Assembly: GCF_003385955.1 (NCBI RefSeq)
Contig: NZ_QRDW01000001.1
Coordinates: forward strand, 248,001-312,000
Origin: Aestuariispira insulae
Lineage (GTDB): Bacteria; Pseudomonadota; Alphaproteobacteria; UBA8366; Aestuariispiraceae
DNA: 64,000 nt
Direction: 5' to 3'
Below, one piece after another: positions 1 through 64,000 of this stretch; positions within the stretch are counted from its first letter, which is position 1; each line of letters opens with the position of its first letter. The translations under genes were made by a program, and so were the position numbers. The notes under the pieces were generated by a model that saw only the letters and a list, made by a program, of their open reading frames with translations, was not told the origin of the DNA and ran no database searches.

Positions 1-493
1 CAGCCACAATCACCGCCGTCAAAATGATAAGGATCAGCGCATTTCGCTGCAGCCGGCTGAAAACCTCTTGACGCATCCGCTCTCCATGCAGGGCGACAGT
101 CACAGAACCGATGATCTCCTCATGGTCGCTCGCGCTATAGACAATCGGCAAGGTTTTGGAGACGGATACCGGGACATCGCCGACACCGCTTGCCCGCAAT
201 GACGCCACTTCCTCGCCCGTGAAATCACGCACGGTCACATAGAGAAAATCCGGATCCTGTTCGAGGGCCAGCAAAATCGGGCTGATCGCACGGATATCAT
301 AGTTCCAGAGCGGACTGGCCAGAGCCAGGGCCTGAACCTTGGTGTTTTGCACCAAGCGCTGCTGGAGGTTCTCCTGCGCCGAAGTGATCCCGGCATATTC
401 CAACAGCGCAAACAGCGAAATCATGCTGATTGCAATCAACGGCAGGACGACAGACAACAGTTTCGCCCGAATTGAGTTGATCAAATTAAACAT
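1..493 (-). CDS. N-terminal part of a membrane sensor protein (runs off left edge)
   Basis: An open frame begins with ATG at 493 and reads through the left edge without a stop, giving the first 164 residues. It starts with a short basic cytoplasmic stretch (MFNLINSIRAKLL), then a hydrophobic segment at about residues 12-33 (VVLPLIAISMISLFALL), then an extracytoplasmic region of about 115 residues, and a second hydrophobic segment begins at the edge (LILIILTAVIVA). This two-helix sensor layout is typical of histidine kinases, diguanylate cyclases and adenylate cyclases. The output domain lies outside the window, so the enzyme class cannot be told. No clear neighbour operon is visible; the next gene on this strand is the LysR regulator 100 bp upstream. 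Confidence 0.6.
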   Translation of the reverse strand, partial: MFNLINSIRAKLLSVVLPLIAISMISLFALLEYAGITSAQENLQQRLVQNTKVQALALASPLWNYDIRAISPILLALEQDPDFLYVTVRDFTGEEVASLRASGVGDVPVSVSKTLPIVYSASDHEEIIGSVTVALHGERMRQEVFSRLQRNALILIILTAVIVA

Positions 494-594
494 ACAGAGG
501 AACCGTCAGCCATCCATCCTTGCACTGCTACCTGCTTGCCTTGGTGCCGGGCAAGAATATGACATTTGTCTATAGCTGGCCACAAGATATCCAA

Positions 595-1512
595 CTAAGC
601 GCATAAAATGTCTTCAAAATCCGAATCTCTGGCGATCTGTTTCACCAACCAATTCTGAAACCTCTTGATACTGGGATCGTTGCGTCGATCCTTGCGATAG
701 ACAAGACACCAGCCTTCTGGTTTGCGGATTTCACACTCAAAAGGCTTAACCAGTCGCCCCTTACGCAATTCCTCCATGGCCCAGGGGCCATTGACCAGCG
801 CTATCCCCTGCCCCTCGATCGCGGCTTTCATGGAGAGGATATAGCTGTCAAATGTCGGCCCCGGTGCCTCAGCCAACTCCGGCACACCCGCCGCCGCGAG
901 CCAGTCATCCCATTCCTCTGGCGCGGTATAGACCCGCAACAGGGAATGGCGGCCCAGATCCTGCGGGGATTTAATTCCCTCATCGCCGTCAACCAGTGCC
1001 GGGGCGCAAACGGGATAAAGCACACCGTCGAACAAGGGGACATATTGAAGGTCCTGCTGTTTCTTGCGCACATAGAGAATCGCCAGGTCCGCATCATTCC
1101 GATCAAATTCCCAATCCAGATAGGACGTGGAAAGGCGCACCTGCATGCCAGGCTCCGCCTGCTGAAAGTCATGCAGCCGCGGCACCAGCCAGTTCATCGC
1201 AACCGTGATATAGACCTGCAACGCCAGCACATCCGGCGAGCCTGTTGCGGTCAGGAAACGGGTGCCGTCACTGATCCGGTCAAAGGCATCCCGCAAAATC
1301 GGATAATAGAAGGCGCCTTCTTCCGTCAACATGACAGAGCGCGCCGAGCGGTTGAACAGAACTACGCCCAACTGTTCCTCAAGCCCCTTGACCTGATGGG
1401 AGACTGCAGAATGGGTGACGTTCAACTCCTCCGCAGCTTTGCGGAAGCTTAAATGCCGTGCCGCCGCTTCAAAAGCCCTGAGCGCACTAAGACTGGGAAT
1501 TTTACGGGCCAT
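595..1512 (-). CDS. LysR-family transcriptional regulator (GcvA-like)
   Basis: The 305-residue product has the usual LysR length. A winged helix-turn-helix lies at about residues 20-45 (FRKAAEELNVTHSAVSHQVK), followed by the linker helix and a substrate-binding domain from about 92 to 300. The opening PSLSALRAFEAAARHLSF is the hallmark of the GcvA subgroup. It is transcribed divergently from the MttB-family gene at 1633, with a 120-bp shared promoter region. By LysR custom it probably controls that methyltransferase/flavoprotein operon and its own expression in response to a substrate or product of the pathway. The target and ligand are inference. Confidence 0.9.
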   Translation of the reverse strand: MARKIPSLSALRAFEAAARHLSFRKAAEELNVTHSAVSHQVKGLEEQLGVVLFNRSARSVMLTEEGAFYYPILRDAFDRISDGTRFLTATGSPDVLALQVYITVAMNWLVPRLHDFQQAEPGMQVRLSTSYLDWEFDRNDADLAILYVRKKQQDLQYVPLFDGVLYPVCAPALVDGDEGIKSPQDLGRHSLLRVYTAPEEWDDWLAAAGVPELAEAPGPTFDSYILSMKAAIEGQGIALVNGPWAMEELRKGRLVKPFECEIRKPEGWCLVYRKDRRNDPSIKRFQNWLVKQIARDSDFEDILCA

Positions 1513-1583
1513 GGACCAATATCACTCTTTGGTTACTTGAGCTCAACTAACGGTGAAAAGCAATCATTTGCTAGCACCCCCAC

Positions 1584-1612
1584 TTTACAGGCAAAAAGCG
1601 CATAATAACAAT
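1584..1612 (+). promoter_or_regulatory. candidate promoter of the MttB/DMGDH-like operon
   Basis: TTTACA at 1584-1589 and AACAAT at 1607-1612 are separated by 17 bp, about 20 bp upstream of the ATG at 1633. It lies in the divergent LysR intergenic region. The -10 match is only 4 of 6. Confidence 0.35.
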
Positions 1613-1632
1613 ATCGATGTTGGGAGAGCGTC

Positions 1633-3219
1633 ATGAGTGAGGTTCAACAGGTATCACGCCGAAGGGGCGGAAGGCAAGCCCGCCAGGCATTGAGGGCCGC
1701 GCCAAAGACCGAGGACGCCCGTCCTGTCCGTGCTGGCCTCGATGGCGGTAGTTTTAAACCGCTGAAAGAATCGGATATCTTCCGCATTCATGAAGCAGCC
1801 TTAACCGTGCTCGAAACCGTGGGCATGGCTGATGCCCCCCCCAGCTGTATCGATTACATCACCAAGGCGGGCGGAATACTCGCTGACAATGGCCGACTGC
1901 TCTTCCCCCGTGCCCTAGTCGAAGACACCCTTGCGAAGGCTGCGCGCAAATTTGTGTTGCATGGCCAGTCGCCGGAACATGATCTGGAACCTTGGGGCAG
2001 CAAGGTCCATTTTGGCACCGCCGGTGCCGCGGTCAGCATTGTCGATCCCTTTACCAAGCAATACCGCCATTCCAACATTCAGGATCTTTACGACCTGTCC
2101 CGACTGGCGGATCGGATGGACAATATCCATTTCTTCCAGCGCATGGTTGTGCCTCGCGACCTGCCGGAACCGGCAGATATGGATTTCAACACCTGTTATG
2201 CTTCTGTCAGCGGCACGACCAAACATGTGGGATCCAGCTGGGTCAACCCGAAGCATCTGGAGAAATCACTGGAGATGCTTCACTACATCGCCGGCGGTGA
2301 GGGTAAATGGCGCGCACGCCCCTTTGTCAGCCAATCCAACTGTTTCGTGGTGCCACCGCTGAAATTCACCGAGGATGCCTGTGCCTGCCTGGAGGTTGCC
2401 GTGCGCGGCGGCATGCCGGTGCTGCTGCTTTCCGCCGGACAGGCCGGGGCCACCAGCCCAGCCGCCCTTGCAGGCTGCATCGTACAGGAAGTGGCCGAGG
2501 TCCTGGCGGGGTTGGTTTATGTTAATGCGATCAAACCGGGCCATCCGGCAATTTTCGGCACCTGGCCCTTTGTTTCCGATTTGCGCACCGGTGCTATGTC
2601 CGGTGGCTCGGGCGAGCAGGCCCTGCTTTCGGCCGCATGCGGGCAGATGGCACAATTCTACGATCTGACCGGCGGTGCGCCGGCCGGCATGACCGATTCA
2701 AAACTGCCGGATGCCCAGGGCGGCTATGAAAAAGGCTATAACCACGCGCTGGCTGCCAATTCCGGCCTCAACATGATCTATGAATCGGCCGGGATGCATG
2801 CAAGCCTTTTGGGGGCCTGTTTCGAAAGCCTGGTCATTGACAATGACTCCATCGGCGCGGTGCTGCGCACGGTTCGCGGAATCGAAATTAGCGAAGATTC
2901 GCTCTCGGTCGAGGCCATCCGCCAGGTCTGCACGCAGGGCCCCGGCCACTTCCTGGGCCATGACCAGACCCTGAGCCTGATGGAAACGGAATATGTCTAT
3001 CCACAGGTCGGGGACCGGACCAGCCCGAAGGAATGGGTTGAACAGGGTGAAACCGATGCGGTCGAAAAAGCCCATAAAAAGGTCCGGGAGGTGCTTTCCA
3101 CCCACTATCCCCGGCATATTTCCGATAAGATGGACGAGGAAATCCGGGCCAGGTTTGACATCAAGATCGACCGCGCGGACATGACCGCGGGCAATGGTCG
3201 CTGGGAGCGTTCAGCCTGA
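1633..3219 (+). CDS. trimethylamine methyltransferase (MttB) superfamily protein, non-pyrrolysine type
   Basis: The 528-residue product matches the MttB superfamily over about residues 40-505 (for example FRIHEAALTVLETVGM and the glycine-rich SGGSGEQALLSAACGQMAQF). The frame has no internal amber codon, so it belongs to the non-pyrrolysine branch, whose studied members demethylate quaternary amines such as glycine betaine by transfer to a corrinoid protein. No corrinoid-binding protein or corrinoid activator is encoded nearby. The gene is followed after 52 bp by a dimethylglycine-dehydrogenase-like flavoprotein and is preceded by a divergent LysR regulator, so a role in catabolism of a methylated amine is likely. 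The exact substrate and methyl acceptor are unknown. An arginine-rich N-terminal tail precedes the fold. Confidence 0.85.
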   Translation: MSEVQQVSRRRGGRQARQALRAAPKTEDARPVRAGLDGGSFKPLKESDIFRIHEAALTVLETVGMADAPPSCIDYITKAGGILADNGRLLFPRALVEDTLAKAARKFVLHGQSPEHDLEPWGSKVHFGTAGAAVSIVDPFTKQYRHSNIQDLYDLSRLADRMDNIHFFQRMVVPRDLPEPADMDFNTCYASVSGTTKHVGSSWVNPKHLEKSLEMLHYIAGGEGKWRARPFVSQSNCFVVPPLKFTEDACACLEVAVRGGMPVLLLSAGQAGATSPAALAGCIVQEVAEVLAGLVYVNAIKPGHPAIFGTWPFVSDLRTGAMSGGSGEQALLSAACGQMAQFYDLTGGAPAGMTDSKLPDAQGGYEKGYNHALAANSGLNMIYESAGMHASLLGACFESLVIDNDSIGAVLRTVRGIEISEDSLSVEAIRQVCTQGPGHFLGHDQTLSLMETEYVYPQVGDRTSPKEWVEQGETDAVEKAHKKVREVLSTHYPRHISDKMDEEIRARFDIKIDRADMTAGNGRWERSA

Positions 3220-3271
3220 ACGAACCGGCAGCAGGACAAGAACAGGCGAAGAGTAGAAGGATAAAGAACCC

Positions 3272-5695
3272 ATGCAATCACATGCACGTGTAGTTATCAT
3301 CGGTGGCGGGATCGTCGGCTGCAGCGCTCTCTATCATCTGGCAAAAATGGGGGAAACCGATGTGGTCCTGCTGGAGATGGATGAGCTGACATCCGGTTCC
3401 ACCTGGCACGCGGCGGGCAATATCCCGACCTATGCCGGCAGTTGGAATATCATGAAATACCAGCGCTATTCCTCCAAGCTCTATGAAACGCTGGCGGAAG
3501 AGGTCGATTATCCGATCAACTATCATGTGACCGGCTCCATCCGGCTTGCCAATAACAAGGACCGGATGGATGAGTTTCATCATGTAACATCCATGGCCCG
3601 CAAGCAGGGCATGGAATATGAAATGCTTTCGCCCTCGGAAATGAAGGACCGCTATCCCTTCCTCGAGTTGCATAATATGGAAGGCGGCCTCTGGGACCCC
3701 TATGACGGCGATATCGACCCCTCGCAGGTGACCCAGGCGTTGGCCAAGGGTGCCCGTGATCTGGGCGCGGTGATCCACCGCTTCACACCTGTCACCGGCA
3801 TTTCCAAGCTGCAAAACGGCGAATGGAAGGTGTCCACGCCCGAAGGAGACATCACCTGCGAGATCGTGGTGAATGCCGCAGGCTATCGGGGGGCGGAGGT
3901 CGCAGCCATGGTCGGCCAGTTCCTGCCCATCGCCACCATGTCGCATCAGTATCTGGTGACCGAAAGTGTGCCGGAACTGTCCAACCGGGACACGCCACTG
4001 CCGCTGCTGCGCGACCCCGATGACAGCTATTATCTGCGTCAAGAACGCGATGGCCTGATCCTGGGCCCCTATGAATGGAAAGCCACGCCAATGTGGCAGG
4101 ACGGCATTCCGGAAAACTTCGCCTATCAGCTCTGGTCTGATGATCTGGAACGGCTGGAATGGTATATCGAGCAGGCCATGGGCCGCGTGCCGATCCTGGC
4201 AAGCGCCGGGATCCAGAAAGTGATCAACGGCCCGATCCCTTATTCCCCCGACGGCTATCCTTACATCGGCCCGGCCCATGGTTTGAAAAATTTCTACCAT
4301 TGCTGCTCGTTCAGCTTCGGAATTTGTCAGGGTGGCGGGGCTGGCAAGACCATCGCCGAATATATCGTCGAAGGCGAGCCGGAATGGGACATGTGGGGCC
4401 TGGACCCCAGACGGTACACTGATTACGCCAACCAGAAATATGTCACCGACAAAGCGGTCGAACTTTACCAGCATGAATATGCCATCGGTTACCCGCATGA
4501 AGAACGCGAGGCCGGCCGCCCGGCCAAGACCACACCGGTCTATGAAAAACTGAAAGCCAAGGGCGCCATGTTCGGCGCCAGGGGCGGCTGGGAACGGGCG
4601 ACCTGGTTTGTGCCGGAAGGGCAAGAGGCCAAACAGGACCTGTCTTTCCGCCGGTCAGACGTCAATTGGACCGAAGCGGTCGCGCAGGAATGCAAAACTG
4701 TGCGTGAAAAGGCCGGCATCCTGGATTTGGGCGGTTTCTCCCGCTACATCGTCAAAGGCGACGGAGCGGAAGCGTGGCTCGACCGCATGATCTGCGGCAA
4801 ACTGCCGAAAACCGGTCGTTTATCCCTCTCCTACATGCTGGGCGAAGCAGGCGGAGTGATGTGCGAATTCACCATTCTGCGCAATCCGGATGACAGTTTC
4901 CTGTTGATCTCTGCAGCTGCCGGGCTGTGGCATGACGAGGACTGGCTCAATTTCCACAAACCGGAAGATGGCTCTGTCACAATCGAGAATGTCACCGCGC
5001 GCTATGGCTGCCTGGTACTGGCCGGGCCGGAATCAAGGGATATCCTGGGCAAGATCACCTCTGCCTCGCTGGAAAACAAGGATTTCCCCTGGCTGTCCGC
5101 GCAGACAATCGATATCGGCTTTTCTTCCGTGTTGGCCATGCGGGTCAACTATGTGGGTGAGCTTGGTTGGGAATTGCATGTGCCAATGGAATATCTGGGC
5201 GCGGTCTATGACTTGGTCTGGGACGCGGGCCAGGAGCATGGCCTGATTGATTTTGGCATGTATGCCATGGACAGCCTGCGCCTGGAGAAATGCTATCGCG
5301 GCTGGAAGTCGGACCTGGGCCATGAATATTCCCCGCTGAAATCCAGCCTGGACCGGTTCATGGACCTGGACAAGGCGGCATTCAAAGGCAAGGCCGCCCT
5401 GGAAAAAGAACTGCGGGAAGGGGTCAAGGAACGGTTCGTTCCCCTGCTGGTCGAAGCCGACGGTGCCGATGCCCCCTTCTGTTCCTCAGTGTTTGATGGT
5501 GACGACAATATCGGTCTGGTGACCTCCGGCGGTTATGGCCATACGATCGGCAAATCCATCGCTCTGGCCTATATCCGCACTGATCTTGCAAAACCCGGCA
5601 CTAAGCTGGAAGTTGAGATCCTCGGCAAACGCTATCCGGCAGCGGTCGCCCAGGAACCTTTATTCGACCCGGATAACGAACGCCCACGCGCTTAA
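3272..5695 (+). CDS. FAD-dependent oxidoreductase with GcvT domains (dimethylglycine/sarcosine dehydrogenase-like)
   Basis: The 807-residue product starts with an ADP-binding Rossmann motif (VVIIGGGIVGCSALYHL, residues 7-23) and a DAO fold to about 370, followed by a bridging FAO_M segment, a GcvT aminomethyl-transfer domain (about 430-680) and a GcvT C-terminal barrel (about 700-790). The motif STWHAAG with His46 corresponds to the histidine that covalently binds FAD in dimethylglycine and sarcosine dehydrogenases. Such enzymes oxidise an N-methyl group and pass the one-carbon unit to tetrahydrofolate. It sits 52 bp behind the MttB-family gene, very probably co-transcribed. Together they would remove successive methyl groups from a betaine-type compound. 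The substrate (dimethylglycine, sarcosine or another N-methyl amine) cannot be set from sequence. Confidence 0.88.
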   Translation: MQSHARVVIIGGGIVGCSALYHLAKMGETDVVLLEMDELTSGSTWHAAGNIPTYAGSWNIMKYQRYSSKLYETLAEEVDYPINYHVTGSIRLANNKDRMDEFHHVTSMARKQGMEYEMLSPSEMKDRYPFLELHNMEGGLWDPYDGDIDPSQVTQALAKGARDLGAVIHRFTPVTGISKLQNGEWKVSTPEGDITCEIVVNAAGYRGAEVAAMVGQFLPIATMSHQYLVTESVPELSNRDTPLPLLRDPDDSYYLRQERDGLILGPYEWKATPMWQDGIPENFAYQLWSDDLERLEWYIEQAMGRVPILASAGIQKVINGPIPYSPDGYPYIGPAHGLKNFYHCCSFSFGICQGGGAGKTIAEYIVEGEPEWDMWGLDPRRYTDYANQKYVTDKAVELYQHEYAIGYPHEEREAGRPAKTTPVYEKLKAKGAMFGARGGWERATWFVPEGQEAKQDLSFRRSDVNWTEAVAQECKTVREKAGILDLGGFSRYIVKGDGAEAWLDRMICGKLPKTGRLSLSYMLGEAGGVMCEFTILRNPDDSFLLISAAAGLWHDEDWLNFHKPEDGSVTIENVTARYGCLVLAGPESRDILGKITSASLENKDFPWLSAQTIDIGFSSVLAMRVNYVGELGWELHVPMEYLGAVYDLVWDAGQEHGLIDFGMYAMDSLRLEKCYRGWKSDLGHEYSPLKSSLDRFMDLDKAAFKGKAALEKELREGVKERFVPLLVEADGADAPFCSSVFDGDDNIGLVTSGGYGHTIGKSIALAYIRTDLAKPGTKLEVEILGKRYPAAVAQEPLFDPDNERPRA

Positions 5696-5715
5696 AGCGA
5701 CATGATTAAGAAAAT

Positions 5716-5745
5716 AAGGGTCAGGAACCAACGTTCCTGACCCTT
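5716..5745. terminator. bidirectional terminator between convergent genes
   Basis: A perfect 13-bp inverted repeat (AAGGGTCAGGAAC, loop CAAC, GTTCCTGACCCTT) lies between the flavoprotein gene and the convergent symporter gene. It can end transcription from both sides; T-rich flanks are present on both strands. Confidence 0.8.
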
Positions 5746-5766
5746 TGTCATTCTCTACCCGAGCCG

Positions 5767-6633
5767 TCAAACGGCTTGCGGCGCCAGCTTCTTCCGTGAA
5801 ATGCCGAGGAAGATCATGGCGGAGGCAAACATGATCAGGCTGTAGATCGCCGCCGGGATCACATAAGCCCCGCCACCATATAGCAGAACCCCGACCGCGA
5901 TGGCCAAGGTGCCATTCTGGAGCCCGCATTCCACACAGATCGAAATCCTTTGCGCCATGCCGCTGCCCAGCATTTTAGCGCCGAGGAAAGCCAACAGCAT
6001 CATGGTCAGGTTCAACGCCAGCGTGACCCCGCCCGCTTCGGCAAAATAGGCCACCACATTGTCCCGTTGCTGGAACACTGCTCCGGCCAGAACCAGCACA
6101 AAGAAAATGGTGGAAACGGTGCGTGCGATCGGCTCCGCCTTCAAAGCAAATCTCTCTGCCAGCCTGCGTACCAGCATGCCCAGCAGAACCGGCGCGGTGA
6201 CAATGGCAAAGATTTTAATCGCCGTGCCGGCCAAGGTCACTTCCCCGCTCATGGCCTCACCCAAAATCCATTCGTGGGAAAAAGCCAGAACCAGGGGAAT
6301 GGTCACAATGCAAAGCAGGCTGGCCACCGCCGTCAGGGAGACGGACAGCGCAACATCGCCCCGGGCCAATGCGGTCAGATAATTTGACGTGACCCCGCCC
6401 GGCGCCACCGCAATCAGCATGACCCCCATGGCAATCTCTGGGGCCAGCGGCCAGAGGGAGACCAAGGCAAAGCCCACCGCCGGCAACAGAACGATCTGAA
6501 ACAACAGCCCGACCAGCATATCCTTCGGCCTTGTGGCCAGCCTGGCAAAATCTGGAAAGGTCAGGCCCAGGCCCAACGTGAACATCATGAAGGCCAGCAC
6601 CAGCGGCAGGACCACGTCCGTGACAATACCCAT
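5767..6633 (-). CDS. bile acid:sodium symporter (BASS/SBF) family protein
   Basis: The 288-residue, strongly hydrophobic protein has about nine predicted membrane helices and the family signatures LGLGLTFPDF near the N terminus and APGGVTSNYLTALARGD in the middle, the latter matching the conserved sodium-site region of SBF proteins. Bacterial members take up or export organic anions with sodium. It converges on the MttB/flavoprotein operon, so a link to methylated-amine metabolism is not implied by operon structure. The ATG at 6633 has a weak upstream TTGAGAA. Its substrate is unknown. Confidence 0.85.
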   Translation of the reverse strand: MGIVTDVVLPLVLAFMMFTLGLGLTFPDFARLATRPKDMLVGLLFQIVLLPAVGFALVSLWPLAPEIAMGVMLIAVAPGGVTSNYLTALARGDVALSVSLTAVASLLCIVTIPLVLAFSHEWILGEAMSGEVTLAGTAIKIFAIVTAPVLLGMLVRRLAERFALKAEPIARTVSTIFFVLVLAGAVFQQRDNVVAYFAEAGGVTLALNLTMMLLAFLGAKMLGSGMAQRISICVECGLQNGTLAIAVGVLLYGGGAYVIPAAIYSLIMFASAMIFLGISRKKLAPQAV

Positions 6634-6756
6634 TTCTCAAGAACCCGTTTCATTGTTATAGTTTCAGATAAGCTACCCCCAGCGGGCAGCAAATTGGAAC
6701 GATCCAGACTACTCTTCATGCCAGAACAGTTTTACTTATCGCTCCATCAGATTAGC

Positions 6757-7506
6757 CTAAAAATGCGCCGACATGCCGCCATCGACCGTGATAGTCTCAC
6801 CGGTGATATAGCTGGCGGCATCGGATGTCAAAAAGACAGCGGCACCCGCTATCTCTTCCGGACGGCCCCATCGCTCCAGCGAAACCCGTGTTTTCAACCA
6901 GTCAAGCAGCGCCTCATCTTCGGCCATGGCCGCATTGGTTTCGGTCGCGAAATAGCCGGGTGCAATGGCATTGACCGTGATCCCGCAGGGGCCCAGCTCC
7001 GCCGCCAATGCCCGTGTCATGGCGGATAACCCGCCTTTGGCCGTGGTATAGGCGGCATCTTTCGCACGTGACATCGGCCCCGCAATTGAGGTGATGTTGA
7101 TGATCCGCCCCCTGCCCCTCTTTTTCATCAAGGAGGCGGCACGACGACAAAGATCGAACGGTGCCACCAGATCCACCTCCAGCAGGCGGCGCAGATCTTC
7201 CAGATCAAATTCATCGAGCGCGCGGCGATCCCGAACCCCGACATTATTGACCAGGATGTCCAGCTCGTCGGCCTGATCAAAAAAACACGCCACCGCTTCC
7301 GGATCAGAAACGTCAAACAAGGCCGGTTTTGCCGGATACCCCTGATTGACCAGCAGCTGCACCGCATCACCCACTTTTTGTGCGTCACGGCCATTAATCC
7401 AGACACATGCACCGGCCTTGGCCATGCCCCGTGCCATTTCAAGGCCAAGCCCCTGCGTCGCCCCCGTGACCAGGGCCTGACGGCCCCTAAGAGAGAACAA
7501 ATCCAA
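6757..7506 (-). CDS. SDR-family oxidoreductase
   Basis: This is a classical short-chain dehydrogenase/reductase. With a TTG start at 7506, preceded by GGGAGG seven bases upstream, the protein is 249 residues, the family norm; the frame stays open further upstream (ATG at 7542) but that extension has no fold. The cofactor motif TGATQGLG is at residues 14-21, NNVG at 87-90 (usually NNAG), and the catalytic Ser140, Tyr153 and Lys157 lie in SIAG and YTTAK. The C-terminal ITGETITVDGG is typical. It resembles gluconate 5-dehydrogenase and 3-oxoacyl-ACP reductase-like enzymes. The substrate is unknown and it appears monocistronic. Confidence 0.85.
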   Translation of the reverse strand: MDLFSLRGRQALVTGATQGLGLEMARGMAKAGACVWINGRDAQKVGDAVQLLVNQGYPAKPALFDVSDPEAVACFFDQADELDILVNNVGVRDRRALDEFDLEDLRRLLEVDLVAPFDLCRRAASLMKKRGRGRIINITSIAGPMSRAKDAAYTTAKGGLSAMTRALAAELGPCGITVNAIAPGYFATETNAAMAEDEALLDWLKTRVSLERWGRPEEIAGAAVFLTSDAASYITGETITVDGGMSAHF

Positions 7507-7615
7507 ATCCAGGCCTCCCACCAATTTTTCCCGAACGCACATTAAGGGGAATGGGATGAAAAGGGAACAGGCAGCGGGCGTTTCCGCCAACCGCCTTTCC
7601 CTGATACTGACCTGT

Positions 7616-8302
7616 TTACTGCGCCGCACCAGCAAAATAATAGGTATGGTCATTCAGGTGGGCGTCATTAAATGCTTCGATCGCCTCCAGAATATCCGGA
7701 TTGTTTTCCCGGAACCGTTCGCCGTGAAGGGGCGAATCATAAAACAGAAGAACCGCTTCATCCGGTGTTTCCATGCCTGATGCCGCCTGCACCCGCATGA
7801 AACTCTCCCGGCGATAACGGTCTTTCCGGTCCAGCGTCCAATTGCGGATCTGTTCCAGGTCCTTGCGTCGCCGAGGCGGCTTGTCGTTATTAAAGTGGCT
7901 GACTTTCAGGATATAGGCTCGGTTCCGATAATCAGAAGCACTGTCATCTTCCGGAAAATCCGTTTGCCGCCCAACGAGCAATACAGGCCGCCGGTCAGGT
8001 CCATTCACCAATCCCGCGAAACCAGCCGCCTCCAGATCAACCGCCTGATCACAGGTGAGCCAGATGAACTGCTCCGGTTGGTCGAGATTGATCGCACCCG
8101 CCTCTCCCAGAACCGGCCCCATACGCTTGACGACACAGTCATTTTCCACCACTGCAGTGGCCAATTGCTCTGCGATACTGCCGCCATCCTCACCATAGAC
8201 CAAAGCCAATAAGGCATGGCTCGCCGCCCCCCCGGTTTGTGGCGCACCAAGAAGGCAGATCATTGCAACCGCTGCCGCGGCAGCCATCTTATTTTGTTCC
8301 AT
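7616..8302 (-). CDS. exported protein of unknown function
   Basis: The 228-residue product begins at an ATG (8302) preceded by a strong GGGAGGGG. Residues 1-28 form a signal peptide (short polar start, then AAAAAVAMICLLGAP, ending near GGAASHA). The mature part has two cysteines, is rich in charged residues and contains a KPPRRRKDLEQIR stretch. I recognise no domain. It lies 13 bp downstream of a small unknown gene (8316-8609) on the same strand and is probably co-transcribed with it. Location is likely periplasmic. Function is unknown. Confidence 0.65.
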   Translation of the reverse strand: MEQNKMAAAAAVAMICLLGAPQTGGAASHALLALVYGEDGGSIAEQLATAVVENDCVVKRMGPVLGEAGAINLDQPEQFIWLTCDQAVDLEAAGFAGLVNGPDRRPVLLVGRQTDFPEDDSASDYRNRAYILKVSHFNNDKPPRRRKDLEQIRNWTLDRKDRYRRESFMRVQAASGMETPDEAVLLFYDSPLHGERFRENNPDILEAIEAFNDAHLNDHTYYFAGAAQ

Positions 8303-8315
8303 CACATCCCCTCCC

Positions 8316-8609
8316 TCATTCCGCCAGGTTGAAAGAGACCTGATGGTCGTAGAAAACATCCGTCGGCAGCTTATGCCGCTCCGTTTTCATTGCCTGAATA
8401 GCCTCCAGTGGTTTAGCCACAAAAGCGATGGGGTGGGCCGGTACCGGCATACTGGGAGCGTGACCGATGAAACGGGCAGTGAAATGCTCATCATTCCAGT
8501 CATAGGAGACCTGAGCCGCTTCCCGGCCGTCCATGCAGATTCCCAACCGCATCTTGCCCTTCATGGCATGCTCGATCTGCGCGTCAATCAGGCTAACGTC
8601 ATACTTCAT
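8316..8609 (-). CDS. small protein of unknown function
   Basis: The 97-residue product (MKYDVSLIDAQIEHAMKG...) has no signal peptide and no membrane segment. It reads like a small soluble alpha/beta protein: a predicted N-terminal helix, then strands around MRLGICMDG and AQVSYDW. The ATG follows GGAATTGTTCCT and a weak purine-rich site. It is the first gene of a two-gene unit with the exported protein that starts 13 bp downstream, and diverges from the LysR gene at 8711. I do not recognise the family. Confidence 0.6.
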   Translation of the reverse strand: MKYDVSLIDAQIEHAMKGKMRLGICMDGREAAQVSYDWNDEHFTARFIGHAPSMPVPAHPIAFVAKPLEAIQAMKTERHKLPTDVFYDHQVSFNLAE

Positions 8610-8710
8610 AGGAACAATTCCTTCGATAATGGTTGATGACCTCTTGATCGCACAAAGCCTTTGGATCTAAAATTCACCATTATTGAAACATAGCGGTGCA
8701 ATAATTATCC

Positions 8711-9562
8711 ATGTTTGATTGGGATGATATCCGCCTGTTCCTGGCCGTCAGCCGGACCGGTACGGTCAGGGGGGCCGCCAAACAACTTTCACTGACCCAT
8801 GCCACCGTCTCCAGGCGCCTGCATCAGTTGGAAGAAAAACTGGGCACCACCCTGTTCGATCGTACCAGTACCCGGCATATCCTGACCGAAGCTGGACAGA
8901 ATATCCTGGAAACGGCCCAAGAGGTTGAGGCCGGCATGGCCAGAATTGATCGTATGGCTTTTGCCCGCGATAGCCGCCTGGCGGGACTGGTGCGCCTTTC
9001 CATGCTCGACAGCCTGTATCTTGCGATTGTGCAGCCTTTCCTCGGCCGCTTTCAGGCACGCCACCCTATGATCGAGATCGAGCTGATCACAACCGATTAT
9101 CTCAGCAATCTGGCCCAGCGCGAAGCGGACATTGTGGTGCGGATCACAAAAACCCCACCCGACAGTGCCCTTGGTCGCAAACTGGCCGACAGCCCCCTGG
9201 CCTGTTATGCGGCCGAAGGCTATCTCGCCGACCGGCCAAAGCTGGATCGATGGATTGCCCTGACCCATGAACCCGCCCGCCAGCCTATTTTGTCAGCCCG
9301 GACCGTGCTGACGGCAAATTCTCTGATTATTGCGCGCGATCATATCCGTGACGGGTTGGGAATCGGCTTGCTGCCCTGTTTTCTGGGCGATCAAACGGAA
9401 GGGGTAACGCGCATGCCCGGAATCGACCCGATCCCAGATATGGAAATCTGGGCTTTGATGCATCCGGATATAAAAAATGTGCCACGCATTCGGTCCGCTA
9501 TGGACTTTCTCTATGAGATTTTTGACGAACAGCGGGTCTTGATTGAGGGGTCAGCTTATTGA
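8711..9562 (+). CDS. LysR-family transcriptional regulator
   Basis: The 283-residue product starts MFDWDDIRLFLAVSRTGT, with a helix-turn-helix at about 18-40 (VRGAAKQLSLTHATVSRRL) and the LysR effector domain from about 88. The opening WDDIRLFLAV is typical of the AmpR/DsdC-unrelated subgroup found in many proteobacteria next to oxidoreductases. It diverges from the two small genes at 7616-8609 across 101 bp and may control them. Its 3' end overlaps the convergent DUF523 gene by 12 bp. The ligand is unknown. Confidence 0.88.
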   Translation: MFDWDDIRLFLAVSRTGTVRGAAKQLSLTHATVSRRLHQLEEKLGTTLFDRTSTRHILTEAGQNILETAQEVEAGMARIDRMAFARDSRLAGLVRLSMLDSLYLAIVQPFLGRFQARHPMIEIELITTDYLSNLAQREADIVVRITKTPPDSALGRKLADSPLACYAAEGYLADRPKLDRWIALTHEPARQPILSARTVLTANSLIIARDHIRDGLGIGLLPCFLGDQTEGVTRMPGIDPIPDMEIWALMHPDIKNVPRIRSAMDFLYEIFDEQRVLIEGSAY

Positions 9563-10018
9563 TTCCAGCCAATGGGCGGCTTTTTCAAGCTGATCTTCAC
9601 TAAAAACCCGGATTCCGTTCTTTCTCAGCGTCCGCGCCGCCATGCCCTGGCCCGAAATTTTTGTGCCTGTAAATTGGCCGTCATAAATGAAGGTTGACCC
9701 GCAAGACGGGCTATTCTCCTTTAACACCGCCAATTTTATCCCCTGGTTCAGGCACAGTTTCAGGGCCAGTTCAGCACCACGGCTAAAGTCATCCGTAAAG
9801 TCCTCACCGGACGGCGTCATAACCCGTCCATTTAGGATTTCTGCGGGCTCTCTGGGTGTTGGAAGGCCTGCCGCACATTCCGGGCAGAACGGCACAATCC
9901 GACCCTCGGACTGCCAATGTGCCAGCATGCGGTGATTATTCAAAGCATGGCCGCCGTCAGAGCGGACCTCTTGGCCCAGCAGACAGGCACTCACCAGTAT
10001 TCTCTGTTTCTTTGTCAA
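9551..10018 (-). CDS. DUF523 family protein
   Basis: This 155-residue protein has the full DUF523 pattern: an N-terminal RILVSACLLGQEVR, the PFCPECAAGLPTPREPAEI block with two cysteines, a central RGAELALKL helix and LKENSPSCGS near residue 105. The conserved cysteines suggest metal or Fe-S binding, but the biochemical role of the family is not established in my knowledge. It overlaps the end of the LysR gene by 12 bp in convergent orientation and appears monocistronic. Confidence 0.85.
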   Translation of the reverse strand: MTKKQRILVSACLLGQEVRSDGGHALNNHRMLAHWQSEGRIVPFCPECAAGLPTPREPAEILNGRVMTPSGEDFTDDFSRGAELALKLCLNQGIKLAVLKENSPSCGSTFIYDGQFTGTKISGQGMAARTLRKNGIRVFSEDQLEKAAHWLESIS

Positions 10019-10092
10019 ATCAACCTAACCCGCCCTTGCATTGGACAGCAACCCTAGGCATGTTGCGAAAAAAAGCAAGATCGGTGCGGGAT

Positions 10093-11013
10093 ATGCAGCC
10101 AGATTACCAGGCAGTTCTTCAAGAGATCGAACAGGAAATCCAGCCCTATTTCGGCATGGGCAGGGTCGCGGACTATATTCCAGCCCTCGCCCGCGTGCCC
10201 GGCCGCCAATTCGGCATGGCGGTGCGCACGGTCGATGGCGATGAATTCACTATTGGTGATGCCGATAGCCCTTTTTCCATCCAGAGCGTTTCCAAGCTGT
10301 TTTCGCTAATGCTGGCGCTCGATATTATGGGCGATGATCTGTGGCTGCGTGTCGGGCGCGAACCTTCCGGCACGGCCTTCAATTCTCTGGTGCAGTTGGA
10401 GCATGAGGCCGGCATTCCCAGAAACCCCTTCATCAATGCCGGCGCCATCGTGGTAACAGACGTGGTCACCAGCCGAAGTGCGGGCGCTCAGCGCCGCATT
10501 GCCGACTTTATTCGTATGCTGACCGGGAATCAGGACAACCGGGTGGATGAGGAAGTGGCGCTGTCTGAAAAAGAGCATGGCTACCGCAATGCCGCTCTTG
10601 CCAATCTGATGAAAAGCTTTGGCAATATCGAGAGCGATATCCCCACCCTGCTGGACGTCTATTTCCGGCAATGTGCCATCACCATTTCCTGCCGCGACCT
10701 GGCGCGGGCCGCCACCCCCCTGGCCCAGGGCGGCTATTCCCCGATCAACGGCCAACAGATTCTGGACCGCCGAGATGCCAAACGACTGAATGCACTGATG
10801 CTCACCTGCGGACTTTATGATGCGGTTGGCAATTTCGCCTATCGGGTCGGCCTGCCCGCCAAAAGCGGTGTTGGCGGCGGTATTATCGCCGTTCTGCCCG
10901 GCCAGTTCGCCGTTTCCGTCTGGTCGCCGGAGCTGGATGCAAACGGCAATTCCCTGGTCGGTACGAAAGCGCTTGAACTCTTCACCACGAAGACAGGCTT
11001 ATCGATATTCTGA
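10093..11013 (+). CDS. glsA: glutaminase
   Basis: This is a serine-dependent beta-lactamase-fold glutaminase that hydrolyses glutamine to glutamate and ammonia. With ATG at 10093 the product has 306 residues, the size of E. coli YneH. The catalytic pair is Ser65 and Lys68 in FSIQSVSKLF; other family blocks are GIPRNPFINAGAIVV, the YFRQCAITISCRDLA segment and the C-terminal KSGVGGGIIAV. The frame is open upstream to 9856, but that part crosses the divergent DUF523 gene and has no homology, and an ATG at 10060 is possible but unsupported. It is a single gene; it may supply ammonia or act in acid tolerance. Confidence 0.92.
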   Translation: MQPDYQAVLQEIEQEIQPYFGMGRVADYIPALARVPGRQFGMAVRTVDGDEFTIGDADSPFSIQSVSKLFSLMLALDIMGDDLWLRVGREPSGTAFNSLVQLEHEAGIPRNPFINAGAIVVTDVVTSRSAGAQRRIADFIRMLTGNQDNRVDEEVALSEKEHGYRNAALANLMKSFGNIESDIPTLLDVYFRQCAITISCRDLARAATPLAQGGYSPINGQQILDRRDAKRLNALMLTCGLYDAVGNFAYRVGLPAKSGVGGGIIAVLPGQFAVSVWSPELDANGNSLVGTKALELFTTKTGLSIF

Positions 11014-11235
11014 TCGGACTTTAGGGGAAAGTTGGTAACAATTACCGCCATTTGCCAACAAAACCGTCATCAGGGATTAACATTCCCAAGGCAACTTGCG
11101 CTTGGATATTCCTGCGTCTTTGTTAACGTCCTATAAAGAACTGTCAGGCAGGATAAGCACGTTGGCACGAACAGCATGCCTGTCCGGCGAACATGGCTGC
11201 AATATAGTATTCGTAGGCTTGGGACCTTTAGTTGT

Positions 11236-11622
11236 ATGAAACGGAATTATCTCATCGCATTCACAATATTGAGCGCGGCACTTTTCCTGCTGGGCATGGC
11301 CATTATGTTCCAAAAAGAAATCCGCCAGGCCGTGCGGACCCCGATTGATAAATCCGACGCCCAGGCGGTTTGCACCTCGGCCGAAAAGCCCGATATGAAC
11401 TGGCGCTGGTATACCAAGAATTTTCCCTCGCCATCGGTGGAGTGGAAAATTTTCACCACCGACACATCCCTTTGCCTGCGAATCAATAACAAATGGAAGA
11501 TGTTCACCATCAAATCCCATGCGGTCCGGCAATATGGTTGCTTTGATACGGATTCCGGCCTCTTCTGCACCGCCAGCGCCGACCCCCAGCGTCATCCACG
11601 CGCCGATGACTTTCTGAACTGA
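11236..11622 (+). CDS. small membrane-anchored or secreted protein, unknown function
   Basis: From the ATG at 11236 the product has 128 residues. Residues 4-25 are hydrophobic (YLIAFTILSAALFLLGMAIM), followed by a soluble domain with four cysteines (AVCTS, SLCLRI, YGCFD, LFCTA) that could form two disulfides in the periplasm. The Shine-Dalgarno site is weak. It precedes the DM13 gene on the same strand by 123 bp. I do not recognise the family. Confidence 0.5.
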   Translation: MKRNYLIAFTILSAALFLLGMAIMFQKEIRQAVRTPIDKSDAQAVCTSAEKPDMNWRWYTKNFPSPSVEWKIFTTDTSLCLRINNKWKMFTIKSHAVRQYGCFDTDSGLFCTASADPQRHPRADDFLN

Positions 11623-11745
11623 TCTGATTTGAGAGAGTTGAATTGCCGCCTTTCACAGAGCTGTGAAAAAGCGTGTAATGCAGCCGCGGGCTTTCCATTC
11701 CATCTTTCGGTCAATGAAACTGATAATCGACCGGGAAACAAGATC

Positions 11746-12135
11746 ATGACGCTGTTGAAGCCCCTTTTCATAGCCGGTGCGCTTTTGCTTACGTTCGCGC
11801 CCGTTGTCGGTTTGGCCGACGAGATTCTTGGTCAGGGCCAATTCAGCGGAAAATCCAGCCATGAAACCCGCGGCGGCGTCACCCTTGAAAAAGGCGCAAA
11901 TGGTTTTTCCGTCATTTTGCAGGATGATTTTTTCCACGATGGCGCGCCTGATCCCAAGGTTGTTATCGGCCGGACCGACAATGGCGAGCGGGTTCAACTG
12001 TCCCATCTCAAGGCCAACAGCGGTCGGCAGGTTTACCCAATCCCGGCGGACCTTGATGTCAGCGCCTATGACGAGGTCTGGATCTGGTGCAAACGCTATG
12101 CGGTGCCCTTGGGACATGCGCCACTAGGCAAATAA
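11746..12135 (+). CDS. exported DM13-domain protein
   Basis: The start is taken as ATG 11746, which puts a signal peptide first (LLKPLFIAGALLLTFAP, cleavage near GLA-DE). The mature ~105 residues match the DM13 domain: ILGQGQFSGKSSHETRG, the DDFFHDGAPDPKVVIG block and a single conserved cysteine in YDEVWIWCKRYAVPLG. DM13 domains are proposed to act in extracellular or periplasmic electron transfer, the cysteine being the key residue; that role is a prediction for the family. It lies 92 bp upstream of the peptide-deformylase-like gene on the same strand. Confidence 0.8.
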   Translation: MTLLKPLFIAGALLLTFAPVVGLADEILGQGQFSGKSSHETRGGVTLEKGANGFSVILQDDFFHDGAPDPKVVIGRTDNGERVQLSHLKANSGRQVYPIPADLDVSAYDEVWIWCKRYAVPLGHAPLGK

Positions 12136-12227
12136 CTCAGCCGGCCTTTCGATTCCGGGATTGTCTATTCCCCTCCACGCCGGTTAGTTCTTTCCCATTC
12201 GATTTGATTGGAAGGATACCCAGCGAT

Positions 12228-12731
12228 ATGCCCCTGGAACTTGTTCTTGGCCCGGACCCGATTTTCAGAAAGAAGGCCGAAACGGTCACACTTTTTGATG
12301 AAGAATTGGGAAAAACCGCTCAAGCCATGCTCGAGGCCCTGTATCGGGAACAGGGGCTGGGCCTCGGGGCCAATATGCTGGGTTTGCTGCAGAGGATCAT
12401 CGTGGTTGATTTGCAGGAAGGTGGTACAAAAGCGCCAATGATCCTAGTCAATCCGGCGGTAACTGAAAAATCGGCTGAAACCCAGACCTTCACCGAAGCA
12501 TCTCTGTCCTTCCCCGGCCTTTCGGCGGAGATTACCCGTCCCCGTTCTGTCACAGTCACTTTTCAGGATATCAACGGAGAAAGTCATTCAATCTCTGCAG
12601 ACGGCTGGCTGGCAACGATCCTGCAGCATGAAATAGACTATCTCGACGGCATTCTCTATTTCGATTATCTCTCGGCAACCAAACGCAATATGCTGTTGCG
12701 CAAGGCCAAAAAACTCAAAAAATCCGGCTGA
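12228..12731 (+). CDS. peptide deformylase-like protein lacking metal ligands
   Basis: From ATG 12228 the product has 167 residues, the length of bacterial peptide deformylase, and the overall fold is recognisable (PLELVLGPDPIFRKKAE at the start). The three catalytic motifs are altered. Motif I (normally GxGLAAxQ) is GLGLGANML at 43-51. Motif II (normally EGCLS) is EASLS at 90-94, so the metal-binding cysteine is Ser92. Motif III (normally HEXDH) is HEIDY at 134-138, so the second histidine is Tyr138. Two of three metal ligands are missing, and classic deformylase activity is unlikely. The canonical def gene must lie elsewhere. The role is unknown; a pseudoenzyme or altered hydrolase is possible. 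Confidence 0.8.
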   Translation: MPLELVLGPDPIFRKKAETVTLFDEELGKTAQAMLEALYREQGLGLGANMLGLLQRIIVVDLQEGGTKAPMILVNPAVTEKSAETQTFTEASLSFPGLSAEITRPRSVTVTFQDINGESHSISADGWLATILQHEIDYLDGILYFDYLSATKRNMLLRKAKKLKKSG

Positions 12732-12751
12732 GACGAGGCAGGCTTGCCCAA

Positions 12752-13432
12752 TCACCCCGCCAGCGCCCGCCGTTTCACCACATAAGTGCCCGCCGCCATA
12801 TCATGAAGCCCCTGTTTGTGTCGGGTCAATCCGATCACAATGAAGGGCAACCAGAATGGCAAACTTATCCATTTGATGAGATTGCGGATCACCGTCTGCA
12901 CCAATGATGGCTTTTCACCATTTTTATCGGTCAATGTCAGGCCCAACAGCGCCTTGCCCGGTGTCGCCCGTAAAGGCGACAATTCCGCCCCCAGCCAATA
13001 AAAAACAAACAGCGCCAGCAGAATCAGGTCACCGGCAGAATCGAACCGGCCCTCTGTCCGGCCGCTAGCGGAAAGCATCTCACGCGCCGTATCCGTTTCC
13101 GTGCTGAGGAAACCCCTCTCATCCCTGTTCTGCCACCGGCGCTCTATCACCCGCCAGACCGCCGTATCCCCCCAGCCATATTGCCGGACCTCCCGCGAGA
13201 CCGTGACATCGATATCGGCACCGGTTTCCGGATCCCGTTCCGTCACCTCTCTAAATATCTCGGTTTCCAGGATCACCGGGCTGGCAAAGCCAAACTCACC
13301 GGAAAACAGCGCATCATCGGCCATTCCCAACCCGAAAGTCACGACCCCGAACAGGACCAAATCCAGCATGAAAGCCAGCCAGCGCCGCCAAAAACCGGCA
13401 TAGGGGCTCTCATCCGGCATATCGCCAAACAT
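12752..13432 (-). CDS. RDD-family membrane protein
   Basis: The RDD pattern is clear: YAGFWRRWLAFMLDLVLFG with the Arg and Asp residues in the first helix, and the second half LGAELSPLRATPGKALLGL followed by PSLVQTVIRNLIKWISLPFW and a third helix. ATG 13432 is chosen because RDD proteins start just before this helix (MFGDMPDESPYAGF); the frame continues upstream to about 13516 without a good start. A hydrophilic insertion of about 80 residues between helices one and two is longer than usual. RDD proteins include transporters, but function here is unknown. Convergent with the deformylase-like gene. Confidence 0.75.
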   Translation of the reverse strand: MFGDMPDESPYAGFWRRWLAFMLDLVLFGVVTFGLGMADDALFSGEFGFASPVILETEIFREVTERDPETGADIDVTVSREVRQYGWGDTAVWRVIERRWQNRDERGFLSTETDTAREMLSASGRTEGRFDSAGDLILLALFVFYWLGAELSPLRATPGKALLGLTLTDKNGEKPSLVQTVIRNLIKWISLPFWLPFIVIGLTRHKQGLHDMAAGTYVVKRRALAG

Positions 13433-13568
13433 CACCACTCTTTCATTCCCCCCCTTAAAAACAATGACTTGCCCCCGCTGATAATAGAACAGCGCCGCCA
13501 TTAATGCCATCGACAATTATTCGCATTTTTCGATAACAAAAAGGACATAAATCAATTTCACTCATTAA

Positions 13569-15827
<2,259 letters not shown>

Positions 15828-15845
15828 AGCTAACCCTGGAAATGA

Positions 15846-15876
15846 AAAAGGCCAGCGCTCTAAGCGCTGGCCTTTT
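15846..15876. terminator. terminator of katG (and former terminator of tRNA-Ser)
   Basis: A 14-bp perfect stem (AAAAGGCCAGCGCT, loop CTA, AGCGCTGGCCTTTT) works on both strands. Its last five bases fall in the 29-bp repeat that bounds the island. Before insertion it would have stood directly behind the tRNA-Ser gene on the minus strand. Confidence 0.85.
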
Positions 15877-15900
15877 CGAAATCTGGCGGAGAGACCGGGA
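15872..15900. repeat. left attachment-site repeat (29 bp)
   Basis: Identical to 29739-29767. It holds the acceptor/T-arm 3' end of tRNA-Ser (17 bases, minus strand) plus 12 bases of downstream sequence. Identity ends at 15901 (A here, C in the right copy). Confidence 0.9.
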
Positions 15901-15973
15901 AGCTCTCACAAAACTGAGAAACCCAGTGTTTCTGCCGCATTCAGCCCATTGCTTCCGTTGCCACTGTAGCGGT

Positions 15974-15986
15974 TCACTGTAACAGT
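15974..15986. repeat. candidate integrase arm-type site, left end
   Basis: TCACTGTAACAGT occurs here and again at 29666-29678 near the other end of the element. A further CACTGTA is at 15962. The core ACTGT-A-ACAGT is an inverted repeat. Position near both borders fits integrase or excisionase arm binding, which is inference. Confidence 0.4.
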
Positions 15987-16035
15987 TTCAAGGTATCAAT
16001 CAGAATACCTCCCAGCTCTTCAGCCATACTATTCC

Positions 16036-16821
16036 TCAGCGCACCAAAAGCTTCGATAACTCCGCAACAAGCTCTCGTTTAGACTCATCTTTAACCAACC
16101 AGAACTCACCAAATCCTTGTCTATCAACTCCATATTCCCGAAGTTCAAATGGAGGTTCAGCATCTTCAAACAAGTCAAACGTTTTTGGCTTACGACCGGT
16201 TTGTCCATCACGATACTTCCGGTTCTTGAAATAGAGGCTGATAATTACGTCATCCAACCAAAAGTCTGTTCGGAACAAAACGTCTGCAAGCAAATGATAC
16301 TTAACCGGAACATCATTTGAGTGAAGATGTGCAATCAGATCAACCTCACGAATGGCTGAATAGTAGAACTTTCCCAGCCTCCACCGAACAGCCCTTTTGA
16401 TCCTGTCCCAGCAGCCATACTGCCTAAATAACTTATGCAGAGTAGGTGCTAATGGTGTTAACCAAAGCGACCTTGCATCTTCCGTCATCCATAGCCAGAA
16501 ATCCTGCCACGTTGGGATCTTCTGATTCTTCTCAAGATAGTCATGAAATATGTGCTGAAGGGCGAATGGGCAGGTGTAATTCTCTATTTCAGCCAATTGC
16601 TCTTTGGATTTTACATCCCCTAAAGCATGTTCGCTATCATTTATCACCTTTTGAATATCATGTGGTGTAATAGCGAAGAGATATTCATGCCTGAACCCTG
16701 TCACAAACGTCACAACATCTTGATAGCCCCTCCTCTGGGTCCAGGAACTGTATACGCTCCTCGCCTTCGCTCCACCTCTATCTAGAAGCTCTCTTTGACA
16801 TTGTTCGAATGTTACTTGCAT
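16036..16821 (-). CDS. unknown protein, third gene of the NgoMIV-like restriction-modification operon
   Basis: The 261-residue product has no signal peptide or membrane helix. It is rich in aromatic residues (SSWTQRRGYQDVV, WQDFWLWMTEDARSLW) and has a central VPVKYHLLADVLFRTDFWLDD block. I do not recognise the family. It starts 6 bp after the stop of the restriction endonuclease gene, and that gene starts 1 bp after the methyltransferase stop, so all three are one translationally linked operon. This placement suggests a part in the restriction system, such as an accessory nuclease or modulator, or a separate defence gene riding on the operon. That role is inference. Confidence 0.75.
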   Translation of the reverse strand: MQVTFEQCQRELLDRGGAKARSVYSSWTQRRGYQDVVTFVTGFRHEYLFAITPHDIQKVINDSEHALGDVKSKEQLAEIENYTCPFALQHIFHDYLEKNQKIPTWQDFWLWMTEDARSLWLTPLAPTLHKLFRQYGCWDRIKRAVRWRLGKFYYSAIREVDLIAHLHSNDVPVKYHLLADVLFRTDFWLDDVIISLYFKNRKYRDGQTGRKPKTFDLFEDAEPPFELREYGVDRQGFGEFWLVKDESKRELVAELSKLLVR

Positions 16822-16827
16822 TCTTAA

Positions 16828-17757
16828 CTATACAGCCAAGTCCAAGGGTAGATCCGAGATATCCTTCAGTCTCTTCCCCTCTATCATCATATCCAGAGTA
16901 TCCAAGGATTCCTCTTTACCCAATTGCAGAAGGGTCTCCCGCAGTTCATATAGAGCAAAGTGATAAGTGCAATCCAAATCCCCAGTACCAAGTGCGAGAG
17001 AGACAATCCTGTTTGGGATGGGTTCCGCAGTCACAGCAACAATATGGGGAGTCCTCCCTTTTCTGGCTCTAATGAGATTCAACGCTTCAGTTCTCGTATT
17101 CTGAGCACGATCAGACCTCATGGTATACTTACAAGATATACTGGCATGTAAAATACTGGTCTCAGTCTCAGAATATTGGTTCTCTTTCCTTAGGACAGCT
17201 TGCTTAGCAGATGAGCCATCAACGAGTTCAGTCCTCAGATTTATCTCTGCGTCTTCTTCTGGCAAACGAGCAATGATTACATCTGGTGCAATCGCATAGC
17301 CCTCACCTAGGAACGACCGCAATTCTGTGTACTTATCCATCAGACCATTCAATTCGGACAAATGCGAGTATTGTGCGTACCTACCAATCAAGCTTTCCTT
17401 GCGGCTAGAGACTTTTTCAACAATCCACTTCCCCGGTCGCAAGTGGCTGAGTTCAAGAAAGGTTTCTCGCACAAAATCAGCACATGCGTCTTCAAACTCG
17501 TTGCCAAGCGTTTGTCCGTCCTTTTTCTTACTTCGCCTCACTAGTGGGAGATCCACTTTATCGGCTATGACCTCCGCAAGCCTGTTCGATACTTCGGCAC
17601 TAAGCTTTTGGCCAACATCTCCAAAACTGGCAATCTCTGTAATACCGCCAAGTTTTTTGTGGTTCTTCTCAGGAACAGGTGAGTAAGCAAGTGTTTCATC
17701 CTGAATCAGCTTCTTATGCAGATTGAGGCGACCAGCAGAAAACGCAGCGGAGGACAT
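16828..17757 (-). CDS. NgoMIV-like type II restriction endonuclease
   Basis: From ATG 17757 the product has 309 residues (NgoMIV itself is about 286). The strongest match is the block SISCKYTMRSDRAQNTRTEA and the following RKGRTPHIVAVTAEP, which carries the Ser-Cys-Lys part of the active site (Lys210); Asp159 in IAPDVI is the likely metal ligand and Glu88 or Glu90 in LGNEFED the outer glutamate. NgoMIV-family enzymes cut GCCGGC and act as tetramers that need two sites; specificity here is inferred from the family. The start codon follows the methyltransferase stop by one base (TAA-T-ATG), which would place the nuclease after the protective methylase in time. Confidence 0.88.
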   Translation of the reverse strand: MSSAAFSAGRLNLHKKLIQDETLAYSPVPEKNHKKLGGITEIASFGDVGQKLSAEVSNRLAEVIADKVDLPLVRRSKKKDGQTLGNEFEDACADFVRETFLELSHLRPGKWIVEKVSSRKESLIGRYAQYSHLSELNGLMDKYTELRSFLGEGYAIAPDVIIARLPEEDAEINLRTELVDGSSAKQAVLRKENQYSETETSILHASISCKYTMRSDRAQNTRTEALNLIRARKGRTPHIVAVTAEPIPNRIVSLALGTGDLDCTYHFALYELRETLLQLGKEESLDTLDMMIEGKRLKDISDLPLDLAV

Positions 17758-17758
17758 A

Positions 17759-18799
17759 TTATTCGGCAGCCTCAACAAAGTAATCGGTATCAACATTAAT
17801 CTTCGAAAGGACCGACTTTATTTGTCTTCCTACAGCTTCCGCAACGGGAGGCGGAAAAGCGTTACCAATCTGTCGATAAGCATGGGTCTTAGAACCAGCG
17901 AACTCCCAATAGTCTGGGAAACCTTGCAGTCTGGCCACCATTCTAAGTGTGAGGAGAGGCATATTTTCATGTCCCTCCCTGATAGTCCCATCTTTCGACA
18001 GTACGCCACGGAAGGATTTATCAGGAACCTCATCGTTCTTACCAATACGATGACCGTTAACGTGCATTGAGTGCCACTTCCGCTTTGCTCTTGTTGGTCC
18101 CAAATCAGGACCGCCATGCTTCTTAGAGCCACCGACGATAGTTGGAGCAACATCATTTGCTAGGCTCGCCCAATTTGCGGCGCCTTCCCACCCCTTAGAC
18201 TCCATCAAATCTAACAAGGTTTCTCCAACTGATTTTGGTTTTTCCTTAGAATGTTCAGGCCACTCGAACAACGGGAAGTATTGCTTAGGTAAAGCAACTA
18301 ATACAGCACGAGGACGCAATTGAGATACACCGAAGTCACTAGCTTGTAATTCCGCCCACTCAGACTCATACCCAAGGGACAGTAGCCTTGCTTTAAGCTC
18401 TTTTCTATAGGCTGCGAACTTAGGCTCCAATAACCCAGGTACATTCTCAAGCATAACAGCAGTTGGACGAACGATCTCCACCAGCTTCAACGCCGCAGGG
18501 AACAAATCTCGCTCGTCATCTCCGCCCAGTTGCTTCCCAGCCTTACTGAAAGGTGGACAAGGAACACCGCCAGCAACCAAGTCTATCTGACCACGATAGC
18601 TCTCAGCCTGCTTCTCTACAAACTCTTCCAGATCCCCACAGATAACTTCACCCCAGTTCAGCTTATGGGTACGATTGTTATTCTCAAGAGTTTCACAAGC
18701 ATGACGATCATTCTCTACCAACACAACATGTTCTGCTCCGGCCATGTGCAGCCCAATCGCTTGCCCGCCAGCTCCAGCACAAATCTCTATGGTTCTCAT
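17759..18799 (-). CDS. DNA (cytosine-5) methyltransferase, partner of the NgoMIV-like nuclease
   Basis: ATG 18799 is chosen because GGAG lies five bases upstream and the protein then begins directly with motif I (TIEICAGAGGQAIGLHMAG). The 346-residue enzyme has motif IV GGVPCPPFS with catalytic Cys81, motif VI ENV (119-121), motif VIII Q160-LR and motif X IGNAFPPPVA near the C terminus. The target-recognition region lies between about 185 and 280. It would methylate the site cut by the nuclease encoded one base downstream, predicted GCCGGC by family. It is the first gene of the three-gene operon. Confidence 0.93.
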   Translation of the reverse strand: MRTIEICAGAGGQAIGLHMAGAEHVVLVENDRHACETLENNNRTHKLNWGEVICGDLEEFVEKQAESYRGQIDLVAGGVPCPPFSKAGKQLGGDDERDLFPAALKLVEIVRPTAVMLENVPGLLEPKFAAYRKELKARLLSLGYESEWAELQASDFGVSQLRPRAVLVALPKQYFPLFEWPEHSKEKPKSVGETLLDLMESKGWEGAANWASLANDVAPTIVGGSKKHGGPDLGPTRAKRKWHSMHVNGHRIGKNDEVPDKSFRGVLSKDGTIREGHENMPLLTLRMVARLQGFPDYWEFAGSKTHAYRQIGNAFPPPVAEAVGRQIKSVLSKINVDTDYFVEAAE

Positions 18800-19104
18800 G
18801 ATGACTCCAAGCAAAAATCGTTACTTTAAGAAAGATCGCACCCTGCGAATTACAGGTCAGATTACTATGTGAAAATCAATATACGGTAGGTAACAATCAT
18901 AAGAAACACTAAAAATAGGTCTAAAGATCGAGACCAATCAGTCTTGGCGGACACTCGAGGAAACAATCCAGTCGAGCCGCCCCTTTCACAAACTTACGTA
19001 ACACAATAAGGCTGCACGCCAAATCTGTTCACGGTTTGTTTCCAAGTTCAATACGGTACAATAAACTCTTACATAATCCAAGCTGTATTCGCTATCGTAT
19101 TAGC
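18800..19104. other. gene-free AT-rich stretch upstream of the restriction-modification operon
   Basis: These 305 bp hold the leader of the methyltransferase operon (minus strand) and the 3' flank of the AbiC-like gene. The sequence is AT-rich with several TATA-like runs (for example TATATT near 18884 on the minus strand), but I cannot fix a promoter. No controller-protein box is recognisable and no open frame of note is present. Confidence 0.5.
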
Positions 19105-19947
19105 CTAGACCCCATCAACCCTGCGAACACTAATACTCGTCGGAGCTTCTGACTTCAGCTTTGAAGAGATACCCAGCGGAACAACCTCATACTTTTCCAC
19201 CAAACTCGACAATTCTGGAAATGAGTTATTATAGCTCAACACACCTTCGATCAGGCCCGCCTCTTGCGCAGACAGCTTAGAACTAACCAAATCGGCGTAG
19301 AGTTGCTTGCCCGCAACATCACTGTTCTCAATGAAAGAGAGTATCTTCTGGAACTGCTTAAAATACGGAAGCAGGTCATTCATTGCGTAAGACCAAAACT
19401 GATTGAACCTAGCAAGTTCCTCCACTTCGATATCACTGGGCGCGTTGGCGGGAATTTTTTCATGCATAACATCATCAAAGTATTGCCTGTAAACCTTGAT
19501 ACACTCTCGGCCCAAATACTTCGAATGTTTGTATGTCGCTTGCATCGAATCGATGGTATCGCTGTGGAAACGTAACATCTGAAAGAAAGTGGCTTCGAAG
19601 TTCTGCTGTTGAGAGGCTTCAACTTGACGGGCCATTTCCTCGCGAGACAGCATTAACTCCTTTCGAGTTAGTGCAAGTTCTTCTCTTTGATATCCAAGCT
19701 CCTGTTTTTGCAACAATATCGTATAAACGATTCCGACAAAAGCGAGTCCTGAGAATAGAGAATTGAGTATCCCAAAGCTGTCACCAAACAGCCCCGCCTT
19801 TCCGATATCATCAAATACCCACGCGCGCTCTCCAAAGATCAACGCAAATGCGTAACCAAGTATTAGGCATAATACAAATGCTACAGCAACTAGAACTAAG
19901 ACGTTCAAACTACTGCGTCTTGGCACTTCGTTCGGCGTTATCGTCAT
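19105..19947 (-). CDS. putative phage abortive infection protein (AbiC-like family)
   Basis: The 280-residue protein has two N-terminal membrane helices (about 15-37 and 58-80) around the family signature LFGDSFGILNSLFSGLAFVG, followed by a coiled coil (about 82-115, with repeated LTRKEL/LSREEM) and a helical cytosolic domain starting FEATFFQMLRFHSD. This layout matches the widespread AbiC-like 'putative phage abortive infection' family, whose mechanism is largely unknown. It lies within the defence half of the island, between the restriction-modification operon and a small exported protein gene 33 bp upstream. Confidence 0.82.
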   Translation of the reverse strand: MTITPNEVPRRSSLNVLVLVAVAFVLCLILGYAFALIFGERAWVFDDIGKAGLFGDSFGILNSLFSGLAFVGIVYTILLQKQELGYQREELALTRKELMLSREEMARQVEASQQQNFEATFFQMLRFHSDTIDSMQATYKHSKYLGRECIKVYRQYFDDVMHEKIPANAPSDIEVEELARFNQFWSYAMNDLLPYFKQFQKILSFIENSDVAGKQLYADLVSSKLSAQEAGLIEGVLSYNNSFPELSSLVEKYEVVPLGISSKLKSEAPTSISVRRVDGV

Positions 19948-19980
19948 CCTTCAAGTCTCTTCTCTTCCGGCATCCAGATA

Positions 19981-20397
19981 TCAATCTGAAACGACCTTGC
20001 ATTGCTTCACATGAATCCAAAGCCTGTCACGAGCATCATCAGATGGAATGTCAGTAAGTTTCTCTACCACAATACAGGAGGTATCACCCGCCCTAGCAAG
20101 AACCTCACCCTTCCACGTCAGGGTCTCAAGGTACCTTGTTGCAATAATATGATTCGCAGTCAGAGACCGGTCCTTAACCGATATCACATCTCCAAGTCTG
20201 ATCCTTGCAGGAATACCGGTCTTTCCAACCGGACCAGTACTCACTGTCACAAACCAGTCTTTCTCGGCGAACATGGTTGCACTATCATTCTCAACAGCAA
20301 TCGTCCCCACTTTGGTTTCCACTGTTTTTGGTCCCGCAGTAGCAGAGTTAGAAACAACAATGCTGGTAACAATCACCATTAAAGTCGAAAACTTCAA
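19981..20397 (-). CDS. small exported protein of unknown function
   Basis: A TTG start at 20397 preceded by GGAGGGG five bases upstream gives a 138-residue protein with a signal peptide (KFSTLMVIVTSIVVSNSATAG). The mature part is predicted all-beta, with two cysteines near the C terminus (DTSCIVV and VKQCKVV). The frame is open upstream to 20469, but that extension has no ribosome site. The gene precedes the AbiC-like gene by 33 bp on the same strand and may be co-transcribed. Family not recognised. Confidence 0.6.
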   Translation of the reverse strand: MKFSTLMVIVTSIVVSNSATAGPKTVETKVGTIAVENDSATMFAEKDWFVTVSTGPVGKTGIPARIRLGDVISVKDRSLTANHIIATRYLETLTWKGEVLARAGDTSCIVVEKLTDIPSDDARDRLWIHVKQCKVVSD

Positions 20398-20581
20398 AAC
20401 AGCCCCTCCACAGAAACACTTAGGTTGAATAATCCAGATTAGATACCCCCCTAAAATTGCCATCGACAAGAGAGTTATGCTGAGGAGTTACATATCCCAA
20501 ATGTTATAGGCTTTTCATACCCTTTAACTCTGGTAGACTAGGGTTAAGCAGCACTTGAATACCTTCTTTTGGATGGAAATC

Positions 20582-20824
20582 ATGACCGACCCTGAACTCG
20601 TACAATCCCCTCTGTCCCGTACAATTGAGGATGATGGCACATATGTCAGAATCGATATCTACCGTATGGAAACAGATAACGAATGGTCTTTGGAAGTTGT
20701 TGACGAGGAAAATGCTTCTACTGTGTGGGATGACCTATTCCCATCCGACCAAGCCGCTTTGGACGAAGCATTGAAGACCATTGAGGTTGAAGGGATCAGA
20801 ACTTTCTTGGCGACCCGACACTGA
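20582..20824 (+). CDS. small acidic protein of unknown function
   Basis: From ATG 20582 (preceded by GGATGGAAATC) the product has 80 residues and is strongly acidic (about 20 Asp/Glu). It has no signal peptide or membrane helix. Sequence features such as YVRIDIYRMETDNEWSLEVVDEE suggest a small two-layer sandwich with a C-terminal helix (QAALDEALKTIEVEGI). Two further in-frame ATGs lie upstream at 20555 and 20573. Small acidic proteins in islands are often inhibitors or DNA mimics, but nothing here proves it. Family not recognised. Confidence 0.55.
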   Translation: MTDPELVQSPLSRTIEDDGTYVRIDIYRMETDNEWSLEVVDEENASTVWDDLFPSDQAALDEALKTIEVEGIRTFLATRH

Positions 20825-20903
20825 AGCCAAACCCATTCGAAAAACCCGGCTGTTTACCGGCAAAAATGTGAGAGGGTTATCGTTAGGGCGAGACCCGGAG
20901 GTT

Positions 20904-20934
20904 CCCCCGGTAGGGGGCGGGACCGACCCGTCCC
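20904..20934. repeat. two tandem GC-rich hairpins
   Basis: CCCCC-GGTA-GGGGG (20904-20917) is followed at once by GGGAC-CGACCC-GTCCC (20919-20934), in a GC-rich patch that contrasts with the AT-rich surroundings. No T-run follows, so a terminator is doubtful. It could be a structured RNA or a recombinase-related site. Confidence 0.35.
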
Positions 20935-21052
20935 AGTCTTGATAGTTGCCCCCCCTCCCGTCTGCATCTGTGTTTTTCAGGAGACTGAATAAAAGACGCC
21001 CCATAGAGACAAGGCAACCGACCTGTAAAGCTACTTTACTGTCAATCAGCCC

Positions 21053-21604
21053 TCACCCACTGTTGAGAATGCGATGGATGGACATACGGCTTACCCCTAG
21101 CTCGTTTGCAATTGCGGTTGGCCCAAGCCCTTCTGCCTTCATGGCGATGACCTGATCCCGTTTGATGGATCTTTTCCGACCTTTGTACTTCCCGGCTTCC
21201 TTCGCTTTGGCTATGCCTTCACGTTGGCGCTCCTTGATCATGGATCTTTCAAACTGGGCCACAGCACCGATAACCTGTAGCTGAAGCGTCTGGAATGGAT
21301 TGTTTTCACCGTTGAAGGTCAGCTTCTCTTTATGGAATGTGACTGATACGCCGTTTCCTGTGAGCTGTTCCAACAATTGGAGAAGGTCATTCAGGTTTCG
21401 CGCAAGGCGGTCGATACTGTGAACATGGACCGTATCCCCTTCCCTAACATACTCGATAAGAGCTTCAAGGGCTGGACGGCTTGCAGTTGCCCCACTGCAT
21501 TTGTCTTCAAAGATCTTGGTAAACTTGAAGCCCGTATCGGACAGTTGGCGTTCTGTGTTCTGATCAGTGGTAGACACCCTCAAGTAGGCGACATGCTCCC
21601 CCAT
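21053..21604 (-). CDS. serine recombinase (resolvase/invertase family)
   Basis: From ATG 21604 the protein has 183 residues, the size of small Tn3-resolvase/Hin-type recombinases. The catalytic serine is Ser11 in AYLRVSTTDQNTERQL. The conserved HSIDRLARNLNDLL block carries the active-site arginine, followed by the long E helix (FERSMIKERQREGIAKAKEAG) and a C-terminal helix-turn-helix (GLGPTAIANELGVSRMSIHRIL). It may resolve multimers of an excised circular form of the island, or invert a segment. Five GTAACA/TGTTAC sequences cluster in the upstream 130 bp and are candidate binding sites. Confidence 0.92.
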   Translation of the reverse strand: MGEHVAYLRVSTTDQNTERQLSDTGFKFTKIFEDKCSGATASRPALEALIEYVREGDTVHVHSIDRLARNLNDLLQLLEQLTGNGVSVTFHKEKLTFNGENNPFQTLQLQVIGAVAQFERSMIKERQREGIAKAKEAGKYKGRKRSIKRDQVIAMKAEGLGPTAIANELGVSRMSIHRILNSG

Positions 21605-21632
21605 TCGGTCAAACTCCATTCAGTGACAAGAA

Positions 21633-21750
21633 GTAACATTAGACTTTAGAGTCTTTGACTGTGGCGTAACATATAACCAATGTCAATTCTATTGTTACAT
21701 ATCTGACGTAACATGATGACGCAACCAAAGGGTACACTCTATTGTTACAT
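21633..21750. repeat. cluster of GTAACA/TGTTAC repeats (candidate recombinase res/operator region)
   Basis: GTAACA occurs at 21633, 21666 and 21708 and its complement TGTTAC at 21693 and 21743. The 13-mer TCTATTGTTACAT is repeated at 21688-21700 and 21738-21750. The cluster lies between the serine recombinase start and the next gene. Such grouped inverted repeats are the layout of resolvase res sites or recombinase operators. Confidence 0.5.
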
Positions 21751-21756
21751 CGAACC

Positions 21757-22521
21757 TTACTTGGTCCACTCTAATTCGCGCCCCCAAGGATCTTTCCCCC
21801 TTCTCAAAACAGTTAATGCTGCTTCACGTAAGGCGGCGAACTCCGGGCTGTCTTGAAAGCTCCTAACAAGCAAATAGATTTTATCCGAGTTGTTGATACC
21901 AAAATGTTTCCACGAGCCTGTAAAAGGCCGCTGATCGACCTTAATGAGGCAACTGAAACCAGGGAAGCAAAAGCGGTAACAGTTAAAGTAGTCATTCCGT
22001 TCGCGAATTGGACATAGAAATCCCGAGGTCATCTCTGTTGCGAAGATTGTGAGCAGAACATCGACCTCTTTTGCCTTGTTAGGGTCATTTGTGAGAAGCG
22101 CCTCTGCTATTGATGCACTGTGCGGACCGACATCCACAGCAGAAAAGAAATCTTGATCACTAGCGTGCGCCCTCCAAAGCAATGATAGGAAGAACATCCT
22201 CAGCTTGTGCCGGTCAAAGTTTGAATAATATAGTGTCAACTGATCGGTATTAGTCCCCGTCTTTCCGTCAGGGATGTTCCTGAAAAGCAAACCAGATACA
22301 TAGTCATCCCAAGGGCCGAAGAGCCTTTCGCAATCTATGCAAACAATCCGATCATACACCCCAGTCCGTGAGGTCTTAGGGAACACATTTGCATCATCCG
22401 ACAAAAGTTTGAATGGCCGATCAGGGTTGGTAATATCCCTATAGAAAGCTCTTGGAATCACGTGCGATTCAACCAGCTTGACGCCTTTCTTGCCACACAG
22501 ACCACACTGCTGTTTTGCCAA
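21757..22521 (-). CDS. zinc-ribbon / HNH-like protein of unknown function
   Basis: The 254-residue product opens with CGLCGKKGVKLVESHVIPRAF and has a second CIDCE pair near residue 57, so a CxxC...H...CxxC zinc site is likely. The ESHVIPR segment looks like the first half of an HNH fold, seen in many phage and defence-island proteins with this N terminus. The remaining 190 residues have no recognisable domain. It lies upstream of the serine recombinase on the same strand and diverges from the polymerase-like gene. Function is not known; nuclease activity is inference. Confidence 0.65.
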   Translation of the reverse strand: MAKQQCGLCGKKGVKLVESHVIPRAFYRDITNPDRPFKLLSDDANVFPKTSRTGVYDRIVCIDCERLFGPWDDYVSGLLFRNIPDGKTGTNTDQLTLYYSNFDRHKLRMFFLSLLWRAHASDQDFFSAVDVGPHSASIAEALLTNDPNKAKEVDVLLTIFATEMTSGFLCPIRERNDYFNCYRFCFPGFSCLIKVDQRPFTGSWKHFGINNSDKIYLLVRSFQDSPEFAALREAALTVLRRGKDPWGRELEWTK

Positions 22522-22638
22522 TCTTCGACTCCATCTTCATTCGCTTGATTTCGCGTATCATTAGGTTCTTCGCCTCAATAATAAAAGGCCCACCATAGGG
22601 GAATAAAACACACCCCATAGAGGTAACCTCACAGAATT

Positions 22639-22658
22639 TTCAGGTGCTCATGCCTGAA
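22639..22658. promoter_or_regulatory. inverted repeat in the control region of the polymerase-like gene
   Basis: TTCAGG-TGCTCATG-CCTGAA lies 31 bp upstream of the leader reading frame at 22689 and inside the divergent intergenic region. It could be an operator or an RNA hairpin that gates translation. Confidence 0.35.
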
Positions 22659-22688
22659 TCCATGATTTAATAAACTTGAAGGAAACCT

Positions 22689-22736
22689 ATGCCCCTTACG
22701 ACAAACCAATCAGATGGCCGTCCAGTCATCCACTAA
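22689..22736 (+). CDS. 15-codon leader reading frame overlapping the polymerase-like gene start
   Basis: ATG 22689 has the best ribosome site of the region (AAGGA, five bases upstream). It encodes 15 residues and ends with TAA at 22734, overlapping the polymerase-like ATG at 22714, which itself lacks a ribosome site. This arrangement is like the short leader peptides that couple translation of plasmid replication proteins. Whether the peptide has its own role is unknown. Confidence 0.4.
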   Translation: MPLTTNQSDGRPVIH

Positions 22737-24153
22737 TCCCAGTCAACAAACCTCCCCATACTGCCCGTCACTTTCCGACCGCCTCATACCGCCCAAAGCT
22801 GAGTATAACTATCAGGTCAGCACCGGTCTGGGCCGCGACCTTCACACATTCCAAGCAGTCAAACACCTCGGATGGAATGAGCCGTCCGTCACGAATGAGA
22901 TACATTTCCTAACCTTCCCTGATGGACCACCAAAGCGTTACCGCCAGAAATACGAACATGCAGTCCAGCTAGTCCTCTACAACTGCTTCTGTATCCACGT
23001 CCATGAACAACGATCAGGCAAAGAAACCTTGGCACTGATCAGCAGGCACAAAGCCTCATGCAAGATGGCCTCAGAATACCGCTCCAACGATATCGGACAT
23101 CCGGTTTTAATGAAGGTGCTAGACCGATTGGAAGACCTGAGGTTCATACAACAGAACATCGGCACCAGATCAGCTCTCCATGCCCATGGGATATCCAGCA
23201 GTTTCGGACTTACAGATAGATCTCGGGACTGGCTGAACCGGAACGGCAACCTATTCACTTGCGGGCGTTTCACGCACAATACCGAGTTGATCCGCTTGAA
23301 AGAAACCAAGGCGGAAGCGAGGAACAGAGGTACCGGTCCAGAGATACAGCTGTACATTCCTTATCAAGATCGGTCACACCCAACAGTCAGACTGAAACGA
23401 CAGGCAGTAAAGTCACTTAACCGGATCAATAGCCAGCATGTCTTCACTTACAGGCCATGCCTTCAACGCCGGTACGAATGGGATGGACTGAACCGTATCA
23501 GGCATGCTCACTTCTCCGCCTGCTATCACACGGTCCCGACAGAACAGATCCAATACCACAGGGTCTTTCATGGGAACTTCCAGCAGACCGGCAGGTTCCA
23601 CTGTGATGCTCAGGGCCTCATGAAGGAAGAACGTGAGACTCTTCTGATCGACGGCCTGCCTACCGTTGAGCTGGACTTCAAGAGCCTCCACCCTCGCATG
23701 CTTTATCACCTTCAAGGATTGGATGCCCCTGAGGACTGTCACCAAGCCAATGGTGATTACCCTCGTGAGGTCATCAAGGGTCTGTGCATGAGGGTCTTGA
23801 ATACCACCGACAGATCAGCCTGCATCAAGTCCATAGACAAGATGTTCACTGAGGAGTTCGACGGGGTACTGAAGGGGCAATACAACCCCAAACAGCTCTT
23901 GTCCGACTATGAGGACTTCCATGAGCCGATAAGAAACCTGTTCTATTCCGAGCAATGGTTAAGGCTTCAGCACCTCGATAGCGTCATGGCTCAGAAGATC
24001 ATGTCAGCCTTCACCCGAAGAGGACTTCCCATTCTGGGCATTCATGACAGCTTCATCGTCCAGGACCGCTATGAAGAGGACCTTAGAAGGGAGATGTCCC
24101 TTGCCTATCAATCCATCCTACAGAGGGAACCTTTGATCACACCGTATAGATAG
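22714..24153 (+). CDS. compact family-A-polymerase-like replication protein
   Basis: The 479-residue protein has no standard annotation that I know. Its C-terminal third carries three motifs in the order of family A polymerases. Motif A is VELDFKSLHPRMLY with Asp321. Motif B is R351-x3-K355 (REVIKGLCMRVLN). Motif C is GIHDSFIV with His444-Asp445, preceded by a helix LDSVMAQKIMSAFTRRG. The HDS form of motif C resembles single-subunit RNA polymerases, whereas DNA polymerases usually have HDE. Spacings are shorter than in Klenow. The block VFHGNFQQTGRF upstream of motif A is conserved in uncharacterised mobile-element proteins as I recall. The N-terminal 250 residues are basic, without known domain. 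RNase HI lies 188 bp downstream, which supports a role in priming or replicating the excised element. Confidence 0.7.
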   Translation: MAVQSSTNPSQQTSPYCPSLSDRLIPPKAEYNYQVSTGLGRDLHTFQAVKHLGWNEPSVTNEIHFLTFPDGPPKRYRQKYEHAVQLVLYNCFCIHVHEQRSGKETLALISRHKASCKMASEYRSNDIGHPVLMKVLDRLEDLRFIQQNIGTRSALHAHGISSSFGLTDRSRDWLNRNGNLFTCGRFTHNTELIRLKETKAEARNRGTGPEIQLYIPYQDRSHPTVRLKRQAVKSLNRINSQHVFTYRPCLQRRYEWDGLNRIRHAHFSACYHTVPTEQIQYHRVFHGNFQQTGRFHCDAQGLMKEERETLLIDGLPTVELDFKSLHPRMLYHLQGLDAPEDCHQANGDYPREVIKGLCMRVLNTTDRSACIKSIDKMFTEEFDGVLKGQYNPKQLLSDYEDFHEPIRNLFYSEQWLRLQHLDSVMAQKIMSAFTRRGLPILGIHDSFIVQDRYEEDLRREMSLAYQSILQREPLITPYR

Positions 24154-24341
24154 CTGTTAAGTCACTTTACCTATCAGTCTAGACCTTCCAGTCCCCACCC
24201 TCCTCTCCTCATAATGAGGCAGCTAATCCGCTTCCTTAACCAGCGGGACTGACACTCAACTATCACAACCCGACAGCCGGCCGATTTCGCTTCACCTAGA
24301 AGCCACGGTCCTACATGTCCCAAACCTATGAAAGGACGCAT

Positions 24342-24797
24342 ATGTCCAACACACACGAAATCCCAACAGTCATCTACATTGATGGCGCCTGTAGAGGTAA
24401 TCCCGGCCCCGGTGGTTGGGGTGTATTCCTCACCAGAGGCAGCAATACCAAAGTGATGCATGGTGGAGATCCAGATACCACGAATAACCGAATGGAGATG
24501 ACCGCTGCTATCAAGGCCTTGGAGTCACTGAAGCAAGGCAACCATCCCCGTACCATCGTTACCGACAGCGCCTACCTAAGAAATGGCATCACCAAGCATA
24601 TCATCAAATGGAAGGAAAACGGCTGGCGTGGGTCGAACAAGAAACCTGTGAAGAACCAGGACCTATGGATGAGACTAGATGAACTAGTCCAAATCCATCA
24701 GGTAGACTGGAAATGGGTGAAAGGCCACTCGGGCAACCCCGGCAATGAAAGATCTGATGCGTTGGCTCACAAAGGCTTGCTCAGTATCTTGGACTAA
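24342..24797 (+). CDS. rnhA: ribonuclease HI
   Basis: From ATG 24342 (AAAGGAC upstream) the 151-residue protein has a complete RNase HI active site: Asp14 (IDGACRGNPGPGGWG), Glu52 (NRMEMTAAIKAL), Asp75 (IVTDSAYLRNGI), His129 (KGHSGN) and Asp139 (NERSDALAH). It hydrolyses RNA in RNA-DNA hybrids. The chromosome will have its own rnhA; this copy lies next to the polymerase-like gene in the island. The pair would suit RNA-primed replication, with RNase HI processing the primer, as known for ColE1-type replication with PolA and RNase HI. That joint role is inference. Confidence 0.94.
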   Translation: MSNTHEIPTVIYIDGACRGNPGPGGWGVFLTRGSNTKVMHGGDPDTTNNRMEMTAAIKALESLKQGNHPRTIVTDSAYLRNGITKHIIKWKENGWRGSNKKPVKNQDLWMRLDELVQIHQVDWKWVKGHSGNPGNERSDALAHKGLLSILD

Positions 24798-24817
24798 GCA
24801 GGACATAGAGAGATGAC

Positions 24818-24844
24818 GGCCTCCCACAAACAACATGAGAGGCC
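24818..24844. terminator. possible terminator between rnhA and the internal tyrosine recombinase
   Basis: GGCCTC (24818-24823) and GAGGCC (24839-24844) form a 6-bp stem with a 15-nt loop between two convergent genes. No clear T-run follows on either strand. Confidence 0.35.
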
Positions 24845-24853
24845 CCACCGGCG

Positions 24854-25744
24854 CTAGCCCTTCTTGAGGTTATTCCTCCGGTTCAGTCGGTTGATTGCAT
24901 CAAGATACAAACTTCCGTGGATCTTTGCGTACTTGGCGGTCTGCTCCAGAGTTTTATGACCCATTAGTTCCTGAATTACCTTGATGTGAACATTCTCCCG
25001 GACCAATCTTGTAGCAAATGTATGGCGGCAGGCGTGAAGCACAAACTCCTTGTCTCCAGACAGCCTAAGAGCTTTTCGGCCTTCATCCCATTTGTATCGA
25101 ACAGCCGTCTTGAGCATACCGAAGATCTTCCCATCTCTAGCCCGATCTAACTTCCTACGGAGCAAAGCCTCTTTGGCGCGGTCAGTTGTTGGAAGTGACC
25201 TTGAGATCGAGTTCTTTGTTCTCCATAGGTGGAGAAAACCGTGTTCATCATAATGGTTCCATTTCAATCTAAGGAGTTCACTTCGTCGCATACCGGTATC
25301 AAGGGCAAGGATTACGAAATCGTGCATCTCTTCCCAGCCCATATCGAGGAAGTAGGTTAACAGCCATTTTTCCTCTTCGTCGGTCAGCCAGCGAAGACGT
25401 TCCTGATTGGGCTTGAAATGGGTGAACTTTGGCAGCTTTTCGATGTATCCTCGCGCCTCAGCAAACTTAAGCGCCACATTCAGTGCGCATTGCTTCTTGT
25501 TAATGGTACCTCCGCAGTTCCCTTTCTTGCGCCAATGGACCACTAACCGGTCAATGGTTTCAGTATCTATATCAGCGACGGGAAAGTCTGGGCCAAGCAC
25601 ATCAATTATTTCTAGCCAATAGCTTTGAACGGTAACCTCTGAAGCCTTTCCGGCCCATATCATGGCAATAGACCTCTCCATCAACTGTCTGAGCGTCATT
25701 GAACGAGGCATTGAAGGCGGCATAGCCAACACGGTAACGGACAT
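24854..25744 (-). CDS. tyrosine recombinase (internal, second copy in the island)
   Basis: The 296-residue product is a complete phage-integrase family recombinase. The SAM-like core-binding domain spans about 18-110, the catalytic domain about 115-285. Catalytic residues are Arg153 (DTGMRRSEL), Lys177 (RTKNS), His237 and Arg240 (HACRHTFATR), His263 (MGHKT) and Tyr272 (AKYAKI). It differs from the tRNA-proximal integrase in size and sequence. It may mark an older element nested in the island, or a dimer-resolution recombinase for the circular form. It converges on rnhA and reads away from a 580-bp non-coding region. Confidence 0.92.
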   Translation of the reverse strand: MSVTVLAMPPSMPRSMTLRQLMERSIAMIWAGKASEVTVQSYWLEIIDVLGPDFPVADIDTETIDRLVVHWRKKGNCGGTINKKQCALNVALKFAEARGYIEKLPKFTHFKPNQERLRWLTDEEEKWLLTYFLDMGWEEMHDFVILALDTGMRRSELLRLKWNHYDEHGFLHLWRTKNSISRSLPTTDRAKEALLRRKLDRARDGKIFGMLKTAVRYKWDEGRKALRLSGDKEFVLHACRHTFATRLVRENVHIKVIQELMGHKTLEQTAKYAKIHGSLYLDAINRLNRRNNLKKG

Positions 25745-26019
25745 CTTTGTCTCCTAACTACAATGAAATACCGAGGAAACACCGCCTTCATCCCAACCAG
25801 CAGTGTTACCCCCAAGGAATACCCAAGAGGCAACACCCCAATTGACTATCAGCTTACTTCCAGGCCCATACCTTTGGCCCAGCAGCACTCCCAGCGGCCC
25901 ACCTTGAGCCACAGCATCTTAAAGGGGGTAATCGCCAATTCGAACGAATAGAGCTGAATGGAAATTGGGCTCATGTCTTCCTCACTTTCTGTGTTTGTCG
26001 CCTTGTTAAGAGCGAATAT

Positions 26020-26104
26020 GACCGGGAGTTAACAACATGGTCACAGAGCCATGCCCTTACGCCTTTGGGTTTAAACCTTGGACATATGCGTAAGGCTCCC
26101 GGTC
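26020..26104. ncRNA. 85-nt three-way-junction structure (candidate structured RNA or origin)
   Basis: A closing stem of nine perfect pairs (GACCGGGAG 26020-26028 with CTCCCGGTC 26096-26104) encloses two perfect hairpins: CATGG/CCATG (26036-26053, 8-nt loop) and CCTTACGC/GCGTAAGG (26055-26095). The second stacks on the closing stem without an unpaired base. Its loop contains the palindrome GGTTTAAACC (26068-26077). All 22 base pairs are Watson-Crick, so the fold is possible on either strand or as extruded DNA. Type is uncertain: ncRNA, single-strand origin, or DNA recognition site. Confidence 0.45.
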
Positions 26105-26215
26105 GATAACTGACATGAATGAAAAACTGTCTGTGATCGGTTTGCTAAGCCCGCCAAGACCGGACCATAAAGCCATCCAAAATCACGAGTCAATTCAATT
26201 AAGTGTTTGATATTG

Positions 26216-26238
26216 TTGACAATGTGGGACATCCCACA
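26216..26238. promoter_or_regulatory. candidate operator: TTGACA next to a perfect palindrome
   Basis: TTGACA (26216-26221) is followed by TGTGGGA-CA-TCCCACA (26223-26238), about 90 bp upstream of the gp13-like gene. A repressor bound to the palindrome would cover a promoter here. No matching -10 at normal spacing is clear; TAATAT at 26250 is too far. Confidence 0.35.
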
Positions 26239-26325
26239 AGTGAGACACCTAATATGACTTAGACATCAATCACTTCTCATCCCCGACCTAGCAATCACTG
26301 TCTGAAAACAATTGAATGAAAGAAC

Positions 26326-26802
26326 TTGAACAACAACCTACATATCCGCATCGCACTCCCTGAAGATGCGTTCCAACTCGCTCCCAATCTCCGGGAAGCA
26401 GACAAACAAGAAGTCATCACCTCAACAGGCAAAGATCCATTGAAGGTTATCCAGGAGTCCCTAGAGATCTCCTCAGAGGCATACTCAATCGTTAGCCCTG
26501 AAGGTCAGGTGATCGGTATCTTTGGCCTCTGTGCCGTCCCTGATGGCTCTCTGGGTATCCCCTGGCTACTAGCCTCTCCTGAGATCCTCAAACATCGACG
26601 TCATTTCCTGAGTGAGTGCCGGGGCTGGATCGAACGGTTCCAAGACAAGCATAATGTCCTGGCCAACTGTGTTGATGCCCGAAACACTATCAGCATTCGG
26701 TGGCTTGAATGGTGTGGCTTCCAAAAGGTTCAAACCCATCAGTCATGGGGCCTGAGCAACCTACCATTCCATGAATACGCAAAGGTTCGCGCCCATGTGT
26801 GA
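26326..26802 (+). CDS. T7 gp13-like internal virion protein (DUF2833, GNAT-like fold)
   Basis: The 158-residue product matches the DUF2833 family of podoviruses, the group of T7 gp13 (internal virion protein A). The signature is VIGIFGLCAVPDGSLGIPWLLAS, with ILKHRRHFLSECRGWI and CVDARNTISIRWLEWCGF further on, the pattern of an acetyltransferase-like fold. The start codon in the frame is a TTG (26326) just after AAAGAACTTGAA. In T7-like phages this gene lies before the gp14 gene, as here. No other virion genes accompany the pair. Confidence 0.82.
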   Translation: MNNNLHIRIALPEDAFQLAPNLREADKQEVITSTGKDPLKVIQESLEISSEAYSIVSPEGQVIGIFGLCAVPDGSLGIPWLLASPEILKHRRHFLSECRGWIERFQDKHNVLANCVDARNTISIRWLEWCGFQKVQTHQSWGLSNLPFHEYAKVRAHV

Positions 26803-27403
26803 AGCCTCTTCACTGTTCGCGGCCTCCCTGGCTCTCTCTGCTGCGACGTCAGCGGTCAGTTATTCAGCCCAGAAGCAACAGACCGATGCGATTAACGCCC
26901 AGAAGGCATACAACAGGGAACAGTCCACCAAGAACTACAACTCCAAGATAGCCCAGTTGCAGGCCCAAGAGATCGAGGCTCAGGACGCGGCCTTGGTGGA
27001 CAAGATGCAGAACAAGACGATGACCCTTCAAGAACAAGCATCCGCTGAGGTTGCCGCCCTAGAGTCTGGTGCCGGTGGGTCGGTCTATGATGTCCTCATG
27101 GCAGACTTCGACCGCTCAATGGGTAACTTCGACCGTATGACAGACGCGAACGTCCAACGAGAGGTCCTGGGTCTTCAGAACCAGAAAGAAGCCGCCTATG
27201 CCCAACACCAGTCCGAATACATGGCTAACGCTCCGGTTTCTGGACCGTCTGCCGCTGGTGCAGTCCTTCAAGTCGCTGTTGATGGGTTTGGGGCATACAA
27301 CCAATACCTCAAGGCTCCGACCAAGAAGACCACTAGCACGTTGACCGGCTCCCAGAAGAAATACGGGGTTGGTTACGGACATCATGGTGAGATGGGGTTC
27401 TAA
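26795..27403 (+). CDS. T7 gp14-like internal virion protein B
   Basis: ATG 26795 overlaps the end of the gp13-like gene by 8 bp, the compact spacing of phage genes. The 202-residue product starts MCEASSLFAASLALSAATSA, a short hydrophobic segment after Met-Cys as in T7 gp14, followed by a long helical, glutamine- and alanine-rich region (about 25-150) and a C-terminal lysine/threonine/glycine tail. T7 gp14 is ejected with gp15 and gp16 to build the DNA-ejection channel in the host envelope. No gp15 or gp16 relatives are present, so the protein might act with a helper phage or be a remnant. Assignment rests on layout and gene order more than identity. Confidence 0.65.
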   Translation: MCEASSLFAASLALSAATSAVSYSAQKQQTDAINAQKAYNREQSTKNYNSKIAQLQAQEIEAQDAALVDKMQNKTMTLQEQASAEVAALESGAGGSVYDVLMADFDRSMGNFDRMTDANVQREVLGLQNQKEAAYAQHQSEYMANAPVSGPSAAGAVLQVAVDGFGAYNQYLKAPTKKTTSTLTGSQKKYGVGYGHHGEMGF

Positions 27404-27430
27404 GCCGAACGCCAAAGCCTGACCGAGATG

Positions 27431-27467
27431 AAGGGACCAATAGGAAGGTAAATCCCGTTGGTCCCTT
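27431..27467 (+). terminator. hairpin downstream of the T7-like gene pair
   Basis: A perfect 10-bp inverted repeat (AAGGGACCAA, 17-nt loop, TTGGTCCCTT) lies 28 bp after the gp14-like stop. No long T-run follows, so it may be a terminator or an mRNA-stabilising hairpin. Confidence 0.5.
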
Positions 27468-27471
27468 CCCG

Positions 27472-27639
27472 TCAGATGCTCAAGCTTGTTATGACACCGA
27501 CAAAGCCAATCGCAACGGTGACTATCAGTGTAACGAAAAGGTACCGATTGATCCTGGCAGTATGAGCGATACCGTCAGCTATTAGGTTTAACTGAGCGGT
27601 CTTCTGTTCAAGTAAACTAATCACATGAGTAACAAGCAA
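27472..27639 (-). CDS. possible small single-pass membrane protein
   Basis: A frame with a TTG start at 27639 (or GTG at 27624) would encode 55 (or 50) residues: an amphipathic helix (LLEQKTAQLNLIADGIAH), then a hydrophobic segment (YLFVTLIVTVAIGFVGVITS). It is in the same frame as the preceding 73-residue gene, after its TAG-TGA double stop. No ribosome site is evident, so the call is tentative. The protein-like pattern of a helix followed by a membrane segment is the main support. Confidence 0.35.
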   Translation of the reverse strand: MLVTHVISLLEQKTAQLNLIADGIAHTARINRYLFVTLIVTVAIGFVGVITSLSI

Positions 27640-27669
27640 CCTAGCTGTTTCGGATCTATTATTCGATCA

Positions 27670-27891
27670 CTAATAAGATTCTCTGCTACTCTCATGTATT
27701 TCCAGAAGCTCCTTGAGGTTTTCAATCCCTTTGGCTGTGAAAGCCGGAGTATATTTATCATTACAGCCGTGAACATGTATGAAACCATCTTCCGGTTCTA
27801 GTTCGAGACTAGTTTCCGCAATCCTGTCAGGGTGTTGGTTCAGGAGTTCTGCTACATAGGCAAGCGTAAACACAGATGTAACAGCGGCCAT
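27670..27891 (-). CDS. small protein of unknown function
   Basis: The 73-residue product (MAAVTSVFTLAYVAELLNQH...) has an N-terminal helix, an acidic middle (LELEPEDGF), then IHVHGCNDKYTPAFTAKGI and a C-terminal helix. It ends with TAG followed at once by TGA in frame. It lies 51 bp upstream of the integrase 3' end on the same strand; the integrase would be transcribed first. Small genes at this spot are often excisionases, but this one lacks a recognisable helix-turn-helix. Family not recognised. Confidence 0.5.
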   Translation of the reverse strand: MAAVTSVFTLAYVAELLNQHPDRIAETSLELEPEDGFIHVHGCNDKYTPAFTAKGIENLKELLEIHESSRESY

Positions 27892-27942
27892 AATCGTTTA
27901 TTCTCCCCGTATTTTCTCGTTCACCGTGACCGGACCAGCGCC

Positions 27943-29661
27943 TTACATCAGGTGTGCCAGATCCAGTCCAGCATAGCTGATCTTCTTCATGTTTTCATTT
28001 AGTACCTTCAGCGAATGCCCAGAACCATATCGCCCGGACATACCAGTTTCCACATGACCTTGAATGGCGTCCATCACATCCTTTGAAACCCCGCCTTCCC
28101 TACAAGCATCCTCAAAGTTATGCCTGAAGGAATGGAATGATATCTTGTTATGTTTCAGTTTGTGGACCGTAAGGAATCTTGAGAAGTGCTTGGAAAACGG
28201 TGAAGACCAGTACCCATCATTCCCTTTCTTGATCTCTGGGAACAATCGGTCATTTTTGGCTTTCCTCATCTTTTCAACATGCTTCAAGAAACCCAGCTCA
28301 ATGAGTGTCGGATGAACAGGAATCTTGCGTTTGCTCCCCGCCGTTTTCAGGGTCTTGTCATCGCTATCCGTATTCATATCAAGATATAGGATACCGTCCT
28401 GTTCCCTCACATCGTTCACATGTAACTGGATGATCTCACCCGCCCTAGCCCCTGTGAACAGACCTATGAGGGGAATCCAGTAGATCCCTTTGTCATTTGG
28501 TATCAACGAACCCGGATCTTTCCATGACGATTGCGACTTGCAGCCGGTATATATGGGAGTCTTGAAGATCGTGTTGAGTTCATTGACGGTAAACGGTAAT
28601 CGCTCGTCTCGAATATTCCGTTTGTTCTTCACCTTCAGTCCTTTAAACGGACTCGGGGTACAATCATCATAGTTCGCCTCCCCCCATGTCCAGAAAGACC
28701 CAATGAACCCCATAAGCTTGTTGGCGTTGGTGTCAGACATTGGTGTCATATTCGACTCCCTAGCCTTCTCAGCAGCTTCCTGAATGGTCAGAGACTTCAA
28801 AGCGGGGTGCTTCACCCAATTAGCCGGTAATGCCGTCAGGATGGCCTTAAAAGCACGCCCATCAGCCTTGGAATAGTCAGAGATAGGCTTATCTCCAATG
28901 ACCTCAAGGAAGTGCCCCATCCAAATCGTATGCTCCCGCTCAATTTTTGGCCTCCATGCGCCCCGAGACTTTTCCGCTATCCATTCCTTGGAAGCCTGAG
29001 ACAAAAGAGGCAGATTGTTATTTGAAACAGGTTGGCTATCAGGAAATTCAGGAGTCTCAATTATATCGCCCTTGTTCCTTGCCCTACGTATTTCATTGGC
29101 TTTGATGTACCCCGCCTGAAGCTTGCGGGCCAGTTGTCTAATACTGGGGGAATCGGGGTCGATCTCAATTCCCATACCACCAATCCAGTCTTCCGCCTCT
29201 GCCAGATAGAAGCTGTCCACCTTGCCTCTCGCATGGTAATGACGGGCATTCATATCCCATTCGTCGATTTCTTCCTCGTATTCCTCAAAGGTAGGAACGG
29301 GTAGTTCTGGCAGTTCATCGTCATCAGGATCAAAGAACCCACCCTCTCGAACGTCATCATCTTCCGCCAACATACTCGCATAGTACAACTCAGCAGCTTG
29401 CGCCATTTGTTCAGCCGTCAGCTCCTTTACGGGCGGGTTCTTCTTTCGGTGCAACCCCAAACGATGGGACTCAAACAAAGCATCTACCCTTGCGGCCTCA
29501 ATACGAACCAACCGCATTGCTTCGGCCCTATCTTTTGTCCTGAGTGAGGAGACCTCTTCGGTCTTTGGGTACGAATCCTTGATATCAATCGGCACGGCGG
29601 CACGGTGATAATAGGTTGCTCCACGGCGATATAAACGGGGGTGTCCAGTCATCTTCTCCAT
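27943..29661 (-). CDS. tyrosine integrase of the island
   Basis: The 572-residue protein is a long site-specific integrase. It opens with the short beta region RLYRRGATYYHRAAVP typical of integrases annotated with DUF6538, and has an acidic middle segment. The catalytic domain starts near 355. Catalytic residues are Arg406 (FTGARAGEI), His510 and Arg513 (FHSFRHNFEDA), His536 (IQGHVE) and Tyr545 (SGRYGSG). ATG 29661 is used; ATG 29652 and an upstream TTG (29682) are alternatives. The gene reads away from the tRNA-Ser into which the element is inserted, and a candidate arm site (29666-29678) lies at its start. It should catalyse integration and excision at the 29-bp core. Confidence 0.94.
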   Translation of the reverse strand: MEKMTGHPRLYRRGATYYHRAAVPIDIKDSYPKTEEVSSLRTKDRAEAMRLVRIEAARVDALFESHRLGLHRKKNPPVKELTAEQMAQAAELYYASMLAEDDDVREGGFFDPDDDELPELPVPTFEEYEEEIDEWDMNARHYHARGKVDSFYLAEAEDWIGGMGIEIDPDSPSIRQLARKLQAGYIKANEIRRARNKGDIIETPEFPDSQPVSNNNLPLLSQASKEWIAEKSRGAWRPKIEREHTIWMGHFLEVIGDKPISDYSKADGRAFKAILTALPANWVKHPALKSLTIQEAAEKARESNMTPMSDTNANKLMGFIGSFWTWGEANYDDCTPSPFKGLKVKNKRNIRDERLPFTVNELNTIFKTPIYTGCKSQSSWKDPGSLIPNDKGIYWIPLIGLFTGARAGEIIQLHVNDVREQDGILYLDMNTDSDDKTLKTAGSKRKIPVHPTLIELGFLKHVEKMRKAKNDRLFPEIKKGNDGYWSSPFSKHFSRFLTVHKLKHNKISFHSFRHNFEDACREGGVSKDVMDAIQGHVETGMSGRYGSGHSLKVLNENMKKISYAGLDLAHLM

Positions 29662-29665
29662 GTCC

Positions 29666-29678
29666 TCACTGTAACAGT
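29666..29678. repeat. candidate integrase arm-type site, right end
   Basis: TCACTGTAACAGT, identical to 15974-15986. It sits directly before the integrase start, so it could also serve autoregulation. Confidence 0.4.
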
Positions 29679-29697
29679 CCAATGGAACAACGGGAAG

Positions 29698-29743
29698 AAA
29701 AAAGCCCCGGAAACCAGCTAGTTACTGACTTCACAGGGCTTTT
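29698..29743 (-). terminator. element-borne replacement terminator for tRNA-Ser
   Basis: On the minus strand AAAAGCCC and GGGCTTTT (8 bp, 28-nt loop) end in six T's, directly after the tRNA gene. The proximal arm includes bases of the 29-bp repeat; the rest is island DNA. It takes over the task of the native terminator now stranded at 15846-15876. Confidence 0.6.
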
Positions 29744-29767
29744 CGAAATCTGGCGGAGAGACCGGGA
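29739..29767. repeat. right attachment-site repeat (29 bp), overlapping tRNA-Ser 3' end
   Basis: Identical to 15872-15900. Bases 29751-29767 are the final 17 bases of the tRNA gene including encoded CCA. Confidence 0.9.
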
Positions 29768-29839
29768 CTCGAACCCGGGCATGATTGTTACACCATGACG
29801 GATTAGCAATCCGCTGCATTACCGCTCTGCCACCTCTCC
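29751..29839 (-). tRNA. tRNA-Ser(GCT)
   Basis: The 89-nt gene folds as a class II tRNA with a long variable arm. The acceptor stem pairs GGAGAGG with TCTCTCC, the discriminator is G and CCA is encoded. The anticodon loop TTGCTAA is held by GCGGA/TCCGT, giving anticodon GCT (serine codons AGC/AGU). The T-arm holds GGTTCGAGTCC. It is the integration target of the island; the tRNA is intact. Confidence 0.97.
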
Positions 29840-29874
29840 AGATGGCCAAGGGATATTCCCTCGGTGCAGGCGCG

Positions 29875-29903
29875 TTAGTATCGCTCACGGGGGCTGCTGT
29901 CAA
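29875..29903 (-). promoter_or_regulatory. candidate promoter of tRNA-Ser
   Basis: On the minus strand TTGACA (29903-29898) and TACTAA (29880-29875) are 17 bp apart, about 35 bp upstream of the tRNA 5' end. The -35 is perfect, the -10 weak. Confidence 0.45.
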
Positions 29904-29969
29904 TGGCCAGATTTGATCTTATTGCGATTTTATGACTGCGGATCAACAACAGGCTCTGTTTCCCGGCAT

Positions 29970-30605
29970 TCAGTCCGGAACGGCCATTCCCTGAACCACC
30001 GCCGGGCGGGTGCCGACCACCTCGAACCAGCGCCTGGCATTGGGATAATCGGCCCAGTCGATTCCCTGCCATTCCCAACGCGCGATCCAGGGATAAGTGG
30101 CGATATCCGCAATCGTATAATCCCGGCCCGCCAGATAATCCGTTTCGGCAAGCCGTTGATCGAGAACGGAATAAAGCCGCTTTGCCTCATTGCTGTAGCG
30201 CTCGATCGCGTAAGGGATCTCTTCTTTAGCAAATTTCCGGAAATGATGGGCCTGGCCCAGAAACGGACCGATACCGCCCATCTGCCACATCAACCATTGC
30301 ATCACTTCAAAGCGAGACCGGGGCGTGACCGGCATGAAGCGGCCGGTTTTTTCCGCCAGGTAAAACAGGATCGCCCCACTTTCAAACAGGGAGAGCGGCT
30401 CGCCGCCGGGGCCCGCGGGATCGATAATTGCCGGGATCTTGTTATTGGGGCTGATTTTCAGGAAAGCCGGGCCGAACTGTTCGTCCTTGAGAATATCAAC
30501 CGAATGCACCTCGTAAGGGAGGCCGCATTCCTCCAGCATGATGGAAACCTTGCGACCATTGGGGGTTCCCCATGTATAGAGCTGAATCGGCTCACGTTGC
30601 CCCAT
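29970..30605 (-). CDS. yfcG: glutathione S-transferase family protein, YfcG-like
   Basis: From ATG 30605 (GGGGAGG nine bases upstream) the 211-residue protein follows E. coli YfcG closely: LYTWGTPNGRKVSIMLEE at the start, RISPNNKIPAI-type segment KISPNNKIPAII, EPLSLFESGAILFYLAEKTG, and the C-terminal domain WLMWQMGGIGPFLGQAHHF with YTIADIATYPW. YfcG is a Nu-class GST with disulfide-bond reductase activity using glutathione. The TPNG segment with its Asn replaces the usual catalytic Ser/Cys. The gene is the first chromosomal gene beyond the tRNA and diverges from the MFS transporter. Confidence 0.93.
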   Translation of the reverse strand: MGQREPIQLYTWGTPNGRKVSIMLEECGLPYEVHSVDILKDEQFGPAFLKISPNNKIPAIIDPAGPGGEPLSLFESGAILFYLAEKTGRFMPVTPRSRFEVMQWLMWQMGGIGPFLGQAHHFRKFAKEEIPYAIERYSNEAKRLYSVLDQRLAETDYLAGRDYTIADIATYPWIARWEWQGIDWADYPNARRWFEVVGTRPAVVQGMAVPD

Positions 30606-30856
30606 CTTACTTATCCTCCCCATTCGGTCAGGTCGCTGTCCACTATCAAGAATTTAGCGGTTGGGCGCGACTATATCCCAAGCTTCGCCCAGAGTGATAG
30701 CTAAGTTTGAAAAAAAGGTTAACCGCGCGAATTGGATAAAAACCTGGCGCATTTTCGTTGACGCCCACCGCCTTTTTCCTGCTAAAGGGCTAGGAGACCG
30801 GCAATACCGTCGGCCATACAGACAGTCCTCCCGCCCGGAGGGAGCGGAGCACCAGC

Positions 30857-32134
30857 ATGTTAAGAGCGTATCAGGCCGTCCTGACCATCATCCTCAGCGC
30901 CGCCATCGTTGCCTGCGGCAATGGCATGATGGGCACCTATGTGCCGATCCGCCTGAAGGAAGGCGGGTATGGTCCAGAACAGGTGATGATTGCTGTGATC
31001 TGTTTTGCGGCTGGCATGCTGGCCTCATGCCTGCTGAGCGGTTATCTGATCCGCCGGGTCGGCCATATAAGGGCGTTCGCCGCCTTTGCCAGCATTTCCG
31101 GGTTGGTCATGCTGGCCATGTCCTGGCAGATCAGTCTGGAGGGCTGGGCCGGACTGCGCTTTGTTCACGGCTTTACCTCTAACGCCATATTCATGATCGT
31201 GCAAAGCTGGTTGAATGAGCGGACAGAAAGCCGGTTCCGCGGCCAGATCATGGCCTTCTTCTATGTGATGTACACTCTCTCATATGGCGGTGGCGCCCTG
31301 ATCCTGACCGGGGTCGATGTCACCACCACCGGGCCGTTGATGATCGGCTGTGCGCTTTATCTCGCCGCCATAGTACCCATGTCGACCACACGGGTCGAAG
31401 CCCCCAGTCTGCCCAGCCGGATCTCCATCGATCTGGTCAAGGTTTACCGATTGTCGCCGGTCGGCCTGGTCGGTGCCTTTGTTTCCGGCGCGGTCGGTAT
31501 GGGCCTGCAAGGGTCCGGCGCGGTTTACGCCGGGCTTCTGGGCCTGGCACCTGCCGCCATCTCTCTCTTGATGTTCAGCACCCAGGCCGGCAACCTGGTC
31601 ATCCAGTGGCCGCTGGGGTTTCTCTCTGACAGGTTGGACCGCCGGTATGTGTTGGTCGGCACTGGCCTGGCGGTTTCGGCCCTGACCATCTTCATCAGCG
31701 GCCTGAGCGGCGAGACCTTCCTCATTCTGGCCATCGCCTTTGCCGCGCTTGGCGGCTGCTCAGAGTCGATTTATTCCATCTCCGCCGCCCACGCCAATGA
31801 CTGGGCCGATGAAGATGATTATGTGACCCTGTCCAGCACGATCCTGATTGTCTGGTCGGTCGGCGCGCTCAGCGGACCGATTGCCATCACCCCGCTGCTC
31901 GGCTGGTTGGGACCGGTCGGCCTTCCGCTCTATTGTGGTGTCGTTGCCGCTGCCTTCGCACTCTTTGCCCTTTGGCGCCTGACCGCCCGCGCCCAACCGC
32001 CCGAGGCCGATCAGGAACAGTTCCAAGCCCTTGCCCCCGCCCCGGCCAGTACTGATCTGGCCTGGAACGAGGAAGAAACGCCTGAACCGGTGATTGAATC
32101 AGAACCGGCTATTGAATCAGCTGATAAACCGTGA
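30857..32134 (+). CDS. MFS transporter (YcaD-like)
   Basis: The 425-residue protein has 12 predicted membrane helices and ends with a 45-residue acidic, proline- and alanine-rich cytosolic tail (EEETPEPVIESEPAIES). The pattern GTYVPIRLKEGGYGPEQVMI near the N terminus, SWLNERTESRFRGQIMAFFY after helix 4 and GNLVIQWPLGFLSDRLDRR in the central loop match the YcaD/MFS_1 subgroup. The substrate is unknown. Its 3' end overlaps the convergent binding-protein gene by 26 bp. Confidence 0.88.
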   Translation: MLRAYQAVLTIILSAAIVACGNGMMGTYVPIRLKEGGYGPEQVMIAVICFAAGMLASCLLSGYLIRRVGHIRAFAAFASISGLVMLAMSWQISLEGWAGLRFVHGFTSNAIFMIVQSWLNERTESRFRGQIMAFFYVMYTLSYGGGALILTGVDVTTTGPLMIGCALYLAAIVPMSTTRVEAPSLPSRISIDLVKVYRLSPVGLVGAFVSGAVGMGLQGSGAVYAGLLGLAPAAISLLMFSTQAGNLVIQWPLGFLSDRLDRRYVLVGTGLAVSALTIFISGLSGETFLILAIAFAALGGCSESIYSISAAHANDWADEDDYVTLSSTILIVWSVGALSGPIAITPLLGWLGPVGLPLYCGVVAAAFALFALWRLTARAQPPEADQEQFQALAPAPASTDLAWNEEETPEPVIESEPAIESADKP

Positions 32135-32864
32135 GCGCCTGATAAGTGCCGTCTTCTTTCATCGCACGCAAAGTCGCATCCACCCGGTCGCGCAGGTTGG
32201 CAAGGCGGTTTTTCTTTGAAAAGGCGATATAGCTCGGCACACTCTGCAAAGGCGGCTGCAATTCCCGCACCTGATCGGAAACACCCAGACTACGGAAGCG
32301 ATAGATTCCGCCCAGACGGTTGAACACCACAACATCCGCCCGGCCATTCATCAAAAGGCGGATCACCGTATCGCCATCGCTGACCCGGTGAATATTGGCA
32401 ATGGTCCCGTCTGTGACCGCCCGGTCAAAGGCCTGGCCATAGCTGACCCCATGCCGGGCAGCAAATTGTTGGTCGGCCAGGTCCGCCAGGGTGGCATAAG
32501 TTTCGATCTTAGAAGTATTGCGCACAAATAAGGAGACTTCCTGCGGCATCAGCACTTCGGAGGAATAATCCAGAAAAGCTTCCCGCTCCGACGTGCGATA
32601 GGCGGTGAAAATGGCATCGGCATTGCCCAACTCCACCATTTTCAGTGATCGCGCCCAGGGAAAAGACTGGATTTCAATATCCTCGTCGAGACGCCGAAAC
32701 ACCTCACGCACCACATTAACAGCAAGTCCCCGGGCTTCACCATCTTCCATATATTCATAAGGCGGATAATCAAGCGTCACCAGCAGAAGCCTGGCGGAAA
32801 CGGGTGACATGCAGCCGATCCAGACGGCCAGAAAGAGCAAAAAAGTCTTCATGCAATCCATCAT
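32109..32864 (-). CDS. periplasmic substrate-binding protein (family 3 type)
   Basis: From the ATG at 32864 the product has 251 residues. A signal peptide (KTFLLFLAVWIGCMSPVSA) is followed by an SBP_bac_3 fold: LLLVTLDYPPYEYMEDGEARGLAVNVV, a FPWARSLKMVELGNADAIFTAYRTSERE block and a C-terminal MKEDGTYQALTVYQL. There is no adjacent permease or ATPase, as is common for solitary members of this family that sense or carry amino-acid-like ligands. Several in-frame ATGs cluster at the start (32864, 32861, 32852), so the exact start is uncertain. Ligand unknown. Confidence 0.82.
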   Translation of the reverse strand: MMDCMKTFLLFLAVWIGCMSPVSARLLLVTLDYPPYEYMEDGEARGLAVNVVREVFRRLDEDIEIQSFPWARSLKMVELGNADAIFTAYRTSEREAFLDYSSEVLMPQEVSLFVRNTSKIETYATLADLADQQFAARHGVSYGQAFDRAVTDGTIANIHRVSDGDTVIRLLMNGRADVVVFNRLGGIYRFRSLGVSDQVRELQPPLQSVPSYIAFSKKNRLANLRDRVDATLRAMKEDGTYQALTVYQLIQ

Positions 32865-33089
32865 AACGCATTCGTTGCCGGAGCCAACCACCTGTTCGAA
32901 TTCCCTAGCATAATCAATTTACCGTCTGTTTTCACCATTTGAATGTCACGCCCGGGCAGAAAAATGCAGTTCGCCCCGATTTCGCACGCTATGAACTCAA
33001 AAAAACAGCATTATCGTGAATTTTGTAACGCGATTTTCACATAAACTCGATTTTCAGCATAAAAAATGCAAGGTCAAACACAACAAACC

Positions 33090-34619
<1,530 letters not shown>

Positions 34620-34649
34620 TCATCCGGCCATATTGACAAGGGGGCATCT

Positions 34650-35213
34650 ATGACATTACCGACTTTGGAGACCGAGCGTTTCTTCATCAGGCCATTGCAG
34701 GAAAGCGACCTGGACCTGATGCTTGAGATGGATACGGATCCAGAGATCATGAAGCATGTCGGCGGGGCCATGACCGAGGAAGAAGTCCGGTCCCGCCTGC
34801 CCAATTATCTACACCGGGATGAAGAGAAAATTCATGGCCAATGGTGTATTGTTTCCAAGACCGATGGGGAACGCCACGGATTGGTCCTGGTGAAGCCGAT
34901 GCCGGTGGAAGAGCCCAATGGAAGGCTGTTTGATACCATTGAGGCCAGCGGGATCGAGATCGGGTACCGACTGCGCAAAACCTCCTGGGGCAAAGGCATT
35001 GCGACCGAAGCCTCGGAACCGTTCCTGGCCCTGCAATTTGATGAAGTCGGTCTGGACCGGTTGATCGCCTGCATCGATCCGGAGAATAACGGATCACAGA
35101 ATGTATTGAAGAAACTGGGCATGCGCTATATCGGAGAGACTCCGGCCTATGGGCTGATCTTGCCGACCTTTGAAATCACCGCCGCCGAATGGCGCGCGGC
35201 CCGGAACAGTTAG
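34650..35213 (+). CDS. GNAT-family N-acetyltransferase (RimJ/RimL-like)
   Basis: The 187-residue protein begins LETERFFIRPLQESDLDLM, as in the RimJ/RimL branch, with the acetyl-CoA loop near IGYRLRKTSWGKGIATEA and the final block NNGSQNVLKKLGMRYIG. These enzymes acetylate N-terminal alanine or serine of ribosomal proteins, or small amines; the substrate here is unknown. It lies 30 bp behind guaB and 8 bp before the RNA methyltransferase gene, so it is probably co-transcribed with the purine genes. Confidence 0.88.
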   Translation: MTLPTLETERFFIRPLQESDLDLMLEMDTDPEIMKHVGGAMTEEEVRSRLPNYLHRDEEKIHGQWCIVSKTDGERHGLVLVKPMPVEEPNGRLFDTIEASGIEIGYRLRKTSWGKGIATEASEPFLALQFDEVGLDRLIACIDPENNGSQNVLKKLGMRYIGETPAYGLILPTFEITAAEWRAARNS

Positions 35214-35221
35214 GATTATAA

Positions 35222-36541
35222 ATGAAACCAGCTGCCAGAACCCTCGCAGCAATCGACCTTCTCGACCGGCTGGATGAACCGGACAATATTCCGGTCGATA
35301 AACTGCTCGCCGACTGGGGCCGCCAGAACCGTTTTGCCGGCTCCAAAGACCGCAGCGCCATCGCCACCAAGGTCTATGGCGTGCTGCGCCGACGGGCCCA
35401 GTTGGATTGGTGGCTGCAGCGCGCCGGCGGCGACATCTCCAACCGGTCACGCCTGCTGGTCTGGTACAAGTTCCGCCGGGATATGCCGATGGAGCGGATT
35501 GAGGAAAATTTCGACGGCACCAACTATGCCCCCGAAAAATTAACCGAACGGGAAAAGCGTGTCCTGATTGAACTGGATGGCCAGCAACTGATGCATGGCT
35601 GCCAGCCGATCGCTGCGAAAGGCAACATCCCGGACTGGCTCGAAGAAAAAATGACCAAGCTTTATGGCAACAAGGTCATCGAGCATCTGGCCGCTTTCAA
35701 CCAGGAAGCGCCTGTTGATTTGCGTGTAAATACACTAAAATCCAGCCGCAGTGCCGCGATCAAGGCGTTGGAGGCCGAAGAGATTATTGTCGATCCGACC
35801 CGCCTCTCCCCCATCGGCCTGCGTTTGGAAAAGCGCCAGCCTTTGAGCGGCACCAAAAGTTTCCGCGATGGTCTGGTCGAGGTTCAGGACGAAGGTTCCC
35901 AACTGGCCGCATTACTGGCCGATACCAAACCCGGCCATAAGGTTGTGGATTTCTGCTGTGGTGCCGGCGGCAAGTCGCTGGCCATGGCCGCCGAGATGGA
36001 AAACAAAGGCCGGATCATCGCCTGCGACGTTTCCGAAGCCCGGTTGAAACGCGCAACCCAGCGGTTCAAGCGCGCCGGTGTCTTCACTGTTGAGACCCGC
36101 ACATTGTCTTCTGAACGCGATAAATGGATCAAACGCCGGGCCGGCAAGCTGGATGGCGGGTTTAACCGCGTCCTGGTCGACGCCCCCTGCTCCGGCAGCG
36201 GCACCTGGCGCCGGAACCCGGACCAGAAATGGCGCACCACCGAACAGGATCTGGAAGAGCTGAGCAAATTGCAGGCCTCGATCCTGGATTCATCGGCCCG
36301 CCTGGTCAGCCCCGGCGGCCGGCTGATTTATGTGACCTGCTCGATCTTTGAAGAGGAAAATGAGGCCCAGGTCGAACATTTCCTGAAAGAAAACAGCAGC
36401 TTTTTCCTGCATCCCATTGCCAAGATCTGGGGCGAGAAATTCCCCTCCCCCTGCCCGACCGACGCCGACACATTGCGTCTCAACCCGCTCGATCACGGCA
36501 CAGACGGTTTCTTCGTCGCCGTGATGGAACGTAAATTGTAA
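35222..36541 (+). CDS. RsmB/NOP-family RNA (cytosine-5) methyltransferase
   Basis: The 439-residue protein has an N-terminal NusB-like helical region (about 1-130) and a Rossmann methyltransferase domain with [19 protein letters not shown] for SAM binding. Two cysteines of the family, in [14 protein letters not shown] and [10 protein letters not shown], act in release and catalysis. It methylates cytosine C5 in RNA, probably 16S rRNA as RsmB does, though the divergence from RsmB leaves the site open. It is set between the GNAT gene and guaA, a typical order in alphaproteobacteria. Confidence 0.9.
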
Positions 36542-36552
36542 AGGATCCGCCT

Positions 36553-38106
36553 ATGACCGATCGCATCCTGATCATCGATTTCGGCAGCCAGGTGACCCAG
36601 CTCATCGCCCGGCGCGTGCGCGAAAGCGGGGTCTATTCCGAAATCCACCCGTTCAACAGCGTAACCGACCAACTGTTGGAAGAATATGCACCCAAGGCGA
36701 TCATCCTGTCCGGCGGCCCGGCTTCTGTCACCTGGGAGGAAAGCCCGCGTGCTCCGGCCAAGGTCTTTGAAATGGGCGTACCGGTCCTGGGCATCTGCTA
36801 TGGCCAGCAGACCATGATGGAACAGCTGGGCGGCAAGGTGGAGACCTCGGATCATCGGGAATTTGGCCGCGCCTATGTTGAGATCAACAAAAACTGCGCG
36901 CTGTTCGATGGCGTGTGGGAGGTCGGCACCTCCGAACAAGTCTGGATGAGCCACGGCGACCGCGTGGGCAAACTGGCCCCCGGTTTTGAAGTGGTCGCCA
37001 CTTCTGAGGGCGCGCCCTATGCGGCCGTCGCCAACGAAGAGAAAAAGTTCTACGCGGTCCAGTTCCACCCGGAAGTAGTCCACACCCCCCATGGCGCGCA
37101 GCTGCTGAAAAACTTCACCCATAATGTGGCGGGCTGTTCCGGTGATTGGACCATGGCGGCCTTTAAGGAACAGGCGCTGGATGCCATCCGCAAACAGGTG
37201 GGTGACGGCAAGGTGATCTGCGGACTATCCGGTGGCGTCGACAGCTCTGTTGTGGCGGTCCTGCTGCATGAGGCCATCGGTGAACAGCTCACTTGCGTCT
37301 TTGTCGATACCGGCTTCATGCGGGCCGGTGAGTCGGAACAGGTGGTTTCCATGTTCCGCGACAATTACAATATTCAGTTGGTGCATCGCGATGCGTCCGA
37401 CGATTTCCTGGGCGCCATCGGCGACAGCATCGATCCGGAAGTGAAGCGCAAAGCGATCGGCAAGCTTTTCATCGATGTGTTCGAAGAAGAAGCCAAAAAA
37501 GTTGGCGGCGCTGACTTCCTGGCCCAGGGCACGCTTTATCCCGACGTGATCGAAAGCGTTTCCTTCACCGGCGGCCCGTCGGTCACGATCAAATCGCACC
37601 ATAATGTGGGCGGCCTGCCGGAACGGATGAACATGCAGCTGGTCGAGCCGCTGCGCGAACTGTTCAAGGATGAGGTCCGTGACCTGGGTCGCGAACTGGG
37701 CCTGCCGGACAGCTTTGTTGACCGCCACCCCTTCCCCGGCCCTGGGCTGGCGATCCGTATCCCGGGCCAGCCAATCAACCGAGAGAAACTGGACATCCTG
37801 CGCAAAGCCGACAGCATTTATCTGGAAGAAATCCGCAATGCTGGCCTCTACAACACCATCTGGCAGGCCTTTGCGGTGCTGCTGCCGGTGAAGACGGTCG
37901 GCGTGATGGGTGATGCCCGGACCCATGACTATGCCTGCGCGCTGCGGGCGGTGACCTCTACCGACGGGATGACGGCGGATTATTATCATTTCGACCATGA
38001 TTTCCTGAGCCGGGTCGCCAACCGGATCATCAATGAATGCCGCGGCATCAACCGGGTGACCTATGACATCACCTCAAAGCCGCCGGGCACCATTGAGTGG
38101 GAATAA
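36553..38106 (+). CDS. guaA: GMP synthase (glutamine-hydrolysing)
   Basis: The 517-residue enzyme makes GMP from XMP with glutamine and ATP. The N-terminal class I amidotransferase has Cys in [16 protein letters not shown] and His/Glu in [14 protein letters not shown]. The ATP pyrophosphatase domain begins at about 200 with the P-loop [15 protein letters not shown], and the C-terminal dimer domain ends in KPPGTIEWE. The ATG follows AAAGGATCC. It is the last gene of the guaB cluster, with a strong terminator behind it. Confidence 0.98.
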
Positions 38107-38117
38107 GCAAAAACGAG

Positions 38118-38148
38118 AAAAGCGGCTTGATTTTCAGGCCGCTTTTTT
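38118..38148 (+). terminator. rho-independent terminator of guaA
   Basis: AAAAGCGGC and GCCGCTTTT form a 9-bp stem with an 11-nt loop, followed by a run of T. It lies 12 bp after the guaA stop. Confidence 0.85.
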
Positions 38149-38210
38149 CTTGTCATGCCGGGTGTAAACCTGCCAATTTTGCCCCTCATCCATCGCAATA
38201 GCCGAAAACC

Positions 38211-38426
38211 ATGACTTCGCTACAGAAAACCATCATCGCCGCCACCCTGACCTTGTTTTTCCTCTATCATGCGGTCACCGACACCGCCGCCGGGCATGGC
38301 CTGATGCCGATGAATGCGGAAAATGCGCTTTTGACCAATCTCAGCTATACGGTGCCGGTCTTCCTTTCTCTGATCTGGCTGTTGCGATCCTTGCGCGAAC
38401 TGGCCCATGACCGGGCCAAAAAATGA
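38211..38426 (+). CDS. small two-helix membrane protein
   Basis: The 71-residue product has two hydrophobic segments (IIAATLTLFFLYHAV and YTVPVFLSLIWLLRSL) joined by a polar loop and a basic C terminus (ELAHDRAKK). Its stop overlaps the start of the RNase T2 gene (ATGA, 4 bp), so the two are translationally coupled. The family is not recognised. A role in membrane passage or anchoring of the nuclease is possible but unproven. Confidence 0.65.
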   Translation: MTSLQKTIIAATLTLFFLYHAVTDTAAGHGLMPMNAENALLTNLSYTVPVFLSLIWLLRSLRELAHDRAKK

Positions 38427-39145
38427 AATATTCTCTCGCCGCGCTTTTTCTCTCCGCCATCGCCCTATCCAAGACCGGTTGGTCTGCGGATCCCGACATG
38501 GAATGGGTGCAGGCTTTGAGCTGGGAACCGGCATTTTGTGAAACCGTCAGCCACCGTCCGGTCGAATGCAAGACTGCACGCGAGGATGATTATGCCGCCA
38601 GCAACCTTGTGCTTCACGGGCTCTGGCCGGAAACCGGGCAATATTGCGGCGTTTCGGAAAAAAACCAACAGTTGGACAAGGACCGGCAATGGGCAAAATT
38701 ACCGGAAACGGAACTGCCCTTGCCCCTTCGGGATGAACTGGCCCAGAAAATGCCAGGGGTGGCTTCCCATCTGGACCGGCATGAATGGATAAAACATGGT
38801 ACCTGTTCAGGGTTGAACGCCGGGGGTTATTACCGGCTGTCCCTCGATTTGGTGGACGCCGCCGAAAAGTTGGAAACCACACGCCTGTTACGGGACAATA
38901 TCGGCAAGACCATCGCCTATCGGGATCTGTGTAACAGCCTGACCCATGATTTCGGTCCTGTCGGGCCACAAGCGGTCAAAGTCCGGCAAAAGAAAAGCGG
39001 TTCCCGTTTCAACCTTGTAGAGCTTCAATTCGCGCTGAAAACAGGCCCGGATGGTAAACTTAGGCTTTCGCGTGAAGATCTGCGCCCAATCCAGCCGATC
39101 AAATGCGATAACCGCAAATTGCATATCGATCCCAGCGGCCCGTGA
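38423..39145 (+). CDS. ribonuclease T2 family protein, exported
   Basis: The 240-residue protein has a signal peptide (YSLAALFLSAIALSKTGWSA) and both T2 active-site blocks: CAS I in LVLHGLWPE (residues around 62-70) and CAS II in HEWIKHGTC, each with a catalytic histidine. Six or more cysteines suit disulfides in the periplasm. Relatives such as E. coli RNase I degrade RNA in the periplasm non-specifically. It is coupled to the small membrane protein upstream by a 4-bp overlap. Confidence 0.92.
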   Translation: MKYSLAALFLSAIALSKTGWSADPDMEWVQALSWEPAFCETVSHRPVECKTAREDDYAASNLVLHGLWPETGQYCGVSEKNQQLDKDRQWAKLPETELPLPLRDELAQKMPGVASHLDRHEWIKHGTCSGLNAGGYYRLSLDLVDAAEKLETTRLLRDNIGKTIAYRDLCNSLTHDFGPVGPQAVKVRQKKSGSRFNLVELQFALKTGPDGKLRLSREDLRPIQPIKCDNRKLHIDPSGP

Positions 39146-39182
39146 TATCATCAGGCCTCCGGCCATGTAAGGAAGACGCCAC

Positions 39183-40307
39183 ATGCGAATGAAACGGAAA
39201 ATCTCACGTCGCCAATTTAACCGCTTTGCGCTGGCCGGATGTGCCGCCGCCTTGACGAAGGGGGCCACCATTTCCGACGCAACAACAAACGATCTTGATT
39301 TGACCGGTTTCTATGTGCCGGAGGAACGAGAAGACCACCTGCGCACCTTCATGCAATGGCCGGTCAGCAAGCGGGTCCATCCCGACCCCGTTTTCCGCGA
39401 GATGATCCAGCAAACCATAGCCGATATTGCCAATACGATCGTTGATTTTGAACCTGTGGTTCTGATGATGGATCGGAAATATGCCATGGATGCCAGACGC
39501 AAACTGGATCCAAAAATTGAGATCTGGGATATTCCGACAGATGATCTATGGTGCCGGGATTCCGGCCCTCTCTTCCTGATTCATGAAGATGGCCGCCAGA
39601 TGATCAGCCATATGAACTTCAACGGCTGGGGCAATAAGCAGACTCATGGCAATGACGGCAAAATCGCCCGCCGTGTCGCCGAGCGGCTGGGCCTGCCGCT
39701 CTTTGACAATGGCATTGTCGGGGAACCCGGCGGTATTGAAGCCGATGGTGAAGGCACCTTGATCGCCAATGAAAGCTGTTGGGTGAATCCCAACCGCAAC
39801 AGCCAGTCCCGTGATGTCATCGAAGCCAAACTGTTGGAAGCCTATGGTGCGGATAAGATGATCTGGGCCCCCGGTGTCAAAGGCATGGACATTACCGATG
39901 ACCATATCGATGCCACGGCCCGCTTTGTGGCGCCCGGCCATGTGCTGATCCAACTGCCGGAAGGGCCGGATGTCTTCCCGCCCTTCAGTCAATCCATATA
40001 CAGAACATTGGAAATTCTAGAGAACGCGACGGATGCCAAGGGCCGCAGACTGGAAATCACCAAAATACCCGAACCCGTGAATGTGCGGGTCGAATCCGAG
40101 GATTTTCTGGCATCCTATGTAAACTATTATGTTTGCAACGGAGCGGTTGTCTGCTCCCAGTTCGGCGACCCAGAAACCGATGAAATTGCCCGACAGGCTC
40201 TCGGCGATCTTTACCCGGACCGGGAGGTGATCGCACTCAATGTCGATCCGCTGGGCGAAACGGGGGGAGGCATCCATTGCGCCACCCAACAACAGCCAGC
40301 CAGCTGA
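39183..40307 (+). CDS. agmatine deiminase / peptidyl-arginine deiminase family protein with Tat signal
   Basis: The 374-residue product belongs to the PAD_porph/agmatine deiminase family. Active-site elements are DLWCRDSGPLF, GGIEADGEGT, the DDHIDATARF histidine and the nucleophilic cysteine in GGGIHCATQQQP near the C terminus. Family enzymes hydrolyse guanidino groups to ureido groups. Unusually, the N terminus carries a twin-arginine signal (SRRQFNRFALAGCAAAL), with LAGC also fitting a lipobox, so the folded enzyme is likely exported by Tat and perhaps lipid-anchored. Most agmatine deiminases are cytosolic. Its exported neighbour RNase T2 lies 37 bp upstream. Substrate could be agmatine or peptidyl arginine. 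Confidence 0.88.
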   Translation: MRMKRKISRRQFNRFALAGCAAALTKGATISDATTNDLDLTGFYVPEEREDHLRTFMQWPVSKRVHPDPVFREMIQQTIADIANTIVDFEPVVLMMDRKYAMDARRKLDPKIEIWDIPTDDLWCRDSGPLFLIHEDGRQMISHMNFNGWGNKQTHGNDGKIARRVAERLGLPLFDNGIVGEPGGIEADGEGTLIANESCWVNPNRNSQSRDVIEAKLLEAYGADKMIWAPGVKGMDITDDHIDATARFVAPGHVLIQLPEGPDVFPPFSQSIYRTLEILENATDAKGRRLEITKIPEPVNVRVESEDFLASYVNYYVCNGAVVCSQFGDPETDEIARQALGDLYPDREVIALNVDPLGETGGGIHCATQQQPAS

Positions 40308-40328
40308 CACCGCCCCTATTCCGTTTCA

Positions 40329-40775
40329 TCAAGATCGCGCCGTATCCATGACGATGGTCACCGGCCCGTCATTGAGCAGCTGCACCTTCATATCCGCACC
40401 AAAGCGCCCCTTCTCAACCGGCAACCCCAAACGGGACAGCTCCGCACAAAGTGCCTCATAGAGCTGTTCCCCCTTCTCGGGCGGGGCCGCCTTGGAAAAG
40501 CCGGGCCGGTTTCCCTTGCGCCATTCCCCAGCCAGGGTAAACTGGCTGACCACCAGGGCCGATCCGCCGATATCCTGGATCGACCGGTTCATCTTGCCCT
40601 GATCATCTTCAAAGATCCGCATTTTAGCGATCTTGCCGGCGAGATAACTCACTTCCTGGTCGCTATCATCTGGTTCGCCGCAAACCAGGATCAGCAGACC
40701 GGCGCCGATGGCGCCGGTTGTCTCCCCCTCTACTGTGACCGAAGCTTCCGCCACGCGTTGCAATACGATCTTCAC
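40329..40775 (-). CDS. dtd: D-aminoacyl-tRNA deacylase
   Basis: The 148-residue protein matches Dtd along its length: [17 protein letters not shown], the catalytic SQFTLAG motif (around residue 79), [14 protein letters not shown] and the C-terminal [12 protein letters not shown], the variant of the NxPxT loop. It hydrolyses D-amino acids and glycine wrongly charged onto tRNA and so acts in translation quality control. It converges on the agmatine-deiminase-like gene; the XRE regulator gene is 3 bp upstream, so it may be transcribed with it. Confidence 0.96.
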
Positions 40776-40778
40776 GCC

Positions 40779-41054
40779 TCAGCTCCCCTTCTTCACACCT
40801 TCAAACATGCTTTTCAACAGCTCAGGCTTGACCGCCAGCGGATCGCCAGGGCTGGCCTCGAACTCAAGCAACTCCCCTGGCTGGCATTTCAACACCTGGC
40901 AAATCTTTGCCAGGGTGTCGAACCGGACCCCTTTGACCTTGCCGGATTTCAGCATGGACAGATTTTGCTCACTAATGCCGATCTTTTCCGCCAAGTCTTT
41001 GGATTTCATTTTGCGCTGAGCCAGCATCACATCAAGCCTGACGATAATTCTCAT
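40779..41054 (-). CDS. XRE-family regulator paired with DUF2975 protein
   Basis: The 91-residue product is a single helix-turn-helix protein: MRIIVRLDVMLAQRKMKSKDLAEKIG... with recognition helix around SEQNLSMLKSGK and the closing LAKICQVLKCQPGELLEF. This is the YozG-like XRE subgroup that is regularly encoded with a DUF2975 membrane protein, here directly upstream with a one-base overlap of stop and start. Such regulators usually control their own operon. A dyad in the promoter (41619-41637) is the probable operator. Confidence 0.9.
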   Translation of the reverse strand: MRIIVRLDVMLAQRKMKSKDLAEKIGISEQNLSMLKSGKVKGVRFDTLAKICQVLKCQPGELLEFEASPGDPLAVKPELLKSMFEGVKKGS

Positions 41055-41608
41055 CAGACAATCTCCCGGTTTTCACGCACGGCTTTTGCCCCTTCATTCA
41101 AGGTCCAGGCCACCACCAGCATGACCGCACCCAGCAGCACCTGGAACAGATCATCAGAACTGACATCAATCTCCAACACACGCTGCCCGACAGGATTATT
41201 CATCGTCAACAAAACCGTAATGACCCCGCCCACAAGCGGCTTGGCCAGCATGTAGATCAAAAGACTAATGCTGAAAGCCCTCAGGTGAGCGGTCGTCTCA
41301 ACCTCAAACATCTCGCCACGCTGATAGGCCGCAAACAATTTTTGCAGCCGCCAGATGCCATACAACAAGATACCCTGGCTTACCATGGTCACCAGAAAAC
41401 AGCTAATTTTCTGCCAGATATCCAAAGTTGCCATATCAACCAACCCCATGCCTTCGACTTCGGCGATCACAGACATCTTTTCCGGCATGATCCAAAAAAC
41501 CCCAATGAAAACCGGACTGACAATGATGACCAACCAACAAAGCACCATCAAGACAGTACTGACCCGCTTGATCTTGCTCAAATTTTCCTGCATCGGCTCC
41601 ACTTTCAA
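41054..41608 (-). CDS. DUF2975 membrane protein
   Basis: The 184-residue protein has four predicted membrane helices (starting VLMVLCWLVIIVSPVFIG, then LVTMVSQGILLYG, LLIYMLAKPLVGGVITVLL, and LLGAVMLVVAWTL) and the typical DUF2975 link RLQKLFAAYQRGEMFEVETTAHLR between helices two and three. The family function is unknown; it occurs with XRE regulators as here, probably as a membrane partner of the same system. The gene starts shortly after an inverted repeat at 41619-41637. Confidence 0.88.
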   Translation of the reverse strand: MKVEPMQENLSKIKRVSTVLMVLCWLVIIVSPVFIGVFWIMPEKMSVIAEVEGMGLVDMATLDIWQKISCFLVTMVSQGILLYGIWRLQKLFAAYQRGEMFEVETTAHLRAFSISLLIYMLAKPLVGGVITVLLTMNNPVGQRVLEIDVSSDDLFQVLLGAVMLVVAWTLNEGAKAVRENREIV

Positions 41609-41618
41609 AATTTAATTT

Positions 41619-41637
41619 ATTAATGCTTTACATTAAT
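41619..41637. promoter_or_regulatory. dyad operator upstream of the DUF2975-XRE operon
   Basis: ATTAATG-CTTTA-CATTAAT is a perfect 7-bp inverted repeat in the AT-rich stretch 11 bp before the DUF2975 ATG. The position fits autoregulation by the XRE protein. Confidence 0.5.
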
Positions 41638-41653
41638 TTTTTCGCGTGGCAAC

Positions 41654-41682
41654 AAAAAAAATCGGCTGCCGAAGCAGCCGAT
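41654..41682 (-). terminator. rho-independent terminator of rlmE
   Basis: On the minus strand ATCGGCTGC-TTCG-GCAGCCGAT is followed by a run of seven T's. It lies 27 bp after the rlmE stop. Confidence 0.88.
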
Positions 41683-41708
41683 CCGCTAAGCCGGTGGATC
41701 TATAAGAG

Positions 41709-42458
41709 TCAGACGTTGCCATCCCCTTTGAACCCAGTGGCTACAACATACATTTCCGCCGATTCCTTGCGGCTGGATTTTGGCTTAAAATGCGCCACTT
41801 TGGTGAAATTCTGTTTTAGCAGGTTCAACAAACTCTGTTCCGTGCCACCAGCAAAAACCTTGGCAGAGAAACTGCCACCGGGCTTTAAAACCTCCAGCGC
41901 AAAATGTATGGCCAGCTCAACCAGGCCAACAATACGCAAGTGATCGGTTGGCGAATGACCGGTCGTGGCGGGGGCCATATCAGACAACACAACATCCACA
42001 GGCCCGCCCAATTCCGCCTTCAGGCGTTCGGGGGCATCATCATCATTGAAATCCCCAACCAAAAGGGTGGCACCGGGGATAGGTTCCACTTCAAGCAAAT
42101 CGATCCCAACCACATCCCCCTTACCGCCGATGCGTTCCTGGGCAACCTGGACCCAGCCGCCGGGCGCACAGCCCAGATCCACGACAGTCTGACCCGGTCG
42201 AAGGAAATCATATTTATCATCAATTTCGATCAGTTTGAACGCCGCCCGGCTCCGGTACCCCAGTCGTTTGGCCTCCGAGACATAGGGGTCATTCAATTGA
42301 CGATCCAGCCACCGGGTGGAAGAAATTTTCCTCTTTTTGGCCGTTTTTACGCGCACCCTTGTATAGCGGCTGTCCGTGATATGCTCCACGACACCGGCAT
42401 TTTTCTTGCCCGACGGTTTTTTCGCACCCGTCTTTTTTCCGCGCTTGTCACTGGCCAT
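41709..42458 (-). CDS. rlmE: 23S rRNA (uridine-2'-O)-methyltransferase RlmE
   Basis: From ATG 42458 the product has 249 residues: a basic N-terminal tail of about 50 residues ([18 protein letters not shown]) and the FtsJ/RrmJ core. SAM binding is at [17 protein letters not shown], and the catalytic K-D-K-E tetrad is in SRAAFKL, LSDMAP, FSAKVF and SAEMYVV. RlmE methylates U2552 (E. coli number) of 23S rRNA on the 50S particle. The 5' part overlaps the Ppx/GppA gene by 11 bp, so they are transcribed together. Confidence 0.95.
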
Positions 42459-43497
42459 GGTATTTCTTTCTCGATTCCCGATCCGCCTCAAACATCAGAT
42501 CCTGCAGGATTCCTTCCCGAATTCCGCGGTCCGCAACACTTAATGAACCAACCGGCCAACATTTGCAAATCGCGGAAAAGATAATACAGCCTGCCAATAC
42601 TAAATCCGCGCGATCCCGACCGATGCAGGGATGCTTGATCCGTTCATCCAGCGGCATCTGGCGCAACCGGTCGCTGATCGCCTGCGCAGCCTCGAAGGAA
42701 AGGCGGCTGCCATCTACATCAGCACGGTTATAGCGTGGCAAGGCCTGGTGGATGCCGCTCAGTGTCGTAACCGTCCCGGAGGTGCCAACCATCTGAACCC
42801 GCCCTTGCTCAATCCGATCAGAAATATCATTGCGTTTGCAAAAATCGGAAAAAGCATCCGCAACAGACATCACCCATTGATCATAAGCCTGCTGCCCTAA
42901 CTCGCCGGGCCCAATCTTTTCTCCCAGAGTGACGACACCATATGGGATCGAGAGGCTGTCAATGATCGACGGTATCTCCGCTTTTGCATCCAGAAAAATC
43001 ACCTGTGTGCTGCCGCCGCCGATATCAAAAATCAGCGCATAGTCATCCCGCCGGTTCAATAGTGGCACACAGCCACTGATGGCCAACCTGGCCTCTTCAA
43101 CGGGATCAATGACTTCCAGTAAAAGACCAGTCTCATCCAGGACACGGTCCAGAAACTGCTGCTGATTGGTTGCCAGGCGGCAGGCCTGTGTTGCAATGGC
43201 CCTGAAACGATCCACTCCGCGCTTTTTCATCTTGGCCGCACAAGCGCCAAGCGTCTTAATCGCCCGCAATTGGGCCGCCTCAGACAGACGCCCTGTTTGG
43301 CCGACCCCCTCGCCCAACCGGACCACTCGGGAAAAAGAATCGATTACCCGGAAGCTCCCTGCGGTCGGCCGCGCCACCAGCAAACGACAGTTATGGGTGC
43401 CAAGATCCAGTGCCGCATATGTATGCGCCCAACGCCCTGTGGAGGGCATGAAACGTGACCTCGGCGAAATGCGCCGCTGCTTGATGCGGTTGCTCAT
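42448..43497 (-). CDS. Ppx/GppA family phosphatase
   Basis: The 349-residue protein has the actin-like fold of exopolyphosphatase and guanosine pentaphosphate phosphatase: [17 protein letters not shown] (P-loop 1), [29 protein letters not shown] and [13 protein letters not shown]. At 349 residues it is the short alphaproteobacterial form without the C-terminal HD-like part of E. coli Ppx. It may split polyphosphate or pppGpp. It overlaps rlmE by 11 bp, a common pairing in this class. Confidence 0.92.
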
Positions 43498-43716
43498 AGG
43501 CGTTCCAAACGATCCAATTTAGGCAATTGCACCGAACGCCCTTCAATTTTACCAATCATCAGCAAAGATTAGTGCATGGGATGCCCCGGTGCAAAAGATT
43601 GCTGCAACATAACCGTGGATGGTCCTCGTCACCGCCCGTTTCGCGACTTACACCCTCACGCATGCGGCACAGACAAAAAAAGTCCGGCAAAAAGCAATTT
43701 TCTTTTGTTTTCACTC

Positions 43717-43745
43717 TTGACCCCGCTGGCCTGGAAAGCTAAAAA
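43717..43745 (+). promoter_or_regulatory. candidate promoter of tRNA-Gln
   Basis: TTGACC (43717-43722) and TAAAAA (43740-43745) are 17 bp apart, about 30 bp upstream of the tRNA 5' end. The remaining stretch from 43498 to 43716 shows no gene. Confidence 0.5.
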
Positions 43746-43774
43746 CCGGCCACCCGATGATCGGGACCTACTGT

Positions 43775-43848
43775 TGGGAGATCGTCTAATGGTAGGACTA
43801 CGGACTCTGACTCCGTCAATCGTGGTTCGAATCCACGTCTCCCAGCCA
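43775..43848 (+). tRNA. tRNA-Gln(CTG)
   Basis: The 74-nt gene has acceptor stem TGGGAGA/TCTCCCA with encoded CCA. The anticodon stem ACGGA/TCCGT holds the loop CTCTGAC, giving anticodon CTG (glutamine codon CAG). The T-arm contains GGTTCGAATCC. Confidence 0.97.
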
Positions 43849-43850
43849 AC

Positions 43851-43883
43851 AAGCCCTTGAAAACATCACGTTTTCAAGGGCTT
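43851..43883 (+). terminator. terminator of tRNA-Gln
   Basis: A perfect 14-bp stem (AAGCCCTTGAAAAC, loop ATCAC, GTTTTCAAGGGCTT) is followed by TTATTTTT, starting three bases after the tRNA. Confidence 0.9.
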
Positions 43884-43922
43884 TTATTTTTCAACTGCGT
43901 TCCGGGATTCTTGAGCCTGTCG

Positions 43923-44381
43923 TTACAGGGCCTTAACCATCAGCAAGCGCCCTTCGTTACGATAACCATGACGCTGATAAAACCGTTCCAGCCCTTGCTC
44001 CTTCCGCCCCGTCGCAGTCAAAACAACTTGTATATCAGCGATCCCTCGGTCCCGGCACCAGTCTTCCGCTGCAGCCAAGAGAATATACGATATCCCCCTG
44101 CCCCGCATTTCCGGCCGTATATAAAGATCTTCGATCTCGGCAGCCCAGCCATATTCCAGGCCATGAGTCGCTGTCGCTGTAACAAATCCGAAAATTTGGC
44201 CTTCACCTTCGCAAACCAGGAATGTTGCCCGTTCATCAGCCAACATCACCATTAGGTTTCGCGTGATCTGCTTGACGGCGACATCTATCCCTTCTTCCTC
44301 AAAGAACTGCGACACCAAGTGAACGAGCTCTTCCCTATCTTCGTCCCGGGCCTCCCGAACAGCCCGTTCAGACATGATCAT
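43923..44381 (-). CDS. GNAT-family N-acetyltransferase
   Basis: The product of about 152 residues has the GNAT fold: REARDEDREELVHLVSQFF first, the central AAEIEDLYIRPEMRGRGISYILL with the acetyl-CoA binding RGRGIS, and LERFYQRHGYRNEGRLLMVK at the end. The start (ATG 44381, with ATG 44375 as an alternative) overlaps the end of the nucleosidase gene, so translation is coupled to it. The acceptor substrate is unknown. Confidence 0.85.
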   Translation of the reverse strand: MIMSERAVREARDEDREELVHLVSQFFEEEGIDVAVKQITRNLMVMLADERATFLVCEGEGQIFGFVTATATHGLEYGWAAEIEDLYIRPEMRGRGISYILLAAAEDWCRDRGIADIQVVLTATGRKEQGLERFYQRHGYRNEGRLLMVKAL

Positions 44382-45087
44382 CACGTCCAAGCATAGGGAT
44401 CAGCAGATCAATCAGTTTATAGGAATTTTGGCAAACCAGTTTCAAATTGGCATCAAAATCCTTGCGAGCGGTATCTCCCGCTGTATCAGACAGGCCGCGT
44501 ATGACAACAAAGGGAACCCCATTGAGGCGACAGGTATAACCAACAGCCGCCCCTTCCATCTCTGTCGCCACAGCTGCAAATTCCCGTTGCAGCCAGCGCA
44601 GTGTTTCCTGATCGGAAATAAATTTATCGCCGGAAACAACCGTGCCGACCATCAGATTGGGAACGGCCGGTCCGGGCGTAAAAGCCTGATCATAGGCATC
44701 ACTGGCCAAATTGACCATGGCAGGATCACTTTCAATCATCCTGTCCTCGCCAGGTAACTCTCCAGGCCTTCGTCCAAATACGGTGAGATTGATATCATAC
44801 TGGATCAGATGGCTGGCAATGACCAAGTCCCCCACCCGCATGTTGGGCAGCAAGCCCCCCGCAACCCCGCTGAACAACAACCGGTCCGGTTCAAAACGGT
44901 CGATCAGCATCTGGGTACAAATCGCAGCATTCACCTTACCGATGCCACATTTTGCCAACACGATAGGACAGTCCCGGAACAGCCCAGAGGAAACAGTGAT
45001 CCCGGCATGGCGGTAATCGCTCACCGCCTCCATACTGGAGTGGATCCACTCGATTTCCTCATCCAGAGCACCAATCACGGCAAGCAA
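44368..45087 (-). CDS. mtnN: 5'-methylthioadenosine/S-adenosylhomocysteine nucleosidase
   Basis: The 239-residue enzyme cleaves adenine from methylthioadenosine and S-adenosylhomocysteine. It has the family pattern MLAVIGALDEEIEWI, LAKCGIGKVNAA, LLFSGVAGGLLPNMRVGDLVI, VGTVVSGDKFI, the ATEMEGAAVG block with the catalytic glutamates, and VIRGLSDTAGD with the general-acid aspartate. It supplies the salvage of methyl donors. The downstream GNAT gene overlaps its end by several bases. Confidence 0.95.
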   Translation of the reverse strand: MLAVIGALDEEIEWIHSSMEAVSDYRHAGITVSSGLFRDCPIVLAKCGIGKVNAAICTQMLIDRFEPDRLLFSGVAGGLLPNMRVGDLVIASHLIQYDINLTVFGRRPGELPGEDRMIESDPAMVNLASDAYDQAFTPGPAVPNLMVGTVVSGDKFISDQETLRWLQREFAAVATEMEGAAVGYTCRLNGVPFVVIRGLSDTAGDTARKDFDANLKLVCQNSYKLIDLLIPMLGRDDHV

Positions 45088-45266
45088 AGGACCACCTCCA
45101 CCAATTTAATTTACAGACCGCATAGAATTTGGTTCCATGCCAATGATAGCATTCTGTTTATTCACAAACGCTTAATTAACATGACTATATATTTGCAGTT
45201 AACATTCGGGAAACCGAAAACTGATAAATTAATGACCTTTAGAACTATTTTGGCTGTGCCGGAAAC

Positions 45267-46997
45267 GTGACTGAAGAAGACGACATACTGACCTTCGAAG
45301 AAGAATTGGAAGACGAAACACCCGACGGGATATCGGAGGGTGAATGGAAGGTGTTGGTCGTTGATGATGATGAAGCAGTGTTTCAGGCAACCCGCCTAGC
45401 CTTGTCCGATCAAAATTTCGATGGACGGAAAATCCAGTTTCTTTATGCAGAATCCGGCGCAAGAGCCAGGGAAATACTCGCCGATACCTCCGACATTGCC
45501 GTCGTGTTGCTGGATGTGGTCATGGAGACTGAACATGAAGGTCTGGAAGTTGCAGACTGGATCCGGAACAAACAAAAAAACCCCTATATCCGGATCGTGC
45601 TCAGAACCGGACAACCCGGCTATGCACCGGAAAAAGATGTCATCCAAAATTACGATATCAATGATTACAAAAGCAAAACCGAGCTAACTGCCACCAAGCT
45701 CTATACCCTGTTAATCACCAATCTCCGCACTTACCGGGACCTGACCCTTTCGGAATTCAGCCGGGTCCGTTCGGTGAATGAACTACTCAAAGCCGAAATC
45801 AATGAACGCATCCAGGCGGAGCAAAAACTCAAAGACAGCGAAGAAAAACTGCTAATCGCCATGAATAACATGGCCGGCGGTATAATCTTGGTCGATGAGA
45901 AGCTGGAGGTACGCTCTTTTAATCCACAACTTGTCAAAATGTTTGCCCTGCCGCCACATCTGATGAAGATCGGGCTCGCTTTTGAGGAAATCATACGTTT
46001 TCGTGCCGGCCGGGGCGATTTTGGCGACGGCGACCCGGAACAGCTTGTCGACAAAATGATGGCTTATTACCGGAATCCCGGCGGAACTGGCCGGCAGCAG
46101 GAAAACGCACCGGATGGATTGGTTCTCGAAGTGCATCACGGCACGGTGGAATCCGGTGGTTTTGTTGCCGTCTATACCGACATCACCGAACGGAAAAAAG
46201 CCGAACAGCAATTGGCAGCGGCCAATGACCATCTCCAGGCCTTCCATGACCGCATTGGCAGCGAGCTTGTAACGGCGCAGGAAATGCAGTTGGACCTGTT
46301 GCCGACCAGAGATGAAATCGCCGCCCTGGAACAGCGCTATGGGATCAGCCTTGGTGCCCATTTCGAAACATCTTCAGAGCTAGGCGGCGACATTTGGGGC
46401 CTGCATCCGATTGATGACGATCGTTTTGGGCTCTATACCGTCGATTTTTCCGGCCACGGGGTCGGCGCCGCCCTGAACACATTCCGTTGCCATACCTTCC
46501 TCGCCGACAAACCGCTCTCCGAAGGCCAAACGCCCGCGGACTATCTTTCAGAACTCAGCGCTGAAATGGCCGCACATCTGAAGACAGGTCATTACGCGAC
46601 CATGATTTATGCGATCATCGATGTCGCCCAGAACACGCTGACCTATTCCGGCGCCTGTAATCCAGCTCCCATTTTTGGAAGCCTCACTGAGAAAAGTTAT
46701 GCGTTGGGGGATGGCTCAGGACTGCCGATCGGCCTCACGAAAACCCAAACCTATGAAAATCATCAGATCGATTTCCCGGCAAATTCATTCCTCTTCCTCT
46801 ATAGCGACGCCCTCTTCGAAGCGGACCTACCCGATGGCGGGCGCATGGATATGGATCATGTGAAATCATGGATAACCGCCGCCCTGGAGGAGAAAAGCCA
46901 GGAAGGTGGATATCTGGAATATGTCCGAAACCGGTTTAAAGAAAACGCCAAACCGCCCCTGAATGACGACCTGACCATGGTTTGGCTCTCTCGGTGA
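45267..46997 (+). CDS. response regulator with PAS and SpoIIE-type phosphatase domains
   Basis: The 576-residue protein uses a GTG start. It begins with a short acidic tail (EEDDILTFEEELEDE) and a receiver domain (about 27-150; acidic pair at 33-35, phosphoacceptor Asp83 in LLDVVM, Lys near 135), then a helical linker, a PAS domain (about 195-315, NNMAGGIILVDEKLEV), a coiled coil, and a PP2C/SpoIIE serine phosphatase domain (about 340-575; GGDIWGLHPI, VDFSGHGVGAALNT, LYSDALFEA). Such proteins typically control partner-switching or general stress networks by dephosphorylating an anti-sigma antagonist. The input kinase is not adjacent. Confidence 0.9.
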   Translation: MTEEDDILTFEEELEDETPDGISEGEWKVLVVDDDEAVFQATRLALSDQNFDGRKIQFLYAESGARAREILADTSDIAVVLLDVVMETEHEGLEVADWIRNKQKNPYIRIVLRTGQPGYAPEKDVIQNYDINDYKSKTELTATKLYTLLITNLRTYRDLTLSEFSRVRSVNELLKAEINERIQAEQKLKDSEEKLLIAMNNMAGGIILVDEKLEVRSFNPQLVKMFALPPHLMKIGLAFEEIIRFRAGRGDFGDGDPEQLVDKMMAYYRNPGGTGRQQENAPDGLVLEVHHGTVESGGFVAVYTDITERKKAEQQLAAANDHLQAFHDRIGSELVTAQEMQLDLLPTRDEIAALEQRYGISLGAHFETSSELGGDIWGLHPIDDDRFGLYTVDFSGHGVGAALNTFRCHTFLADKPLSEGQTPADYLSELSAEMAAHLKTGHYATMIYAIIDVAQNTLTYSGACNPAPIFGSLTEKSYALGDGSGLPIGLTKTQTYENHQIDFPANSFLFLYSDALFEADLPDGGRMDMDHVKSWITAALEEKSQEGGYLEYVRNRFKENAKPPLNDDLTMVWLSR

Positions 46998-47042
46998 GTT
47001 GAAAACAGATCGAACCGACCAAAAATCAATGCGTTCAATCTG

Positions 47043-47507
47043 TTATTCGGGGCTGTTGGCTTCCGCCTTTTTCGTCCAGCCGCCCTGATCCGTCTGCTGC
47101 CAATAGGTCAGACGGTGCCCTGCATCCTTTTGAGCCTTCCAAAATTTCCGGGCATCAGCAACCGCCAGATCATCGTTGCCATCAAACAGGCGACAAACCA
47201 GTTCATATTGTTCAAGATCGGCGCTATCCGCGCCATCGACCAAGAATAATACATTGGAATTATTTGGATTTTCTTCTTCCGACGTGAGCCAAACCGGCTG
47301 TAGCTCGGCCTCCCCATCCTCTGCGGCCCCATGGGGAATGAAGCTGCGGTCATTAAATGTCCACAGGTGTCGGTTCAGGAATTCGACCCGTTCCGGAGAC
47401 CCCACCATCACCACCGCACGCCAGTTCCGCTCCAGGGTCATCTGAAGCAGCTGGGGCAGGATCTGCTCCAGTGTCTTGCGTTGCAGGTGGTAATAGCGGG
47501 TTTCCAT
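47043..47507 (-). CDS. holC: DNA polymerase III subunit chi
   Basis: The 154-residue protein fits HolC: it starts METRYYHLQRKTLEQILPQLLQ, has WRAVVMVGSPERVEFLNRHLWTF and the FIPHG loop, NVLFLVDG and LVCRLFDGNDDLAVADARKFWKAQKDAG. Chi links the clamp loader to single-strand binding protein. It lies 23 bp downstream of pepA, the usual pairing in proteobacteria. Confidence 0.95.
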   Translation of the reverse strand: METRYYHLQRKTLEQILPQLLQMTLERNWRAVVMVGSPERVEFLNRHLWTFNDRSFIPHGAAEDGEAELQPVWLTSEEENPNNSNVLFLVDGADSADLEQYELVCRLFDGNDDLAVADARKFWKAQKDAGHRLTYWQQTDQGGWTKKAEANSPE

Positions 47508-47530
47508 TTCAGGTTATGACTCCGGCAGCC

Positions 47531-48991
47531 TTATTCGTAATTATCCGCCACAAAACGGTCCAGCAAACGGACCCCATATCCTGTACCGCCTTTCGGCACT
47601 GTCGGACTGTCCTTGGAGGACCATGTGGTGCCGGCAATATCGATATGAGCCCATTTGGTATTATTGACGAAACGCTGCAGGAACTGAGCCGCGGTAATAG
47701 CACCGGCGTAACGGCCACCGATATTCTTCATATCAGCAACATCAGAGCGCAGAAGTTTATCATAATTGTCATGCAGCGGCATGCGCCAGGTTTTCTCACC
47801 AACATCCTTTCCGGCCAGGAAAAGCTGGTCGGCGATAGTGTCGTCGTTAGCGAAGAAGCCGGCATGTTCGGTCCCCAGGCTGACCATCATGGCCCCGGTC
47901 AAGGTCGCCAGGTCAATCATCAACTGCGGCCTGAACTTGTCCTGGCAATACCAGAGCGCATCCGCCAGCACCAACCGGCCTTCCGCATCGGTATTCAGAA
48001 TTTCAATGGTCTGGCCGGACATGCTGGTGACGATATCACCCGGGCGCTGTGCGTTACCGTCCGGCATATTTTCGACCAAACCAACAATCCCAACGACATT
48101 GACTTTCGCCTTGCGCCCGGCCAGCGCCTTCATCAGGCCGATAACGACACCGGAACCGCCCATGTCCCATTTCATGTCTTCCATGCCGGGCCCCGGCTTC
48201 AGGGAAATGCCGCCGGTGTCAAAAGTCACGCCCTTGCCGACAAATGCCAGAGGCGCCTTTTTCTTCGCGCCCCCTTGCCAATGCATCACGACAAGTTTGC
48301 TTTCGCGTTCAGACCCTTGACCAACGCCCAACAGGGCACCCATGCCAAGTTTCTTCATTTCCTTTTCGCCGAGAACCTCAACCTTCACACCAAGGGCTTC
48401 CAACTCGGCGGCACGCTCAGCCAGGGTTGCAGGATAGAGGATGTTGGGCGGCTCGGAAACCAGATCACGGGTGAAGAACACACCTTCGGCAACGGCTTCC
48501 AGATCCTTGAAGAGTTTCTTAGCCTCCGTCAGCTCCGCGGTCACCACGGCCAGCTTGGCCAGCTTAACTTTGTCCGACGGCTTGTCTTTGGTTTTGTATT
48601 TGTCGAAGCGATAGCTGCGCAGTTTCAAACCATAAGCCAGCTGGGCGCTTTCTTCCGCACCAAAATCAAGCGCGACGGCTGCATCCTTCTCACCTGACGT
48701 TGAGAGTTTCTGATACAGTGCACCACCCAAATTCTGCAATGCGACCGGCGCAAGCTCTTTGCCCAGGCCCGCCAGCAAAACCCGGTTCCATTCACAAGAG
48801 GCCGGCGCGACCAGTTCCAGGAACTGATTGGCCTTGCCTTTGAATTCACTTGTTTTCAGCGCCCGGGACAACATGCCGCCGGTTTGCTCGTCAATCGCTT
48901 GGGCTGTTTCCCGGAAGCGTTTACCCTCTTCAACCCCGACGACAAGGACACCCCCCTTGGCCGGTTGAGATTTACTGAAAGAAATTTTCAT
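47531..48991 (-). CDS. pepA: leucyl aminopeptidase
   Basis: The 486-residue enzyme is an M17 metallopeptidase. The N-terminal macro-like domain spans about 1-165 and the catalytic domain follows with AFVGKGVTFDTGGISLKPG, DMGGSGVVIGLMKALAG and the signature NTDAEGRL, holding the two metal sites and the catalytic Lys and Arg. It releases N-terminal amino acids from peptides; E. coli PepA also binds DNA. The gene is divergent from lptF and 23 bp upstream of holC. Confidence 0.97.
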   Translation of the reverse strand: MKISFSKSQPAKGGVLVVGVEEGKRFRETAQAIDEQTGGMLSRALKTSEFKGKANQFLELVAPASCEWNRVLLAGLGKELAPVALQNLGGALYQKLSTSGEKDAAVALDFGAEESAQLAYGLKLRSYRFDKYKTKDKPSDKVKLAKLAVVTAELTEAKKLFKDLEAVAEGVFFTRDLVSEPPNILYPATLAERAAELEALGVKVEVLGEKEMKKLGMGALLGVGQGSERESKLVVMHWQGGAKKKAPLAFVGKGVTFDTGGISLKPGPGMEDMKWDMGGSGVVIGLMKALAGRKAKVNVVGIVGLVENMPDGNAQRPGDIVTSMSGQTIEILNTDAEGRLVLADALWYCQDKFRPQLMIDLATLTGAMMVSLGTEHAGFFANDDTIADQLFLAGKDVGEKTWRMPLHDNYDKLLRSDVADMKNIGGRYAGAITAAQFLQRFVNNTKWAHIDIAGTTWSSKDSPTVPKGGTGYGVRLLDRFVADNYE

Positions 48992-49316
48992 GTTTTTTCC
49001 CTTTTAAGACCCGGCTCGGCGCAGCTTCCATCAGCAGTCCACTCACCGGCCCCCTCGATTTTTTTACTTTTATGCGGCTTATGCCTTCCCAAAAGTGATA
49101 GGCACAGGCAGGGTAAATGGCAACGGGAAAAAACACAGAATTGGCCCAAAAACGGCTTCCTTTGCTTCTTATATGTGTGTTTCGCATGCTGGCCCCTGGC
49201 TTAGCTTGTCCATTCAATTCGACGCCAGAATGAGCGCTAAAAATCCGTGCATCATGAACCATGGTTTGATAACAAAGACCTGCTAAGAAAATAAGTAAAG
49301 GCAGGCACAAAGCCTC
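48992..49316. other. divergent intergenic region between pepA and lptF
   Basis: These 325 bp hold the promoters of pepA-holC and the lptF operon. I see TTGATA at 49266-49271 as a possible -35 for lptF but no firm -10. No gene is visible. Confidence 0.5.
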
Positions 49317-50423
49317 ATGTCCATGGTAACCCGATATATATCGCGCCAGATTACGGTCGTTACGATCGTGGCAACATTGTCGATGTGCATGTTGATCACG
49401 TTGGTTCAGTCCGTCCGTTTCATTGAACTGATTGTTAATAACGGGCTGCCACTATCCGAGTTTTTGCGTATCAATATCCTGGCGGCACCGCGTTATCTGG
49501 TTTACCTGCTGCCTATCGTTCTGTTTGGCGCTACATTGTTTACCTATAACCGGATGATCAACGATAGCGAATTGATTGTTCTCCGGGCAGCCGGTTTCAG
49601 CCGGGGACGCCTCTCTCGGCCCGGATTGTTGCTCGGGGTCATCATCACCGCCATACTCTATTCGCAAACGCTCTATTTTTTGCCGGCCAGCCAGAGCGAA
49701 TTGCGCACCATTCTGCTTCAGGCTCGATCAGAATGGGGGGCTGCTTTCCTGAGAGAGGGCCGCTTTACCAGCATCGGCGATAATGTAACTATTTTCATTC
49801 GGGAACGGACCGCATCAGGTGAGTTGGTCGACCTTTTGTATCATAATCAAAAGGACCAACTCACTATCATAGCGGAACGCGGAGCCATCATCGACCGCCC
49901 GGATGGCCCTCGCATTATTGTCAAAAATGGGTCAAAGCAATTTTTCAAGGATGGCCGATTGCACCTGTTGAGTTTTGAACAATCCTCCCTTGATGTCGGC
50001 CTTAGTAAAAAATCCAAAGAGTTGCGTTGGATTGAACCGCAGGAGCGTTTCCTGCCAGATCTCCTGAACCCGGATCTCAGCGACCCTTCTGTTCAGCAGT
50101 TCATTTTGAAAATCAAAGCCGAGGCGCATAACCGTATTCTCTCACCCGTTATCGCCCTGACTCTTGCCAGCGTCGCGATTGCGATCATTCTTGGCGGGGG
50201 ATTCAGTCGTCGGGGACAGACAAAGACGATCCTTTCAGCCATTGGCGTCATGCTTACCATTTATATAGGAAATATTTCGCTCGTGAATGCGGCCGGAGGC
50301 AATGCTGCATTCGTACCGGCAATCTATGCCAATGCCCTGCTGCCCCTGGCTGCAAGTCTCATTTTCATCTTAATGCCAAAACAATATAGAAAACGCCCGG
50401 CAGAAGCCCGGCCCCAATCCTGA
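49317..50423 (+). CDS. lptF: LPS export ABC transporter permease LptF
   Basis: The 368-residue protein has the LptF/LptG arrangement of three N-terminal and three C-terminal membrane helices around a periplasmic jellyroll domain (about 130-260). Typical blocks are RYISRQITVVTIVATLSMCML, NNGLPLSEFLRINILAAPRYLVYLLP and the segment ending SELIVLRAAGFSRGRLSRP. With LptG and LptB it extracts lipopolysaccharide from the inner membrane. It starts the operon lptF-lptG-lptD-surA-pdxA-rsmA. Confidence 0.93.
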   Translation: MSMVTRYISRQITVVTIVATLSMCMLITLVQSVRFIELIVNNGLPLSEFLRINILAAPRYLVYLLPIVLFGATLFTYNRMINDSELIVLRAAGFSRGRLSRPGLLLGVIITAILYSQTLYFLPASQSELRTILLQARSEWGAAFLREGRFTSIGDNVTIFIRERTASGELVDLLYHNQKDQLTIIAERGAIIDRPDGPRIIVKNGSKQFFKDGRLHLLSFEQSSLDVGLSKKSKELRWIEPQERFLPDLLNPDLSDPSVQQFILKIKAEAHNRILSPVIALTLASVAIAIILGGGFSRRGQTKTILSAIGVMLTIYIGNISLVNAAGGNAAFVPAIYANALLPLAASLIFILMPKQYRKRPAEARPQS

Positions 50424-50436
50424 CGAGGCGCTTTCA

Positions 50437-51528
50437 ATGACTCTTGGCGTATTATTTTCCTATCTCTCGCGATCCTTCCTATTCTGGTTGCTATCCGTAT
50501 TTCTGTCCCTGGCCGGCCTGTTCGAGATTTTTGACCTTGTTGAACTGCTGCGGCGCTCGTCAGGCAAAGAGGGGCTGACCTTTGCCATCGTCCTTCAGAT
50601 GAATCTTCTGAAGCTGCCGCATCTGATCCAGGATATCTTCCCGTTCATCATGCTGTTCGGCGCTTTGATCTGTTTTTGGAGACTGGCCAAATCAAATGAA
50701 CTGGTGGTTATCCGTGCTGCGGGTATTTCAGCCTGGCAGATCCTGTTTCCGACCCTGGTGATCGCATTCTTGGTTGGCATTCTCCAGATCACGACCTACA
50801 GCTCACTTGCCGCAAGCTTACGATCAAAATATGAAGCGCTGGAAGCCAAATACCTGGCCTCTCAGCGAAACGAACTGGCCATTTCAAAAACAGGTCTCTG
50901 GTTGCGCCAAAGTCATCAGGACGGCCAAGCAGTTATCCATTCAAATCGCCTTTCGGCCAATGGTCGCAATATGGAACAGGTCGTGGTTTATCTGTTTGAC
51001 ACCAGCGGTAAATTCCACGCCCGCATTGACGCGGAAGAAGCCGCGCTCAGATCCAACTACTGGGAGCTGATCAATGCAGTGCATTCCGATTTACAGGGCA
51101 AGACTGAACGATTTGACCGGTACGCGCTGCCGACGAACCTGACCATGGAAAAAATCCAGGAAAGTTTCTCCTCGCCCGATACACTTTCCTTTTGGGAGCT
51201 ACCGGAATTCATCAAGGCGCTCGATGAAGCGGGATTCGATTCTTCGGCCCATCGGCTTCGATTTCATTCCATGCTTTCTACGCCAATTTTGTTTTGCGCA
51301 ATGGTTTTGATCGCAGCTATTTTTTCCTTCGGTGCAAGCCGCCGGGCAAGCACCTCCTATATGATACTAGGCGGAATCACGAGCGGGTTTTTGCTTTACT
51401 TATTAACTAATGTGGTTCATGCACTTGGATTAACGACAAATATTCCCGTTGCGCTCGCAGCGTGGATGCCAGCAGGTGTAAGCGTCATGTTGGGGGTTAC
51501 CGCCCTTCTCCATATGGAGGACGGATAA
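50437..51528 (+). CDS. lptG: LPS export ABC transporter permease LptG
   Basis: The 363-residue protein is the partner of LptF with the same topology. It shows the LptG pattern LSRSFLFWLLSVFLSLAGLFEIFDLVELLRRSS, PHLIQDIFPFIMLFGALICFWRLAKSNELVVIRAAGIS, and the C-terminal GGITSGFLLYLLTNVVHALG. It lies 13 bp behind lptF and 7 bp before lptD, so all are co-transcribed. Confidence 0.94.
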   Translation: MTLGVLFSYLSRSFLFWLLSVFLSLAGLFEIFDLVELLRRSSGKEGLTFAIVLQMNLLKLPHLIQDIFPFIMLFGALICFWRLAKSNELVVIRAAGISAWQILFPTLVIAFLVGILQITTYSSLAASLRSKYEALEAKYLASQRNELAISKTGLWLRQSHQDGQAVIHSNRLSANGRNMEQVVVYLFDTSGKFHARIDAEEAALRSNYWELINAVHSDLQGKTERFDRYALPTNLTMEKIQESFSSPDTLSFWELPEFIKALDEAGFDSSAHRLRFHSMLSTPILFCAMVLIAAIFSFGASRRASTSYMILGGITSGFLLYLLTNVVHALGLTTNIPVALAAWMPAGVSVMLGVTALLHMEDG

Positions 51529-51535
51529 GGAAAAA

Positions 51536-53719
51536 ATGGGGAAAAATACTCGAATTTGCTCAATCGCACTATGCGCTGCCTTGGCGGTTCCACCGCCCGC
51601 GTTCCCTCAAACTTTGGGTTCGGACGGTAATGAACCGGTTGTCTTGCGTGCAGGGCAGATCAATCACGATGAAGAACTGGGAATCATTGTCGCCACCGGT
51701 GGTGTCGAAATCGCGCAGGGAGAGCGTTTTCTTCTCGCTGATACACTGAGCTACAACCAAAAGACAGATACGGTCACGGCATCCGGCAATATCAAGATCC
51801 TCGAACCCAGCGGAGAGGTTATCTTCGCGGAATATCTGGAACTTCATGACCAGATGCGGGATGGCGCGATCCGCGAGATCCGCATCTTGATGGACGACAA
51901 TGCCAGAATCGCCGCCAATGGCGCCCGCCGGGTCGGCGGCACGGTTTCTATCATGAGCAAAGGTGTCTATTCCCCTTGTGACGTCTGCAAGGACACACCG
52001 GACGAAGCACCGCTTTGGCAGGTCAAGGCAGACCGCATCATTCATGACCAGGAAGCCAAGACAGTCGAGTATCATGATGCCACGTTGGAGTTTTTCGGCG
52101 TGCCGGTGGTTTATACCCCCTATCTGACGCATCCGGATCCCAGTGTGAGACGGAAAAGTGGTTTCCTTGCCCCGTCTTTCGGCACAACCTCCAGTGCCGT
52201 CGGAACCTTTGTCCGGACCCCCTATTTCTGGGCGTTGTCTGACGATAAAGACATTACTTTTGATCCTATCATCACCACAGATACCAGCCCTATTATCGCG
52301 GCTGAATATCGTCAGGCTTTTGACAATGGTGAAATGGAACTGTCCGGCAGTGTCGTGGTAGCGGACCGAAAGGCCGGCGATGAAAATGATACCTACACCA
52401 AGGAAGACCGGGTACGCGGACATATTTTTGGCACTGGCCGGTTCGATATCGATGATACGTATAGATGGGGATTCGATATTGAACGCACCTTTGACAAAAC
52501 CTATCTCTCGAAGTTCAACTTCTTTGAAAATCCCGGAAATTCACTGACTTCCAGTGCATTTATCGAAGGGTTCCGCCAGCGCAATTACATGGCGGCAAGT
52601 GTATATGACTTCCAAGACCTTCGGGATGATTCTACCGCGCCCACTCCAGTCATTTTCCCTAACCTCGAATATACCGGGTTTGGGGAAGCGGATAGATATG
52701 GTGGCCGTTGGGATGCGACCGCAGGCTTCAGGGGCCTGAGCGAGAGAGACGAAAGCGATAACATACGGCTTTCCTTCGACATTGGCTATTCTTTGCCGAT
52801 TGCCTCAAGCCTCGGTTATATCACGACCTTATCGGCAAAATTGAACAGCGATCTCTATTTCGTCGATCATTCAACGTCAACCAATTCCCTGGGCCAAACC
52901 GAAGAGGATGGTGTCACCGGCAGGCTTGTCCCCCAATTGGCAGCGGAGTGGCAATATCCTTTCTATCGTCCGCTGGAAGATCTCGGTCATCAAATGATCG
53001 AACCTGTCGCCGGTGTCTTCATTGCACCAAATGGCGGCAACAGTTCGAATATTAACAATGACGACAGTACCGTCGTCGAAGAAGATGATACCAATCTGTT
53101 CAGTATGGATCGGATTGCCGGACGTGACCGTATGGAAACCGGCAGTCGTGTTGCCTATGGCGTCAAGGCCGGTCACTATTTCAATGCCACCGATCATGTG
53201 GAGTTTTTTCTGGGCCAAAGCTATCGCCTGACCGACAATAACGCGTTGGAAGCCGAGACCGGATTGCAAAATGGCGCTTCGGACTATTTTGGCTGGATCA
53301 ACATTTCGCCCCATAAATATGCACAGCTGAATTATCGTTTTGCCATGGATGAAAGCGATTTCAACACCACGAGGAACGAAGTGAGCCTCTCCGGTGGCAC
53401 CGACGCATTTGGTTTCACTCTGACCTACACGGATATTGAAAAGGCCTCCGCTTCAAGCTCTGAGATTCAAGAAATCCAAGCATCGGCAAGGGCCAAGTTT
53501 GACGATGAATGGTCTGGCCGGCTGTTCGGCAAACGTAATCTGCAGGACAATACAGATGGTGGCTCTATCAACAGCGGCTTTGGAATCAAATATGAAGATG
53601 AATGTTTCATTTTCGACAGTTCTTTTACACGCTCGTTTGTGCACCAAACCGACGTGAATGCGAATGATACACTCTTCTTCCGATTGACGTTTAAAACCCT
53701 GGGCGAAGTTACCATCTGA
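51536..53719 (+). CDS. lptD: LPS assembly outer-membrane protein LptD
   Basis: The 727-residue protein has a signal peptide (ICSIALCAALAVPPPAFPQ), an N-terminal OstA/LptA-like beta-jellyroll with the repeats typical of the family (GVEIAQGERFLLADTLSYN, DTVTASGNIKI), and a C-terminal outer-membrane barrel from about 220 that ends in a phenylalanine-containing strand. CDVCKD near residue 145 gives the cysteine pair of the N-terminal region. It inserts lipopolysaccharide into the outer leaflet. Being followed by surA fits, as SurA assists its folding. Confidence 0.94.
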   Translation: MGKNTRICSIALCAALAVPPPAFPQTLGSDGNEPVVLRAGQINHDEELGIIVATGGVEIAQGERFLLADTLSYNQKTDTVTASGNIKILEPSGEVIFAEYLELHDQMRDGAIREIRILMDDNARIAANGARRVGGTVSIMSKGVYSPCDVCKDTPDEAPLWQVKADRIIHDQEAKTVEYHDATLEFFGVPVVYTPYLTHPDPSVRRKSGFLAPSFGTTSSAVGTFVRTPYFWALSDDKDITFDPIITTDTSPIIAAEYRQAFDNGEMELSGSVVVADRKAGDENDTYTKEDRVRGHIFGTGRFDIDDTYRWGFDIERTFDKTYLSKFNFFENPGNSLTSSAFIEGFRQRNYMAASVYDFQDLRDDSTAPTPVIFPNLEYTGFGEADRYGGRWDATAGFRGLSERDESDNIRLSFDIGYSLPIASSLGYITTLSAKLNSDLYFVDHSTSTNSLGQTEEDGVTGRLVPQLAAEWQYPFYRPLEDLGHQMIEPVAGVFIAPNGGNSSNINNDDSTVVEEDDTNLFSMDRIAGRDRMETGSRVAYGVKAGHYFNATDHVEFFLGQSYRLTDNNALEAETGLQNGASDYFGWINISPHKYAQLNYRFAMDESDFNTTRNEVSLSGGTDAFGFTLTYTDIEKASASSSEIQEIQASARAKFDDEWSGRLFGKRNLQDNTDGGSINSGFGIKYEDECFIFDSSFTRSFVHQTDVNANDTLFFRLTFKTLGEVTI

Positions 53720-53750
53720 TTTGCCCCTATATTGCTGGTATCGTTTTTCT

Positions 53751-55025
53751 ATGATGACAAAAAAAACACGCGCAATTTCATCATTCCTTTTGTTGGCGAC
53801 CATGGCATTGTCAAGCTTGGCCATACTGAACACCGCACGGGCGCAATCGCTGAAAATAGTCGCCGTCGTCAATGACGAAATCATCTCCTATTACGACCTT
53901 GAGTCGCGGATCAGAATGACCATTCAATCCTCGCAGATGCAGGATACTCCCGCCACCAGGCAGAGGCTCGCCCGCGAAGTTCTTAAGGTCATGATCGACG
54001 AAAGTTTGAAACGGCAGGCCGGGGAAGAAAAAAACATCCAGGTTCGGGAAAAAGAAATCGACGAACAGATCAGCTATATTGAAAAAAACAATGGCATGAC
54101 CCCCGGCTCTTTGATGAAGTTCTTTCAGGCGAGCCGCATTGATCCGGAAACATTGAAATCCCAGATACGCGCACAAATAATCTGGAACAAGTTAATCGGG
54201 CGTACCATGCGGCGCAGGGTCAATGTTGGCGAGGAAGAGATCGACGAACAGCTCGCCGTTCTGGAGAGCAAATCTGAACTGATCCAGAAACGTGTGTTTG
54301 AAATCTATCTCTCCATGGATACGCCAGATGATGAAAGCCAGGTAAAGGAGGAGATTGAACGGATCCGCAACCAGCTCGCGGCAGGTGCAAATTTCACGGA
54401 AATCGCTCGGAACTTCTCCCAGGCCCAGACTGCGGCTTTGGGGGGAGATAAAGGTTGGGTCCTTCCCTCCGAATTGCCAGACGAGTTGCAGCAAGCCGTG
54501 GCAAACCTCAAAGCAGGTGAAGTCTCCCGTCCCATTGAGACTCTCACAGGCATGTATCTTTTGAAAGTCACCGGCGAACGGCGTCTTGGCGGGGAAGAGA
54601 AAGATGCCAGCATTGAGTTGGCACAGATTAGCCTGCCTCTAAACCAAGACCAAGGAGCCCGCGACACAATCCTGGCCCAGCTAAATGGGTTGCGCGATAA
54701 AATCGACAGTTGCGACGCCTCTCCTGCAGCCGCGAAAACTCTGGAAGGGGCTTCCAGTTCCCGAACAGGCATGGTCAAGGTATCCAATCTTGCCGGAAAT
54801 ATTCAAAAAGTTGTTGCCGATCTCGAAATTGGTCAAACATCAGAGCCCGTGGCCCTGTCAAAAGCTGCAATGATTTTTACACTCTGCCGCAAGCAGGAAG
54901 CTAAATCCAATCTGCCCAGCCGCCGCGATATTCGGGAACAATTGACACAGGCACGGTTGGAATTATTAGCACGCCAGTATCTGCGTGACCTTCGCCATAG
55001 CGCGTTCATTGATGTGCGTTTGTAA
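53751..55025 (+). CDS. surA: periplasmic chaperone and peptidyl-prolyl isomerase SurA
   Basis: From ATG 53751 the product has 424 residues, close to E. coli SurA. It shows a signal peptide (FLLLATMALSSLAILNTARA), the SurA N-terminal domain (LKIVAVVNDEIISYYDLESRI...), a parvulin PPIase domain from about 165 to 275 (EIYLSMDTPDDESQV... GWVLPSELPDELQQ) and a C-terminal part that completes the chaperone core. It folds outer-membrane proteins such as LptD. The start may be one codon later, as there are two adjacent Met codons. Confidence 0.92.
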   Translation: MMTKKTRAISSFLLLATMALSSLAILNTARAQSLKIVAVVNDEIISYYDLESRIRMTIQSSQMQDTPATRQRLAREVLKVMIDESLKRQAGEEKNIQVREKEIDEQISYIEKNNGMTPGSLMKFFQASRIDPETLKSQIRAQIIWNKLIGRTMRRRVNVGEEEIDEQLAVLESKSELIQKRVFEIYLSMDTPDDESQVKEEIERIRNQLAAGANFTEIARNFSQAQTAALGGDKGWVLPSELPDELQQAVANLKAGEVSRPIETLTGMYLLKVTGERRLGGEEKDASIELAQISLPLNQDQGARDTILAQLNGLRDKIDSCDASPAAAKTLEGASSSRTGMVKVSNLAGNIQKVVADLEIGQTSEPVALSKAAMIFTLCRKQEAKSNLPSRRDIREQLTQARLELLARQYLRDLRHSAFIDVRL

Positions 55026-55049
55026 CGGCTACTGATCGGGGATCTGGAG

Positions 55050-56060
55050 ATGACCCATCCTCCCTCACCACTTGCAGTCACCATGGGGGAACCGGCAGGA
55101 ATCGGAGGGGAGCTGACGCTTCGAGCCTGGCAGGATAGAGAAATGGCCGGTTTGCCGCAATTTTTCTGCCTGGATTGCCCGGATCGCCTGCGCAGCCTTG
55201 CCAATACCCTTAGATGGACGGTTCCAATCGCTGAGATTTCAGCCCCTGGCGAGGCCGCGGCCTTGTTCGACAAGGCTCTGCCAGTCCTGCCTTTATCTCT
55301 CCCCGAAACGGTCGAGCCTGGCATTTTGAATGTGGCGAACGCGGCCAAAGTGCTTTCCTCCATAGAAATGGCAGTGGATTTTGTCATCAAGGGCGATGCC
55401 TCGGCCGTGGTGACCAATCCGATCCATAAATCAGTGCTGTATGAAGCCGGCTTCCGTCATCCCGGCCACACCGAGTTCCTCGCCGAATTGGCCGGTGCCG
55501 CCCACCGTTCAGTGATGATGTTGGCCTGTGATCAATTACGGGTGGTCCCGATCACGGTTCATGTTTCCTTGCGCCGTGCCACGGAAATCCTGACCCGGGA
55601 TCTCATATTGGAAACCGCACGCATCACTCATGCCGGACTGAAACAGGATTTCGGCATTCCCCAACCACGGCTGGCCTTTGCCGGGCTCAATCCTCATGCT
55701 GGTGAAGATGGCAGTATGGGAGATGAGGAATTAAAGATCATTGGCCCGGCAATGGAAGAGTTGCGCTCCGAGGGCATTGAGTGCATCGGCCCGCTCTCAG
55801 CCGACACCATGTTCCATGAAGAAGCCCGCGCGCAATATGACGTCGCCTTGTGCATGTATCATGACCAGGCGCTAATACCGATCAAGACCCTGGATTTCCA
55901 CGGCGGGACGAATATAACGATCGGCTTGCCCTTTATCCGGACATCGCCGGACCACGGCACCGCCCTGGGCCTCGCCGGCAGTGGGAATGCCAATCCCACC
56001 AGTTTTTTCAATGCCTTGAAGCAAGCTGCCAGCATGGCGGCACAGCGCAACGGGAAATAA
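55050..56060 (+). CDS. pdxA: 4-hydroxythreonine-4-phosphate dehydrogenase
   Basis: The 336-residue enzyme of the DXP-dependent pyridoxal phosphate pathway shows the PdxA pattern: [47 protein letters not shown] (metal histidines), [18 protein letters not shown] and [18 protein letters not shown]. It lies 24 bp behind surA and 2 bp before rsmA, the standard order surA-pdxA-rsmA seen across proteobacteria. Confidence 0.97.
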
Positions 56061-56062
56061 CC

Positions 56063-56914
56063 ATGTCGGATTCTGTTGCAAACCTTCCTCCGCTGCGTGA
56101 AATCATCGCCGAACATGGGTTGAACGCCCAAAAAAAGCTGGGGCAAAATTTCCTGCTGGACCTAAATCTAACCTGCAAGATTGCCCGCCGCGCAGGCGAT
56201 ATCCGCCATGGTACAGTCATCGAGGTCGGTCCCGGTCCCGGCGGTCTGACGAGGGCTTTGCTGATGGAAGGTGCAGCAAATGTTGTTGCCATCGAAAAAG
56301 ACCCCCGCTGCCGTCCCATTCTTGATCAAATCAGTGCTGCTTCCGGCGGCAGGCTCACCATGTTTGAGGGCGATGCACTGACCGTGGACGTCACCAAACT
56401 TGGAGACGCCCCCAGACGTATCGTCGCCAACCTTCCCTATAATGTGGCGACCCCGTTACTCGTTGGCTGGCTCAAACAGGCATCCGAAATCACATCCATG
56501 ACCTTGATGTTCCAAAAAGAAGTGGCGGAAAGGATCGTCGCGGTGCCAGGTGATAGTGCTTATTCAAGGCTCGCCGTCCTGGCCAACTGGCGCTGTGACA
56601 CTAAGATGGAAATGGTTCTACCGCCTCGCGCCTTCACGCCGCCGCCGAAGGTGGAATCCGCTGTCGTGACCCTACGACCGTTGGAAACACCACGATTTGA
56701 TTGCATGCTTGAAGATTTGGAAGCGGTAACAGCCGCGGCTTTTGGTCAGCGCCGCAAGATGCTGCGCCGATCCCTGAAGGGCCTGGGTGTCGATACAGAT
56801 GCTTTGATCGATGCGGCTGGCATCACAGCCACCGATCGAGCAGAAAATCTCTCTGTTGAAGAATTTGCCACCATCGCCAAGCTGTATCGGGAAATGCGCA
56901 AAGACCAATCCTGA
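56063..56914 (+). CDS. rsmA: 16S rRNA dimethyladenosine transferase RsmA (KsgA)
   Basis: The 283-residue enzyme dimethylates the two adenosines in the 3'-terminal hairpin of 16S rRNA. It has [21 protein letters not shown]-binding [16 protein letters not shown] and the catalytic [11 protein letters not shown], plus the C-terminal helical domain with [16 protein letters not shown]. It is the last gene of the lptF-to-rsmA operon; the response-regulator gene converges on it. Confidence 0.97.
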
Positions 56915-56939
56915 CCGTCTCGGAGAAATACTCTCTCGC

Positions 56940-57650
56940 TTAGTCTTCTTCGACCCAAATGAAACCGATATTTTCACCAACGGTAGCCAGCTCTTCCAAC
57001 TTCCGTTTCAAACGGGCATTGATCACCACACCCTCACCGATCAGTACCTGGCCGGTGGAGGTATAAATCGGTTCCGAGACAATGCTGCCGATTGGCACAT
57101 CCGAGCGCGGATAACGCCGTCCCTTTTTCACACTTTCATCATCCTTGATGACCTTGCCGGTAACCGGTTTGTCCTCTTTGTTTCCGGTTTTCAACCTAAG
57201 CGCGGAACCAATATCCACCGACAGATAATCATCCGCCGGCTTAATCGTCCGCATCTCTTCCGACAAAGCATGGATCCGGTTAGCCAGGGATGCTTTTGAA
57301 ACCGGCTTGGCAAGAAAGGAATCCGCATCCAAAGCCATGGCGGCACTCACCAGTTCCCGGTCCGTGTTTCCGGTCAGCATTATGACAGGAATATCTCGCT
57401 CGCATTCGATCGCGCCGGTCCGGACCATTTTCAGCACCTGGAGGCCGTTCATCTTGGGCATATTGATGTCGAGCAAGATCAGTGACACCTCGTTATTGAA
57501 ATCATTTTCAAGGAGTTGCACACATTCACGACCATCGGCCGCCCGCAGGATTAATTCTGCTCCGATTTCCTTGACCTGGCGCACAATGATCGATTGAGAA
57601 AACATCTCATCATCGGCTACGACAACTTTACCTTTAATAATCTTAGACAT
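56940..57650 (-). CDS. response regulator with an uncharacterised C-terminal domain
   Basis: The 236-residue protein has a receiver domain (about 6-125) with Asp13/Asp14, phosphoacceptor Asp61 in LLDINMPKMNG, Thr in MLTGNTD and Lys118 in LAKPVS. The C-terminal ~100 residues (YPRSDVPIGSIVSEPIYTSTGQVLIGEGVVINARLK in part) form a beta-rich region of the kind that precedes HD-GYP domains, but no catalytic domain follows. It sits 9 bp downstream of the hybrid kinase gene on the same strand and is very probably its partner. Confidence 0.85.
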   Translation of the reverse strand: MSKIIKGKVVVADDEMFSQSIIVRQVKEIGAELILRAADGRECVQLLENDFNNEVSLILLDINMPKMNGLQVLKMVRTGAIECERDIPVIMLTGNTDRELVSAAMALDADSFLAKPVSKASLANRIHALSEEMRTIKPADDYLSVDIGSALRLKTGNKEDKPVTGKVIKDDESVKKGRRYPRSDVPIGSIVSEPIYTSTGQVLIGEGVVINARLKRKLEELATVGENIGFIWVEED

Positions 57651-57659
57651 TCACCACCT

Positions 57660-60600
57660 TCATTTGCTGTCTTCAGCCATCTGACGGATCTGCGCCAATG
57701 TACCTTCCGCATCATTTTGAGCATCCTGCCACAAGGCATCAAGTCTTTCTTCTCCCAAATCCGGCGCTCCTTTCTCAATCTGTTCAAGGATTTCCGCCAG
57801 TCGTGACGCACCGGCATTCCGACAGGCTCCTTTGGCCGCATGGGCTGCATCCCTTATGGCTTCACGATCTCGGGCACTCAAAGCTTCTGACAATGTATTC
57901 ATTAATCCCGGCAGCAATTCCGCAAAATATTCAAGGATGGACACCAGTTCCGCCTCATCCTCCAAGCCCAAAATCTCGGAAAGAACAGCCAGATCAACAA
58001 AACCTCCTTTACCATCAGGAAGGGTCTCTGCGCGCTCCTGCGATGATGGCTTTTCAGTGTCCGGGGTCGGCCGCTGTAACCAGATGCCCAAATTTTCTGA
58101 CAATTTTTGTAATTTCAATGGCTTGGACAAATACACATCCAGGCCCGCCGTCAAACAGCGTTCTTCTTCTTCCGCCATGGCATTGGCGGTAAGCGCCAGC
58201 ATCGGCATTCGCGCCGTACCTGTTTCTTTTTCTTGGGCGCGGATCTGACGGGCCAGCTCATAGCCGTCCATCTGTGGCATGCGGATATCCGTCAATATCA
58301 AGCCATAACGGGTCTCGCCCACCTTTTCCAAAGCATCGACGCCATTCACAGCCGTATCAAACGCATATCCCAGATGGGTCAGCTGTTTGCCGATCACCAG
58401 CCGGTTAACCTCGTTATCATCGACCAGCAGTATCAGCCCGCCTTGCCGAATGGCTTCTTCACGGGTCGGCGGCTCCACTTTCGGCGTTTCCACCTGCCGG
58501 GTCTCCGTCACCAGCACCCGGCCCGCCACTTCGGCCACGGAATTCAAAATTTTCTGACGCCGGATCGGCTTCATCAACCGGACAGCGAAACGTTCATCCT
58601 TGATCCGCTGTGTGACTGCTTCCCGACTGCTGGGCACCGTGATGATCACCCGGTCCCGGCTCACCTGTCCCGCCTCTGACAGCCTGACTGCGATCTCACA
58701 GCCGTCCGGTCCATGATTCTCATAATCGATCACTGCAACGTCAAACGGCCCCTGGCCGTCGAGATCCCGGACCAGGCCGTCAATATCCTCACCGGCGCCC
58801 CCCCCGACAACAGCCGCACCCGCTGCTTCCATCTGGCCAGCCAGAACCAGTTGGGCTTTTTCATGCTGCTGGATCAACAGCACCTTCAACCCTTCCAGGA
58901 TTGGATCACTTATTCGGGCTGGCTCCTCGCTGCCGTCCAAAGGCACATCAAACCAGAAGGTTGCCCCTTCCCCCTCCCGGCTGACAACACCGATCTGGCC
59001 TCCCATCAGTTCCACCAGAGCCCGGCAGATAGAAAGCCCAAGCCCACTGCCGCCAAATTCGCGGGCAGTTGAAGATTCCGCCTGAATAAAGGGCTGGAAC
59101 AAATGTTTCTGTTTTTTCTCCGTGATCCCGATTCCCTGATCAATCACTTCAAACCGCAATCGGTCGGCGTCTCCCTCATCATTGCCGGATAGCCGAGATA
59201 GTCGCGTGATGATGATACCTTTGGCCGTGAATTTCACCGCGTTGGAAACAAGGTTCAATATCACCTGTCGGAGACGCACCGGATCGCCTGTGATCTGGCG
59301 CGGCACATCCGTAGCGATGAAGGCCACCAGTTCAACGCCTTTTTCACGGGCCTTGCCGGCCATGATATCCAGCGCCCCTTCCACCACATTTTCCGGATCG
59401 GTGGCAATGGATTCAAGCTCCAGCTTTCCGGCTTCAATCTTGGAGAAGTCGAGAATATCATCAATGATCGTGAGCAGGGACTTGGCCGAATCAGAAATAA
59501 TATCAAGGGCTTCCTGTTGTTCATCATCCAGTTCCATCAACTGCATCAGGCCGATCATGCCCAGCATGCCATTCATGGGGGTGCGGATCTCATGGCTCAT
59601 GGTCGACAGGAAACTTGATTTCTGATTGGTGGCGTTTTCCGCTTCTTCCTTCGCTTCGCTGAGCGCTTGCTCCACCTCCTTGCGCACGGTGATATCATTC
59701 ATGCCGATCAGGACGATATCCTCATCCTCCATATGCAACAGCTGGATCGAAATCAGCACCCACATGGATTCGCCATAAACAGATGTGAAATTCAATTCCA
59801 GATCATCGACAAAACCACCGGACTTAACCTTCTCCATCAATTGCAGGGCATTTTCATCACCAAAAAACTGCCCCAGGAAGGTTTCCGACCCCTCCAGGTC
59901 GTCCTGTGACAGGAACAGCTCGGAGGCACGCTTGTTGAGCTGCAAGACCTGACGGTTCTCCACCCGCACCGACATCATAGGCATGGGGGCTGCCTCAAAG
60001 AACCGCTTCAGGGTATTTTCCGCGGCTTTTTGCTGGGTGATATCCGAAATATAGATCAGCGCCATTAGCTGGCCGTTGACCAGAACCTGGCGACCGTTCA
60101 GCAGGCAATCGATCTGTTCGTCATAAACCGTGATTAACTGGGCTTCAAACTCCCCCACATAACCGTGCGATTTAATCCGGTCGAGAACATGCCTAGCCGG
60201 TTTACTGCCGATATATTCCCGCAACCGAACGGTCTTGGTTGAGAGGGTTGCGCTGGGGTCGAACAGTTCCATCGCCCGGTTATTCAACCGTTTCACCTGG
60301 CCATCCAGACGGGATGCCAGCAACATGGGCATCGGCGCGCTATCAAAGAAATCTTCGTAGGCGGTGCCATCCTGGCCTTCCTGAACGGTAAGCGCCATCA
60401 TGACTCTGGTTCCGCTCCTGCCTTCAAACGGCGTCGCGCTGACCTTAGCCCGGCATTGACCATGGTCATTGCGCCGCCAGAGCGTATCGATGTCATGCTG
60501 GCTGCCCGATGCCACCACTTTTTGCAGCAATTGCAGTGGATCGCCACCGACCAGGAGCTGTTGCAACATCAGTCCGTTACCCGGTGAAAAATCAGCGATT

Positions 60601-61400
60601 TTAAGCAGATGCAATAAATCACCGCTCATGGAGAGGATTGCACCATTGAGCGGGTCGCAAACCAGTGTTGGCATCGGTGCACTGTCGAGAATCTCGCTCA
60701 ATGCAGCGCTGACACCGGCATCCCCTTTATCTTGCGGGAGAAAACAGATCGCAACGCAGGCAATATCATGAAAAGACAGGGCACGCGCCGTCAGAAGGGA
60801 TTGATGGCTGTCATCTTTTCCATCGATCAACCCAGCGCGAAACTGAGACAGACTGCCATCATGATCGATGATCCCGATCAGGCTGTTCCAGTCATCCGGA
60901 TTCAGATAATCCTCAATCCGGTCAGGTTTGCTGCGGGAACCGGACAGGCTAAAATATACCTTGGCCGCATCATTGGCCCTAAGGATCCGTCCGTCCGCCC
61001 GGGAGACAATCAGCTGAGGCTGGTCAGATTGGGTGAATATCTCCTGAAACGCCTGAGCTGTCTTATCCTTGCCTGGCTGCTCGTCAAACCAGAGCAGAAG
61101 GCTATCTTTTCCAATCCCGTTTCCCTTTGTCGCCGTCAATCGGCACCGGAATTCACGGCCTTTGACAGAGCGCATGGGAATGACAATCTCGCTCTGCCCC
61201 TTCGCCCCCGCGAATCCCTTGAGCAAAACCGTCATTTGCTCCGGCTTGACCAAAATTTCAGCCAGAGACAATTTGACCTGATCCGAGGAGATGGCAAAGA
61301 GGTGACGGGCCGGGCTGTTCAACCGCTCCAGCACGCCCGATGCGGAAACAAGGCACGCCGCATGGGGGGTTACGTCCAACAGGTCATGAAGAGAATCCAT
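57660..61400 (-). CDS. hybrid sensor histidine kinase with PAS repeats, two receivers and an HPt domain
   Basis: This 1246-residue cytosolic protein has no membrane segments. The first 590 residues hold several PAS domains, with conserved [10 protein letters not shown]- and [10 protein letters not shown]-type openings and a leading one at about 1-60. The dimerisation/phosphoacceptor region has [14 protein letters not shown] (His near residue 603) and the HATPase domain spans about 715-830 ([23 protein letters not shown]). A first receiver (about 855-970) lacks the usual acidic pair and is degenerate. A second receiver (about 990-1110) is complete ([19 protein letters not shown]). The C terminus is an HPt domain ([11 protein letters not shown]). 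Signals are presumably intracellular. The response regulator follows after 9 bp. Confidence 0.93.
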
Positions 61401-61599
61401 TCACACCTACAGTCACAGTCTTGACCACCGACAAAAGCGGCGGCTCCTGCCTCACCCCTTGGTAACTATGCCCCAAATCCTATTCGAATATCAATGATTT
61501 ACACTTGGCCCAAATTCATTGCGTCATAGCCGATACTCCCGCTCATTCATCCATCATGGTAGTATCAGAATACGGAAATCGACTATATGGAGTAGACAA

Positions 61600-62025
61600 A
61601 TGACCATAGAAGAGGCCTCTAGCGGCAGCGAGGGTGAAGAAGCCCGGAAAAAGGAAAAGGCCTGGGAACATGCCCTACGGCGGGATGCGATGTATGACGG
61701 TGCGGTCAAGGCATTGCTGACCCTCAACGGCGGTGGAACCGTCACCCTGCTGGCTTTTCTGCAGGCAATCTGGGTCAAACAATCGATGACCGGTTTATCG
61801 GCCTGGGTTGTGATTGGAATGGCCTTCATGGCCGCCGGTGCCGCGTTTGCGGGCATCATCCCCTATCTGAGATACCATACGTCCATGAAATATCAGAATG
61901 AGGGAATAACCGCAGGCCGTTGTTGGACAAAATGCTGCCAAAGGGTGACAGAAATCTCGTTTGGCATGTTCGTTGTCGGTATTGGCACCGTCATAGCAGG
62001 TGCCTTTTCCAACCTTCCGGACTAG
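61600..62025 (+). CDS. small three-helix membrane protein of unknown function
   Basis: ATG 61600 is preceded by TGGAG seven bases upstream. The 141-residue product starts with a charged helix (EEARKKEKAWEHALRRDA), followed by three hydrophobic segments (LNGGGTVTLLAFLQAIWV, SAWVVIGMAFMAAGAAFAGIIPYL, ISFGMFVVGIGTVIAGAFS) and a cysteine-rich loop (GRCWTKCC). I do not recognise the family, though proteins with a NGG-containing first helix like this are often annotated as hypothetical membrane proteins. Convergent with gmk. Confidence 0.7.
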   Translation: MTIEEASSGSEGEEARKKEKAWEHALRRDAMYDGAVKALLTLNGGGTVTLLAFLQAIWVKQSMTGLSAWVVIGMAFMAAGAAFAGIIPYLRYHTSMKYQNEGITAGRCWTKCCQRVTEISFGMFVVGIGTVIAGAFSNLPD

Positions 62026-62028
62026 ATA

Positions 62029-62682
62029 TTACTGGCCGTCGCGCAAATGTTTGACAAATTCGCCCAGCCCAAGCTGGCGGCTGCGACGCAGACGTTCGGA
62101 CGTCAGGATCGAGCGCACCTGATGCACACTCTCATTGACGTCATTGTTGACGATCACCCAGTCATATTCCGGATAATGGCTCATTTCATCGGCCGCTTTG
62201 GCCATGCGTTTCGCGACCACATCCGCCGGGTCCTGCGCACGCCGTTTCAACCGTTCTTCCAATTCCTTGGTCGAAGGTGGCAGGATGAAGATACGCACCA
62301 GATCATCCTTGGCCTCTTCCGCCAATTGCTGGGTGCCCTGCCAGTCAATGTCAAACAGAACATCCCGGCCGCCGGCCAGGGCATCCATCACCGGCTTGCG
62401 CGGGGTGCCGTAATAATTGTCGAAAACCTTGGCATGTTCCAGCATCTCGCCCCGGTTCACCATCAGGTTAAATTCTGAGGTATCGACAAAATGATAGTCC
62501 AGCCCGGCCACTTCACCCGGGCGTTTGGGCCGGGTGGTGGCGGAAACGGAAAGCGTGATATTGGGATCGGTCGCCAGGATTTCCCGGGCTATCGTGGATT
62601 TGCCAGCACCTGACGGCGACGACAAAACCAGCATCAGCCCCCGGCGTTTGATGTTGAACGGATCCACTTTATCACCCGACAT
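62029..62682 (-). CDS. gmk: guanylate kinase
   Basis: The 217-residue enzyme phosphorylates GMP to GDP. The P-loop is LSSPSGAGKSTIAREIL, GMP-binding residues lie in SVSATTRPKRPGEVAGLDYHF and FDIDWQGTQQL, and the lid includes RLKRRAQD. It lies 44 bp downstream of yicC, a typical pairing. Upstream purine genes guaB/guaA lie elsewhere in the window and feed it with GMP. Confidence 0.97.
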   Translation of the reverse strand: MSGDKVDPFNIKRRGLMLVLSSPSGAGKSTIAREILATDPNITLSVSATTRPKRPGEVAGLDYHFVDTSEFNLMVNRGEMLEHAKVFDNYYGTPRKPVMDALAGGRDVLFDIDWQGTQQLAEEAKDDLVRIFILPPSTKELEERLKRRAQDPADVVAKRMAKAADEMSHYPEYDWVIVNNDVNESVHQVRSILTSERLRRSRQLGLGEFVKHLRDGQ

Positions 62683-62726
62683 AATCTTCTTCCTGCTTAT
62701 AACTCACTGGCCCTCACAAGGGGCAA

Positions 62727-63599
62727 TTATTCAATATTGGCAATCTGCTCGCGCAGCTGATCAATGCTGGATTTCAGCGCCAGGCCGATCCGGGTCAGTT
62801 CCAGATCCGCAGATTTCGAACAAAGCGTATTGGCTTCCCGGTTAAATTCCTGGCACAGAAATTCAAGTTTCCGGCCAATTGCACCGCCCTTACCAAGATG
62901 GCTGCGGGCCGCTTGTACGTGGCCTTTTAGCCGGTCCAGTTCTTCCCGGACATCCGCCTTCACCGCCAAAAGGGCCGCTTCTTGCGCCAGTTTTTCCTCC
63001 GGCAGTGCCGGACTTGCCTCTAACAGCAGGGCAACTTGGTTCTTGATGCGATTCTTAAGCGCTTCCGGCTGGGTCACCGCCAGCTTTTCGGCCTCATTCA
63101 CCAGGGCTTCAATTTCATCAAGCCGTTCATTCAGGATCTGAGCCGTCTGCGCGCCTTCTTCCAGTCTGGCGGCATGCAACGCCTTCAATGTATGATCCAG
63201 GCAGGACAGGATGGCATTGACCCGGGCTTCGTCACTGACCGCATCATCCCGATCATCACTTTGCTCGACCACGCCGCGCACCGCCAAGAGCTGGTCAATC
63301 TTGGGCGTATCACCCATTTTGCGGCACAAAGTGGTCAATTGATCGAGAAGCTCATTATTGACCCGCATCGAGGACTGATTTTCGGAAGAGCGCAGAGTCA
63401 ACCCGATATTAAGCGAACCGCGCTTGAAATAGGATTGGATGGCATGGCGTACCTTGGGATCCAGCCGTTCCCAGCCGGGCGGCATGCGTAGGCGCATATC
63501 CAGGCCCTTGCCGTTGACACTGCGCACTTCCCAGGCCCAGCTATACTGGTCATCATGGCCTTCGGATCGGGCAAAGCCGGTCATGCTGGCAATGGTCAT
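62727..63599 (-). CDS. YicC-family endoribonuclease
   Basis: ATG 63599 gives the usual start IASMTGFARSEG and a 290-residue protein. It matches YicC with its N-terminal YicC_N domain (EVRSVNGKGLDMRLRMPPGWE) and the C-terminal DUF1732 part ending GRKLEFLCQEFNREANTLCSKS and IKSSIDQLREQ-like KSSIDQLREQIANIE. YicC has been described as an RNase acting on small RNAs. The gene is paired with gmk, as in most proteobacteria. Confidence 0.95.
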   Translation of the reverse strand: MTIASMTGFARSEGHDDQYSWAWEVRSVNGKGLDMRLRMPPGWERLDPKVRHAIQSYFKRGSLNIGLTLRSSENQSSMRVNNELLDQLTTLCRKMGDTPKIDQLLAVRGVVEQSDDRDDAVSDEARVNAILSCLDHTLKALHAARLEEGAQTAQILNERLDEIEALVNEAEKLAVTQPEALKNRIKNQVALLLEASPALPEEKLAQEAALLAVKADVREELDRLKGHVQAARSHLGKGGAIGRKLEFLCQEFNREANTLCSKSADLELTRIGLALKSSIDQLREQIANIE

Positions 63600-63692
63600 A
63601 TCAGGCCCTCTTGTTAAAACAGTGCTGTCAAACGACTGGTAGAACGCACTATACATACATCAATATCCTGTGTGTTTGTATAACGAAGCCCA

Positions 63693-64000
63693 ATGCGGAC
63701 AACAACCGGCAATTCACCTGCGAATGGAGTGGCCCCGCCCGTGAAACCACCGAAATCCATCTTGATCACCGGTGCCTCAAGCGGCATCGGGCGCGCACTC
63801 GCGCAGGCCTATGCCGCACCCGGCGTCATTTTGTTTCTGTCCGGCCGTAATCTTGAACGATTGCAGGAAACGGTTGCAGACTGTCTGGACAGGGGCGCGG
63901 ATGTGCACCCAAAGTCGCTGGATGTCACCGATCGTGCCGCCATGGAGGCCTGGATCCGGGAAAGCGATTCGCTTAGCCCCCTTGATCTGGTAATCGCTAA
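63693..64000 (+). CDS. SDR-family oxidoreductase, N-terminal part (runs off right edge)
   Basis: The frame starts at ATG 63693 (in-frame GTGs at 63729 and 63741 are alternative starts) and continues past the window edge. About 103 residues are visible. SILITGASSGIGRALAQAYA holds the dinucleotide-binding TGASSGIG motif, and SLDVTDRAAMEAW the Asp-Val adenine contact; the NNAG and YxxxK motifs are still to come. It diverges from yicC. Substrate unknown. Confidence 0.8.
   Translation, partial: MRTTTGNSPANGVAPPVKPPKSILITGASSGIGRALAQAYAAPGVILFLSGRNLERLQETVADCLDRGADVHPKSLDVTDRAAMEAWIRESDSLSPLDLVIA

Follow-up and report, generated by a model that had tools for sequence, protein, structure and literature searches.

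The stretch of Aestuariispira insulae DNA analysed here (64,000 nucleotides; the window) contains an island that lies between two copies of a 29-bp repeat from the 3' end of tRNA-Ser (15872-15900 and 29739-29767). The island encodes an NgoMIV-type restriction enzyme with a C5 methylase (16828-18814), a putAbiC protein (19105-19947), a serine invertase and two tyrosine recombinases, and the only T7-like virion genes seen in it are gp13 and gp14. An earlier sequence-only reading of the window had also described a replication module, for which our analysis extended to an RNase H. A 479-aa protein encoded at 22714-24153 belongs to phrog_4756 (function unknown), and its C-terminal half resembles by eye the palm of a family A DNA polymerase (VELDFKSLHPRML ... 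GLPILGIHDSFIV). Outside the island, a match to Rfam PYLIS_3 (the mttB pyrrolysine insertion sequence; 54.9 bits) is found at 2689-2788, within an open 528-aa ORF (1633-3219).

The element of interest lies in the gap between a leftward recombinase, which ends at 25744, and a rightward gp13-like ORF that starts at 26326. The sequence-only reading had placed it beside virion genes, and these were identified as T7 gp13-like and gp14-like genes, both rightward, at 26326-27403. It had also called the gap the island's only long non-coding region; apart from one 62-aa mechanical ORF, the ORFs in it are indeed all shorter than 60 aa, but they include a 41-codon ORF on the minus strand that is preceded by a Shine-Dalgarno sequence. 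Protein family searches gave no family match for this small ORF. The recombinase starts 104 nt past the stop of the 41-codon ORF and has its own Shine-Dalgarno sequence. Coordinates are collected in Table 1.

Positions 26020-26104 fold with 22 Watson-Crick pairs in three perfect stems around a three-way junction: a closing stem of 9 bp, a smaller hairpin of 5 bp (with one additional G-U pair on the plus strand), and an 8-bp hairpin that sits flush on the closing stem. Folded as RNA, the minimum free energy (MFE) is -36.3 kcal/mol for the plus strand (z -4.9) and -36.5 for the minus strand (z -4.5), with none of 200 shuffles as good for either strand; folded as DNA, the z-score is -4.5. The three stems are thus where they had been proposed, and far better than in shuffled sequence. 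A palindrome that had been pointed out in the loop, GGTTTAAACC, is present in the window, but the corresponding part of the relatives described below is a short apical stem of the form GGC-tetraloop-GCC with no conserved palindrome. The conserved part of the element is the internal loop AUGUCCARGG...CCYAAAGG (minus strand) around this apical hairpin.

Table 1. Features of the element and its surroundings (coordinates are those of the window)
Feature	Position	Strand	Basis or remark
Probable C4/CI-type antisense RNA, 85 nt	26020..26104	-	R2 82.6 bits, E 4e-19; R1 matches to relatives; covariation
Closing stem P1	26104-26096/26028-26020	-	
P2, internal loop AUAUGUCCAA...CAAAG, apical GG...CC	26095-26088/26062-26055	-	
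P3	26053-26049/26040-26036	-	
Guide a' UUGUUAA, junction P3/P1	26029..26035	-	complementary to a2 exactly, to a1 with one G-U
Guide b' UCUGUGA, P3 loop	26041..26047	-	pairs with b1 (7 nt) and b2 (6 nt)
Upstream target a1 UUAGCAA	26142..26148	-	inverted repeat I2
Upstream target b1 UCACAGA	26130..26136	-	inverted repeat I2
Downstream target a2 UUAACAA	26003..26009	-	10 nt past the RNA, as in L205, L206, L218 and L241
Downstream target b2 CACAGA	25988..25993	-	just ahead of the Shine-Dalgarno sequence
Shine-Dalgarno GAGGA of the 41-codon ORF	25979..25983	-	read directly
41-codon ORF MSPISIQLYSFELAITPFKMLWLKVGRWECCWAKGMGLEVS, in the position of P1 icd	25849..25974 (stop 25849-25851)	-	no family match
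XerC/D-like tyrosine recombinase, 296 aa	24854..25744	-	Pfam Phage_integrase 1e-20; NCBIfam XerA/C/D below cut-off
Candidate sigma-70 promoter TTGACT-18-TATGGT, upstream of a1	26164..26193	-	one found, 0.8 expected by chance; weak alone

Relatives were sought by several routes. A DNA search of 98 related genomes with a 221-nt region containing the element returned that region alone, and phages gave nothing meaningful; protein searches of viral contigs with gp13 and gp14 gave no matches, and tblastn against phages returned only a distant gp13. R1, a covariance model with the window copy as its sole input, finds a single copy in its own genome. Of 58 other genomes, two carry relatives that R1 detects, seven in all, with E-values between 2.2e-10 and 1.4e-4. 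Changes in the stems of these relatives are compensated by double changes, and the loop is conserved (CCUUU(A/G)GG...CCYUGGACAU on the plus strand). Viral contigs were searched with the apical-loop pattern ATGTCCARGG-N(4-7)-CCYAAAGG (minus strand), which selects on the loop and not on the stems. It matched 119 stretches; the spacing is 6 nt in nearly all of these, and the full three-stem fold surrounds the pattern in most, for a total of about 90 copies in viral contigs; an earlier pattern built on P1 and P2 of the plus strand had been dropped, as the matches listed looked like chance. Among named phages the apical motif is well matched only in two Caudoviricetes assemblies of one sample, and none of the plasmids searched for it matched. 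A second covariance model (R2), made from 33 copies with the window copy among them, was run at an E-value of 1e-4 on genomes sampled from the window's class, where 47 of 385 carry copies, and from its phylum, where 40 of 299 do. By comparison, C4 (RF01695) was found in two of 190 genomes at an E-value of 0.01.

We aligned 91 copies using R2. Paired cells make up 94.7% of the stem positions, compensatory double changes are seen in 20 of the 24 pairs, and the covariation score is 0.709, compared with 0.064-0.097 when the partners are slid and 0.169 when shuffled; the alignment is fitted to R2 and leans towards structure, albeit with a large margin over the controls. The covariation anticipated by the sequence-only reading is present, and the loss of stems in homologues, which it had set as its own refutation, is not what we find, the stems being kept across the relatives. 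No Rfam 15 family matches the element at its gathering score, and it is well supported that the element belongs to an uncatalogued and widespread RNA family.

Both strands fold equally well in the window alone, and the assignment of the strand therefore depends on the family. On the minus strand, G-U cells exceed A-C cells by 212 to 30 in the covariance model alignment and by 90 to 17 in a structure-free MAFFT alignment, and the MFE is lower on the minus strand in 32 of 33 copies. Because of this excess of G-U over A-C and the greater stability of the minus strand, the functional RNA is the minus strand of the window. It is very improbable that the plus-strand RNA is the functional one, or that the fold acts as single-stranded DNA, either as a recombination site for the adjoining tyrosine recombinase or as an origin. 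The recombinase does adjoin the element and the DNA fold is also stable, but quite apart from the strand signal the element is absent from the loci of all 64 recombinase relatives. Moreover, a simple motif test on the 91 copies, with some loci incomplete, detected a tyrosine-recombinase signature in the 2.5 kb downstream of the window copy and of no other. A start codon with a Shine-Dalgarno sequence follows most copies at a distance of 24-64 nt (45 nt in the window), which is unexpected for an att site or an origin. Four roles had been suggested for the fold from the sequence alone, and of these the regulatory RNA stands; a folded single-strand recombination site, a replication origin and a packaging signal are without support, and were rejected because the element is absent at the 64 recombinase relatives, precedes start codons and carries an RNA-like strand signal.

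Antirepressor domains occur in up to 34 of 61 proteins encoded downstream of the copies (ORF6N in 12, Rha in eight, P22_AR_N in seven and Bro-N in seven), while the window's target is the unmatched 41-codon ORF and not an antirepressor. Four copies in one genome (L208-L211) and one in a related genome (L342) precede paralogous genes of about 100 aa that share NALAHVNPE.AV.FLRKTHG and have no known domain.

Two unpaired segments of the RNA, the 7-nt junction (a') and the loop of P3 (b'), have complements in the flanking sequence. In most copies a' has an upstream complement, usually in a hairpin loop, and often a second one about 10 nt downstream; b' has complements on both sides of the RNA, with the downstream one at the ribosome-binding site. 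All four complements are present in the window, although the b2 pairing is only 6 nt and lies beside the Shine-Dalgarno sequence rather than over it. The a' and b' segments vary between copies, and the pairing is therefore testable by swapping guides; matches with a score of at least 7 in a copy's own flanks were compared with those obtained with swapped guides. For a', an upstream match is found with 85% of own guides and 8% of swapped ones, and a downstream match with 42% and 2%; the corresponding figures for b' are 81% and 20% upstream, and 65% and 10% downstream. The guide-target matches thus covary across copies. For the window itself, three of 3000 flank shuffles reproduce the four pairings together at the strength seen. 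Unconstrained duplex energies of the RNA with a1b1 or a2b2 are the same as with shuffled targets, and we have given these no weight.

This arrangement is that of the C4 RNA of phages P1 and P7 (RF01695; target motif c4-a1b1, RF03163), in which a closing stem leads to a tetraloop hairpin and a second hairpin whose loop is b', with the 7-nt a' in the junction. The window RNA shares this three-stem layout, with a' as the unpaired junction and b' as the loop of its second hairpin. In both the window and the family, a' and b' have complementary targets on either side: a1 and b1 upstream, and a2 and b2 at the ribosome-binding site of the ORF that follows. The annotated order in phage P1 (a1, b1, C4, a2, b2, icd, ant) is also the plan of the window, with a small ORF followed by an effector gene, and among the relatives of the window RNA most identified targets are antirepressors, which is also what C4 controls. 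There are nonetheless clear differences: the window family has the AUGUCCARGG...CCYAAAGG internal loop, its closing stem is 9 bp as opposed to 17 bp in C4, and the effector in P1 is ant, whereas the window target leads to a recombinase. The C4 model (RF01695, at least 45 bits) has no match in the window or its own genome and matches none of 18 viral loci, and R2 in turn does not match P1, P7 or the RF01695 loci L373-L376. As far as sequence can tell, the window RNA would work like C4 and CI, although the match to the C4 family failed in both directions. In C4, the b' loop covers ribosome-binding sites, a' provides specificity, and RNase P cuts the RNA from a longer transcript (PMC5320573); the processed C4 is about 77 nt long.

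The CI RNA of satellite phage P4 brings about premature termination, pairing with seqA on its upstream side and with seqC on its downstream side (PMC4825925), and shares with the window RNA this guide-target plan of upstream and downstream pairing. It differs in controlling replication genes by way of premature termination, and R2 has no match in P4, such that likeness in sequence and structure is lacking. In the P4 immunity region (L332; minus strand, ~8700-8301) a' is TTCTCAC, with GTGAGAA on both sides, and b' is CCTGTGAA, whose counterparts are TTCACAGG on the upstream side and TTCACAGGAGG at the ribosome-binding site. P22 sar and the Gifsy-1 RNAs IsrK and STnc1160 are likewise prophage regulatory RNAs, and they control antirepressor-type or related genes (PMC12197685, PMC4825925). 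However, IsrK has been likened to the seqA part and not to CI (PMC4825925), and P22 sar is a separate antisense RNA; all three were compared with the window RNA by description.

The nearest Rfam entry is sRNA-Xcc1 of Xanthomonas campestris (RF02221), which has the same fold in the same register but differs in its internal loop (AUACAAUA...GGAAUA, as against AUGUCCARGG...CCYAAAGG). At permissive E-values, Rfam gives only weak sRNA-Xcc1 and c4-a1b1 matches among the relatives. Many of the R2 loci are scored by the RF02221 model, albeit below its threshold (<53 bits), and R2 matches six of ten RF02221 loci at an E-value of 0.006 or better; loci common to the two models, consistent with a superfamily relation, include G052:C21:425, G156:C16:80674, G061:C58:4391 and G057:C5:349666. 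The window copy itself has no match to RF02221 (53-bit threshold) even at an E-value of 10. The RF02221 loci carry a1 and b1, and often a2 and b2. In L363-L372 the targets are complementary to the locus's own junction and loop; in L363, for example, a' (GTTTCTAG) is matched by CTAGAAA, and b' (CCTGTG) by CACAGG in the ribosome-binding site CACAGGAGG. To judge by these complements, sRNA-Xcc1 looks like an antisense RNA of the C4 type. It is reported to lie next to symE in integron cassettes, and its regulation of symE has been described as open (PMC12444791).

We conclude that the minus strand of the element very probably encodes a small antisense RNA of C4/CI-type architecture, and probable C4/CI-type action, that would silence the transcript carrying the 41-codon ORF and the recombinase. 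The strand, the targets on either side of the RNA and the ORF predicted to be silenced go beyond what the sequence-only reading had noted. The C4/CI-type mechanism class is well supported. What the sequence shows directly is the fold, its covariation and strand, the complementarity of guides and targets, their placement relative to the ribosome-binding site, and the gene order; that the element is transcribed, that the RNA is processed and represses, and that its effect extends to the recombinase is what we infer, as follows. A leftward transcript would begin at about 26157, from a promoter near 26193-26164, and its leader would run a1, b1, RNA, a2, b2, small ORF and recombinase. The folded RNA would probably be excised from this leader, leaving the junction segment a' and the P3 loop segment b' exposed, and these would pair, in trans or in cis, with a2 and b2 beside the ribosome-binding site as well as with a1 and b1 upstream. 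With a' as the anchor, b' would block ribosome binding at the 41-codon ORF, and the untranslated ORF could then give rise to polarity or premature termination and reduce expression of the recombinase. There is a precedent in phage P1, where C4 stops the translation of icd and Rho then ends transcription ahead of ant.

A different account, which we regard as unlikely although it deserves to be taken seriously, is that the element is a cis-acting attenuator only, the nascent RNA pairing with a1 and b1 and so deciding whether transcription stops or continues into the ORF and recombinase, without any RNA acting in trans. P4 CI works by premature termination (PMC4825925), and the a1 and b1 matches are the most constant of the four. 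Copies are also found ahead of bacterial genes, including those for OMP barrels, a glycosyltransferase and DUF4268 proteins, among others (L340, L341, L348, L350, L351, L338-L346). These copies keep a1 and b1 but mostly lack a2 and b2, and in several (among L340, L341, L348, L350 and L351) a U-rich, terminator-like stretch follows; this suggests that the copies at bacterial genes may be a cis attenuator form. The window, however, does have a2, placed exactly at +10 as is usual, and b2 ahead of the Shine-Dalgarno sequence, and no terminator was found between the RNA and the 41-codon ORF, nor between that ORF and the recombinase. The compact closed fold, furthermore, resembles RNAs that are known to be excised, such as P1 C4.

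Somewhat less probable again is that the element is a relic, once the C4-type immunity RNA of a T7-like prophage that has since lost its antirepressor, and now without function. The survival of only two T7-like virion genes in the island would fit with this, as would the 41-codon ORF without relatives found and the single copy in the genome. Against decay, all of the stems are perfect, the guides have kept their complementarity to the targets (perfect for a2, with one G-U for a1), and the recombinase retains, by reading, its catalytic R...HxxR...H...Y residues.

An antisense RNA of the C4/CI type is the reading that we prefer for the window, and a broader one can be offered tentatively, at slightly less than an even chance: that the family as a whole is a large, uncatalogued one of C4/CI type with sRNA-Xcc1 as a neighbouring branch, and that it has shifted from silencing phage antirepressors to the control of other genes, namely a site-specific recombinase in this island with its defence genes, and elsewhere bacterial genes such as those for outer-membrane proteins and glycosyltransferases. 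The silencing model offers a mechanism that can be tested for an RNA family absent from Rfam, and predicts how sRNA-Xcc1 would act on symE. It also suggests that many uncharacterised prophages may run a C4/CI-like RNA immunity switch, the specificity of which would reside in two short guides that can be read from the sequence.
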